A DNA stretch of 36,709 nucleotides, from assembly GCA_017547755.1 (NCBI GenBank), contig JAFYOX010000058.1, forward strand, positions 1-36,709, in the 5' to 3' direction. Shown piece after piece: positions 1 through 36,709 of the stretch. Under the pieces are notes generated by a model that worked only from the letters and a program-made list of their open reading frames with translations, searched no databases and was not told the DNA's origin. Source of the stretch: Clostridia bacterium. GTDB lineage: Bacteria; Bacillota; Clostridia; Oscillospirales; CAG-272. The stretch's first letter is position 1; each line of letters starts with the position of its first letter. The translations under genes were made by a program, and so were the position numbers.

Positions 1-822
1 GATGTCGTCAGCGATGAAGACAGTCTTGCCCTCAACGCTGTCGCCCAGGTACTCATGAGCAACGATGGGGTTACGGCCCTGAACAACACGGGAGTAGTCA
101 CGGCGCTTGTAGAACATGCCCAGGTTGCAGCCCAGAACGGAAGAATAGTACATGTTGCGGCTCATTGCGCCCTCGTCGGGAGAGACGACCATGAAATGCT
201 CCTTGTCGAAGTCCAGGTCGGGCATGTGCTGCAGCAGGGTGGTCAGAACCTCGTTGGTGGGCATGACGTTGTCAAAGCTCAGCAGAGGAACAGCGTTGGT
301 CAGGCGGGGATCGTGAGCATCAAAGGTGATGATGTTGGCGACGCCCATAGCCTGCAGCTCCTGCAGTGCGCATGCGCAGTCCAGGGACTCACGGCTGACA
401 CGGCGATGCTGACGGCCGCCGTACAGGCTGGGCATGATGACGGAGACGCGGTGTGCACGACCGGCAACAGCCTGGATGATACGCTTCAGGTTAGCGAAGT
501 GATCATCGGGGGACATGTGGTTGATATGGCCAAAGAGCTTATAGGTCACGGAATAGTTGCCGGGATCGACGACGATGAACACATCGTGGCCACGGGTGGA
601 CTCCTTCACCAGACCCTTAGCGTCGCCGCTCTGGAAACGGGGGCAGTCGCAGGGGATGATGAAGCTGGTCTTGTTGATGCCGGCAGCGTTGGCCCAGCCA
701 ACCAGATGCTTGTCGACCAGCTCGGTCAGTTCTTCAGCACCGGGGCATGCGATCAGAGCCAGATAAGCTTCCTGACGATCGCTGCCAAAAAATTCGGCGG
801 GGGAAACGGTATTCTTAGACAT
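1..822 (-). CDS. prs: Ribose-phosphate pyrophosphokinase, 3' end cut by window edge
   Basis: Phosphoribosyl pyrophosphate synthase makes PRPP from ribose 5-phosphate and ATP for purine, pyrimidine, NAD, His and Trp synthesis in the cytosol. The reverse strand reads open for 274 codons from ATG at 822 (MSKNTVSPAEFFG) to the window edge. Family motifs are visible: YGGRQHRR in the ATP-loop region, ITFDAHDPR around the metal site and VVSPDEGAMSR in the middle. A GGAGGAGAA Shine-Dalgarno at 831-839 with 8 nt spacing fixes the start. The C-terminal PRPP-binding loop lies outside the window. Codon use is odd: none of its 13 proline codons is CCG (12 are CCC), whereas genes such as pncB use CCG almost exclusively. 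This gene may therefore belong to a different genome (see the clpC finding). Confidence 0.9.
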   Translation of the reverse strand, partial: MSKNTVSPAEFFGSDRQEAYLALIACPGAEELTELVDKHLVGWANAAGINKTSFIIPCDCPRFQSGDAKGLVKESTRGHDVFIVVDPGNYSVTYKLFGHINHMSPDDHFANLKRIIQAVAGRAHRVSVIMPSLYGGRQHRRVSRESLDCACALQELQAMGVANIITFDAHDPRLTNAVPLLSFDNVMPTNEVLTTLLQHMPDLDFDKEHFMVVSPDEGAMSRNMYYSSVLGCNLGMFYKRRDYSRVVQGRNPIVAHEYLGDSVEGKTVFIADDI

Positions 823-899
823 GATATGAATTCTCCTCCAATTAGAAAGTTAGGTAAAAATGAATATGGTTACATGTGCCTAAGGGGATTTACAATATC

Positions 900-927
900 A
901 TTCTACCACATAATCTCGCAAGGTCAA
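900..927 (-). promoter_or_regulatory. Promoter of prs
   Basis: On the minus strand TTGACC (922-927) is separated by 16 bp from TAGAAT (900-905), giving a sigma-A-type promoter with an approximately 70 nt leader before the prs ATG. The rest of the 823-1072 spacer is AT-rich and shows no gene. Confidence 0.65.
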
Positions 928-1072
928 AGAGATTTTTGCTCTTTTTTGACATTTCTCAGCATTTGCCCATGAATTTCACACTATTATTCCCAGAACTTGT
1001 GGATTTCAACAATTCTTTCCCGCCCACAGCTCCATCCGTCTTTTGTTGGCGGACACTTTTCATGCAGTTACC

Positions 1073-1104
1073 AAAAAACGGCAGGAAGCCGGAGCTTCCT
1101 GCCG
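1073..1104 (-). terminator. Intrinsic terminator of clpC
   Basis: A perfect 11-bp stem (CGGCAGGAAGC / GCTTCCTGCCG, 1079-1104) with a 4-nt loop is followed on the minus strand by six Ts (1078-1073). It lies directly after the clpC stop codon and ends the ctsR operon before the prs promoter. Confidence 0.9.
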
Positions 1105-1111
1105 CCTGATA

Positions 1112-3538
1112 TCACTGTGCTTCCACTACGACAGCGTCGTTATCGACACGAACAGAAATGGAAGAAATGGGAGACTCAAAGGAGTCGATGATCTTCTCGC
1201 TAATGGGGTCCTCCAGCTTCTGCTGGATGGTGCGGCGCAGATTTCTCGCGCCATAGGTCACGGAGTAGGCTTCCTTCACAAGAAGCTGGCGGACGTCTTC
1301 GGTCCAGGTCAGCTCCAGGCCACGGGCCGTCAGGCTCTCCTTCAGCTCGGACAGCATGATGTCTGCGATGCCCAGGAAGTTCTCCTCGGACAGGTGGTTG
1401 AAGGTGATGATCTCATCCACACGGTTGATGAACTCAGGACGCAGGAATTCCCGCAGGGCGCCCATGGTCTTCTCCCTGGTGCGGTCCACGTCGGAGCGTC
1501 CAAAGCCCAGGCCCCCTACCCTGCCCTCAGAGCCTGCGTTGGAGGTCATGACGATGATGGTGTTCTCGAAATTGACCTGACGGCCCTGAGCGTCGGTGAT
1601 GCGGCCGTCGTCGAGGACCTGCAGCAGGATGTTCAGAACATCGGGGTGGGCCTTTTCGATCTCGTCGAAGAGAACGACGGAATACGGGCGGCGGCGGATC
1701 TTTTCGGTGAGCTGACCGCCTTCGTCGTAGCCGACATAGCCCGGAGGCGAGCCGATCAGCTTCGATACGCTGTGCTTTTCCATATATTCGGACATATCCA
1801 CGCGGATCATGACGTTTTCATCGCCGAACATGGTGTCCGCGAGTACTTTCGACAGTTCCGTCTTGCCCACGCCGGTCGGACCGAGGAAGATGAACGAACC
1901 GGTCGGACGCTTGGGATCCTTGAGTCCCATCCGGCCGCGGCGGATCGCACGTGCCACGGCATCGACCGCTTCGTCCTGACCGATCACGCGTTCGCGCAGG
2001 ATCGCGTCGAGCTTCATCAGGCGTTCGCCTTCTTCTTCAGCCAGTTTCTTCACGGGGATTCCCGTCCAGGAGGTCACGATATCCGCGATATCGCCTGCAT
2101 CGACGATCATTTCGCCGGAGCTTCCGGGCGCCGCCGCATTTTTTCTGGATTCCAGTTCTTCGGCAAGCCGTTTTTCTTCGTCGCGCAGACGTGCCGCACC
2201 TTCGTAATCCTCGCCGAGGATGGCTTCTTCCTTTTCGGCGGTGACCTTCTTCAGCTTCGCTTCGGTATCGCGCACATCGGCCGGAGGCGTGAAGGAATCG
2301 ATGCGCTTCTTGCTCGCCGCTTCGTCGATGAGGTCGATCGCCTTGTCGGGAAGATAACGGTCGCTGATGTAGCGGACGGACAATTTCACGGCGGCGGCAA
2401 TCGCGTCGTCGGAGATCTTGAGTTTATGGTGTGCCTCGTACTTGTCGCGCAGACCGAGCAGGATCTGTTCCGCTTCTTCCGGAGAAGGTTCGCCGACCAT
2501 GACGGACTGGAACCGGCGTTCGAGTGCGGCATCCTTTTCGATGTGTTTGCGGTATTCGTCGATCGTGGTCGCGCCGATGACCTGCATTTCGCCGCGTGCC
2601 AGCGCGGGCTTGATGATATTCGCGGCATCCACAGCCCCTTCGGCACCGCCGGCGCCGATAATGGTGTGGATCTCGTCAATGAAGAGGATGATGTGCGGAT
2701 TCTGCCGCGCTTCCTCCATGACGTTCTTCATGCGTTCTTCGAATTCGCCGCGGTACTTTGCGCCGGCGATCATCGCGGAAATATCGAGCGTGACGATCAC
2801 CTTGCCGCGGAGAGTATCCGGAACGCTTCCGTCAACGATCCGCTGTGCGAGACCTTCGACAACGGCGGTTTTGCCGACGCCGGGTTCGCCGATCAGACAG
2901 GGATTGTTCTTCGTACGGCGGGAGAGGATCTGGATGACCCGTGCGGTTTCGTTGTCGCGGCCGATGATGGGGTCGATCTTCCCTTCCTTCGCCATTTTGC
3001 AGAGGTTGCGGCCGTACTGCGTGAGCGTCTGTGCGTTCTTCAGACCTTCATCTCCCTTTTTGGCGTTCGCGTTTCCGCCGTTCGTATGTCCCTTTTCATT
3101 CGCTTCCTGTCCGAAATAGGACAGGACATCACGCCGGATATCCGACGCGGACGTGCCCTGTTCGGCGATCATCCGCACGGCAAAGCATTCCTGTTCCTCG
3201 CACATCGCCAGAAGAAGATGCTCCGTTCCGATGTATCCGTGTCCCATGCCGACCGCGATGTTCGCGGACAGCTCGATGATCTTCTTCGTACGCGGTGTAA
3301 TATCCGCCGCCGACAGTTTCGTCGGGTTTCCGATACCGACATTTTCCGCCAGGATCTGTTTCGTCCGGTCATATGTGATCCCGCGTTCGCTCAGTACACG
3401 TTCGGCGATCCCGTCCTTCTCCGAGAGAAGTCCGAGAAGCAGATGTTCGCTTCCCACGCAGGTATGTCCCATTTCCGATGCCGTATGCAGTGCTCTGTTG
3501 AGCGCGTTCTGTGCTTTTCCCGTAAATCCGATATTCAT
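1112..3538 (-). CDS. clpC: ClpC, AAA+ unfoldase subunit of Clp protease
   Basis: ClpC (808 aa) unfolds substrates, including McsB-phosphorylated proteins, and feeds them to ClpP. Domains in order: N-terminal double Clp-N repeat (about 1-150), first AAA+ module with Walker A GEPGVGKT, a UVR-containing middle domain (near [15 protein letters not shown]), and the second AAA+ module with Walker A GPTGVGKT and Walker [10 protein letters not shown], ending in a Clp D2-small domain. Start ATG at 3538 has a strong GGGAGG site. It is the last gene of ctsR-mcsA-mcsB-clpC and follows mcsB after 82 bp. Oddity: from about residue 630 (near position 1650) to the stop, codons change from the local style (TCG, GAA, CTC, CCG) to CTG/GAG/CCC/AGG-rich, matching prs and not the rest of the window. 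The reading frame is intact. The gene call is secure, but its 3' quarter may be foreign or chimeric. Confidence 0.95.
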
Positions 3539-3620
3539 TGTCGTTTTCCTCCCTGCAATATCTTGTTTCTTGCGGATTTCCTTCCATTATATTATATATA
3601 TTATCTGATTATATCCCCTG

Positions 3621-4640
3621 TCATTCCGCGGTATTCACTCGGTCCAGAATTTCTCTGACCACTGCCGCACGGACGCGGTCGCGGTCTGCCGGGGATACCG
3701 TTCCTTCATGCTCCGCACAGATGGTGTTGGGCATGCCGCGCATCAGCATTTCGTCGAGCTTTTCGATCGGGAGCTCAAGGAGATGCAGTGCCGTACCGAG
3801 GCGGAGATCGGAATAGAGCGAGAGAAGTTCGGCGGAACCGATGCTGTTCGCATACCGCATCACGCCCATCCCGCGCATCACGCGGTCGGAAAGTGCGTCG
3901 AGCGATTCGCGCCGGATGCGTCCGCGCAGTTCGCGTTCCTTGGCGATGATCTGGGTGATCACATCTTCCAGCTTTGCGCTGACGCCGTCTTCCGTCACGC
4001 CGAGCGTGATCTGATTTGAGATCTGATACAGACTTCCCGACGCCGCGCTTCCTTCGCCCGTCATGCCGCGGATCGTCAGACCCATTTTCGAAAGCTGCGA
4101 CTGCAGATTCCGGATGCCGCCCGCACCCGTGTACGCCGGGAGATGCAGCATCACCGACGCACGCATTCCCGTTCCGAGATTCGTCGGACAGTGGGTGAGA
4201 TATCCCAGTTTTTCCGAATAGGCGATGTCAAGCGCTTCCTCCAGAAGTTCCGCCGCTTCCGTCACCGCCTGTCTTGTACCGGAAAGATCGAATCCCGCCG
4301 CGATCGCCTGTACGCGGATGTGATCTTCCTCCAGCACCATGATGTATACCGATCTCTCTTCGTTCGAGATCAGCGCGCGCGGTCCCGACTTTTTCGCAAA
4401 ATCCGGACTTACGATGTGCCGCTCCGCATACGACGCGCGTTCCACCGCCGGAAGGGAGGCAAAATCGGTGAATGTCCATCCGTCTTTTCCGGCAAACACC
4501 GCCCATACTTTTCCGATAATTTCTTTTGCCTGTTCTTCCGTCAGCCGCCCGTCAAACGGGTATCCGCTCAGATTCCGCGCCAGTCGCACCCGTGTGCTGA
4601 CCGCCGTATCGTTCTCTTTTCCGCAGGTTCCGTACCACAT
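3621..4640 (-). CDS. mcsB: McsB, protein-arginine kinase
   Basis: McsB (339 aa) phosphorylates arginine residues and so marks proteins for ClpCP degradation; in Bacillus-type systems it also inactivates CtsR under stress. The sequence has the phosphagen-kinase fold signatures: STRVRLARNL near the N terminus (nucleotide-binding arginines) and CPTNLGTGMRASV in the middle. Its length is close to the usual 340-360 aa. ATG at 4640 is preceded by AAAGGAGG. It lies 21 bp after mcsA and 82 bp before clpC, so it is co-transcribed from the CtsR-controlled promoter. Confidence 0.95.
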   Translation of the reverse strand: MWYGTCGKENDTAVSTRVRLARNLSGYPFDGRLTEEQAKEIIGKVWAVFAGKDGWTFTDFASLPAVERASYAERHIVSPDFAKKSGPRALISNEERSVYIMVLEEDHIRVQAIAAGFDLSGTRQAVTEAAELLEEALDIAYSEKLGYLTHCPTNLGTGMRASVMLHLPAYTGAGGIRNLQSQLSKMGLTIRGMTGEGSAASGSLYQISNQITLGVTEDGVSAKLEDVITQIIAKERELRGRIRRESLDALSDRVMRGMGVMRYANSIGSAELLSLYSDLRLGTALHLLELPIEKLDEMLMRGMPNTICAEHEGTVSPADRDRVRAAVVREILDRVNTAE

Positions 4641-4661
4641 ATCCTGTCCTCCTTTCCCGTT

Positions 4662-5237
4662 TCACGCATTTCCGCGGAGATTTTTCAGCTCATCGCGGAT
4701 CTCTGCCGCGCGTTCGTAATTTTCTATCCGGATCGCTTCCTTCTTTTCTGCTTCCAGTGCGCGGATCCGTTCCGCAGTTTCCTTTCTCTCCCGGAATTTC
4801 CGCGGTGCCTGTCCGCCGTGCATAGTTTTTCCGTGGATCCGGCCGATCGTCGGTTCCAGTTCCTCCGCGAAAATTTCGTAGCACGTCGGGCATCCGGCTT
4901 TTCCGTCCTTCGCAAAATCCGCCAGCGTCATTCCACACAGCGGACACCGCTTTGCACGGCTCTGCTGTGCAAGCTGACGTGTTTTCATCGGTGCGTACAG
5001 GTTTCCGAAAAGATCCTGTCCGGAAAACAGGCTGTCCATCGTCTCAAACGGATCGGAGGCAAACAGGCTTTCGAATTTTCCGAATTCGGACGTCAGTCCG
5101 CCGAATTTCCGGAATTCGCCCCGTTTTTCCATCTCGTCCGCGCAGTCCCGGCACAAAGAATACGTCTTCTCCGCACCGTTTACGTTTTCATGATAATAAA
5201 ATGTTGCGTCTTTCTTTCCGCATCTCTCACAAAGCAT
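4662..5237 (-). CDS. mcsA: McsA, zinc-binding activator of McsB
   Basis: McsA (191 aa from the chosen start) is the adaptor that activates McsB. Paired zinc-finger cysteines are visible: CERC and CRDC at the N terminus, then CPLC and CPTC in the middle. A UVR motif closes the protein (about the last 35 residues, ENYERAAEIRDEL), typical for contact with ClpC or UvrB-like partners. The longer frame opens at 5270, but a GGAGGAA site at 5244-5250 sits 6 nt before the ATG at 5237 (MLCERCGKK), which puts the first zinc CxxC directly at the N terminus. It is the second gene of the operon, 49 bp after ctsR. Confidence 0.92.
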   Translation of the reverse strand: MLCERCGKKDATFYYHENVNGAEKTYSLCRDCADEMEKRGEFRKFGGLTSEFGKFESLFASDPFETMDSLFSGQDLFGNLYAPMKTRQLAQQSRAKRCPLCGMTLADFAKDGKAGCPTCYEIFAEELEPTIGRIHGKTMHGGQAPRKFRERKETAERIRALEAEKKEAIRIENYERAAEIRDELKNLRGNA

Positions 5238-5286
5238 ACGATCTTCCTCCGTTATACAATACAATTCCATTCAAAAGTTTTTTTGC

Positions 5287-5742
5287 TTATTCCATCATCA
5301 GCAGCATCAGGATGTGGCGCAGGATGTCCGCGCGGACGGCGGCTCTTCTTTCCGGCGGGCACTTTTCCAGCGCCGACTGCGACATCGCCTGTGCCGCGAT
5401 CCGCGCTTCACGCTCGGTCATGATGCCGCGTTCGATGAGATTTTTCAGATACGCCTTTCCTTCGTTTTCGTCGAGCGTCTGCCCGATCGCCTGGAAAAAG
5501 TGCATCAGATACTCGCTTTTCGTCATCTTGATGCGTACGATGCGGATATAACCGCCGCCGCCGCGCCGGGATTCCGTCACATAGCCGCGTTCCGGCGTGA
5601 ACCGCGAGGTGATTACATAATTGATCTGGCTCGGGACACAGCCGATCTTCGCCGCGAGATCGTTCCGGCGGACTTCCGTGGTACCGCCGCCTTCCTCCAG
5701 CATTTCTTCGATCAGCCGTGCAATATGATCGGATAATATCAT
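5287..5742 (-). CDS. ctsR: CtsR, repressor of class III heat-shock genes
   Basis: CtsR (151 aa) is a dimeric winged-helix repressor that binds tandem heptad boxes and releases DNA on heat or protein stress, aided by McsA and McsB. The N-terminal DNA-binding domain (SDHIARLIEEML, then CVPSQINYVITSRF) and the glycine-rich wing (ESRRGGGGYIRI) are plain; the wing glycines form the thermosensing loop in studied homologues. The C-terminal dimer domain follows. ATG at 5742 is preceded by GGAGAAG. First gene of the operon; a matching operator lies about 30 bp upstream, so autoregulation is expected. Confidence 0.95.
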   Translation of the reverse strand: MILSDHIARLIEEMLEEGGGTTEVRRNDLAAKIGCVPSQINYVITSRFTPERGYVTESRRGGGGYIRIVRIKMTKSEYLMHFFQAIGQTLDENEGKAYLKNLIERGIMTEREARIAAQAMSQSALEKCPPERRAAVRADILRHILMLLMME

Positions 5743-5770
5743 GTTCTTCTCCGTTTCCGGTCTTTTTGAC

Positions 5771-5787
5771 TTTGACCATCTTTGATC
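5771..5787 (-). promoter_or_regulatory. CtsR operator (proximal box)
   Basis: Minus strand reads GATCAAA-GAT-GGTCAAA, one mismatch from the CtsR consensus RGTCAAA-NAN-RGTCAAA. It sits just downstream of the -10 element of the ctsR promoter, a position suited to blocking transcription. Confidence 0.85.
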
Positions 5788-5797
5788 TTGTGGCTAT

Positions 5798-5843
5798 ATT
5801 ATACCGTAAAAGTCAGAGTTGGTCAAAGTCAAGGAAAGTCAAA
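5798..5843 (-). promoter_or_regulatory. Promoter of the ctsR operon with overlapping second CtsR-like box
   Basis: On the minus strand TTGACC (5821-5826), 17 bp and TATAAT (5798-5803) form a near-consensus promoter. On the plus strand AGTCAAG-GAA-AGTCAAA (5827-5843), with an extra GGTCAAA at 5821-5827, forms a second CtsR-like box in opposite orientation, overlapping and abutting the -35 element. The operators therefore bracket the promoter. Farther out, TGACC...GGTCA (5929-5948) is another inverted pair of unknown role. Confidence 0.75.
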
Positions 5844-5970
5844 AATTATACCTTCAAATCCGGTTATACGGAATTATCCACACAAAATCTCGCGTTTTCT
5901 CACGCAATCGCACTTTTTTAACCTTTTCTGACCAAAGATCAAAGGTCAGAATCCGAAAAAGAAAGTCAGA

Positions 5971-5995
5971 CTCCGGCCCGCAGAACGGACCGGAG
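5971..5995 (-). terminator. Probable terminator of the peptidoglycan-binding cluster
   Basis: CTCCGGCCC (5971-5979) pairs with GGACCGGAG (5987-5995) with one mismatch and a 7-nt loop. On the minus strand it is followed by a T-rich run, just after the stop codon of the gene ending at 6004. Confidence 0.6.
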
Positions 5996-6003
5996 CCGAT
6001 GCT

Positions 6004-6525
6004 TCATCCGAGCCTTAATCCGTTGTATTCTTCCGTCAGCCGCAGCCATGTGCGGCGGTCCGCCGTTCCCGTCATGTCCAGTCCGTTCGCGCGCTGGAAT
6101 TCACGCACCGCTTCAAGCGTCTGCGTACCGTAAATACCGGACAGCGGCACCTGCGGATAATCGTATTCACTCCGCAGAGCATTCAGCAGGATCTGCAGAA
6201 TCAGTACTTCATCGCTGCGCTGTCCCGGTAAAGTGTCGTGCTCCGCAAGATCCGGCAGTACCCGGATCATCACCGGCGTGCGAAGCTCCCGTTCCAGAAG
6301 ATATTCCGCCGTCAGTGTTTCCCATGTCCGGTAATCCACCACCCCCGTCACCGGAAGACGGCGCATTTCCTGATACCGCCGCACCGCTTCCGCAGTTTCA
6401 TCGTTATATACCCCCGTCACCGCGACCGTCCACACCGGTTCATCCAGAATCTGACCGAGATACCGCAGCATCTCCTGCAGAGACCGCACCCGGACGGCGT
6501 CGTCCGTGATCTTTACAAAAGCCAT
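6004..6525 (-). CDS. Small protein of two PG_binding_1 repeats
   Basis: This 173-aa protein consists of two tandem PG_binding_1-type repeats. The first has VTGVYNDETAEAVRRYQ followed by LPVTGVVDYRTW (about residues 35-70). The second has LSGIYGTQTLEAVREFQ followed by LDMTGTADRRTW (about 125-165). In known families this three-helix module binds cell-wall or spore-cortex peptidoglycan. No signal peptide, membrane segment or catalytic domain is visible, so it may act as a partner of the larger protein encoded 12 bp upstream. ATG at 6525 has GGGGGAG before it. Last gene of the cluster that starts at 8422. Confidence 0.8.
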   Translation of the reverse strand: MAFVKITDDAVRVRSLQEMLRYLGQILDEPVWTVAVTGVYNDETAEAVRRYQEMRRLPVTGVVDYRTWETLTAEYLLERELRTPVMIRVLPDLAEHDTLPGQRSDEVLILQILLNALRSEYDYPQVPLSGIYGTQTLEAVREFQRANGLDMTGTADRRTWLRLTEEYNGLRLG

Positions 6526-6537
6526 CGTCTCCCCCTT

Positions 6538-7938
6538 TCACGGAAGCACGCCGCCGAACTGCGTGGATGAGCCTTCGTCTCCCTGTACCAGCGTCCGGTA
6601 AGTGTCCGCGATCGAATTCCATGTTTCCGCGCCGACGGCGCCGGACGGCGTCAATCCGAAAATTTCCTGATAGATCCGCACCGCGTTTTCCGTTCCGGAT
6701 CCGTATGCGCCGTCCACGGTCAGTTTCGGGATCTCCGTATAGACATCCGAAATCCGGTTCAGCCGGTTCTGCAGGATCCGTACGTTTTCGTTCGTTTCCC
6801 CGACGACCAGCGGAACGCCCGGATACGGAACGTTCACCGTCGAAAAATACCCGTCCGGAAGCGAATTCAGCAGATTCCGGTACGTCGTGTACAGCGCACG
6901 CCAGGTATCGATCTCCACCACTCCCGTCACCGGAAGTCCGTAGTCATACTGAAAATCCTCGACCGCCGCGCGTGTATTCGCGCCGAAAACGCCGTCGATC
7001 GCCACCGGACGCACCGATTCGCTGAACGCCGAGATCAGCGCAAGAAAATACTGCAGTTCCGTCACGCCCGCACCAGCCGAACCCTCGCGCAGTTCGGTTC
7101 CGTACAGCAGGGTGACATCCTCCGGCGGAATGCCTTCGGACATGACGTCCGTGATCCGCTTGACTCCGTTGTAGATCCGCGCAACGGCGTACCACGTCGC
7201 GCTTCCGACCACACCGTCCGGCGTCAGGGAGAACTGTTCCTGAAATACCCGGACCGCATCCCGCGTTTCCGCGTCGAAATAGCCGTCCGGACTGCTGATC
7301 TTCGGGATTCCCGGATAATTCCGCGAAATCCGGTTCAGCCGTATCTGCAGAAGACGCACGGCATTTCCGACCGAACCGAGCCGAAGCGGAGTTCCCTCAT
7401 AACTTTCGCCGATCCCTTCGACCGGCACATCGCGGATGATATCGATGTCGTCCCCGAAATAGTACTGCAGGATCTGATACGGCGTGAATCCGTCGTTCGC
7501 CAGTTCCACCGTTCCCCATTGGGACAGCCCATTGCACTGCACCTCCACGCCGTCGCAGTACGCCGCAAACAACGGCTCGACCGAACCGCGCCGCCGGAGA
7601 TAACTGTTGAAAATTTCATCGACGATCTCCGAAATGTTCCCGAAAATATCCCGTCCGTAGACGAAGCTCTGGTCGATAGCCGTGGAATTGGTGATGTCGA
7701 AATCGTATCCGCGGCTCCGGTAGTATTCCGTATAGATGCGGTTGAGGACGAAACTGATCTGCGCGTAGATGTTCGCGCGGATCGCGGCTTCCGGCCACGT
7801 CGGGTAGATCTCGCTCGACGCGACGTTTTTGATGTAATCCGCAAACGGAACGGTCACGTTCCGCGCGGCAGCGTCCGGCCGTCCGAGATGGACGGTGACG
7901 GTCTCCGGGATCACCGGACGCAGAAGTTCACCGTTCAT
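6538..7938 (-). CDS. SpoIID/LytB-like protein with three PG_binding_1 repeats
   Basis: This 466-aa protein has an N-terminal SpoIID/LytB-like domain (about 10-170): VTVHLG, then VASSEIYPTWP with Glu43 at the place of the catalytic acid in SpoIID lytic transglycosylases, and GLSQWG (137-142) followed by PYQILQYYFGDD, the hallmark end of that family. Three PG_binding_1 repeats follow (about 185-265, 295-365, 395-460). It is probably a peptidoglycan-remodelling protein, perhaps in spores. No signal peptide or transmembrane anchor is visible, unlike classical SpoIID. The longer frame opens at 7995, but GGGAGGTG at 7945-7952 lies 6 nt before ATG 7938. The start overlaps the upstream gene by 11 bp, implying translational coupling. 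Confidence 0.82.
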   Translation of the reverse strand: MNGELLRPVIPETVTVHLGRPDAAARNVTVPFADYIKNVASSEIYPTWPEAAIRANIYAQISFVLNRIYTEYYRSRGYDFDITNSTAIDQSFVYGRDIFGNISEIVDEIFNSYLRRRGSVEPLFAAYCDGVEVQCNGLSQWGTVELANDGFTPYQILQYYFGDDIDIIRDVPVEGIGESYEGTPLRLGSVGNAVRLLQIRLNRISRNYPGIPKISSPDGYFDAETRDAVRVFQEQFSLTPDGVVGSATWYAVARIYNGVKRITDVMSEGIPPEDVTLLYGTELREGSAGAGVTELQYFLALISAFSESVRPVAIDGVFGANTRAAVEDFQYDYGLPVTGVVEIDTWRALYTTYRNLLNSLPDGYFSTVNVPYPGVPLVVGETNENVRILQNRLNRISDVYTEIPKLTVDGAYGSGTENAVRIYQEIFGLTPSGAVGAETWNSIADTYRTLVQGDEGSSTQFGGVLP

Positions 7939-8422
7939 TCCGTACACCTCCCGTGACCGTTCCGTTCCGATTGCCGATATCTTCCCGCCGGACACCGCCC
8001 GGCTGCAGGGATTCGGTATCGGGGAACTCGTAGATCATCACGCGCCCGTTGTCTGCACCGGCAATGCGGTCTTCCTCCGTGAACGGCAGAAGCGCGATCG
8101 GCTGTACGGCGGTGATCCGGTCGAACACCGGAACGCCGACCCCTTCGACGGGATAATATCCGTCGTAGGTCACGGAAATATTGTACACCGCATACGGCTG
8201 TGCGGCACCGGGCGTCAGACTGTCCCCGGCAGGCGGCGCAGGCAGGGAGACGACCGGTGTCAGACCGTTTTCGTCCGTGCGCATCGAATAAAGAAGCGCA
8301 CCTTCGTCCGACATCTCCTCCGCGGGATATTCCGTGATCCGCACGACCGCGCCCTGCACCGGAAGTGCTCCCGCCGCCTCCGTGACACGGACTCTGAGAA
8401 ATCCGTTTCCGCTCTGATTCAT
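7928..8422 (-). CDS. Transthyretin/carboxypeptidase-regulatory-like domain protein
   Basis: This 164-aa protein starts with a beta-sandwich pattern seen in carboxypeptidase-regulatory-like domains: LRVRVTEAAGALPVQGAVVRI, then a turn and TDENGLTPVVSLPAP, then YNISVTYDGYYPVEGVGVPVF (about residues 8-115). The C-terminal 45 residues are polar and contain no motif I recognise. No signal peptide or membrane segment is seen. It is the first gene of the three-gene cluster and overlaps the SpoIID-like gene, so a joint role with the peptidoglycan proteins is likely but unproven. GAGGAG lies about 9 nt before ATG 8422. Confidence 0.7.
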   Translation of the reverse strand: MNQSGNGFLRVRVTEAAGALPVQGAVVRITEYPAEEMSDEGALLYSMRTDENGLTPVVSLPAPPAGDSLTPGAAQPYAVYNISVTYDGYYPVEGVGVPVFDRITAVQPIALLPFTEEDRIAGADNGRVMIYEFPDTESLQPGGVRREDIGNRNGTVTGGVRNER

Positions 8423-8710
8423 TGGCTGAAAACTCCTCTCTTTCCATGGGATTCGGTACAGTATATGCCGGAAATCCGAAGAAGTGCCTCCGTTTTATAC
8501 GCACGTTTTTTCGCTGTTTCGCCGCGACTAAAGCAATGCTTTAGTCGCAAAATATCCATATAAAGGAAACGCACAGCATATTAGATTGGATAATTAAGGA
8601 AATTCCGTCACACGGAATTTCCGAAGAACCGCTGATTCGCCGGATAAACTAAAGCATTGCTTGAATCCGCATGAATTTCACGGAAAAATCAAAATTCAAC
8701 AAATACTTTC
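8423..8710. other. Non-coding divergent spacer with hairpins
   Basis: The whole spacer (8423-8805) holds no gene. It contains a perfect 11-bp inverted repeat GCGACTAAAGC-AAT-GCTTTAGTCGC (8524-8548), a 10-bp stem GGAAATTCCG/CGGAATTTCC with 5-nt loop (8598-8622), and a third, looser element where CGGAT and ATCCG flank a partial echo of the first repeat (CTAAAGCATTGCTT, 8641-8669). None is followed by a T-run, so these are not ordinary terminators. The short palindrome CGTGTACACG lies at 8752-8761. Confidence 0.6.
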
Positions 8711-8739
8711 TTGCAATCCGGTCCGATCTGTGCTATGCT
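8711..8739 (+). promoter_or_regulatory. Promoter of the HTH/repeat gene
   Basis: TTGCAA (8711-8716), 17 bp, TATGCT (8734-8739). The perfect palindrome CGTGTACACG starts 12 bp after the -10, near the expected start of transcription, and is a candidate operator for the encoded XRE-type protein. Confidence 0.6.
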
Positions 8740-8805
8740 GAAATCACGAAACGTGTACACGAACGCCACCCACCTATTCTACAGGACACAGAACGGAGAA
8801 TCACC

Positions 8806-10395
8806 ATGACAGACAGAAGCATCATCGGTCAGAAAATCGCATATCTTCGCAAACTGAAAGGACTCACGCAGGCGGAACTCGCAGAACAGCTCGGCGTCAG
8901 TCCGCAGGCAGTCTCCCAGTGGGAGCGCAGCGAGACCCTGCCCGATATCCTCACACTTCCGCGCCTCGCGGAAATTTTTGAAGAAGGCATCGCCGCCATT
9001 CTCGGCGTGGAAGAACTGAACGCGGAAAAAACTCCCGCAGAAGCCGAAGAAATTCCGGAAGAAGAAACCGGAGAGGAAGAAACGGACGAAGAATATTACG
9101 ACCGTCTCGCGGCGGAAGTGGAAGCAAACGAAGAAGAGTACGACCGTCTTGCAGCCGAAGCCGAAGAAGCGGAAGACGGCCACACCATCACCGTTCCGGA
9201 GATCAGTATCCCGGACATCAATATTCCCGAGATCCCTCTGCCGACCGGCGAAGTCATTCCGGCACAGCATATTCCCGGAAAGACGATCCCTGCACAGGAA
9301 ATCAAAATTCCGCCGGTTCCGCCCGTTCCTCCGGTGCCCCCGGTATCTCCGGTTCCGCACGGAATCGGCAATTGGATCAAGAAGAAGCTCGACCGCTCCA
9401 CTACCCAGATCGACACCTCCGGCTTCACCCTTCCCGTCAGCGAATACGTCATCGACTTCGCCGATCCCGACGAGGAATACGAAATCGCCCTCATCAAGGA
9501 CGGAAAGATCGTCAACCAGTTCAAGGGTTCCCCGAACGAATTCGTCCGCGTAGTCATTAACGGCGATGTGAAATCGGTCCGTTCGTCGATCTCCGTGGAG
9601 GTCAACGGCAATGTCAATGGGAATACCCAGTCCGGCTTCGACACGACCATCCACGGCGAGGTCACCGGCAATCCGCATTCCAACATGAACCTGACCTGCG
9701 GCAATGTCACCGGCGACGCGCACGCCAACATGACCCTCAACTGCGGCGACGTCGGCGGAAATGCGTCCGCGAATATGTCCCTCAACTGCAACAACATCGG
9801 CGGCGATGCCCACGCGAATATGTCCGTCCATGCGGCAGGCACCATCAGCGGAGGCAAGGCAAAAGAAGAATCCCGTGACGATTCCGATGACGAAATCTCC
9901 GTGAACGGCATGAATGTCACGATCAACGGCGATTACGAAGGCGATCTGTCCGCCGCGTGCAGCATCACAGTGTGCGGCGACGTCAACGGCGACATCGATA
10001 CGACGGGAGACGTCCATGTCACGGAAGGTGACATCAACGGCGACGTCGACACCACCGGAAACGTGACCGCAGGCGGCGACATCAACGGCGATGTCGATAC
10101 TACGCAGACCGTCATGGCGGGCGGCGATATCAGCGGCGACGTCGATACGTCGGCGGATGTGAACGTCGGCGGAAGCATCGAAGGCTCGGTCGACACCACG
10201 GGCGACGTCAACGTCGGCGGCGATGTCGGCGGAGATATCAGCACCACGAGCGACGTGGAAGTGGACGGCGATGTCCACGGCAGCATCGACACGACCGGCG
10301 ACGTGACCGTCCACGGCGACGCACACGGCGATATCGAAGCGGAAAAAGTCAAAGTCTACGGTACCGCAGAAAATTACGATCCCGACGAAGACTGA
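8806..10395 (+). CDS. XRE-type HTH protein with C-terminal 16-residue repeat (beta-solenoid-like) array
   Basis: The 529-aa product begins with an XRE/HTH_3 domain (about 8-60: GQKIAYLRKLKGLTQAELAE, VSPQAVSQWERSE). An acidic Glu-rich stretch (about 68-125), a Pro-rich linker (PPVPPVPPVPPVSPVP, near 168-184) and a short globular piece follow. From about residue 249 come repeats: one array with a Cys every 15-16 residues (NLTCGNVTGD, TLNCGDVGGN, SLNCNNIGGD), an acidic linker, then about eight units of the type GDINGDVDTTGNVTAG to the C terminus. The Gly/Asp/Val spacing resembles bactofilin-like or other polymer-forming beta-solenoids; that fold is inference. ATG at 8806 has GGAG before it; a frame extending upstream to 8671 lacks support. 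No signal peptide or membrane segment is visible, so it is probably cytoplasmic. Function unknown. Confidence 0.82.
   Translation: MTDRSIIGQKIAYLRKLKGLTQAELAEQLGVSPQAVSQWERSETLPDILTLPRLAEIFEEGIAAILGVEELNAEKTPAEAEEIPEEETGEEETDEEYYDRLAAEVEANEEEYDRLAAEAEEAEDGHTITVPEISIPDINIPEIPLPTGEVIPAQHIPGKTIPAQEIKIPPVPPVPPVPPVSPVPHGIGNWIKKKLDRSTTQIDTSGFTLPVSEYVIDFADPDEEYEIALIKDGKIVNQFKGSPNEFVRVVINGDVKSVRSSISVEVNGNVNGNTQSGFDTTIHGEVTGNPHSNMNLTCGNVTGDAHANMTLNCGDVGGNASANMSLNCNNIGGDAHANMSVHAAGTISGGKAKEESRDDSDDEISVNGMNVTINGDYEGDLSAACSITVCGDVNGDIDTTGDVHVTEGDINGDVDTTGNVTAGGDINGDVDTTQTVMAGGDISGDVDTSADVNVGGSIEGSVDTTGDVNVGGDVGGDISTTSDVEVDGDVHGSIDTTGDVTVHGDAHGDIEAEKVKVYGTAENYDPDED
9964..10350 (+). repeat. In-frame 48-bp repeat array (16-residue units)
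   Basis: About eight tandem degenerate 48-bp units within the HTH/repeat gene encode GD(V/I)xGD(V/I)DTTxxVxxx. The units are diverged at DNA level while the protein pattern is kept, so this is a selected protein repeat and not a recent slippage product. Confidence 0.75.
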
Positions 10396-10401
10396 TTTTT
10401 C

Positions 10402-10451
10402 TTGCAATTCCGCACATCCCATAGTATAATGGAGGTATGAAAATACCTCCA
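10402..10451 (+). promoter_or_regulatory. Promoter and 5' hairpin of the first glycyl radical enzyme gene
   Basis: TTGCAA (10402-10407), 17 bp, TATAAT (10425-10430) begins 6 bp after the preceding stop codon. It runs straight into the perfect hairpin TGGAGGTAT-GAAA-ATACCTCCA (10430-10451), which would sit at the 5' end of the mRNA. T-rich sequence after the stem could also make it a weak terminator for the upstream gene. Confidence 0.7.
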
Positions 10452-10476
10452 TTTCTTTATTCAGAAAGGAATTCCA

Positions 10477-12468
10477 ATGAATCAGCCATTATACGATTTC
10501 ATCACCGCGCACCGTCAGCGCGAATTCCGGATCGATGCGATTCCCTCTCAGGCGGAACGCTACAAGGCCGAAGGTCTGTCTCCGCGTGCCAGAATGTCCG
10601 ACCGTTTCTGCCGCGTCATGGACGCGGAAGTGCCGCACATCCTGCCGGGACAGAAGATCGTGTTCCTGCGCACTGTTCCCCGTCCGTACGACTGCTTCAC
10701 CGAAGACGAGTGGAACGCTATCCGCAGTCACCACTTCCTCCACGAACAGGGATATCTCTCGAATATCTGCCCGGATCACACGTATCTCATGAAGCGCGGT
10801 CTTCTCGCCGTACGGGAATCCGCCGACGAATACGCGAAGGCCGATATCGACGCGCTTCTCCGTCTCGTCAGCCGTTACCGTGACGAAGCACTCCGCACCG
10901 GACGTGACGACGTTGCGGAAGTTCTCGAAAAAGTACCCGCACAGCCGGCGGAAACCTTCCGCGAGGCTCTGCAGTTCTTCCGCATCATCCACTACGCGCT
11001 CTGGCTCGAAGGCAACTACCACAACACCGTCGGACGTTTCGACAAGTACATGATGCCCTATCTCGAAGCCGACCTCGCGGCGGGACGCCTCACCGAAGAC
11101 GAAGCATACGAACTGCTTCTCGACTTCTTCCTCTCGTTCAACATCGACTCCGATATGTACACCGGTATCCAGCAGGGCGACAACGGTCAGTCCATGATGC
11201 TCGGCGGCACCGACCCGGCAACGGGATCCGAAATTTACAACAAGCTCACCGCGATGTGCCTCCGTGCATCCGGCGAACTCAAGCTCATCGACCCGAAGAT
11301 CAACCTCCGCGTCACGAAAAACACGCCTCTGTGGGTCTATGAAGAAGGCACGAAGCTGACAAAAGTCGGACTCGGTTTCCCACAGTATTCGAACGACGAC
11401 ACGGTCATCCCCGCGCTGATGAAGCTCGGCTACGACAAGGCGGACGCGGAAGACTACACCGTTGCGGCGTGCTGGGAATTCATCATTCCCGGACTCGGCA
11501 TGGAAATTGCGAACATCGGCGCGATGTCGTATCCGCTTGCGGTCGACCGTGCGCTGTCTTCCCTGCCGTCCTGCGCAGACTTTGACGAATTCCGTGCAAA
11601 TGTCGCGGCAGAGATCACCGCGCAGTGCGACGCAATCATGGCGGGCGTGAAGAACATCTGGTTCGTCCCCTCGCCGTTCATGGAACTTCTCTACGGCGGC
11701 AAGCCCGTGACGGAAGGCATGAAATACAACAATTTCGGGATCCACGGCACCGGCGTATCCTGCGCGGCGGACTCTCTCGCGGCGATCAAAACGTACGTCT
11801 TCGACGAAAAGAAGCTGACTGCGGACGAACTTCTCGCGGCAGTAAACGCGGATTTCGAAGGATATGACGAAACGCTCCACCTGCTCCGCAGCGAATCCCC
11901 GAAGCTCGGTACGGAAAACTCCGCCGCGGCCGACGAACAGCTCGTCTGGCTGACGGAAGCGTTCTCCGGCACCCTCGCCGGAAAGACGAACGAACGCGGC
12001 GGCATCTGGCGTGCCGGAACCGGCTCGGCGATGTTCTACCTCTGGCACGCGGACGAAATCGGCGCGTCTCCCGACGGCAGACGGAAGGGCGAACCCTTCG
12101 CGGCGAACTATTCGGCGTCCCTGTTCGCAAAGATCGACAATCCGGTGAACATCGTGAAATCCTTCACCGCGCCCGACCTCGGCAAGGTCATCAACGGCGG
12201 TCCGCTGACCCTCGAATTCGACAGCAGGATCTTCGCTTCCGATGAAAATATGACCAAGGTCGCCTCTCTCGTAAAATATTTCGTTGCCCGCGGCGGTCAT
12301 CAGCTCCAGCTCAATGCCGTCTCCCGTGAGGCACTTCTCGACGCACAGGCACATCCCGAAAAGTACGAACGTCTCATCGTCCGCATCTGGGGATGGAGCG
12401 CCTACTTCGTGGAACTCGACAAAAACTTCCAGGACCACGTCATCCGCCGTCAGGAGTATTCGATCTGA
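10477..12468 (+). CDS. Divergent glycyl radical enzyme (PFL/dehydratase family)
   Basis: This 663-aa protein belongs to the pyruvate formate-lyase/glycerol dehydratase-like glycyl radical superfamily. The thiyl-radical cysteine fits Cys332 in AACWEF, with Glu two residues later (C-x-E as in dehydratase and C-N/C-C lyase subtypes). The C-terminal glycyl loop is RIWGWSAYF with Gly639, in place of the usual RVxGYxA. The protein is shorter than most members (750-850 aa), mainly at the N terminus. AGAAAGGA precedes ATG 10477. No activating enzyme of the PflA type is adjacent; the nearest radical SAM gene of a PFL-activase-like family is at 23009. Substrate unknown. A peptide-type ABC importer follows after 213 bp, behind terminators. 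Confidence 0.85.
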   Translation: MNQPLYDFITAHRQREFRIDAIPSQAERYKAEGLSPRARMSDRFCRVMDAEVPHILPGQKIVFLRTVPRPYDCFTEDEWNAIRSHHFLHEQGYLSNICPDHTYLMKRGLLAVRESADEYAKADIDALLRLVSRYRDEALRTGRDDVAEVLEKVPAQPAETFREALQFFRIIHYALWLEGNYHNTVGRFDKYMMPYLEADLAAGRLTEDEAYELLLDFFLSFNIDSDMYTGIQQGDNGQSMMLGGTDPATGSEIYNKLTAMCLRASGELKLIDPKINLRVTKNTPLWVYEEGTKLTKVGLGFPQYSNDDTVIPALMKLGYDKADAEDYTVAACWEFIIPGLGMEIANIGAMSYPLAVDRALSSLPSCADFDEFRANVAAEITAQCDAIMAGVKNIWFVPSPFMELLYGGKPVTEGMKYNNFGIHGTGVSCAADSLAAIKTYVFDEKKLTADELLAAVNADFEGYDETLHLLRSESPKLGTENSAAADEQLVWLTEAFSGTLAGKTNERGGIWRAGTGSAMFYLWHADEIGASPDGRRKGEPFAANYSASLFAKIDNPVNIVKSFTAPDLGKVINGGPLTLEFDSRIFASDENMTKVASLVKYFVARGGHQLQLNAVSREALLDAQAHPEKYERLIVRIWGWSAYFVELDKNFQDHVIRRQEYSI

Positions 12469-12483
12469 TAAAATAAATGTTTC

Positions 12484-12540
12484 TCGGGAAAACCTTTTTT
12501 GACAAAAAGGTTTTCCCGAACCCTTTCCAAAAAACTTTAT
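12484..12540 (+). repeat. Hairpin repeat family, copy 1
   Basis: Perfect 16-bp stem (TCGGGAAAACCTTTTT, 12484-12499, with its complement 12504-12519) and a 4-nt loop, followed by an ACCC-type spacer and the tail CCAAAAAACTTTAT. The same plan occurs at 31874, 35068 (minus) and 36355. It lies 15 bp after the glycyl radical enzyme stop and may terminate its transcript. Confidence 0.75.
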
Positions 12541-12587
12541 ACAAATAAAGAGGATAAAGTTTGTGCAGATTTTCTGCTGTATTTTAT

Positions 12588-12614
12588 GCGTTTCCGGTGC
12601 GGAGACGCTTTTTT
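12588..12614 (+). terminator. Intrinsic terminator
   Basis: GCGTTTCC (12588-12595) pairs with GGAGACGC (12601-12608, one G-U pair) over a 5-nt loop, followed by six Ts, a C and five more Ts. It is either a second terminator of the glycyl radical enzyme gene or an attenuator about 70 bp ahead of the transporter operon, for which I see no clear promoter. Confidence 0.75.
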
Positions 12615-12681
12615 CTTTTTACGCATAATTTCCGTCCTGTCCGGGAATAGTTTCAACAGACTGAATTTTCGGAGGAATTTC

Positions 12682-14802
12682 ATGAAAAAACTGCTCTCCA
12701 TCCTTCTCGCCGTGCCGCTTCTGCTTCCGTCCTGCGCGAAAGCGGATATCAACGACCGGATCATTCTCGGCAGTTCGACCGAGCTGACCGGGGATTTCCG
12801 CTTTCCCGGTTACGGCGGTGCTTCCGCCGGGGCTGCCGATCAGGACATCGCCGCGCTGACGACGGGCTACGCCGTGATGGAAACCGATCCTTCCGGGGAA
12901 TATGTCTGGAACCAAACGGTCGTAAAAACGCATACCGAAGAGGAGATCCCGCAGTCCGACGGCTCCGTGAACTACCGGATCACGATCGAACTGAACGAAG
13001 GGCTGACCTTTTCCGACGGCACCCCCGTCACGGCGGACAATTATCTCGCGTATCTGCTGGCGTTTTCCACCCCCGTTGCCAGAAGTGCGGGTGCGACCGG
13101 CATGGCAGGTCAGGCATACGCCGGCTACGCGGATTTCTTCAACTACGCCGGAGACGGCGTGAAAATGGATCCGGACGCGCCTGCGTCCCGTGAGTTCACC
13201 GGTCTGCGCCGCCTGTCGGAATCCTCGTTCTCGCTGGAGGTCGACGGTGCGGCGGGATATTATCCCTATTTTTATACGGCGTCCTATGCCGCCGTCACGC
13301 CGTACGATCTCGGACTTCTTCTCGGGGAAGGAGTCACCGTCCGCGACGACGGAAACGGCTGTTATCTCGACGGCGCGTGGTACGAATCGTCTTCCTCAGG
13401 ATCGTCGGAGGCTCTTCTTTTCAAAAAAGCGGAGCATATGAAAAAAGCACGCTACGATACCATGACCTACCCGTATTCCGGTCCGTACACCATCGTTTCG
13501 TGGGACGAAGGGACCCGTGAAGCCGTCCTGAAGAAAAACGACGCTTTTCTCGGCAACTTCGAAGGACAGAAACCGACCATACAGACAGTCGTCTGCACGC
13601 GCATCGTCGCGGAAACGCAGTTCGACCAGCTCACGAGCGGCGCCGTGGACATTCTCTCCGGCATCACCGGCGGCGATGAGACCAAAGCGGCGCTCCGGCT
13701 TGTCGGAAAGGGATTCCGCGAAAATCACTATCTCCGTGCAGGCTACGGAAAGATCCAGTTTGACTGCGATTTCGGACCGACGCTGTTCCCGGAAGTCCGG
13801 CAGGCCGCCGCGACTCTGCTCGACCGATCCGCGTTTGCGGCGGCGTTTACCGGCGGCTACGGAAAAGTGGTCAACGGCCCGTATTCCGAGGAATCGTGGA
13901 TGTACCATGCCGCCGGTGAGGATTTCGAAAAATCCCTGAACCGCTACGACTATTCCGTCTCCGGCGCAAAACAGCTTCTGGAACAGGGCGGATGGGTCTA
14001 CAATTCCCGCGGAGAAGCCTACGAGGAAGGACAGAACGGCATCGACCGCGTCCGCTACAAAAAAGTCACCCGCGAAGAGCTGGAAAGCCTCACCACCGAA
14101 GAAGGAACGGAGGCGACCCTCTCCTACCGCTCCGTCAGCAATACGGACAACATCGTCTACCGGACGGTGGAGATCGACAGCGCGTACTATATTCCGCTGG
14201 TGCTGAACTGGTTCTCCACGGAAAGCAATGCCGTCTCCGATCTGCTGTCCTCCATGCTGATGAACGGTGCGGGAACGGCTGCCTGCGGCATGGTCATCCG
14301 GCAGTCGGCGGGTGATTTCAACGCCATGCTCGGCGAACTCCGGCGCGATCCGTCCTACGGCTACAGCGGAACGATGACCTACAATATGTACAACCTCGCC
14401 ACCGGCTTCACAAGTCCTGTGTACGATTACTCCTTCCAGTGGTCGCACGATCCCGCGTATTCCGGATTTTCCGCCGTCCGCCTGTACGATCCGTACGACC
14501 GGATCTTCTCCTATTTCGCGGAAGACGGCACCCACGAACGCCTGAGCTATGAGGAAGCCGTCCGCCGTTCGGACGGAAAGCTCGGCATGGATTACCTCTC
14601 CATGGCGATGGTGTACGACGCGGATACCGAAGAGGAATACGTCCGCTGGTGGACGGCGTACATCCGGCGATGGAACGAACTTCTGCCGGAAATTCCGCTC
14701 TACTGCAACTATTACTACGACGTTTACAACGAAAAGATCCGGGATTACCGGACGTCTCCCTACTGGGGAGCGGCCGAAGCGATCCTGTACTGCCGCGGAT
14801 GA
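12682..14802 (+). CDS. Peptide/nickel-type ABC transporter substrate-binding lipoprotein
   Basis: This 706-aa protein is an OppA/DppA-type (SBP_bac_5) solute receptor. The N terminus MKKLLSILLAVPLLLPSC is a lipoprotein signal with lipobox LPSC, so the mature protein is tethered by Cys18 to the outer face of the membrane. Family features include YRITIELNEGLTFSDGTPVTADN, the conserved hot spot after the first lobe, and GPYTIVSWDEGTREAVLKKN. It is longer than the usual 520-600 aa. GGAGGAATTTC precedes ATG 12682. It is followed at 22 bp by the permease and ATPase genes; the ligand cannot be inferred from sequence. Confidence 0.9.
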   Translation: MKKLLSILLAVPLLLPSCAKADINDRIILGSSTELTGDFRFPGYGGASAGAADQDIAALTTGYAVMETDPSGEYVWNQTVVKTHTEEEIPQSDGSVNYRITIELNEGLTFSDGTPVTADNYLAYLLAFSTPVARSAGATGMAGQAYAGYADFFNYAGDGVKMDPDAPASREFTGLRRLSESSFSLEVDGAAGYYPYFYTASYAAVTPYDLGLLLGEGVTVRDDGNGCYLDGAWYESSSSGSSEALLFKKAEHMKKARYDTMTYPYSGPYTIVSWDEGTREAVLKKNDAFLGNFEGQKPTIQTVVCTRIVAETQFDQLTSGAVDILSGITGGDETKAALRLVGKGFRENHYLRAGYGKIQFDCDFGPTLFPEVRQAAATLLDRSAFAAAFTGGYGKVVNGPYSEESWMYHAAGEDFEKSLNRYDYSVSGAKQLLEQGGWVYNSRGEAYEEGQNGIDRVRYKKVTREELESLTTEEGTEATLSYRSVSNTDNIVYRTVEIDSAYYIPLVLNWFSTESNAVSDLLSSMLMNGAGTAACGMVIRQSAGDFNAMLGELRRDPSYGYSGTMTYNMYNLATGFTSPVYDYSFQWSHDPAYSGFSAVRLYDPYDRIFSYFAEDGTHERLSYEEAVRRSDGKLGMDYLSMAMVYDADTEEEYVRWWTAYIRRWNELLPEIPLYCNYYYDVYNEKIRDYRTSPYWGAAEAILYCRG

Positions 14803-14823
14803 ACGGGAAAGGAGACGCTTCTT

Positions 14824-15855
14824 GTGGGAAAATATCTTCTCCGACGGGTCGGCTATATGCTGCTCGTCCTCGTTCTGCTCTCGTTTCTGATGTATCTGAT
14901 CTACAGCATGATCCCCTTTGACCGGGCACGTGCCCTCGCCGAAGAACAGCGCGCCGCCTACAAAAACGATCCGGCGGGCTTCGAAGCCGCCTATCAGAAC
15001 TACCGGCATCAGCTGGGACTTGACCGCAGCGTCGTCTTCCGCTATCTCCGCTGGATCGGGCTCGTCCCCGTTGACGGCGTATACGACGGACTTCTGCAGG
15101 GAAGTCTCGGATGGAGCTTCCGGTACAGCCGTCCGGCCGCCGAAGTCCTCGCACAGCCGCTGCGCAATACGGTGTTTCTCAACCTCTTCTCGACCGTGCT
15201 GTCCCTCGGGATCACGATCCCTCTCGGCATTTTCTGTGCCGTTCACCGCGGAAGCCGACGGGATACCGCCGTCCAGATCGGCACCGTCGTCGGCTACAGC
15301 GTCCCGGGATTCATCGCCGCGATCCTGTTCATCTGCCTGTTCGCGGTCATCCTGCCGGTCTTCCCCGTCAGCGGAATGAAAACGCCCGGCAGCAGCTATA
15401 CCGGTCTGCGGAAATTTTTCGACGAGCTGTATTATATGGCGCTCCCCATTCTCGTGATGACGTTTTCCTCGCTCGGCGGCATGACCCGCTACGTCCGCGC
15501 CGCCATGACGGAAGCCCTCACGATGGACTGCGTCCGCACCGCGCGTGCCAAAGGACTCCGCGAACGCGCCGTCATCTATTCTCACGCATGGCGGAACGCG
15601 CTCATTCCGGTCATCACCCTCGTCATCGGCTGGTTCCTGCGGCTGTTCTCCGGTTCGCTCATGATCGAAAATATCTTCGCCCTGAACGGCATGGGAAAGC
15701 TCTATATCACCTGTCTCAACGCGAATGACTACGAGGTGGTGCTCCTTCTGCAGATGTTCTATGTCACGCTGGCACTGCTCGGCAACCTGCTGATCGACAT
15801 TGCCTACGGGCTTGCCGATCCGCGTGTCCGTGCCGACCGGCCGGAACGGAGGTGA
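14824..15855 (+). CDS. ABC permease, OppB/DppB family
   Basis: This 343-aa inner-membrane permease has the DppB plan: N-terminal GKYLLRRVGYMLLVLVLLS membrane segment, a long extracellular loop, then five more hydrophobic segments with the EAA loop (MTEALTMDCVRTARAKGLRE) that docks on the ATPases, and the terminal motif IENIFALNGMG. The start is GTG at 14824 with GGAAAGGAG about 8 nt before it. It pairs with the next gene's product to form the translocation pore. Confidence 0.92.
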   Translation: MGKYLLRRVGYMLLVLVLLSFLMYLIYSMIPFDRARALAEEQRAAYKNDPAGFEAAYQNYRHQLGLDRSVVFRYLRWIGLVPVDGVYDGLLQGSLGWSFRYSRPAAEVLAQPLRNTVFLNLFSTVLSLGITIPLGIFCAVHRGSRRDTAVQIGTVVGYSVPGFIAAILFICLFAVILPVFPVSGMKTPGSSYTGLRKFFDELYYMALPILVMTFSSLGGMTRYVRAAMTEALTMDCVRTARAKGLRERAVIYSHAWRNALIPVITLVIGWFLRLFSGSLMIENIFALNGMGKLYITCLNANDYEVVLLLQMFYVTLALLGNLLIDIAYGLADPRVRADRPERR

Positions 15856-15860
15856 ACGTC

Positions 15861-17696
15861 ATGGAATCTCTCAGTCCCGGACGTCTTGCACTGCGGCGTT
15901 TTTTCCGCCGTCCCGCCGCGTGCATCGCGCTCGTTCTTCTTTCCGGCATCTTCCTCTTCGTCTTTCTCGGTCCTCTGTTCGACCCGATCGATCTGTCCTA
16001 CGCCGAACCTCTGCACAAAAATCTCAGTCCGTCGTACGATATGCTGCAGATCCCCGACGCGCTTTCCCGAAATATCCGGCAGATCTCGTCCCGTTCTTCA
16101 TTTTCGGTCGGTCTCGATGGTGACGGACGGGTGTACACCTGGGGAAAAACGTATCTCCGGGACATCGGCACCGATCTTTCCGACCTTCCCGAAGAAGTGC
16201 GCGGCCGCCGGATCCTTCACGCCGCCGCAGGGGTCGACCATGCCGCCGCCATCGATGAAAACGGCTATGTCCTCTGCTGGGGCGCCTACGACAACGGACA
16301 GTACGGTCATAACGGAAGCATGCTCGCGGCGGCACGTCCGCAGCCGGAGGAACTGCTTGAACGTCCGCTCGATCCGTCCGGCGTCCGTCAGCTCGTCTGC
16401 GGAAATCAGGTCACCGCGATCCTGATGAACGACGGTACCACGTACCTCTGGGGAAACTACAGCATCGGCGCGGTCAATCTTCCGTCCTTTGAAGGAACAA
16501 AAGATCTTGCAAAGATCGTCTTTCTGCAGTCCCTGATCGCCGGGATCACGACGGACGGCGAATTCGTTTACGGAAGTTCCGGCGTCTTCGAGATCTGCGA
16601 GATCCGTGCCTCCGACGGCACCGTATTCCTCGGAAATCTGCGGGAATATATCGGGGACCGGAAAGTCCTTGACATCGCCGCTTCCATGACGGACGTCTGT
16701 CTCCTTCTGGACGACGGTTCCCTTGTGATCGCCGGAGCATCCGGCGAAGATACCCGCCGTACGCCGGTCATTCCGGACGGCGAAACGGTCGTTGTCCTTT
16801 CGGGAGGCGCACGGCATTACGCCGCACTCACCGATACGGGGCGCATCCTGACCTGGGGAAGCAATGCGCTCGACCAGACGGACATTCCCGCCGGTCTGAC
16901 AGAACCGGGTGCGGCGGACGAGGTGATCTGCGCCGGATTCCAGACCTACGCTGTCAGAAGCGGGACGCTTGCCGGAAAATGGGGCTTCCGCGGATACCTC
17001 ATGGGAAGCGACGAACTCGGACGCGATATTTTCACGCGCGTCATGAACGGCGGACGGATGACCATGACCATCGGCGCGGCCGCCGTCCTGATCTCCGCCG
17101 TCATCGGGATCCTGATCGGCTGCATCTCCGGCTATTCCGGCGGAAAAACCGACTTTTTCCTCATGCGCATGACCGAAATTTTCGCCGCGATCCCGTTTCT
17201 TCCCTTTGCGCTCGTCCTGTCCGCTCTTCTCCGCCGCACGGACGTGAAGGAAGACGTCCGTATTTTCCTCATCATGGTCGTCCTCGGCGTTCTTTCATGG
17301 CCGGGACTGGCGCGTCTCATCCGCGGGCAGGTACTCGCCGAACGCGAAAAGGAATTTGTCCTCGCGGCACAGGCGATGGGAGTTCCCGAACACCGCATTG
17401 CCTTCCGCCACATCCTGCCGAACGTGATCTCCGTCATTCTCGTCTCCCTCACGCTGGATTTCGCGGGATGCATGCTGACGGAAGCGACGCTTTCCTATCT
17501 CGGATTCGGCGTACAGCTTCCTCGTCCGACCTGGGGAAATATGCTCTACGGATGCAACAATTCCATCGTCATCCGGTCGTACTGGTGGCGGTGGGTCTTC
17601 CCGGCGCTGTTTCTGTCCGTGAGCATCCTCGCCATCAACATCCTCGGCGACACCCTGCGCGATATTTTCGACCCGAAATCGGAGGTGGAAAAATAA
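15861..17696 (+). CDS. OppC/DppC-type ABC permease with inserted seven-repeat RCC1-like propeller
   Basis: The 611-aa protein has a normal OppC_N start (RRFFRRPAACIALVLLSG, membrane segment about 19-39), then about 290 extra residues, then a normal DppC core resuming at MGSDELGRDIFTRVMNG (381 onward) with membrane segments, EAA loop (LAAQAMGVPEHRIAFRHILPN) and the end region YLGFGVQLPRPTWGNML. The insert holds seven RCC1-like repeats: SFSVGLDGDGRVYTWG, HAAAIDENGYVLCWG, VTAILMNDGTTYLWG, LIAGITTDGEFVYG, VCLLLDDGSLVIAG, HYAALTDTGRILTWG and FQTYAVRSGTLAGKWG. Seven is the number of blades of an RCC1 propeller. With TM1 leading outward, the propeller should face the cell exterior. Typical DppC is about 300 aa. 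GGAGGTGAAC precedes ATG 15861; GTG at 15852 is a weaker choice. The frame is unbroken across both junctions. Confidence 0.92.
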   Translation: MESLSPGRLALRRFFRRPAACIALVLLSGIFLFVFLGPLFDPIDLSYAEPLHKNLSPSYDMLQIPDALSRNIRQISSRSSFSVGLDGDGRVYTWGKTYLRDIGTDLSDLPEEVRGRRILHAAAGVDHAAAIDENGYVLCWGAYDNGQYGHNGSMLAAARPQPEELLERPLDPSGVRQLVCGNQVTAILMNDGTTYLWGNYSIGAVNLPSFEGTKDLAKIVFLQSLIAGITTDGEFVYGSSGVFEICEIRASDGTVFLGNLREYIGDRKVLDIAASMTDVCLLLDDGSLVIAGASGEDTRRTPVIPDGETVVVLSGGARHYAALTDTGRILTWGSNALDQTDIPAGLTEPGAADEVICAGFQTYAVRSGTLAGKWGFRGYLMGSDELGRDIFTRVMNGGRMTMTIGAAAVLISAVIGILIGCISGYSGGKTDFFLMRMTEIFAAIPFLPFALVLSALLRRTDVKEDVRIFLIMVVLGVLSWPGLARLIRGQVLAEREKEFVLAAQAMGVPEHRIAFRHILPNVISVILVSLTLDFAGCMLTEATLSYLGFGVQLPRPTWGNMLYGCNNSIVIRSYWWRWVFPALFLSVSILAINILGDTLRDIFDPKSEVEK

Positions 17697-18731
17697 ATGT
17701 CCGAAAACGATGATCTTCTCCTGCAGGTGAAAAACCTGCACACGTATTTCCGGACCCGCGCCGGAACCGTGAAAGCGGTGAACGACGTCTCATATGACCT
17801 GTACCGCGGAAAAACGCTCGGCATCGTCGGCGAATCCGGCTCCGGAAAAAGTGTTTCCGCGATGAGCATCCTCCGGCTGACCGACGCAAACGGATACATC
17901 GCCTCCGGAAAGATCCTCTTCTGCGGAAAGGATCTCGTCACCCTGCCCATGCGGGAGATGTACGGCATCCGCGGAAACCGGATCTCCGTGATCTTTCAGG
18001 AGCCGATGACCAGTCTGAATCCGGTCTTCACGATCGGCCGGCAGCTTTCCGAGCCGTTCCTCATCCACCGCGGGATGAAAAAGGAACCGGCACTGCGGGA
18101 AGCGCGCGCCATGCTCGAGGCCGTGCATATCCCGAATCCGGACGCACTTCTCCGGCGGTATCCGCACCAGCTCTCCGGCGGTATGCGCCAGCGGGTCATG
18201 ATCGCCATGGCACTCGCCTGCCGTCCGGATATCCTCATCGCGGACGAACCTACCACCGCGCTCGACGTCACCATACAGGCGCAGATCCTCCGGCTGATGA
18301 ACGATCTTCAGCGGGAAAACGGCACGGCGATCCTCTTTATCACCCACGATCTCGGCGTAATCCGCGAAACGGCGGACGATGTGGTCGTCATGTACTGCGG
18401 ACAGGCGGTGGAACAGGCGCCGGCGAAGCTGATCTTCACGGACTGCGCGTACAGTCATCCGTACACGGAAGGACTGATGAACTCCATCCCGAAGCTGAAC
18501 GACACCCGAAAGCGCCTCGATCCGATCCCTGGCTCCGTTCCGCATCCGCTTGCCCTGCCGGAAGGCTGCAAATTCGCACCGCGATGCCGCTACTGCACGC
18601 AGAAGTGCATCACCGCCGAACCGGAACTTCTTCCGGTGACGCAGAACCAGAAGATCCGCTGTCATTATCCCGAAAAAGCCGCAAGGAGGAGTCCGGAGCA
18701 TGAAAAAATTACTCTCCGTCCGTCATCTTAA
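17697..18731 (+). CDS. ABC transporter ATPase, OppD/DppD family
   Basis: This 344-aa ATPase powers the importer from the cytoplasmic side. Walker A GESGSGKS (about 41-48), Q-loop QEPMTSLNPVFTIG, signature LSGGMRQR, Walker B ILIADEPTTALD and switch His in FITHDLGV are all present. The C-terminal oligopeptide/dipeptide extension with CKFAPRCRYCTQKC carries the cysteines that in OppD/DppD homologues bind an iron-sulphur cluster. GGAGGTG precedes ATG 17697, directly after the permease stop. The end overlaps oppF-like by 32 bp. Confidence 0.93.
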   Translation: MSENDDLLLQVKNLHTYFRTRAGTVKAVNDVSYDLYRGKTLGIVGESGSGKSVSAMSILRLTDANGYIASGKILFCGKDLVTLPMREMYGIRGNRISVIFQEPMTSLNPVFTIGRQLSEPFLIHRGMKKEPALREARAMLEAVHIPNPDALLRRYPHQLSGGMRQRVMIAMALACRPDILIADEPTTALDVTIQAQILRLMNDLQRENGTAILFITHDLGVIRETADDVVVMYCGQAVEQAPAKLIFTDCAYSHPYTEGLMNSIPKLNDTRKRLDPIPGSVPHPLALPEGCKFAPRCRYCTQKCITAEPELLPVTQNQKIRCHYPEKAARRSPEHEKITLRPSS

Positions 18732-19701
18732 GAAATATTTTCCGCTGTCCGGCAATGGGATCTTCCGTAGTAACGTCCGGTTTCTCCGCGCCAACGACGA
18801 TATTTCACTCGATATTTACGCCGGCGAGACCTTCGGTCTGGTCGGCGAATCCGGATGCGGCAAATCGACCTTCGGGCGCGTGATCCTGCAGCTCCTCCCG
18901 CAGACCGCCGGAAGCACGGTCTATTACGGACGCGATGAAAACGGCATCGATCTGTCGAAACTCTCTCCTGCGGAAATGCGTCCTCTGCGGCAGGATCTGC
19001 AGATCATTTTTCAGGACCCGTATTCCTCGCTCAATCCGCGCATGACAGTCGGGCAGATTCTCGAGGAAGGTCCGCTGACACACGGAATGTACCGGCGCGG
19101 CGATCCTGCTCTGCGTGAGCACATTCTCCGCGTGACGGAGGAATGCGGACTGCAGGAATTCATGCTTTCCCGCTATCCGCACCAGTTTTCGGGCGGTCAG
19201 CGGCAGAGGATCAGCATCGCGCGTTCCCTCGCGGTACGTCCGAAATTCATTGTCTGCGACGAGTGCGTCTCGGCGCTGGACGTGTCGATCCAGTCGCAGA
19301 TTCTCAATCTGCTGCAGGATCTGAAAGAGCGGGAACGGCTGACCTATCTCTTCATCTCGCACAATCTTTCCGTCGTACGCTATCTTTCCGACCGGATCGG
19401 CGTGATGTATCTCGGAAAAATGGTCGAAGTCGCCCCGACGGATCTTCTGTTCGCCCATCCCGCGCATCCGTACACCGCCGCCCTGCTGTCCGCCGTACCG
19501 ACCACCGAGCCGGAGTCCGACACCTCGCGGAAAGAGATCCTCAGCGGCGGAAATCTGCCGGATCCCGCCGATCCGCCGGACGGATGTCCGTTCCATCCGC
19601 GCTGTCCGCAGGCGTGTGACCGGTGCCGGCGGGAAAAACCGCTGCTTCTTGAAACCGCTTCCGGACATTTCGCCGCCTGTCACTTCCCGCTTCCGCAGTA
19701 A
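18700..19701 (+). CDS. ABC transporter ATPase, OppF/DppF family
   Basis: This 333-aa partner ATPase has Walker [10 protein letters not shown]-loop [15 protein letters not shown], signature FSGGQRQR, Walker [13 protein letters not shown] and H-loop FISHNLSV. The D-loop/Walker B has CDECVSALD where most homologues have ADEPVSALD; the catalytic Glu is kept. The C-terminal extension [17 protein letters not shown] again has clustered cysteines. GGAGGAG precedes ATG 18700, inside the previous gene, so translation is probably coupled. Last gene of the operon. Confidence 0.93.
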
Positions 19702-19709
19702 AATCGAAG

Positions 19710-19740
19710 GACACCGTATTTTTTGTACACGGTGTCTTTT
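19710..19740 (+). terminator. Terminator of the ABC transporter operon
   Basis: GACACCGT (19710-19717) pairs with ACGGTGTC (19729-19736), followed by TTTTATTTTG. It starts 9 bp after the last ATPase gene. Confidence 0.85.
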
Positions 19741-19782
19741 ATTTTGTTGAAATTTGCTCTTTTATCGGGAATCAAAGTATGG

Positions 19783-19788
19783 TATACT
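19783..19788 (+). promoter_or_regulatory. Possible extended -10 promoter of thiI
   Basis: TATACT with TGG directly before it (extended -10 type) lies about 60 bp ahead of thiI. No good -35 is found at 17 bp. Inverted 7-bp arms ATGGTAT (19779-19785) and ATACCAT (19820-19826) overlap it. Confidence 0.35.
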
Positions 19789-19848
19789 ATAGATAATGAT
19801 AAACTGGATAAGTCTAACCATACCATAAACAAACGGAGAAAATACCAT

Positions 19849-21042
19849 ATGTATCAGATGAAAGAAGCCATCCTCTGCAAATACGGAGAAGTCATCCTCA
19901 AGGGAACCAATAAAAAGACCTTTGAAAATCAGCTCATGAACGAAGTGCGCCGCCGTGCCGCTCTCGTCGGAAATTACACCGTCCGCTACAACCAGAGCAC
20001 CGTTTACGTCGAACCGAACGACGAAGAAGCGGAAGATATGCTCGACGTTATGTACGCCCAGATCGGCAAGGTCTTCGGTTTTGCTGGCATCTGCCGTGCG
20101 GCGGTCTGCGAAAAGACGCTCGAAGCCATCCTTGAAAAGGCAAAGGAATATCTGCCGGACAAGCTGGCGAAGTACAGGACCTTCAAGTGTACGGCAAAGA
20201 GAAGCGACAAGAGATTCCCGCTGTCCTCTCCCGAACTTTCCGGCGAAGTGGGCGCGGTCATTCTCGAAACCATCCCGGACATCACCGTTGACCTGAACGA
20301 ACCCGACATCATCGTCAAGATCGAAGTCCGAGAAAGCTACGCGTACATCCACGCCGGTCAGGACCGCGGTGCGGGCGGTATGCCGCTCGGCTCCGCAGGA
20401 CGCGGCATGCTCCTTCTTTCCGGCGGTATCGACTCCCCGGTAGCCGGCTACATGATGATGAAGCGCGGCATGACTGTGGACTGCGTCCATTTCGACAGCT
20501 TCCCGTACACCAGCGAAGCGGCACGCGAAAAGGTACTGACCCTTGCGACCGAACTGACCGAATACTGCGGCAAGATCAAGGTTCACATCATTTCCCTGAC
20601 CCACATTCAGGAACTCATGCGCGACACCTGCGACGAAGACTACTTCACGCTCCTTCTCCGCCGCTTCATGATGCGTCTGGCATCGAGATGCGCCGAAGAA
20701 AACCACTGCGAAGTCCTCGTGACCGGCGAATCCCTCGCGCAGGTGGCATCCCAGACGATGAAGGCGATGTGCGTCACGGAAGACGCCGCAGACCGTCCGA
20801 TCTTCCGTCCCTGCATCGGCATGGACAAGGAAGAGATCATCCGTATTTCCCGTGAGATCGGCACGTTTGCGACCTCCATCCTCCCGTTCGACGACTGCTG
20901 CACCGTCTTCACGCCCAGACATCCGCGTACTCAGCCGGAGCTGGAAAAGGTTCTCGTTGAAGAAAACAAGCTCGACGTTGCGGCGCTTGTGGAAGAAGCA
21001 TGGCTGACGAGAAACACGGTCGTGCTGCATCAGGAACTGTAA
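19849..21042 (+). CDS. thiI: ThiI, tRNA 4-thiouridine synthetase
   Basis: ThiI (397 aa from this start) adenylates U8 of tRNA for sulfur insertion and, in some bacteria, helps thiamine thiazole synthesis. Order: N-terminal ferredoxin-like and THUMP domains (about 1-165, start MYQMKEAILCKYGEVILKGTNK), then a PP-loop ATPase with SGGIDSPVA at 191-199 and a later conserved ILPFDDCCTVFTP stretch. The C-terminal rhodanese domain of the Escherichia coli enzyme is absent, as in most Firmicutes, where a cysteine desulfurase partner supplies sulfur. GGAG lies about 9 nt before ATG 19849. Apparently monocistronic, between the transporter terminator and the repeat-rich spacer. Confidence 0.95.
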   Translation: MYQMKEAILCKYGEVILKGTNKKTFENQLMNEVRRRAALVGNYTVRYNQSTVYVEPNDEEAEDMLDVMYAQIGKVFGFAGICRAAVCEKTLEAILEKAKEYLPDKLAKYRTFKCTAKRSDKRFPLSSPELSGEVGAVILETIPDITVDLNEPDIIVKIEVRESYAYIHAGQDRGAGGMPLGSAGRGMLLLSGGIDSPVAGYMMMKRGMTVDCVHFDSFPYTSEAAREKVLTLATELTEYCGKIKVHIISLTHIQELMRDTCDEDYFTLLLRRFMMRLASRCAEENHCEVLVTGESLAQVASQTMKAMCVTEDAADRPIFRPCIGMDKEEIIRISREIGTFATSILPFDDCCTVFTPRHPRTQPELEKVLVEENKLDVAALVEEAWLTRNTVVLHQEL

Positions 21043-21046
21043 GGAA

Positions 21047-21068
21047 GAAAACCGCTGAAGCGGTTTTC
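21047..21068 (+). terminator. Hairpin after thiI
   Basis: Perfect stem GAAAACCGCT / AGCGGTTTTC with 2-nt loop, 4 bp after the thiI stop. Ts are within the stem and not after it, so termination efficiency is uncertain. Confidence 0.6.
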
Positions 21069-21079
21069 AAAATGAATCG

Positions 21080-21214
21080 CCTGCGCGGCGGGCGCACAAA
21101 GGGGCTCAAACGCCGCCCCTTTGTGAATTGCCGGCTTACAAATCGTTCGGGGAACTCGGCCTTGGGGCCTCGGACAAACAGCGGTTTGCCCGCATTCAGA
21201 GCGTTCGGAAGAGA
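21080..21214 (+). repeat. Structured intergenic element, left copy
   Basis: Starts with CCTGCGCGG, then a hairpin CACAAAGGGGC / GCCCCTTTGTG (about 21095-21125), then GTTCGGGGAACTCGGCCTTG, ACAGCGGT (21178-21185) and CGGAAGA. The same order of blocks occurs on the minus strand at 21330-21484. The 504-bp thiI-pncB spacer has no convincing gene; the frames seen in it are short and unlike known proteins. Confidence 0.65.
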
Positions 21215-21329
21215 CAGGGTTTGGGTGCAAATCTGTCCAAATCGTATATTCAATAGGAACAACCGTGGAGAATTCCTGATTTTACGGAGAAACTTAAAGT
21301 TTAGATTCCACCTTTTGAAAAACTGCATT

Positions 21330-21484
21330 TTGTTCTTCCGTGCGGTCTGCTGAGTGAACACCGCTGTATGTCTGAGGTCTCAAGACCGAGTCCCCCGAAC
21401 GGAGGAGTCCAGAGGAACCTTCCTTTGGTCGGGGTGATTCACAAGAGGGCGACGACTCGCCCTCTTGTGCGCCGTCCGCGCAGG
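21330..21484 (-). repeat. Structured intergenic element, right (inverted) copy
   Basis: Read on the minus strand: CCTGCGCGG (21484-21476), hairpin CACAAGAGGGCGA / TCGCCCTCTTGTG (about 21439-21468), then CCGTTCGGGGGACTCGGTC, ACAGCGGT (21367-21360) and CGGAAGA. The hairpin bases differ from the left copy but pairing is kept, which suggests a conserved RNA or DNA structure. It contains an extra 18-20 bp relative to the left copy. Confidence 0.65.
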
Positions 21485-21546
21485 ACGAGAGAAAGTCTGT
21501 ACAAACGAAAACTCTATAGAAAACAAAAAACACGAGGTACATTATC

Positions 21547-23007
21547 ATGAAAAGAGACGAATACAGCCTTGCTCTGCTGTGTGACTTCTACGAACTCACC
21601 ATGAGCCGCGGGTATTTTGAAACCGAGATGCGGAACCGGATCGCGTATTTTGACGTCTTCTTCCGCCGTGTGCCGGACGGAGGCGGCTATGCCATCGCCG
21701 CAGGCCTGGAACAGATCGTCCGCTACATCGAAGATCTCCGCTTCACCGACAGCGACATTGAATATCTCCGCGGAAAGAATCTCTTCTCCGAAGAATTCCT
21801 CGCCTACCTCGCGGATTTCCGTTTCACCGGTGACATCTGGGCGGTTCCGGAAGGAACGGTCATCTTCCCCGGCGAACCGATCCTCACCGTCCGCGCCAAT
21901 ACCATCGAAGCACAGCTCATCGAAACCTACGTTCTCCTCGCGCTGAACCATCAGTCCCTTATCGCCACCAAGGCGTCCCGTATGGTACGCGCGGCAAAGG
22001 GCCGTCCGATCTCCGAATTCGGCAGCCGCCGTGCGCACGGCGAAGACGCCGCCGTCTACGGTGCGCGTGCCGCCTACATCGGCGGATGCACCGGCACTGC
22101 CTGCACCCTCTCCGACAAGCTCTACGACGTTCCGGCCGGCGGTACAATGGCGCACGCGTGGGTACAGATGTTCGACAACGAATATGAAGCGTTCTCCACC
22201 TACTGCCGTCTCTATCCGAACAATCCGACCCTTCTCGTCGATACATACAGCGTCTTCGGCTCCGGGATCCCGAACGCCATCCGCGCCGTCAAGGACGTTC
22301 TGTGGCCGCAGGGTCTGAAAAAGTGCGCGATCCGCATCGACTCCGGCGACATTGCCTACCTCTCCAAGAAGGCGAGAAAGGCGCTTGACGATGCCGGTCT
22401 GACCGACTGCAAGATCGTCGTTTCCAACTCCCTCGACGAATACATCATCGGCGAACTCATCGCGCAGGAAGCCTGCGTGGATGCTTTCGGTGTCGGCGAA
22501 CGCCTCATCACCGCAAAGAGTGACTCCGTTTTCGGATGCGTTTACAAGCTTGCCGCTGTGGAAGACGAAGAAGGTCATATCGTTCCGAAGATCAAGGTCA
22601 GCGAAAATGCCGCAAAGATCACCAATCCGCACTTCAAGAAGCTGTTCCGTATGTACTCGAACGAAACCGGCAAGGCGATGGCCGACCTCATCATGCTCCA
22701 TGACGAAACCGTCGACCAGACCCAGCCGCTCGAAATCTTCGACCCGGAACACACCTGGAAGCGTACCATCCTCGAAAACTTTACCGCACGCGAAATGCTC
22801 GTACCGGTCTTCCTGAAGGGCGAACTCGTGTACGATCTGCCGCCGATCCACGAGATCCGCGACCACTGCGCCCGTGAAATTGCGACCATGTGGAAGGAAG
22901 TTCTCCGCTTCGAAAATCCGCACGGCTACTACATCGACCTTTCCCAGCGCCTCTGGGACCTCAAGACCAGCATGATCTCGAAGTACATCAAGGGCAACAA
23001 GGACTGA
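21547..23007 (+). CDS. pncB: Nicotinate phosphoribosyltransferase
   Basis: PncB (486 aa) converts nicotinate and PRPP, with ATP, to nicotinate mononucleotide in the NAD salvage pathway. Recognised by YSLALLCDFYELTMSRGYF at the N terminus, FFRRVPDGGGYAIAAGLEQ, EFGSRRAHG (phosphoribosyl-binding arginines and the phosphorylated His, about residues 158-166), and RIDSGDIAYLSKKARKALD. Length matches the larger, Gram-positive-type enzyme. GAGGT precedes ATG 21547 at about 10 nt. One base separates it from the radical SAM gene, so the two are probably co-transcribed. Confidence 0.95.
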   Translation: MKRDEYSLALLCDFYELTMSRGYFETEMRNRIAYFDVFFRRVPDGGGYAIAAGLEQIVRYIEDLRFTDSDIEYLRGKNLFSEEFLAYLADFRFTGDIWAVPEGTVIFPGEPILTVRANTIEAQLIETYVLLALNHQSLIATKASRMVRAAKGRPISEFGSRRAHGEDAAVYGARAAYIGGCTGTACTLSDKLYDVPAGGTMAHAWVQMFDNEYEAFSTYCRLYPNNPTLLVDTYSVFGSGIPNAIRAVKDVLWPQGLKKCAIRIDSGDIAYLSKKARKALDDAGLTDCKIVVSNSLDEYIIGELIAQEACVDAFGVGERLITAKSDSVFGCVYKLAAVEDEEGHIVPKIKVSENAAKITNPHFKKLFRMYSNETGKAMADLIMLHDETVDQTQPLEIFDPEHTWKRTILENFTAREMLVPVFLKGELVYDLPPIHEIRDHCAREIATMWKEVLRFENPHGYYIDLSQRLWDLKTSMISKYIKGNKD

Positions 23008-23008
23008 T

Positions 23009-23944
23009 ATGAGCCTGTCACTCCAGAACTGCACGGTCTGTCCGCGGAAATGCGGCATCGACCGTACCAAATCCGCAGGATACTGCGGCGCATCGGACAG
23101 AATCGAAGTTTCCAAGGTAATGCTGCATCAATGGGAGGAACCGTGTATCAGCGGAACCGACTCAAAACGCAGATCCGGCTCCGTATCCGGGGGATCCGGC
23201 GCGGTCTTCTTCACGCACTGCCCGCTCGGCTGTATCTACTGCCAGAACAAGGACATCAGCCGCCGCACCTGCACGGGTACGGTGTACACCGTGAGTGAAC
23301 TTGCGGAAATTTTCGTAAAACTGCAGAGCGACGGCGCGTACAACATCAATCTCGTCAGTCCGACGCAGTACACAGCGCAGATCATCGAAGCGGTGAATAT
23401 CGCACGGCAGAACGGACTCACCCTGCCCGTCGTCTGGAACACCGGCGGCTACGAACTTCCGGAAACCATCGAAGCACTCACGGAAACCGTGGATATTTTC
23501 CTGACGGACTTCAAATATGCCTCGCCGGAAGCAGCAAAATTCTGTTCCGCGGCGGAAGATTATCCGGAGATCGCGGCGGAATCGCTTGCGAAAATGTACG
23601 AAAACGTCGGCGCATGCACGTTCGACGAAAACGGCATGATGACGCGCGGCGTGATCGTGCGGCATCTGATCCTGCCGGGACACCGCGCGGATTCGATCGC
23701 CGTTCTGCGGAAAATTGCGGAAATTCTTCCTGTGGAAAACATCCGGATTTCGCTGATGGCGCAGTACACCCCGGAATTTCTGCCGGATGCGGCGGAAGAT
23801 GCTGTGGAAAAGTACAGAAAGCTCCGCCGGCGCATCACCTCGTTCGAATACAATGCCGTCCTCGACGAATCCGAACGGCTCGGATTCGACGGCTACTCGC
23901 AGGAACGCACCTCGGCGACAAAAAAATATACGCCCGATTTCTGA
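23009..23944 (+). CDS. Radical SAM protein of COG1313 (PflX-like, PFL-activase-related)
   Basis: The 311-aa protein has a radical SAM CxxxCxxC cluster motif in CPLGCIYC (Cys71, Cys75, Cys78) and an N-terminal cysteine set (CTVCPRKC, then AGYCG) typical of COG1313 proteins annotated as pyruvate formate-lyase-activating-like. The exact reaction of this family is not established. It starts 1 bp after pncB, with AAGGA inside the pncB end. It is the only activase-like gene in a window with two glycyl radical enzymes, but it is not beside either of them, so a link is speculative. Confidence 0.85.
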   Translation: MSLSLQNCTVCPRKCGIDRTKSAGYCGASDRIEVSKVMLHQWEEPCISGTDSKRRSGSVSGGSGAVFFTHCPLGCIYCQNKDISRRTCTGTVYTVSELAEIFVKLQSDGAYNINLVSPTQYTAQIIEAVNIARQNGLTLPVVWNTGGYELPETIEALTETVDIFLTDFKYASPEAAKFCSAAEDYPEIAAESLAKMYENVGACTFDENGMMTRGVIVRHLILPGHRADSIAVLRKIAEILPVENIRISLMAQYTPEFLPDAAEDAVEKYRKLRRRITSFEYNAVLDESERLGFDGYSQERTSATKKYTPDF

Positions 23945-24020
23945 CAGAAAAATCATCGGATAAACGCCCCTTTCTCTGTGCAGACTATTCCCGGAAGCAC
24001 AGACGAAAGGAGGTCTCCCG

Positions 24021-24260
24021 ATGGATCACGGCAGAAATCAGCCGCGGATGTACTATCCCCCGGTTTTCACGGCCGAAATGCCGCTCGGACTGGGAATGGC
24101 ACTGATGCAGAATCCGTCCGCACTCGACCGTTTTTCCGCCCTGAACGAAGAGGAAAAGCGGGAACTGATCGGCAGTACGCACGGCATCCGTTCCAAAGAG
24201 GAAATGCGTGCCTTTGTCGAGCAGTTTGCCGGCGGCGATTTTCTCACACCCACATTATGA
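24021..24260 (+). CDS. Small protein of unknown function (79 aa)
   Basis: Short gene with an excellent AAAGGAGGT site 7 nt before ATG 24021. The N-terminal half is hydrophobic-aromatic without a clear membrane segment (YYPPVFTAEMPLGLGMALM). The C-terminal half is a predicted charged helix pair (LNEEEKRELIGSTHGIRSKE). I recognise similar small clostridial proteins but no known function. It ends 9 bp before the CYTH gene and is probably co-transcribed with it. Confidence 0.75.
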   Translation: MDHGRNQPRMYYPPVFTAEMPLGLGMALMQNPSALDRFSALNEEEKRELIGSTHGIRSKEEMRAFVEQFAGGDFLTPTL

Positions 24261-24269
24261 GGTGACCTT

Positions 24270-24785
24270 ATGACGACTCCCCATGTAGAAACCGAACGCA
24301 AATATCTGATAAAATACCCCGATACCGCGTATCTCCGGACGCTGGACGGCTGCCGGGTACTGGACATGGTCCAGACCTACCTCGACCGCCTGTCGGAGGA
24401 ACCGGAGACCGAACGCCGCGTCCGCACCATCACGGAAAACGGCGTCACCTCGTACGTGTATACGAAAAAATCCCCGCGCGCCAGACTCAGCCGGTTCGAA
24501 GACGAACGCGAAGTGACGCGTGAGGAATACGACCTGCTCCGGAAGGACGCGTATTCGGAACTGATCAAGACCCGCTATGCGTTCCCGTTTGCGGGACACG
24601 TGATGGAGATCGACGTTTACCCGCCGGAAATCGGCGGCGAGATCTTTGATGGATACGCGATCTTCGAGGTGGAAATGGACGATCCGGACGAAACGGTGGA
24701 ATTCCCGGAATTTCTGGAGATCCTCCGCGAAGTCACGGATGACAAGCGATACCACAATAAAACATTGGCGAAAAAATTGAAGTAA
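24270..24785 (+). CDS. CYTH-domain protein (triphosphate-tunnel metalloenzyme family)
   Basis: This 171-aa protein starts VETERKYLIKYPD, the ExExK-type signature (ETERK) of CYTH/triphosphate tunnel enzymes. Further alternating charged strands (ETERRVRTI, SRFEDEREVTREEY, VMEIDVYPPE, IFEVEMDD) supply the acidic and basic residues lining the tunnel. Bacterial members hydrolyse inorganic tripolyphosphate or act on nucleoside triphosphates; the substrate here is not known. GAGGTGA precedes ATG 24270. A strong terminator follows. Confidence 0.88.
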   Translation: MTTPHVETERKYLIKYPDTAYLRTLDGCRVLDMVQTYLDRLSEEPETERRVRTITENGVTSYVYTKKSPRARLSRFEDEREVTREEYDLLRKDAYSELIKTRYAFPFAGHVMEIDVYPPEIGGEIFDGYAIFEVEMDDPDETVEFPEFLEILREVTDDKRYHNKTLAKKLK

Positions 24786-24791
24786 CTACAG

Positions 24792-24830
24792 GAAAACCGT
24801 TCGTGGAATGACGAACGGTTTTCTGTTTTT
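24792..24830 (+). terminator. Terminator after the CYTH gene
   Basis: Perfect 13-bp stem GAAAACCGTTCGT / ACGAACGGTTTTC (24792-24823), 6-nt loop, then TGTTTTTT. It may also serve the convergent XRE gene, whose stop lies at 24830. Confidence 0.9.
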
Positions 24831-25051
24831 TATATAAGCGGCGTACATTCGTCTTTTAATCCAAGAATATAGTCCGCGCTGATATTATAATACCGGCAAA
24901 GCGTAATAATATGCCGGATCGGAATTTCATTTTCTCCTTTTTCGTAACGTGAATACACCTGCTGTGTTGTTTTGAGAACGTGCGCAATATCGCTTTGAGT
25001 CAGATCGTGATCTTCACGGATATCGTGCAAAATTTCGTTATAGGGTTTCAT
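24830..25051 (-). CDS. Small XRE-family transcriptional regulator
   Basis: The 73-aa protein is almost only an XRE helix-turn-helix: MKPYNEILHDIREDHDLTQS, IAHVLKTTQQVYSRYEKGE, then IPIRHIITLCRYYNISADYIL. The open frame extends upstream to 25249, but that part is AT-rich and overlaps the divergent gene; the ATG at 25051 has AAAGGTGG 8 nt before it. It is probably a repressor of itself and of the divergent gene through the palindrome at 25083-25144. Base composition is more AT-rich than its neighbours, hinting at mobility or recent acquisition. Confidence 0.88.
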   Translation of the reverse strand: MKPYNEILHDIREDHDLTQSDIAHVLKTTQQVYSRYEKGENEIPIRHIITLCRYYNISADYILGLKDECTPLI

Positions 25052-25082
25052 TGAATATACCACCTTTGAATTGTTATTAATA

Positions 25083-25144
25083 AATATTTTACAATACACC
25101 ACATATGATGTATTGATTTTACGCCATATGTGGTGTAAAATATT
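25083..25144. promoter_or_regulatory. Palindromic operator in the XRE/DUF6809 divergent region
   Basis: Arms ACACCACATATG (25096-25107) and CATATGTGGTGT (25125-25136) are perfect inverted repeats. Similarity continues outward (AATATTTTACA / TGTAAAATATT) except for about 5 extra bases in the left arm. It overlaps the plus-strand promoter and is a likely binding site for the XRE protein. Confidence 0.75.
25113..25141 (+). promoter_or_regulatory. Promoter of the DUF6809-like gene
   Basis: TTGATT (25113-25118), 17 bp, TAAAAT (25136-25141). The spacer and -10 lie within the right arm of the palindrome, consistent with repression. Confidence 0.65.
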
Positions 25145-25171
25145 ATAAGCAATTATACCTTGGAGGTACTC

Positions 25172-25441
25172 ATGAAAACTCTCGAAAACCTGTTTTTCGG
25201 CAATGAAATTCCTTTTGAACTTCCCTCTCTCGACCGCGAAGAATACCACCGCTTGGTCGAAGAACTGGGCGAATTTGAAGACCCGCTATTTGAAAGCCTG
25301 ACCAAAGAACAGCGGCAATTATACGATGATTGTCTGAACATCCGCATGGACATCTCCATCGCCCAGATGCGCGATGCGTTCATCCGGGGATTCCGCATGG
25401 GCGCGCGTATCTTTCTGGACGTCGTCAGCGATAAAACATAA
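25172..25441 (+). CDS. DUF6809-like small acidic helical protein
   Basis: This 89-aa protein (start MKTLENLFFGNEIPFELPS) matches the pattern I know as DUF6809: a short N-terminal segment, YHRLVEELGEFEDPLFESL, KEQRQLYDDCLNIRMDI and a final helix FIRGFRMGARIFLDVV. Such genes often lie beside small XRE regulators in Clostridia; function unknown. GGAGGT precedes ATG 25172 at 6 nt. An in-frame ATG at 25160 lacks a ribosome site. Confidence 0.75.
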   Translation: MKTLENLFFGNEIPFELPSLDREEYHRLVEELGEFEDPLFESLTKEQRQLYDDCLNIRMDISIAQMRDAFIRGFRMGARIFLDVVSDKT

Positions 25442-25446
25442 AATAT

Positions 25447-25476
25447 GCCCCCACGTCCATCGGTTGACATGGGGGC
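25447..25476. terminator. Hairpin between convergent genes
   Basis: GCCCCCA (25447-25453) pairs with TGGGGGC (25470-25476), with three more pairs beyond one mismatch. No T-run on the plus side; on the minus side ATATTTTATGTTTTA follows. Possible terminator for the minus-strand glycyl radical enzyme transcript. Confidence 0.5.
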
Positions 25477-25482
25477 TGTATC

Positions 25483-25513
25483 AGTTATTCACTATTCACT
25501 CTTAGTTCTTAGC
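25483..25513 (-). repeat. Stop-rich dispersed repeat, copy A
   Basis: Minus strand reads TAAGAACTAAGAGTGAATAG and continues TGAATAACTG. It begins at the stop codon of the glycyl radical enzyme gene. Related copies lie at 33452-33484 and 33532-33567. Stop codons occur in all three frames. Confidence 0.65.
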
Positions 25514-27665
25514 TGTTCATCTCACTGTGCTCCGTGCGATGGAGAATATCCTCCTGTACGGCGCGGTCGAGCTTGGTGAAGTATGCCGAGAATCCCGAGA
25601 CGCGCACGACCAGTCCGGCGTACTTTTCCGGATGTTCCATCGCGTCCTTCAGCGTTTCGCGGGAAACACAGTTGATCTGCACTTCCTGACCGCCGCGCGC
25701 GAAGTATACCTTCAGCGCCGCGAGAAGCGCCGCGCGGTTTTCCGGCTTCTGCAGCATATCTTCCGTGTATTTCTGGTTCAGCACCGTGCCGCAGGAAACG
25801 AGCTTATAGTCCGGCTTCGACAGGGACAGGAACACGGCGGTCGTGCCGCTCTGATCCATGCCGTACGTCGGGGACGCCGCATCGGACAGCGGTACTTTTG
25901 CGTGACGGCCGTCCGGGGTCGCACCGATGCCCATACCCGCGTAGACGCTCGCCGTATTGCTGGCGATCGCGGTATAGTACGGACCGCCGTCCGGCGTACG
26001 GTATCTCGAGAAGATCTTATCGAGATAATCGACGTACCAGACCGCGTATTTGTCGACAAAATCGTCGTCGTTGCCGTACTTCGGCGCGGCGATCAGATGC
26101 GCCTGCAGGGTCTCGTATCCCTTGAAATCCGCTTCCATCGCGTCGCGCAGTTCGGTCAGTGTGAAGAGTTTTTCGTTGAATACGCACTTTTCAATCGCCG
26201 CAAGGGAGTCCGCCACGGTGCCGATGCCCATGCATCCCGCGCCGTGTGCCGACGGATAATGCGCGCCGCCGTCGTTGATGTCCATCCCGCGCGCGATGCA
26301 GTCGTCGCAGAACAGGGACATGAACGGGTCGGTGTAGTTTTTCCGGTTGTAGCGGTCGTTTTCGTTCGCAAAAACGGTCACGTATTCCGCCGCCGCAAAT
26401 TTCAGCTGCTGTTTGAACGCCAGCATAAACTCATCCATCGTCTTAAGTTTGCCGACATCCCCCGTATCCACGCCGTAATAATGCTCGTCAATGAGAGATT
26501 TTCCACGGAAAAATACCGCTTCGAGGTATTCCGGCACGTTGAACCGTCCGTCCGACCATGCCGGCTGTTTGCCCGGAATGAAATTTTCAATACATCCGAC
26601 GAAACAGTAGTTGCGTGCGTCTTCAATCGTGTAGCCGTGACGGGTCAGCGCAGGAATGTTCACGCGGTCGTTCATGAGCGCGGGATAGCCAAGTCCCGTT
26701 CCGATGACCTGCAGGCATTCGTCGAGGAATTCGTCCGGCATCCCTTCGTGGAGACGTGCGGATAGGTTCGGACCGGGGATGTTGCAGTCCCGTACAGCAT
26801 GGAGAATGATATAGCTCAGTTCGTTGATGCCTTCGGAACCGTCCGGCTTCACACCGCCGATGGCGATGTTGACAACGTCGTCGCCGCCGAGCCAGCGCGA
26901 TTCGCCGATCTTGATGAAGGTCGACGCAAACAGAATTTCCGCTTCGCGGTCGGTCAGCGTACCGGCTTCCTTATCGTGCAGGTAGTACGGATAGAGGTAC
27001 TGGTCCATCCGTCCGAGCGCCATCGCATACTTGCCCATGAGCAGGAACGTCAGATGCACGAGCCAGGTCAGATTGAGTGCCTGACGGAGCGTGACCGGCG
27101 CATCCCACTGGATCACGTCAAGGTCGTCCGCAAGTGCAGTGAGATTTTTGCGGCATTCTTCGTCGGACGTCTGTCCCGCCGCTTCTCTGGCGGCTGCCGC
27201 ATGATTCCGGACAAAAAGCGCAAACGCCGCGAGAACGTCGCGCTGCGATTCCAGATACGCCACTTTTTTGGGTTCGTCCGCGTGATTTTTCATGGATTCG
27301 AAGATCCGATCCATCGTGCCGGAAATGCCGTCCGCGAGGAAACGGTCGTAACCGGGCGCGAAATGGTCGGCATTGGTGGTGAAACTGCGGGAACCGTAAG
27401 AAGCGCCAATATCGCGGGAACGGATCACTTCGATGCGGTCGTATTCGGACGGCGGCACGAAGCATCCCATCCGGGAACCGGCGACAAGGTCGTGTTCGTA
27501 GACCTTTGCCGGATAATTTTCAAGAAGATACGCCAGCGCCAGCGTCTTCGCTTTCGCCGGCTTTTCACCGAAAAACATCCGGTAACAGCGGTAACGGAGA
27601 AGATCGGGAAGAATATAGTCGCCGTCCGGACGCACCGAAACGGCCTGTTTCAGCTGTTCAAACAT
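25509..27665 (-). CDS. Glycyl radical enzyme (dehydratase/PFL-like)
   Basis: This 718-aa protein has both family signatures: the active-site cysteine Cys358 in VGCIENF (C-x-E) and the glycyl loop RVSGFSAYF with Gly691, 27 residues from the C terminus. The C-x-E motif fits the dehydratase/lyase subtypes better than true pyruvate formate-lyase, which has adjacent cysteines. No activase is adjacent. GGAGGT precedes ATG 27665. It lies 26 bp after the glycosidase gene and is surely co-transcribed with it, which hints that its substrate comes from sugar breakdown; this is inference. The TAA stop lies in dispersed repeat copy A. Confidence 0.88.
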   Translation of the reverse strand: MFEQLKQAVSVRPDGDYILPDLLRYRCYRMFFGEKPAKAKTLALAYLLENYPAKVYEHDLVAGSRMGCFVPPSEYDRIEVIRSRDIGASYGSRSFTTNADHFAPGYDRFLADGISGTMDRIFESMKNHADEPKKVAYLESQRDVLAAFALFVRNHAAAAREAAGQTSDEECRKNLTALADDLDVIQWDAPVTLRQALNLTWLVHLTFLLMGKYAMALGRMDQYLYPYYLHDKEAGTLTDREAEILFASTFIKIGESRWLGGDDVVNIAIGGVKPDGSEGINELSYIILHAVRDCNIPGPNLSARLHEGMPDEFLDECLQVIGTGLGYPALMNDRVNIPALTRHGYTIEDARNYCFVGCIENFIPGKQPAWSDGRFNVPEYLEAVFFRGKSLIDEHYYGVDTGDVGKLKTMDEFMLAFKQQLKFAAAEYVTVFANENDRYNRKNYTDPFMSLFCDDCIARGMDINDGGAHYPSAHGAGCMGIGTVADSLAAIEKCVFNEKLFTLTELRDAMEADFKGYETLQAHLIAAPKYGNDDDFVDKYAVWYVDYLDKIFSRYRTPDGGPYYTAIASNTASVYAGMGIGATPDGRHAKVPLSDAASPTYGMDQSGTTAVFLSLSKPDYKLVSCGTVLNQKYTEDMLQKPENRAALLAALKVYFARGGQEVQINCVSRETLKDAMEHPEKYAGLVVRVSGFSAYFTKLDRAVQEDILHRTEHSEMNS

Positions 27666-27691
27666 GATAAAAACCTCCGGTTTCTGTTCTC

Positions 27692-29674
27692 TCAGAACGC
27701 GATCGCTTCAATTTCCTTTGCGATTTCATCCGTAACGGGCATCTGACCGTCCGCGACCTTGTAAAGTTCGCCGTGCGCCTTCACGATGCCGTCGATGAAT
27801 TCGCTGTACGGGTGCGAACATACGTCGAGCGCGCCGATCTGGTAGTTTTCGCCGTCAAAACGGCCGAGGTACGCCTGGTCGTACAGGATAAAGTAGTGTG
27901 CGCCGAGGCACATCGGGTGCGACGCCGCACGGTGCATATACCGGCGGTATGCCACGCCGCGTTCGTGCTGGTTTTCCACGCCGCGGAGACCCGTCGCGTC
28001 CATGCCGCGGTCGAGTGCGCCGAAGTGGAATTCGCCGATGATGACCGGCTTTCCGGTGATCTGCGAGAAGTTTTCGATGTCTCTCCACGGATCCATCGAG
28101 TAGCAGTTGAACGAGAAAACGTCCGTGTATTCGCATCCGGCGGCAAGGGCCTTGCTGGACAGCCATGCGTAACGGATGCCGAGATTGAGATGATTCGGGT
28201 CGGCACGTCTGGCAGCTTCCGCAGGGATCCGGATGTACCGGCGGATCATTTCGACGGAGGATTCCATGAGGTCATCCATTGCCGCCTTGCCGATATCCGC
28301 CGCTTCAAACGGCGTGTACAGATCGTCGAACGCCGCGAAATCCGCGCCCCATGCTTCGTTGAGCCCCGCGATATCGCCGTATTTCTTCGTCAGCTCGCCG
28401 ACAATGTAGTCCTTCGAATACAGCTTTGCTTCGTGCGCCATCGCCTGTGCCGCAATATTCATATTGTCCACGAATGCCCATGCGGGTTCGTTCGACATGA
28501 AGTAGCCGAGCAGATACGGGTCATCCCGCTTTTCGTCGAGGAAATGCGCCCATTTTTCGGAGGATTCTTCGAATTCCGGCGAGAAAACGTCCGGGAAGTC
28601 GCGGAAGATGTTCGTCGTCGTGCGCGGATATCCCCATCCGATGATGACGTACGGAAGTTTTTCGCGGTCGATGAAGCGTTTGTCGCTCCAGCAGGCGATG
28701 GTATTACATCCCCAGCGGATGAGACGGCAGCGGATCATGTCCGCCCAGACATTGAAATAATCGTCGCCGAACGCCATTGCCGCATTGTGGACGAAATAGT
28801 TGAAGTTTTCGGTGGGTATTCCCTGCCACTGGCTCTTCGACCAGCCGATCTCACCCTTCGGCGGGAGATCTTCGCAGAGAGACGTGATGCCGGTCAGGTT
28901 GCACTGGTCGCCGAGTCCGACGCAGTCAAAGCCCATCGAAAAGAACGCGTATCCGTCGGGATCACAGAGCCACCAGCGCTTTCCGTCGTGGTGGAGCGAG
29001 AAATATCCGGTGCCGTCCTTCAGCTTTTTGCCGGTCCAGCCGCCCCATGCGGAACGTTCGGGAAGGGGTGTTTCGTCCGCGTCCGCCGCTTCCGCACGGA
29101 GTGCGGCGATCATTTCGTCAACGGATGCCGTCTTTCCGGGCCATGTAGTGCCCTTTTTCTGACCGAGCGCGTCGACCATTTTCATATCGGCGAGCGGATA
29201 ATCAGGTTCTTCGTCCAGAATGCGGACGTTTTCGATTTTCAGGATCAGATCCACGGGGGTTTTGTCCACACAGACGGCGAATTTCTGCAGGCGGTCAAGA
29301 TGTACGGGATGGCCGTGGACGACGGTCTTCAGTTTGCCGGGCGTACGGGGCATGAACACGTTGTTCGCAAACAGGACGGAAAACGGCAGTGCCACGCGGG
29401 TCGGCAGATTCGGCAGAAGCCCCATCTTGATGCTCAGGTCGTACTGATTCGAGGAGGTTTCCCAGAACTGCCAGCAGACGCCGGCGGAACGATCGCCGCA
29501 GACGGTGATGTCCATCGCAAGATACTGATCGGGACGGATCACTTCGCCGCAGAATGTACCGCGCGGAAATTCAATGAAGATCGAAGACGCACTGCCCTTC
29601 GGGAAGAGAAAACGGTCCTCTCCCAGTACGGTCGAACGCCACGGACGGAAGGTCGACAGGTCAAGAATTTTCAT
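27692..29674 (-). CDS. Clan GH-A glycoside hydrolase (GH50 agarase/GH42-like)
   Basis: This 660-aa protein lacks a signal peptide and is probably cytoplasmic. An N-terminal beta-sandwich-like region (about 1-200) is followed by a TIM barrel beginning GYFSLHHDGKRWWLCDPDGY. Candidate catalytic acids are Glu396 in SNEPAW (acid/base, NEP motif) and Glu548 in IGEFHFGALD (nucleophile). The C-terminal part YFILYDQAYLGRFDGENY resembles GH50-type agarases and related beta-galactosidases. The precise specificity cannot be told. AAGGA precedes ATG 29674; a promoter lies at 29724-29752. First gene of an operon with the glycyl radical enzyme. Confidence 0.82.
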   Translation of the reverse strand: MKILDLSTFRPWRSTVLGEDRFLFPKGSASSIFIEFPRGTFCGEVIRPDQYLAMDITVCGDRSAGVCWQFWETSSNQYDLSIKMGLLPNLPTRVALPFSVLFANNVFMPRTPGKLKTVVHGHPVHLDRLQKFAVCVDKTPVDLILKIENVRILDEEPDYPLADMKMVDALGQKKGTTWPGKTASVDEMIAALRAEAADADETPLPERSAWGGWTGKKLKDGTGYFSLHHDGKRWWLCDPDGYAFFSMGFDCVGLGDQCNLTGITSLCEDLPPKGEIGWSKSQWQGIPTENFNYFVHNAAMAFGDDYFNVWADMIRCRLIRWGCNTIACWSDKRFIDREKLPYVIIGWGYPRTTTNIFRDFPDVFSPEFEESSEKWAHFLDEKRDDPYLLGYFMSNEPAWAFVDNMNIAAQAMAHEAKLYSKDYIVGELTKKYGDIAGLNEAWGADFAAFDDLYTPFEAADIGKAAMDDLMESSVEMIRRYIRIPAEAARRADPNHLNLGIRYAWLSSKALAAGCEYTDVFSFNCYSMDPWRDIENFSQITGKPVIIGEFHFGALDRGMDATGLRGVENQHERGVAYRRYMHRAASHPMCLGAHYFILYDQAYLGRFDGENYQIGALDVCSHPYSEFIDGIVKAHGELYKVADGQMPVTDEIAKEIEAIAF

Positions 29675-29723
29675 GGTGGAATCCTTTCTTTATTTATAAA
29701 ACCATGCACTGTTCTCTGCGTTC

Positions 29724-29752
29724 ATTTTAACATAAACCGTGCGTCTTGGCAA
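29724..29752 (-). promoter_or_regulatory. Promoter of the GH-A/glycyl radical enzyme operon
   Basis: Minus strand TTGCCA (29747-29752), 17 bp, TAAAAT (29724-29729), about 50 bp before the glycosidase ATG. It is back to back with the rhamnosidase promoter. Confidence 0.7.
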
Positions 29753-29770
29753 GCCATATCCACAAATTCA

Positions 29771-29799
29771 TTGACAAAACCATGCCCTTCCTGTATAAT
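29771..29799 (+). promoter_or_regulatory. Promoter of the rhamnosidase-like gene
   Basis: Perfect TTGACA (29771-29776), 17 bp, TATAAT (29794-29799). GTATAATGGAGGCATGAA (29793-29810) matches 17 of 18 bases of the promoter of the first glycyl radical enzyme gene (10424-10441). Confidence 0.85.
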
Positions 29800-29844
29800 G
29801 GAGGCATGAATTTCGTCAATCTTACACAAAACCGAGGTACTGCC

Positions 29845-31863
29845 ATGACCAATCACACCTTCACCGGCACATGGATCACCGACGCGGAGTTCGCCGCCCT
29901 CGAACCGCGCAACGTCTTCCACCGCCAGCTTGAAAAAGTCGATCTTCCCTGCAATGAACACCGCAACCGCCACATCCTTTTCCGCCGCACGTTCGATGTG
30001 ACCGCGCTTCCGAAGAATGCGGTCATGTATATCACCGCGGACGACTACTACAAACTGTATATCAACGGAACCTTCGTCACACAGGGTCCGGCGCCCGCGT
30101 ATCATTTCGCGTACGGCTACAACACCGTCGACGTGACGCCGTATCTCCGCGAAGGCAGAAATACCATTGCCGTCCACACGCTGTATCAGGGGCTCATCAA
30201 CCGCGTCTGGGTCAGCGCGGATCGCCGGCACGGGCTTCTCTGTGATCTCGAATGCGACGACGTGACCGTCCTGTCGAGCGATTCTTCCTTTCTCACCCAT
30301 CCGCACACCGGCTATACCGAAACCGGCACCGTCGGCTACGCGACGCAGTTTCTGGAAACCTGCGATTCCCGTGCGGCGGAAGTCGGTTTTGAACAGCCCG
30401 ATTTCGACGATTCCGCATGGACTGCCGCTCTGCCGCGCGAAATTCTCGATTACACCGTCGTTCCCCAGCCGACAAAATCCCTTGTGTTTGAGACGATCGC
30501 GCCGGTTCTTGCGGAAAAGCGCGGCGAAAACTGCCTGTTCATCGATTTCGGCGCAACGTACGTCGGGTATCTGAATCTCACGGCATCGGGCAAGTCCGGC
30601 GATATTCTCACCATCCGTTGTGCGCAGGAGCTGAACGAAGACGGAAGCATCCGCTATGCGCTCCGCGCAAACTGCAAATACGAAGAAGACTGGATCCTCT
30701 CGGGCGGCACGGATACGTTGGACTGGTTCGATTACAAATCCTTCCGCTATGCCGAGATCACCCTTCCCGACGGATGCGAAGTGACGGAAATCTCGTTTGC
30801 CGCACGGCATTATCCCTTTGAACTCGCAGCGTCCATGAAACCGGAATACCGCGATGACGAAGCCCTGCAGAAAGTCTGGAATCTCTGCGTGAATTCGCAG
30901 AAATACGGCGTACAGGAAGTCATTCAGGACTGCATGGAACGCGAAAAGGGCTTCTACGTCGGCGACGGCTGCTACACCGCGCTTGCCAACCTGATCCTGA
31001 CCGGCGACGACTCCATCGTCCGCAAGCTGATCGACGACGCCTTCCGCTCGACGTTCATCACGCCCGGCATGGTGACCTGTCTCGACTGCGCGATGATGCA
31101 GGAGATCGCGGAATATCCGCTGATGCTGATCTCGCTGATCCTGTGGCATTACCGCGTCTGCGGCGACCGGGACTATCTTGCGAAGTATTACCCCGGCATC
31201 TGTACCCTGCTCGACTCCTACCGCACGGATTACGAAAAAGACGGGCTCCTGCGCGACCTCGACAAGTGGTGCGTGGTCGAATGGCCTTCGAATTTCCGCG
31301 ACGGCTACGACGTGGACATCACCGAAGGCAAGGTCTGCCACGAGCCGCATGTCGCACTGAATGCGTATTACATTGAAGCGATCCGCTGTACAAACAAAAT
31401 CGCCGCGATCCTCGGCGAAGAACCGTACCGCGACGAAAACGGACTGGTCGGCGCGTTCCTCGCGGCCTTCTACGACGAAAAGCGCCATCTGTTCACGGAC
31501 AGCCTCGTTTCGGAACACTCCAGCTACATCGGCAACGTCCTGCCGTTCGCGTTCGGACTCTGCCCGGACGACGAATGCACGCAGAACATCCTCGACTGGA
31601 TCGGACGGCGCGGCGTAACGGGCGTATCCTTCTTCGGCGCGTTCCCGCTGAAGTACGGTCTGCTCCGTCAGGGACGCCGCGACATTGCGGAAAGCATGCT
31701 CCGCGACGAAAACGCATGGCTGCGGATGATCCGCGAAGGTGCCACCACGACCTACGAAGGCTGGGGCCGCGACACCAAGTGGAACACCTCACTCTTCCAC
31801 CTGACGCTCAGCGACGCGGCGGTATTCTTAGCCGATGTAAACGCGGAAGCGATTTTTGAGTGA
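29845..31863 (+). CDS. GH78-like alpha-L-rhamnosidase
   Basis: This 672-aa protein would release L-rhamnose from plant or microbial glycans. N-terminal beta-sandwich: FRRTFDVTALPKNAVMYITA and YYKLYINGTFVTQGPAPAY (about 35-85), then a second beta domain, then an (alpha/alpha)6 barrel with the GH78 motif DCMERE (362-367, family DCxxR) and GATTTYEGW (632-640), where Glu638 fits the catalytic acid region of GATTxxExW. No signal peptide, so probably acts on imported oligosaccharides. GAGGT lies about 8 nt before ATG 29845; an ATG at 29806 would sit at the transcript's 5' end without a usable ribosome site. Divergent from the GH-A operon. Confidence 0.87.
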   Translation: MTNHTFTGTWITDAEFAALEPRNVFHRQLEKVDLPCNEHRNRHILFRRTFDVTALPKNAVMYITADDYYKLYINGTFVTQGPAPAYHFAYGYNTVDVTPYLREGRNTIAVHTLYQGLINRVWVSADRRHGLLCDLECDDVTVLSSDSSFLTHPHTGYTETGTVGYATQFLETCDSRAAEVGFEQPDFDDSAWTAALPREILDYTVVPQPTKSLVFETIAPVLAEKRGENCLFIDFGATYVGYLNLTASGKSGDILTIRCAQELNEDGSIRYALRANCKYEEDWILSGGTDTLDWFDYKSFRYAEITLPDGCEVTEISFAARHYPFELAASMKPEYRDDEALQKVWNLCVNSQKYGVQEVIQDCMEREKGFYVGDGCYTALANLILTGDDSIVRKLIDDAFRSTFITPGMVTCLDCAMMQEIAEYPLMLISLILWHYRVCGDRDYLAKYYPGICTLLDSYRTDYEKDGLLRDLDKWCVVEWPSNFRDGYDVDITEGKVCHEPHVALNAYYIEAIRCTNKIAAILGEEPYRDENGLVGAFLAAFYDEKRHLFTDSLVSEHSSYIGNVLPFAFGLCPDDECTQNILDWIGRRGVTGVSFFGAFPLKYGLLRQGRRDIAESMLRDENAWLRMIREGATTTYEGWGRDTKWNTSLFHLTLSDAAVFLADVNAEAIFE

Positions 31864-31873
31864 ATAATGATTC

Positions 31874-31930
31874 GTGGGGAACCCTTTTTTAAGGAAAAAA
31901 GGTTCCCCACACCCCTTCCAAAAACCTTTT
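31874..31930 (+). repeat. Hairpin repeat family, copy 2
   Basis: Stem GTGGGGAACC(C)TTTTTT / AAAAAAGGTTCCCCAC (31874-31910; one bulged C) with 4-nt loop, then ACCCCTTCCAAAAACCTTTT. It follows the rhamnosidase stop by 10 bp and precedes the hyd promoter. Confidence 0.75.
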
Positions 31931-31974
31931 TAAGTTAAACATATTGAAACTGTATGTTATTTTTCCATACCCCA

Positions 31975-32003
31975 TTGACAAACTTCTCACGCGGGTGTAT
32001 AAT
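31975..32003 (+). promoter_or_regulatory. Promoter of the hydrogenase maturation operon
   Basis: TTGACA (31975-31980), 17 bp, TATAAT (31998-32003), a full consensus promoter. It leaves a leader of about 150 nt before the first start codon. Confidence 0.9.
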
Positions 32004-32102
32004 AGGATCACAAGATACCTGACAACAAGATTCTGAAAAGTTTCTGACGGAAAGGTACTGCTGAATCTCAAAGATATCCGCGATTTATCACCGTGGTTTT
32101 TT

Positions 32103-32137
32103 CGGCTGTGCCTTCTTCAGGTACAGCCGATTTTTTT
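32103..32137 (+). terminator. Intrinsic terminator in the hyd operon leader (attenuator candidate)
   Basis: CGGCTGTGCC (32103-32112) pairs with GGTACAGCCG (32120-32129, one G-U), 7-nt loop, then A and seven Ts. It lies between the consensus promoter and the first gene. Just upstream a weaker CCGCG / CGTGG stem ends in six Ts (about 32080-32102). The layout suggests premature termination control. Confidence 0.75.
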
Positions 32138-32159
32138 GACGGAAACGGAGGCGGACATT

Positions 32160-32417
32160 ATGGCAACCAGAGTTGCGGTCATGGGGATCATCGTTGAAAA
32201 CCGGGATTCCACGGAACCGCTCAATTCCCTGCTGCACGAATACGGCGAATACATCATCGGGCGGATGGGCATTCCTTACCGCGAACGCGGCATCAGCATT
32301 ATCTCCATCGCTATCGACGCGCCGCAGAATCTCATCGCCGCGCTGTCGGGAAAAATCGGAAATCTGGACGGAGTCAGCGTGAAAACCGCCTACTCCCATA
32401 TCGAACACAATGATTGA
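32160..32417 (+). CDS. TM1266-family iron-only hydrogenase system regulator
   Basis: The 85-aa protein is a small ACT-like ferredoxin-fold domain: TRVAVMGIIVENRDS, then LLHEYGEYIIGRMGIPYRE, GISIISIAIDAP and LIAALSGKIGNLDGVSVKTA. Members of this TM1266 family are found with hydrogenase maturation genes and are annotated as regulators; the mechanism is not known to me. GGAGG precedes ATG 32160 by 8 nt. It overlaps hydE by 8 bp and is the first gene of the operon. Confidence 0.88.
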   Translation: MATRVAVMGIIVENRDSTEPLNSLLHEYGEYIIGRMGIPYRERGISIISIAIDAPQNLIAALSGKIGNLDGVSVKTAYSHIEHND

Positions 32418-33465
32418 AAAAATTACGCATCTCATCGAAAAACTCGAACAGACCCGTTCGCTCACCGTGGAAGAATATGAGCTCCTTCTGGAGCATCGCT
32501 GTGACGAAACAGCGGCAGTCCTCGCGGAAAAAGCGGACACCGTCCGGCGGAAGATCTACGGGAACACCGTCTTCATCCGCGGACTGATCGAAGTCAGCAA
32601 CATCTGTAAAAACGACTGCCTGTACTGCGGCATCCGCCGCTCGAACAAAGCCTGCGACCGCTACCGGCTGACGAAAGAGCAGATCCTCGAATGTGCCGAC
32701 GAAGGATACGGTCTCGGCTTCCGGACGTTCGTCATGCAGGGCGGCGAAGGCATCTTCTCCGCAGATCACACGGCGGACATCGTCCGGGAACTCAAGAAAA
32801 ACTATCCCGACTGTGCCGTCACCCTCTCGCTCGGCGAATATTCCCGCGAAGAATACGCCGTCATGCGCGAAGCGGGCGCCGACCGGTACCTTCTCCGCCA
32901 CGAAACGGCGGATAAAGCGCATTACGAACGCCTGCATCCCGCCGGAATGTCGTTTGACAACCGGATGCGGTGCCTGCACGATCTGAAGGATCTCGGATTC
33001 CAGGTCGGCTGCGGCTTCATGGTCGGCTCGCCGTTCCAGACCCTGCACAATCTCGCGCTGGATCTGAAATTCGTCGAGGAATTCTCTCCGGAAATGTGCG
33101 GCATCGGCCCGTTCATCCCGCAGAAGGACACGCCGCTCGGAGGTTATCCTGCCGGAACAGCGGATATGACGATCTGTCTGCTGTCCATCCTCCGGCTCAT
33201 CAAGCCGAATCTGCTCCTTCCCGCCACCACCGCGCTCGGCACGATCACGAAAGACGGCCGCGAACGCGGCATCAAAGCCGGCGCGAACGTCGTCATGCCG
33301 AATCTCTCTCCCCTGTCGGAGCGCAAAAAATACGCCCTCTACGACAACAAGATCGCCACCGGCGACGAATCCGCGCAGGCGGTCGAGCACCTGCGGCAGT
33401 CGATGGCAAAGATCGGCTACGAAGTCGTCACGGCAAGAGGAGACATCCAATTAACTAATAACTAA
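32410..33465 (+). CDS. hydE: HydE, [FeFe]-hydrogenase H-cluster radical SAM maturase
   Basis: HydE (351 aa) takes part in building the 2Fe subcluster and its dithiomethylamine bridge. The radical SAM motif is CKNDCLYC (Cys66, Cys70, Cys73), followed by CGIRRSN. Downstream are typical HydE elements: MQGGEG, RHETADKAHYERLHP, GFMVGSPFQT and GPFIPQKDTPL. Start ATG 32410 overlaps the previous gene, implying coupled translation. The last codons and TAA lie in a dispersed stop-rich repeat (copy B), so the extreme C terminus (about four residues) may derive from it. Confidence 0.94.
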   Translation: MIEKITHLIEKLEQTRSLTVEEYELLLEHRCDETAAVLAEKADTVRRKIYGNTVFIRGLIEVSNICKNDCLYCGIRRSNKACDRYRLTKEQILECADEGYGLGFRTFVMQGGEGIFSADHTADIVRELKKNYPDCAVTLSLGEYSREEYAVMREAGADRYLLRHETADKAHYERLHPAGMSFDNRMRCLHDLKDLGFQVGCGFMVGSPFQTLHNLALDLKFVEEFSPEMCGIGPFIPQKDTPLGGYPAGTADMTICLLSILRLIKPNLLLPATTALGTITKDGRERGIKAGANVVMPNLSPLSERKKYALYDNKIATGDESAQAVEHLRQSMAKIGYEVVTARGDIQLTNN

Positions 33466-33567
33466 GGACTAAGAGTGAATAGCTGTCAGCTTCAACCGAA
33501 TTGTACTTTGAGCTGACAGTCTGAACGATAATCAGCTATTCACTATTCACTTTTAGCTCTTAGCTCC
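33452..33567. repeat. Stop-rich dispersed repeat, copies B and C as an inverted pair
   Basis: Left arm (33452-33484) has CTAAGGACTAAGAGTGAATA; right arm (33532-33567) is its reverse complement type with TATTCACTATTCACTTTTAG. Inner arms GCTGTCAGC and GCTGACAG add pairing. The whole hydE-hydG spacer is therefore an inverted-repeat unit. Similar to copy A at 25483. Confidence 0.65.
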
Positions 33568-33582
33568 TGAAAGGACATTATC

Positions 33583-35031
33583 ATGGCAATCTACAATCCC
33601 AAATCGCTGAAAGCGGAAGAATTCATCAACAACGAAGAAATTCTCGACACCATCCGCTATGCGGAAGAAAACAAGAACAACGTCGAACTCATCGACGCGA
33701 TCCTCGAAAAGGCTCGTCCGAAGAAGACCGCCGACGGCATCCACTGCGAAGGGCTGACCCACCGCGAAGCATCCGTGCTCCTTGCCTGCGAGATCCCGGA
33801 AAAGGTACAGGCGATGTATGACCTTGCGAAGGAGATCAAGCTTTCCTTCTACGGCAACCGTATCGTCATGTTCGCACCGCTGTATCTGTCCAACTACTGC
33901 GTCAACGGCTGTGTTTACTGCCCGTACCATCTCAAGAACAAGCACATCGCCCGCAAGAAGCTGACGCAGGAAGAAGTCCGCCGCGAAGTCATCGCGCTGC
34001 AGGACATGGGTCACAAGAGACTCGCCATCGAAGCCGGCGAAGACCCGGTCAACAACCCGATCGAATACATCCTCGAGTGCATCAACACGATCTACTCCGT
34101 TCATCATAAAAACGGCGACATCCGCCGCGTCAACGTCAACATCGCGGCGACCACCGTCGAAAATTACCGTAAACTGAAGGAAGCCGGCATCGGCACCTAC
34201 ATCCTCTTCCAGGAAACCTACCACAAGAAGAGCTATGAAGAACTCCATCCGACCGGCCCGAAGCACAACTACGACTACCACACCGAAGCGATGGACCGTG
34301 CAATGGAAGGCGGCATCGACGACGTAGGGCTCGGCGTACTGTTCGGTCTGGAAATGTACAAGTACGAATTCGCCGGACTGCTCATGCACGCGGAACACCT
34401 CGAAGCCGTTCACGGCGTCGGCCCGCACACGATCAGCGTTCCCCGTCTGTAGCGCGCGGACGACATCGACCCCGATACCTTCGACAACGGCCTCGCAGAC
34501 GATATTTTCGAAAAGATCATCGCCTGCATCCGCATCGCGGTTCCGTATACCGGCATGATCATCTCCACCCGTGAAAGCCAGGAAGTCCGCGGACGTGCGC
34601 TTGACATCGGTATTTCCCAGATCAGCGGCGCATCCCGTACCTCCGTCGGCGGCTACACCGAAGAAGAACGTCCGCACGACAGCGAACAGTTCGACGTTTC
34701 CGACCAGCGTACGCTCGACGAAGTCGTCAACTGGCTGATGAAGCTCGGCTATATCCCGTCCTTCTGCACGGCGTGCTACCGCGAAGGCAGAACCGGCGAC
34801 CGCTTCATGGCACTCTGCAAGAACGGTCAGATCCAGAACTGCTGCCATCCGAACGCGCTCATGACCCTCACGGAATACCTCGTGGACTACGCAAGCGAAG
34901 AAACGAAGGAAATCGGCTTCGACCTCATCGCCAAGGAGCTGAACAACATCCCGAAGGAAAAAGTCAAGGCGATCGCCGCCCAGAACATCGAAGACATCAA
35001 GGCATCGAACAGACGAGATTTCAGATTCTGA
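33583..35031 (+). CDS. hydG: HydG, H-cluster maturase, interrupted by an in-frame TAG
   Basis: HydG is a radical SAM enzyme that cleaves tyrosine to supply CO and cyanide for the hydrogenase H-cluster. Read through the TAG the product is 482 aa, the usual size. The radical SAM cluster is CVNGCVYC (Cys106, Cys110, Cys113) and the second, C-terminal cluster region starts CTACYREGRTGDRFM (Cys395, Cys398). The TAG at 34450-34452 (codon 290) sits in HTISVPRL-TAG-RADDIDP; both sides are in the same frame and conserved. Without read-through the second half, including the CO-forming cluster, would be lost. AAAGGA precedes ATG 33583. It may be a nonsense mutation, base error or suppressed codon. hydE and hydF on both sides are intact. 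Confidence 0.9.
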
Positions 35032-35067
35032 GATAAATCTGCACCCAAACTTTGTCCCCCATTCTGT

Positions 35068-35128
35068 TTAAAAGTTTTTGAAGATGGGGTTTGGGGAAGG
35101 AACTTTTCTCAAAAAGTTCCTTCCCCAA
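35068..35128 (-). repeat. Hairpin repeat family, copy 3
   Basis: Perfect 17-bp stem TTGGGGAAGGAACTTTT (35091-35107) and complement (35112-35128) with 4-nt loop. On the minus strand the tail ACCCCATCTTCAAAAACTTT follows, the same plan as copies 1 and 2. It lies in the hydG-hydF spacer, in reverse orientation to the operon, so transcripts through the operon must pass a strong stem. Confidence 0.75.
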
Positions 35129-35151
35129 TTATTTTAAACTGGAGGAATTCT

Positions 35152-36348
35152 ATGTCCCTGAATGAACAAGTTTCCGCCGAACGGATCCATATCGGATTTT
35201 TCGGGCTCCGCAACGCCGGAAAATCGAGCGTGGTCAACGCCGTCACCGGACAGGCGCTCTCGCTCGTGTCCGACGTCAAGGGCACAACGACCGACCCCGT
35301 CAAAAAGGCGATGGAACTTCTTCCGCTCGGTCCGGTGGTCATCATCGACACGCCCGGCATCGACGACGAAGGTGAACTCGGTCAGATGCGCGTCAGACGC
35401 GCGATGCAGACGCTGAATCAGACCGACCTTGCGGTTCTCGTCGTGGACGCGGCAAAAGGTCTGTCCGACATGGACCGCACGCTGACCGCATCTTTCGAAG
35501 CGAAGAAAATCCCCTTTATTATCGCATACAACAAGTCCGACCTGCTGGAAAACGTGCCGGCGGCCGGAGAAAATGAAATCTACGTCAGCGCGGCAGAGGG
35601 CACCAACATCCATGAACTGCGCGAACGGATGGGTCATCTCGTCAGGATCGAGGAAAACAATAAGCGCATCGTAGCCGACCTGCTCGAACCGTGCGATTTT
35701 GTCGTTCTTGTCACGCCCATCGACAAGGCTGCGCCGAAGGGTCGTCTGATCCTTCCACAGCAACAGACCATCCGCGATATCCTCGACGCAGGCGCGGTTC
35801 CGATCGTCACCCGCGACACGGAACTGCCGCAGACCCTTGAAAAACTCGGTCAGGCGCCGAAAATGGTCATCACCGACTCGCAGGCGTTCGGACGTGTCAG
35901 CCGCGATGTTCCACGGGAAGTACCGCTGACCTCGTTCTCGATCCTGATGGCACGCTATAAGGGCGACCTCGCGGAAGCGGTGCGCGGTGCGGCAAAGCTC
36001 AACGATCTGCAGGACGGCGACACCGTCCTCATCTCCGAAGGATGCACGCATCACCGTCAGTGCGAGGACATCGGCACGGTCAAGATGCCGAACTGGATCC
36101 GCAAGCACACCGGAAAGGAAATCAACTTTGAATTCACCTCCGGCGGCGAATTCCCGGAAGACCTGTCGAAATATGCGCTGGTCGTCCACTGCGGCGGCTG
36201 TATGCTGAACGAACGCGAGATGAAATCCCGTATCCGCCACAGCATCGGCAGCGATGTTCCGATCACGAACTACGGCATCGCCATTGCCCATATGCACGGG
36301 ATCCTCGCGCGGTCGATCGAACCGTTCCCGGATATTGTGATGAAATAA
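35152..36348 (+). CDS. hydF: HydF, scaffold GTPase of [FeFe]-hydrogenase maturation
   Basis: HydF (398 aa) carries the 2Fe precursor and delivers it to the apo-hydrogenase. The GTPase domain has P-loop GLRNAGKSS (18-26), switch KGTTTDPV, DTPGID and NKSD. A dimerisation domain follows, then the cluster domain with CTHHRQC (from Cys298) and HCGGC (His346, Cys347, Cys350), the conserved cysteines that bind a [4Fe-4S] cluster. GGAGGAATTCT precedes ATG 35152. Last gene of the operon, followed by a hairpin terminator. Confidence 0.95.
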   Translation: MSLNEQVSAERIHIGFFGLRNAGKSSVVNAVTGQALSLVSDVKGTTTDPVKKAMELLPLGPVVIIDTPGIDDEGELGQMRVRRAMQTLNQTDLAVLVVDAAKGLSDMDRTLTASFEAKKIPFIIAYNKSDLLENVPAAGENEIYVSAAEGTNIHELRERMGHLVRIEENNKRIVADLLEPCDFVVLVTPIDKAAPKGRLILPQQQTIRDILDAGAVPIVTRDTELPQTLEKLGQAPKMVITDSQAFGRVSRDVPREVPLTSFSILMARYKGDLAEAVRGAAKLNDLQDGDTVLISEGCTHHRQCEDIGTVKMPNWIRKHTGKEINFEFTSGGEFPEDLSKYALVVHCGGCMLNEREMKSRIRHSIGSDVPITNYGIAIAHMHGILARSIEPFPDIVMK

Positions 36349-36354
36349 AATGAT

Positions 36355-36406
36355 CGGTTCCGGCTTGCTTGGGTAAGCCGGAACCGAAGTTTTTTCCAAA
36401 AACTTT
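36355..36406 (+). terminator. hydF terminator, hairpin repeat family copy 4
   Basis: 12-bp stem CGGTTCCGGCTT / AAGCCGGAACCG (36355-36386) with 8-nt loop, then AAGTTTTTTCCAAAAACTTT. The T6 run makes it an intrinsic terminator, and the tail CCAAAAACTTTT is the one shared with copies 1-3. The tail also self-pairs (AAGTTTTT / AAAAACTT). Confidence 0.8.
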
Positions 36407-36416
36407 TAAAAACCTC

Positions 36417-36445
36417 TTGACAAAAGCGGACGGATGTGATATCAT
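36417..36445 (+). promoter_or_regulatory. Promoter of tRNA-Arg
   Basis: TTGACA (36417-36422), 17 bp, TATCAT (36440-36445), about 30 bp before the mature tRNA. Confidence 0.8.
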
Positions 36446-36476
36446 ATATAAGCGCAAGGGGAACGCCTTTGTGAAT

Positions 36477-36552
36477 GCGCTACTAGCTCAGTGGATAGAG
36501 TGCCCGGCTACGAACCGGTAGGTCGCAGGTTCGAATCCTGCGTGGCGCGCCA
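36477..36552 (+). tRNA. tRNA-Arg(ACG)
   Basis: A full cloverleaf folds: acceptor GCGCTAC (36477-36483) with GTGGCGC (36542-36548), D arm GCTC/GAGT, anticodon stem with loop CTACGAA (anticodon ACG, read as ICG after A34 deamination), variable loop AGGTC, T arm GCAGG-TTCGAAT-CCTGC. Discriminator G and encoded CCA (36550-36552). The top anticodon-stem pair is a C/T mismatch. Confidence 0.95.
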
Positions 36553-36555
36553 TTT

Positions 36556-36586
36556 ACGGACATCGTAAGATGTCCGTTTTTGTTTT
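36556..36586 (+). terminator. Terminator of tRNA-Arg
   Basis: ACGGACATC (36556-36564) pairs with GATGTCCGT (36569-36577), 4-nt loop, then TTTTGTTTTG. Confidence 0.9.
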
Positions 36587-36606
36587 GCGCGACCGCGGAT
36601 TCGAAG

Positions 36607-36686
36607 GGTGCGTGTAAAAAAACAGTCCGGGGGACTGTTTTTCCGCACCACCGCTCCAGCCGCTGTAGAATCGCAAACGATTCTAC
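36607..36686. repeat. Two hairpins downstream of tRNA-Arg
   Basis: The first pairs GGTGCG (36607) with CGCACC (36644-36649) and, inside, AAAAACAGTCC with GGACTGTTTTT around a GGG loop. The second is GTAGAATCG-CAAA-CGATTCTAC (36665-36686). They lie between the tRNA and the partial copy of its 3' end. Confidence 0.7.
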
Positions 36687-36689
36687 GGG

Positions 36690-36709
36690 CGAATCCTGCG
36701 TGGCGCGCC
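36690..36709 (+). repeat. Direct repeat of the tRNA-Arg 3' end
   Basis: The last 20 bases of the window, CGAATCCTGCGTGGCGCGCC, are identical to tRNA positions 36532-36551. No tRNA 5' half precedes this copy. It is a candidate attachment-site duplication or a tRNA remnant; the window ends exactly at the repeat, so its far side is unseen. Confidence 0.75.

Follow-up and report, generated by a model that had tools for sequence, protein, structure and literature searches.

Peptide importers are basic to feeding and to the uptake of peptide signals among the Firmicutes of the gut and rumen. M. tuberculosis OppABCD and E. coli DppBCDF/OppBCDF (8z1v, 8z21, 8j5q) are assembled according to the same two-permease, two-ATPase plan as the importer described here. 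In E. coli DppABCDF, the B subunit carries a periplasmic scoop motif, which enters the DppA cleft and seals its cavity (PMC12136057). A large extracytoplasmic insert in a type I importer permease, like the one considered below, also occurs in MalFGK2, where MalF-P2 contacts the binding protein MalE (PMC3150292). Pneumococcal Ami is likewise a Gram positive oligopeptide importer with large extracellular domains on its permease. AlphaFold-Multimer models predict a clamp on the peptide-binding proteins formed by AmiC ECD1 and ECD2, as well as a contact between the AmiD TM1-TM2 loop and lobe 2 of the peptide-binding protein, and the AmiC domains are named without mention of a propeller in the portions of the paper at hand (PMC11192437).

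BLIP-II, UVR8, and the HERC2 RLD resemble the domain described here in repeat sequence, and none of them is part of a transporter permease. In a paper on RCC1/BLIP-II propellers, a word search of the main text returned no instance of transporter, permease, or transmembrane (PMC9218822). Furthermore, we found no description of an RCC1-bearing permease among the titles and passages listed from the literature searched, which leaves out most subscription papers and all preprints; the one paper that combined all the words looked for deals with polymorphic toxin systems (PMC3482391). Both the importer and the propeller have been described before, and their combination within a single OppC occurs in none of those titles and passages. 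The present study concerns one such protein, encoded within a 36,709-nucleotide stretch of Clostridia DNA (contig JAFYOX010000058.1), hereafter referred to as the window, together with its relatives.

Results

An OppC-type permease interrupted by an RCC1-type region

The window OppC is encoded on the + strand in a single frame (Table 1), which may begin at either a GTG (15852) or an ATG (15861) and is free of stop codons up to its end at 17696; residue numbers given here count from the GTG. Within this frame, an OppC N-terminal transmembrane segment (OppC_N, residues 8-60, Pfam E 8e-9) is followed by an RCC1-type region and then by the BPD_transp_1 core. The combination of OppC_N with this core, in an operon that also encodes a substrate-binding protein (SBP), OppB, OppD, and OppF, identifies the protein as an OppC-type permease of a type I importer. 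The intervening region contains RCC1/BLIP-II repeat sequence that passes the family cut-offs, as RCC1_2 matches the window protein with E 2.9e-18 and 65.5 bits (cut-off 22) and RCC1 with E 9.9e-7 and 29.7 bits (cut-off 21.7). PF25390 also matches with E 1.2e-29, its 104.2 bits falling under its own cut-off of 150.

Table 1. Importer genes of the window and the component parts of its OppC gene
Feature	Position	Strand	Evidence
Lipoprotein SBP, SBP_bac_5, 706 aa, peptide-binding protein	12682..14802	+	Pfam E 6.5e-29; OppA 9p48_A; LLPSC
OppB-type permease, 343 aa, ordinary size	14824..15855	+	BPD_transp_1 E 3.3e-31; Opp4B best NCBIfam match, below cut-off
OppC-type permease with RCC1-type insert, whole gene	15861..17696	+	Open reading frame; Pfam; NCBIfam
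TM1	15915..15971	+	Residues 22-40; hydropathy peak 2.69; K/R 5 before, 1 after; OppC_N 8-60
RCC1/BLIP-II-type seven-unit insert	16050..16985	+	Residues 67-378; Pfam, profile, and repeat model
Junction (L/F)(K/R)GYLxG(T/S)DxLGRD	16986..17048	+	Conserved columns, 70 aligned sequences
BPD_transp_1 permease core	17106..17678	+	Residues 419-609; Pfam E 1.7e-31
OppD ATPase	17697..18731	+	ABC_tran; oligo_HPY
OppF ATPase, without the 97-188-residue insert	18700..19701	+	ABC_tran; oligo_HPY

Repeat units and predicted fold

By eye, seven units can be placed in the window insert, with ends at residues 98, 144, 201, 241, 295, 336, and 378 (spacings of 46, 57, 40, 54, 41, and 42), and the WG signature is absent from units 4 (VYG) and 5 (IAG). 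When scored with a repeat model derived from ten relatives, only four of the window units exceed 3 bits and a fifth reaches -0.2. Among 98 inserts, which include the ten seed loci of the model and the window twice (WIN and L001), seven units were counted in 60, six in 26, five in nine, four in three, and more than seven in none, whereas shuffling the same inserts yielded no units in 97 and a single unit in one. All seven units are visible in the family consensus. Furthermore, a profile built on an alignment of 70 proteins recognizes solved chains of HERC2, UVR8, BLIP-II, and RCC1 with E values from 1e-38 to 1e-25, the best individual matches being HERC2 3kci (1.4e-38), UVR8 6xzm (2.2e-34), and BLIP-II 1jtd_B (2.7e-29). 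The same profile matches solved OppC/DppC chains with E values from 1e-70 to 1e-46, the permease core aligning to 8z21_B OppC (1.3e-70), 8z1v_B DppC (3.4e-58), and 8j5q_C (4.2e-57). Through homology alone, the insert is assigned to the RCC1/BLIP-II fold, and both the seven-unit counts and the matches to solved propeller chains make a closed seven-bladed ring likely.

Topology and junction with the permease

The RCC1-type insert should lie outside the cell, within the OppC TM1-TM2 loop. Five K/R residues precede TM1 and one follows it within residues 44-66, a bias which under the positive-inside rule would place the insert in the extracytoplasmic space. Hydropathy analysis of the window protein revealed no convincing transmembrane helix inside the insert: the maximum within residues 61-380 is 1.44, at residues 275-293, which align as repeat 5, and nothing there is comparable to TM1. 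The next hydropathy peaks occur from residue 407 onward.

The two ends of the insert differ in how they meet the permease. On the N-terminal side there is a linker of approximately 27 residues, while the last unit reaches the conserved pre-TM2 segment GTDxLGRD after about six residues. The mean majority frequency of the junction LKGYL (0.75) is close to that of the core (0.76), with the repeat segments at 0.39-0.59. Solved OppC/DppC chains lack such an insert, as can be judged from their lengths of 291-302 aa and from the matching segment, which starts at chain residue 62-80; by the same token, the RCC1-type insert would replace a short loop.

A first-pass annotation of the window, made from its letters, had already recognized the uninterrupted frame and the extracellular TM1-TM2 loop, and both agree with the data above. 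It had also described an OppC-type permease split by about 290 residues, of which the split is borne out by the Pfam domain order and the length is slightly short, as the insert spans approximately 310 residues. Its seven repeats, each with a DGxxxxWG motif, can be seen at that number in 60 of the 98 family inserts, but the motif claim is too strong for the window itself, given the loss of WG from units 4 and 5 and the four scoring units. The complete closed domain that it suggested, and the part of this domain as a sensing, docking, or substrate-selecting cap, are putative.

Distribution of the insert

In the taxonomic family of the window (196 genomes), 17 genomes, its own included, match across the insert, and in a further 65 the match (E <= 1e-30) starts no earlier than residue 335. 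Thus, 65 of the 82 family genomes with a match encode OppC homologs whose insert region is unmatched. At E <= 1e-75, matches were obtained in 17 of 391 genomes sampled from the class and in 14 of 398 sampled from the phylum, two genomes (G000 and G259) being common to both samples; four of the 14 phylum genomes, with frames of 555-642 aa and a best segment beginning at residue 307-313, are putative carriers. A protein search of the window's own genome at E <= 1 detected only the gene itself and no second copy of the propeller. A scan of a collection of genome contigs confirmed 183 relatives, the best 80 of which all match across the insert and include records titled Hungatella effluvii, Acetivibrio ethanolgignens, Fenollaria timonensis, Gemmiger sp., and Erysipelotrichaceae as well as one Spirochaetales MAG. 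These 80 and the 17 family loci make up a set of 97 loci, some of which are probably one contig entered twice (e.g., L002 and L033, whose contigs are equally long), and clustering at 85% identity leaves 77. All 97 have, in one frame and at the same site, an insert that is 283-344 residues long, which demonstrates constancy of place and size rather than frequency, since the loci were picked by full-length match.

Conservation of the operon and its binding protein

The operon SBP-OppB-OppC-OppD-OppF is conserved with the insert-bearing OppC. In the window, the OppB, OppC, OppD, and OppF genes abut or overlap. Among the 80 best loci of the 183, wherever the contig has room, a same-strand partner is found nearby in 69/70 cases for SBP, 76/77 for OppB, 75/75 for OppD, and 70/70 for OppF. 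The sole OppB miss (L031) is a counting artefact, as its OppB is matched at 2300-3313. The first-pass annotation had pointed to an unusually long binding protein of 706 aa beside the permease, and this protein was recovered as a family 5 SBP. It had further raised both the recurrence of the architecture with the same operon across Clostridia and, as grounds for rejecting its reading, absence of the fusion from related genomes; the former was observed, in Clostridia and beyond, and the fusion is present in the 97 loci.

Read from the sequence, the SBP start at 12682 provides a lipoprotein-type signal with a lipobox-like LLPSC. Its closest solved chain is the OppA 9p48_A (E 2.4e-26, obtained with a longer 767-aa frame). 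OppA 9p48/9p49 shares 35-41% identity over 118-144 residues with the 20 best SBPs of carrier operons, and among 391 class and 398 phylum genomes, no relative of OppA 9p48 exceeded a best identity of 42%.

This SBP type tracks the RCC1-type insert. Using a 136-residue fragment of the OppA 9p48 chain as the query, the SBP type was detected on the same contig as the insert-bearing OppC in 15 of the 17 class-sample carriers (all except G480 and G533) and in 13 of 14 carriers of the phylum sample, where the remaining genome (G882) has its OppC close to the end of a contig. When the SBP hits of the phylum sample are ranked, these 13 carriers take the first 13 places (E <= 2.5e-18), and the next hit (1.3e-14) is in a non-carrier. 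The SBP type is also encoded without the insert: among genomes with an SBP hit, 12 of 27 in the class sample and 31 of 44 in the phylum sample are non-carriers, almost all of their hits being weaker; one class non-carrier (G297) has a strong hit of 8.5e-22. As a separate observation, two genomes have two tandem SBP matches beside one RCC1-type permease gene (G219:C1 near 1157620 and 1160165; G546:C4 near 33338 and 36734).

Transporter class and cargo

Opp4 (App-like) models (NCBIfam NF045476/NF045472/NF045467) are the best NCBIfam matches for the window OppC, OppB, and SBP, all below their cut-offs (Opp4C 297.5 bits vs. 350, Opp4B 226.9 vs. 450, and Opp4A 37.3 vs. 650). Judged by these scores, the importer is nearest to the Opp4/App-type OppBCDF without being an Opp4 member. 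We take the family 5 SBP, OppB/OppC, and OppD/OppF with oligo_HPY to point to an oligopeptide cargo. An M3 peptidase was matched in 21 of 81 sequences (80 carrier loci plus the window), comprising 12 matches near full length at >= 35% identity and nine weak matches at < 25%; that of L034 is PF01432. None is encoded in the window, and two are present elsewhere in its genome. The proximity of M3 oligopeptidase genes to carriers suggests that the cargo is probably peptide.

Origin, selection, and divergence

A permease-core tree of 81 rows (48 carriers and 33 others, 235 columns), computed by a quick method with SH-aLRT only, placed all 48 sampled carriers on one side of a branch with SH-aLRT 99, with a long-branch warning for distant non-carriers. 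The insert state requires one change on this tree, and 0 of 500 shuffles were as low. None of the 81 rows is an insert-less member of the carrier group; these rows were chosen by search, which could miss rare losses. The RCC1-type insert was probably acquired once and then kept.

Close pairs (core identity 90-99.5%) show purifying selection on the insert, with computable dN/dS values of 0.03-0.40 there and 0.01-0.14 in the core, dS being near or past saturation in many of these pairs and a few giving no value. In view of this selection, together with the one-frame recurrence in 97 loci, we reject an assembly join or a pseudogene.

Divergence and co-evolution were compared over 48 rows, after removal of L070 (OppD frame of 243 aa) and L084 (OppD frame of 3 aa). 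The insert diverges about as fast as the SBP (mean identities of 40% and 41%, respectively), with OppB at 57%, the core at 67%, and OppD at 73%. Partial correlations were 0.54 for SBP-OppB, 0.30 for SBP-core, 0.35 for insert-core, and 0.34 for OppB-OppD (p 0.001 in each case). The SBP-insert value (0.19, p 0.02) is similar to that of insert-OppD (0.23, p 0.003), and the weak association between the insert and the SBP is therefore not specific to the SBP. For the other four protein pairs, p was above 0.05.

Discussion

On balance, and with slightly better than even confidence, we favor the propeller as a fixed docking platform or clamp for its cognate lipoprotein SBP. According to this scenario, the propeller would be tied closely to the pre-TM2 segment of OppC, would lean over the pore entrance, and would grip one lobe of the SBP, which would thereby be held in place while its peptide is passed to OppB/OppC. 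Among the considerations that argue for docking are that 1) the insert runs straight into LKGYLxGTDxLGRD, 2) one SBP type pairs with the insert, 3) MalF-P2 and AmiC offer precedents, 4) the insert and the SBP diverge at about equal rates, and 5) the insert has a constant site, a conserved operon, a single carrier branch, and purifying selection. The parallels are partial, as the cargo of MalFGK2 is maltose rather than peptides, the fold and loop of MalF-P2 differ from those of the RCC1-type OppC insert, and AmiC is, we assume, a B-type subunit. Counting against docking, the OppC homologs with an unmatched insert region in 65 of the 82 family genomes indicate that the permease core does not need the insert. 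The occurrence of the SBP type in non-carriers and an SBP-insert correlation no stronger than that of insert-OppD also weigh against it. Furthermore, RCC1-type propellers elsewhere bind very different partners, and the SBP cannot be read as the partner from family membership.

A second possibility, which we regard as unlikely, is that the propeller is a capture module that feeds the importer independent of SBP docking, its extracellular ligand being a peptide, a polymer, or a secreted protein such as a protease. Its solved repeat relatives include the secreted binder BLIP-II and a domain of the receptor kinase ACR4, with HERC2 and UVR8 scoring higher; apart from its structural residues, the insert evolves rapidly, and the M3 oligopeptidase genes are consistent with a peptide cargo. 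However, any ligand site would be hypothetical, and the tight permease junction and the SBP pairing fit docking at least equally well. A related and quite improbable variant is that of a second recognition module, in which a BLIP-II-like propeller would seize a polymer or a protein outside the cell (for instance a protease, or a protein from the host or its diet) and couple its breakdown to peptide import. If this were the case, the permease itself, and not the SBP alone, would choose what is eaten.

It is similarly doubtful that the propeller is a spacer or assembly element, which determines how high the pore stands with respect to the cell wall or connects one transporter with the next or with a different surface protein. 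Long non-RCC1 inserts in the same loop of another OppC group from the same taxonomic family might imply that the site tolerates many solutions, yet even distant members retain the repeat architecture and many fixed residues, and the insert family goes with one SBP type. That the insertion is neutral, or that it arose artefactually through assembly or the joining of two genes, is hardly credible despite the 117 contigs and estimated 74.76% completeness of the window genome and the degeneracy of several window units, as 97 loci contain the insert in one frame, among them records under the names Hungatella effluvii, Acetivibrio ethanolgignens, Fenollaria timonensis, and Gemmiger sp., and dN/dS is < 0.41 in every computable close pair.

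A permease with a built-in propeller would reveal a novel means of holding or selecting the protein that delivers the peptide, and the RCC1-type domain would gain a role in membrane transport. Carriers, many of them gut Firmicutes, are sufficiently widespread, with some under described species names, for the question to be open to direct testing.

Other insertions and neighboring genes

Other OppC proteins from the same taxonomic family also have long TM1-TM2 inserts (L018-L022, L024, L025, L027-L030, and L154; frames of 520-806 aa). No match to the window propeller was found in the L018-L030 inserts, and no Pfam family scored above its cut-off in that of L018. By eye, some of these non-RCC1 inserts resemble tandem small beta units (FxYxGxxYxI). 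Domains seem to be inserted preferentially into the OppC TM1-TM2 loop, as at a hot spot.

A further insertion is found in the ATPase OppF, where 60 of the 71 frames from carrier operons contain 97-188 extra residues between Walker A and the Q-loop, at approximately residue 80 (e.g., L032, L034, L065, L074, L097, and L110, as well as L131-L134). This segment is charged, helical-looking, and, by eye, probably coiled-coil. The 11 OppF frames without it are those of the window, L031, L083, L096, and L100-L106, and OppF proteins beside a non-RCC1 OppC gave an unbroken match in 12 of 12 operons. In the L034 OppF (10818-12329), residues 100-500 align to positions 125-529 of the NCBIfam OppD MMSYN1_0167 model (the best of two stretches), which suggests that the OppF insert may be related to those of the mycoplasma Opp ATPases.

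Immediately upstream of the window importer lies a gene for a pyruvate formate lyase-like glycyl radical enzyme (10477-12468), and positions 8671-10395 encode a protein that combines a helix-turn-helix domain (HTH_3 E 2.8e-14) with bactofilin-type repeats (Bactofilin E 2.8e-17).
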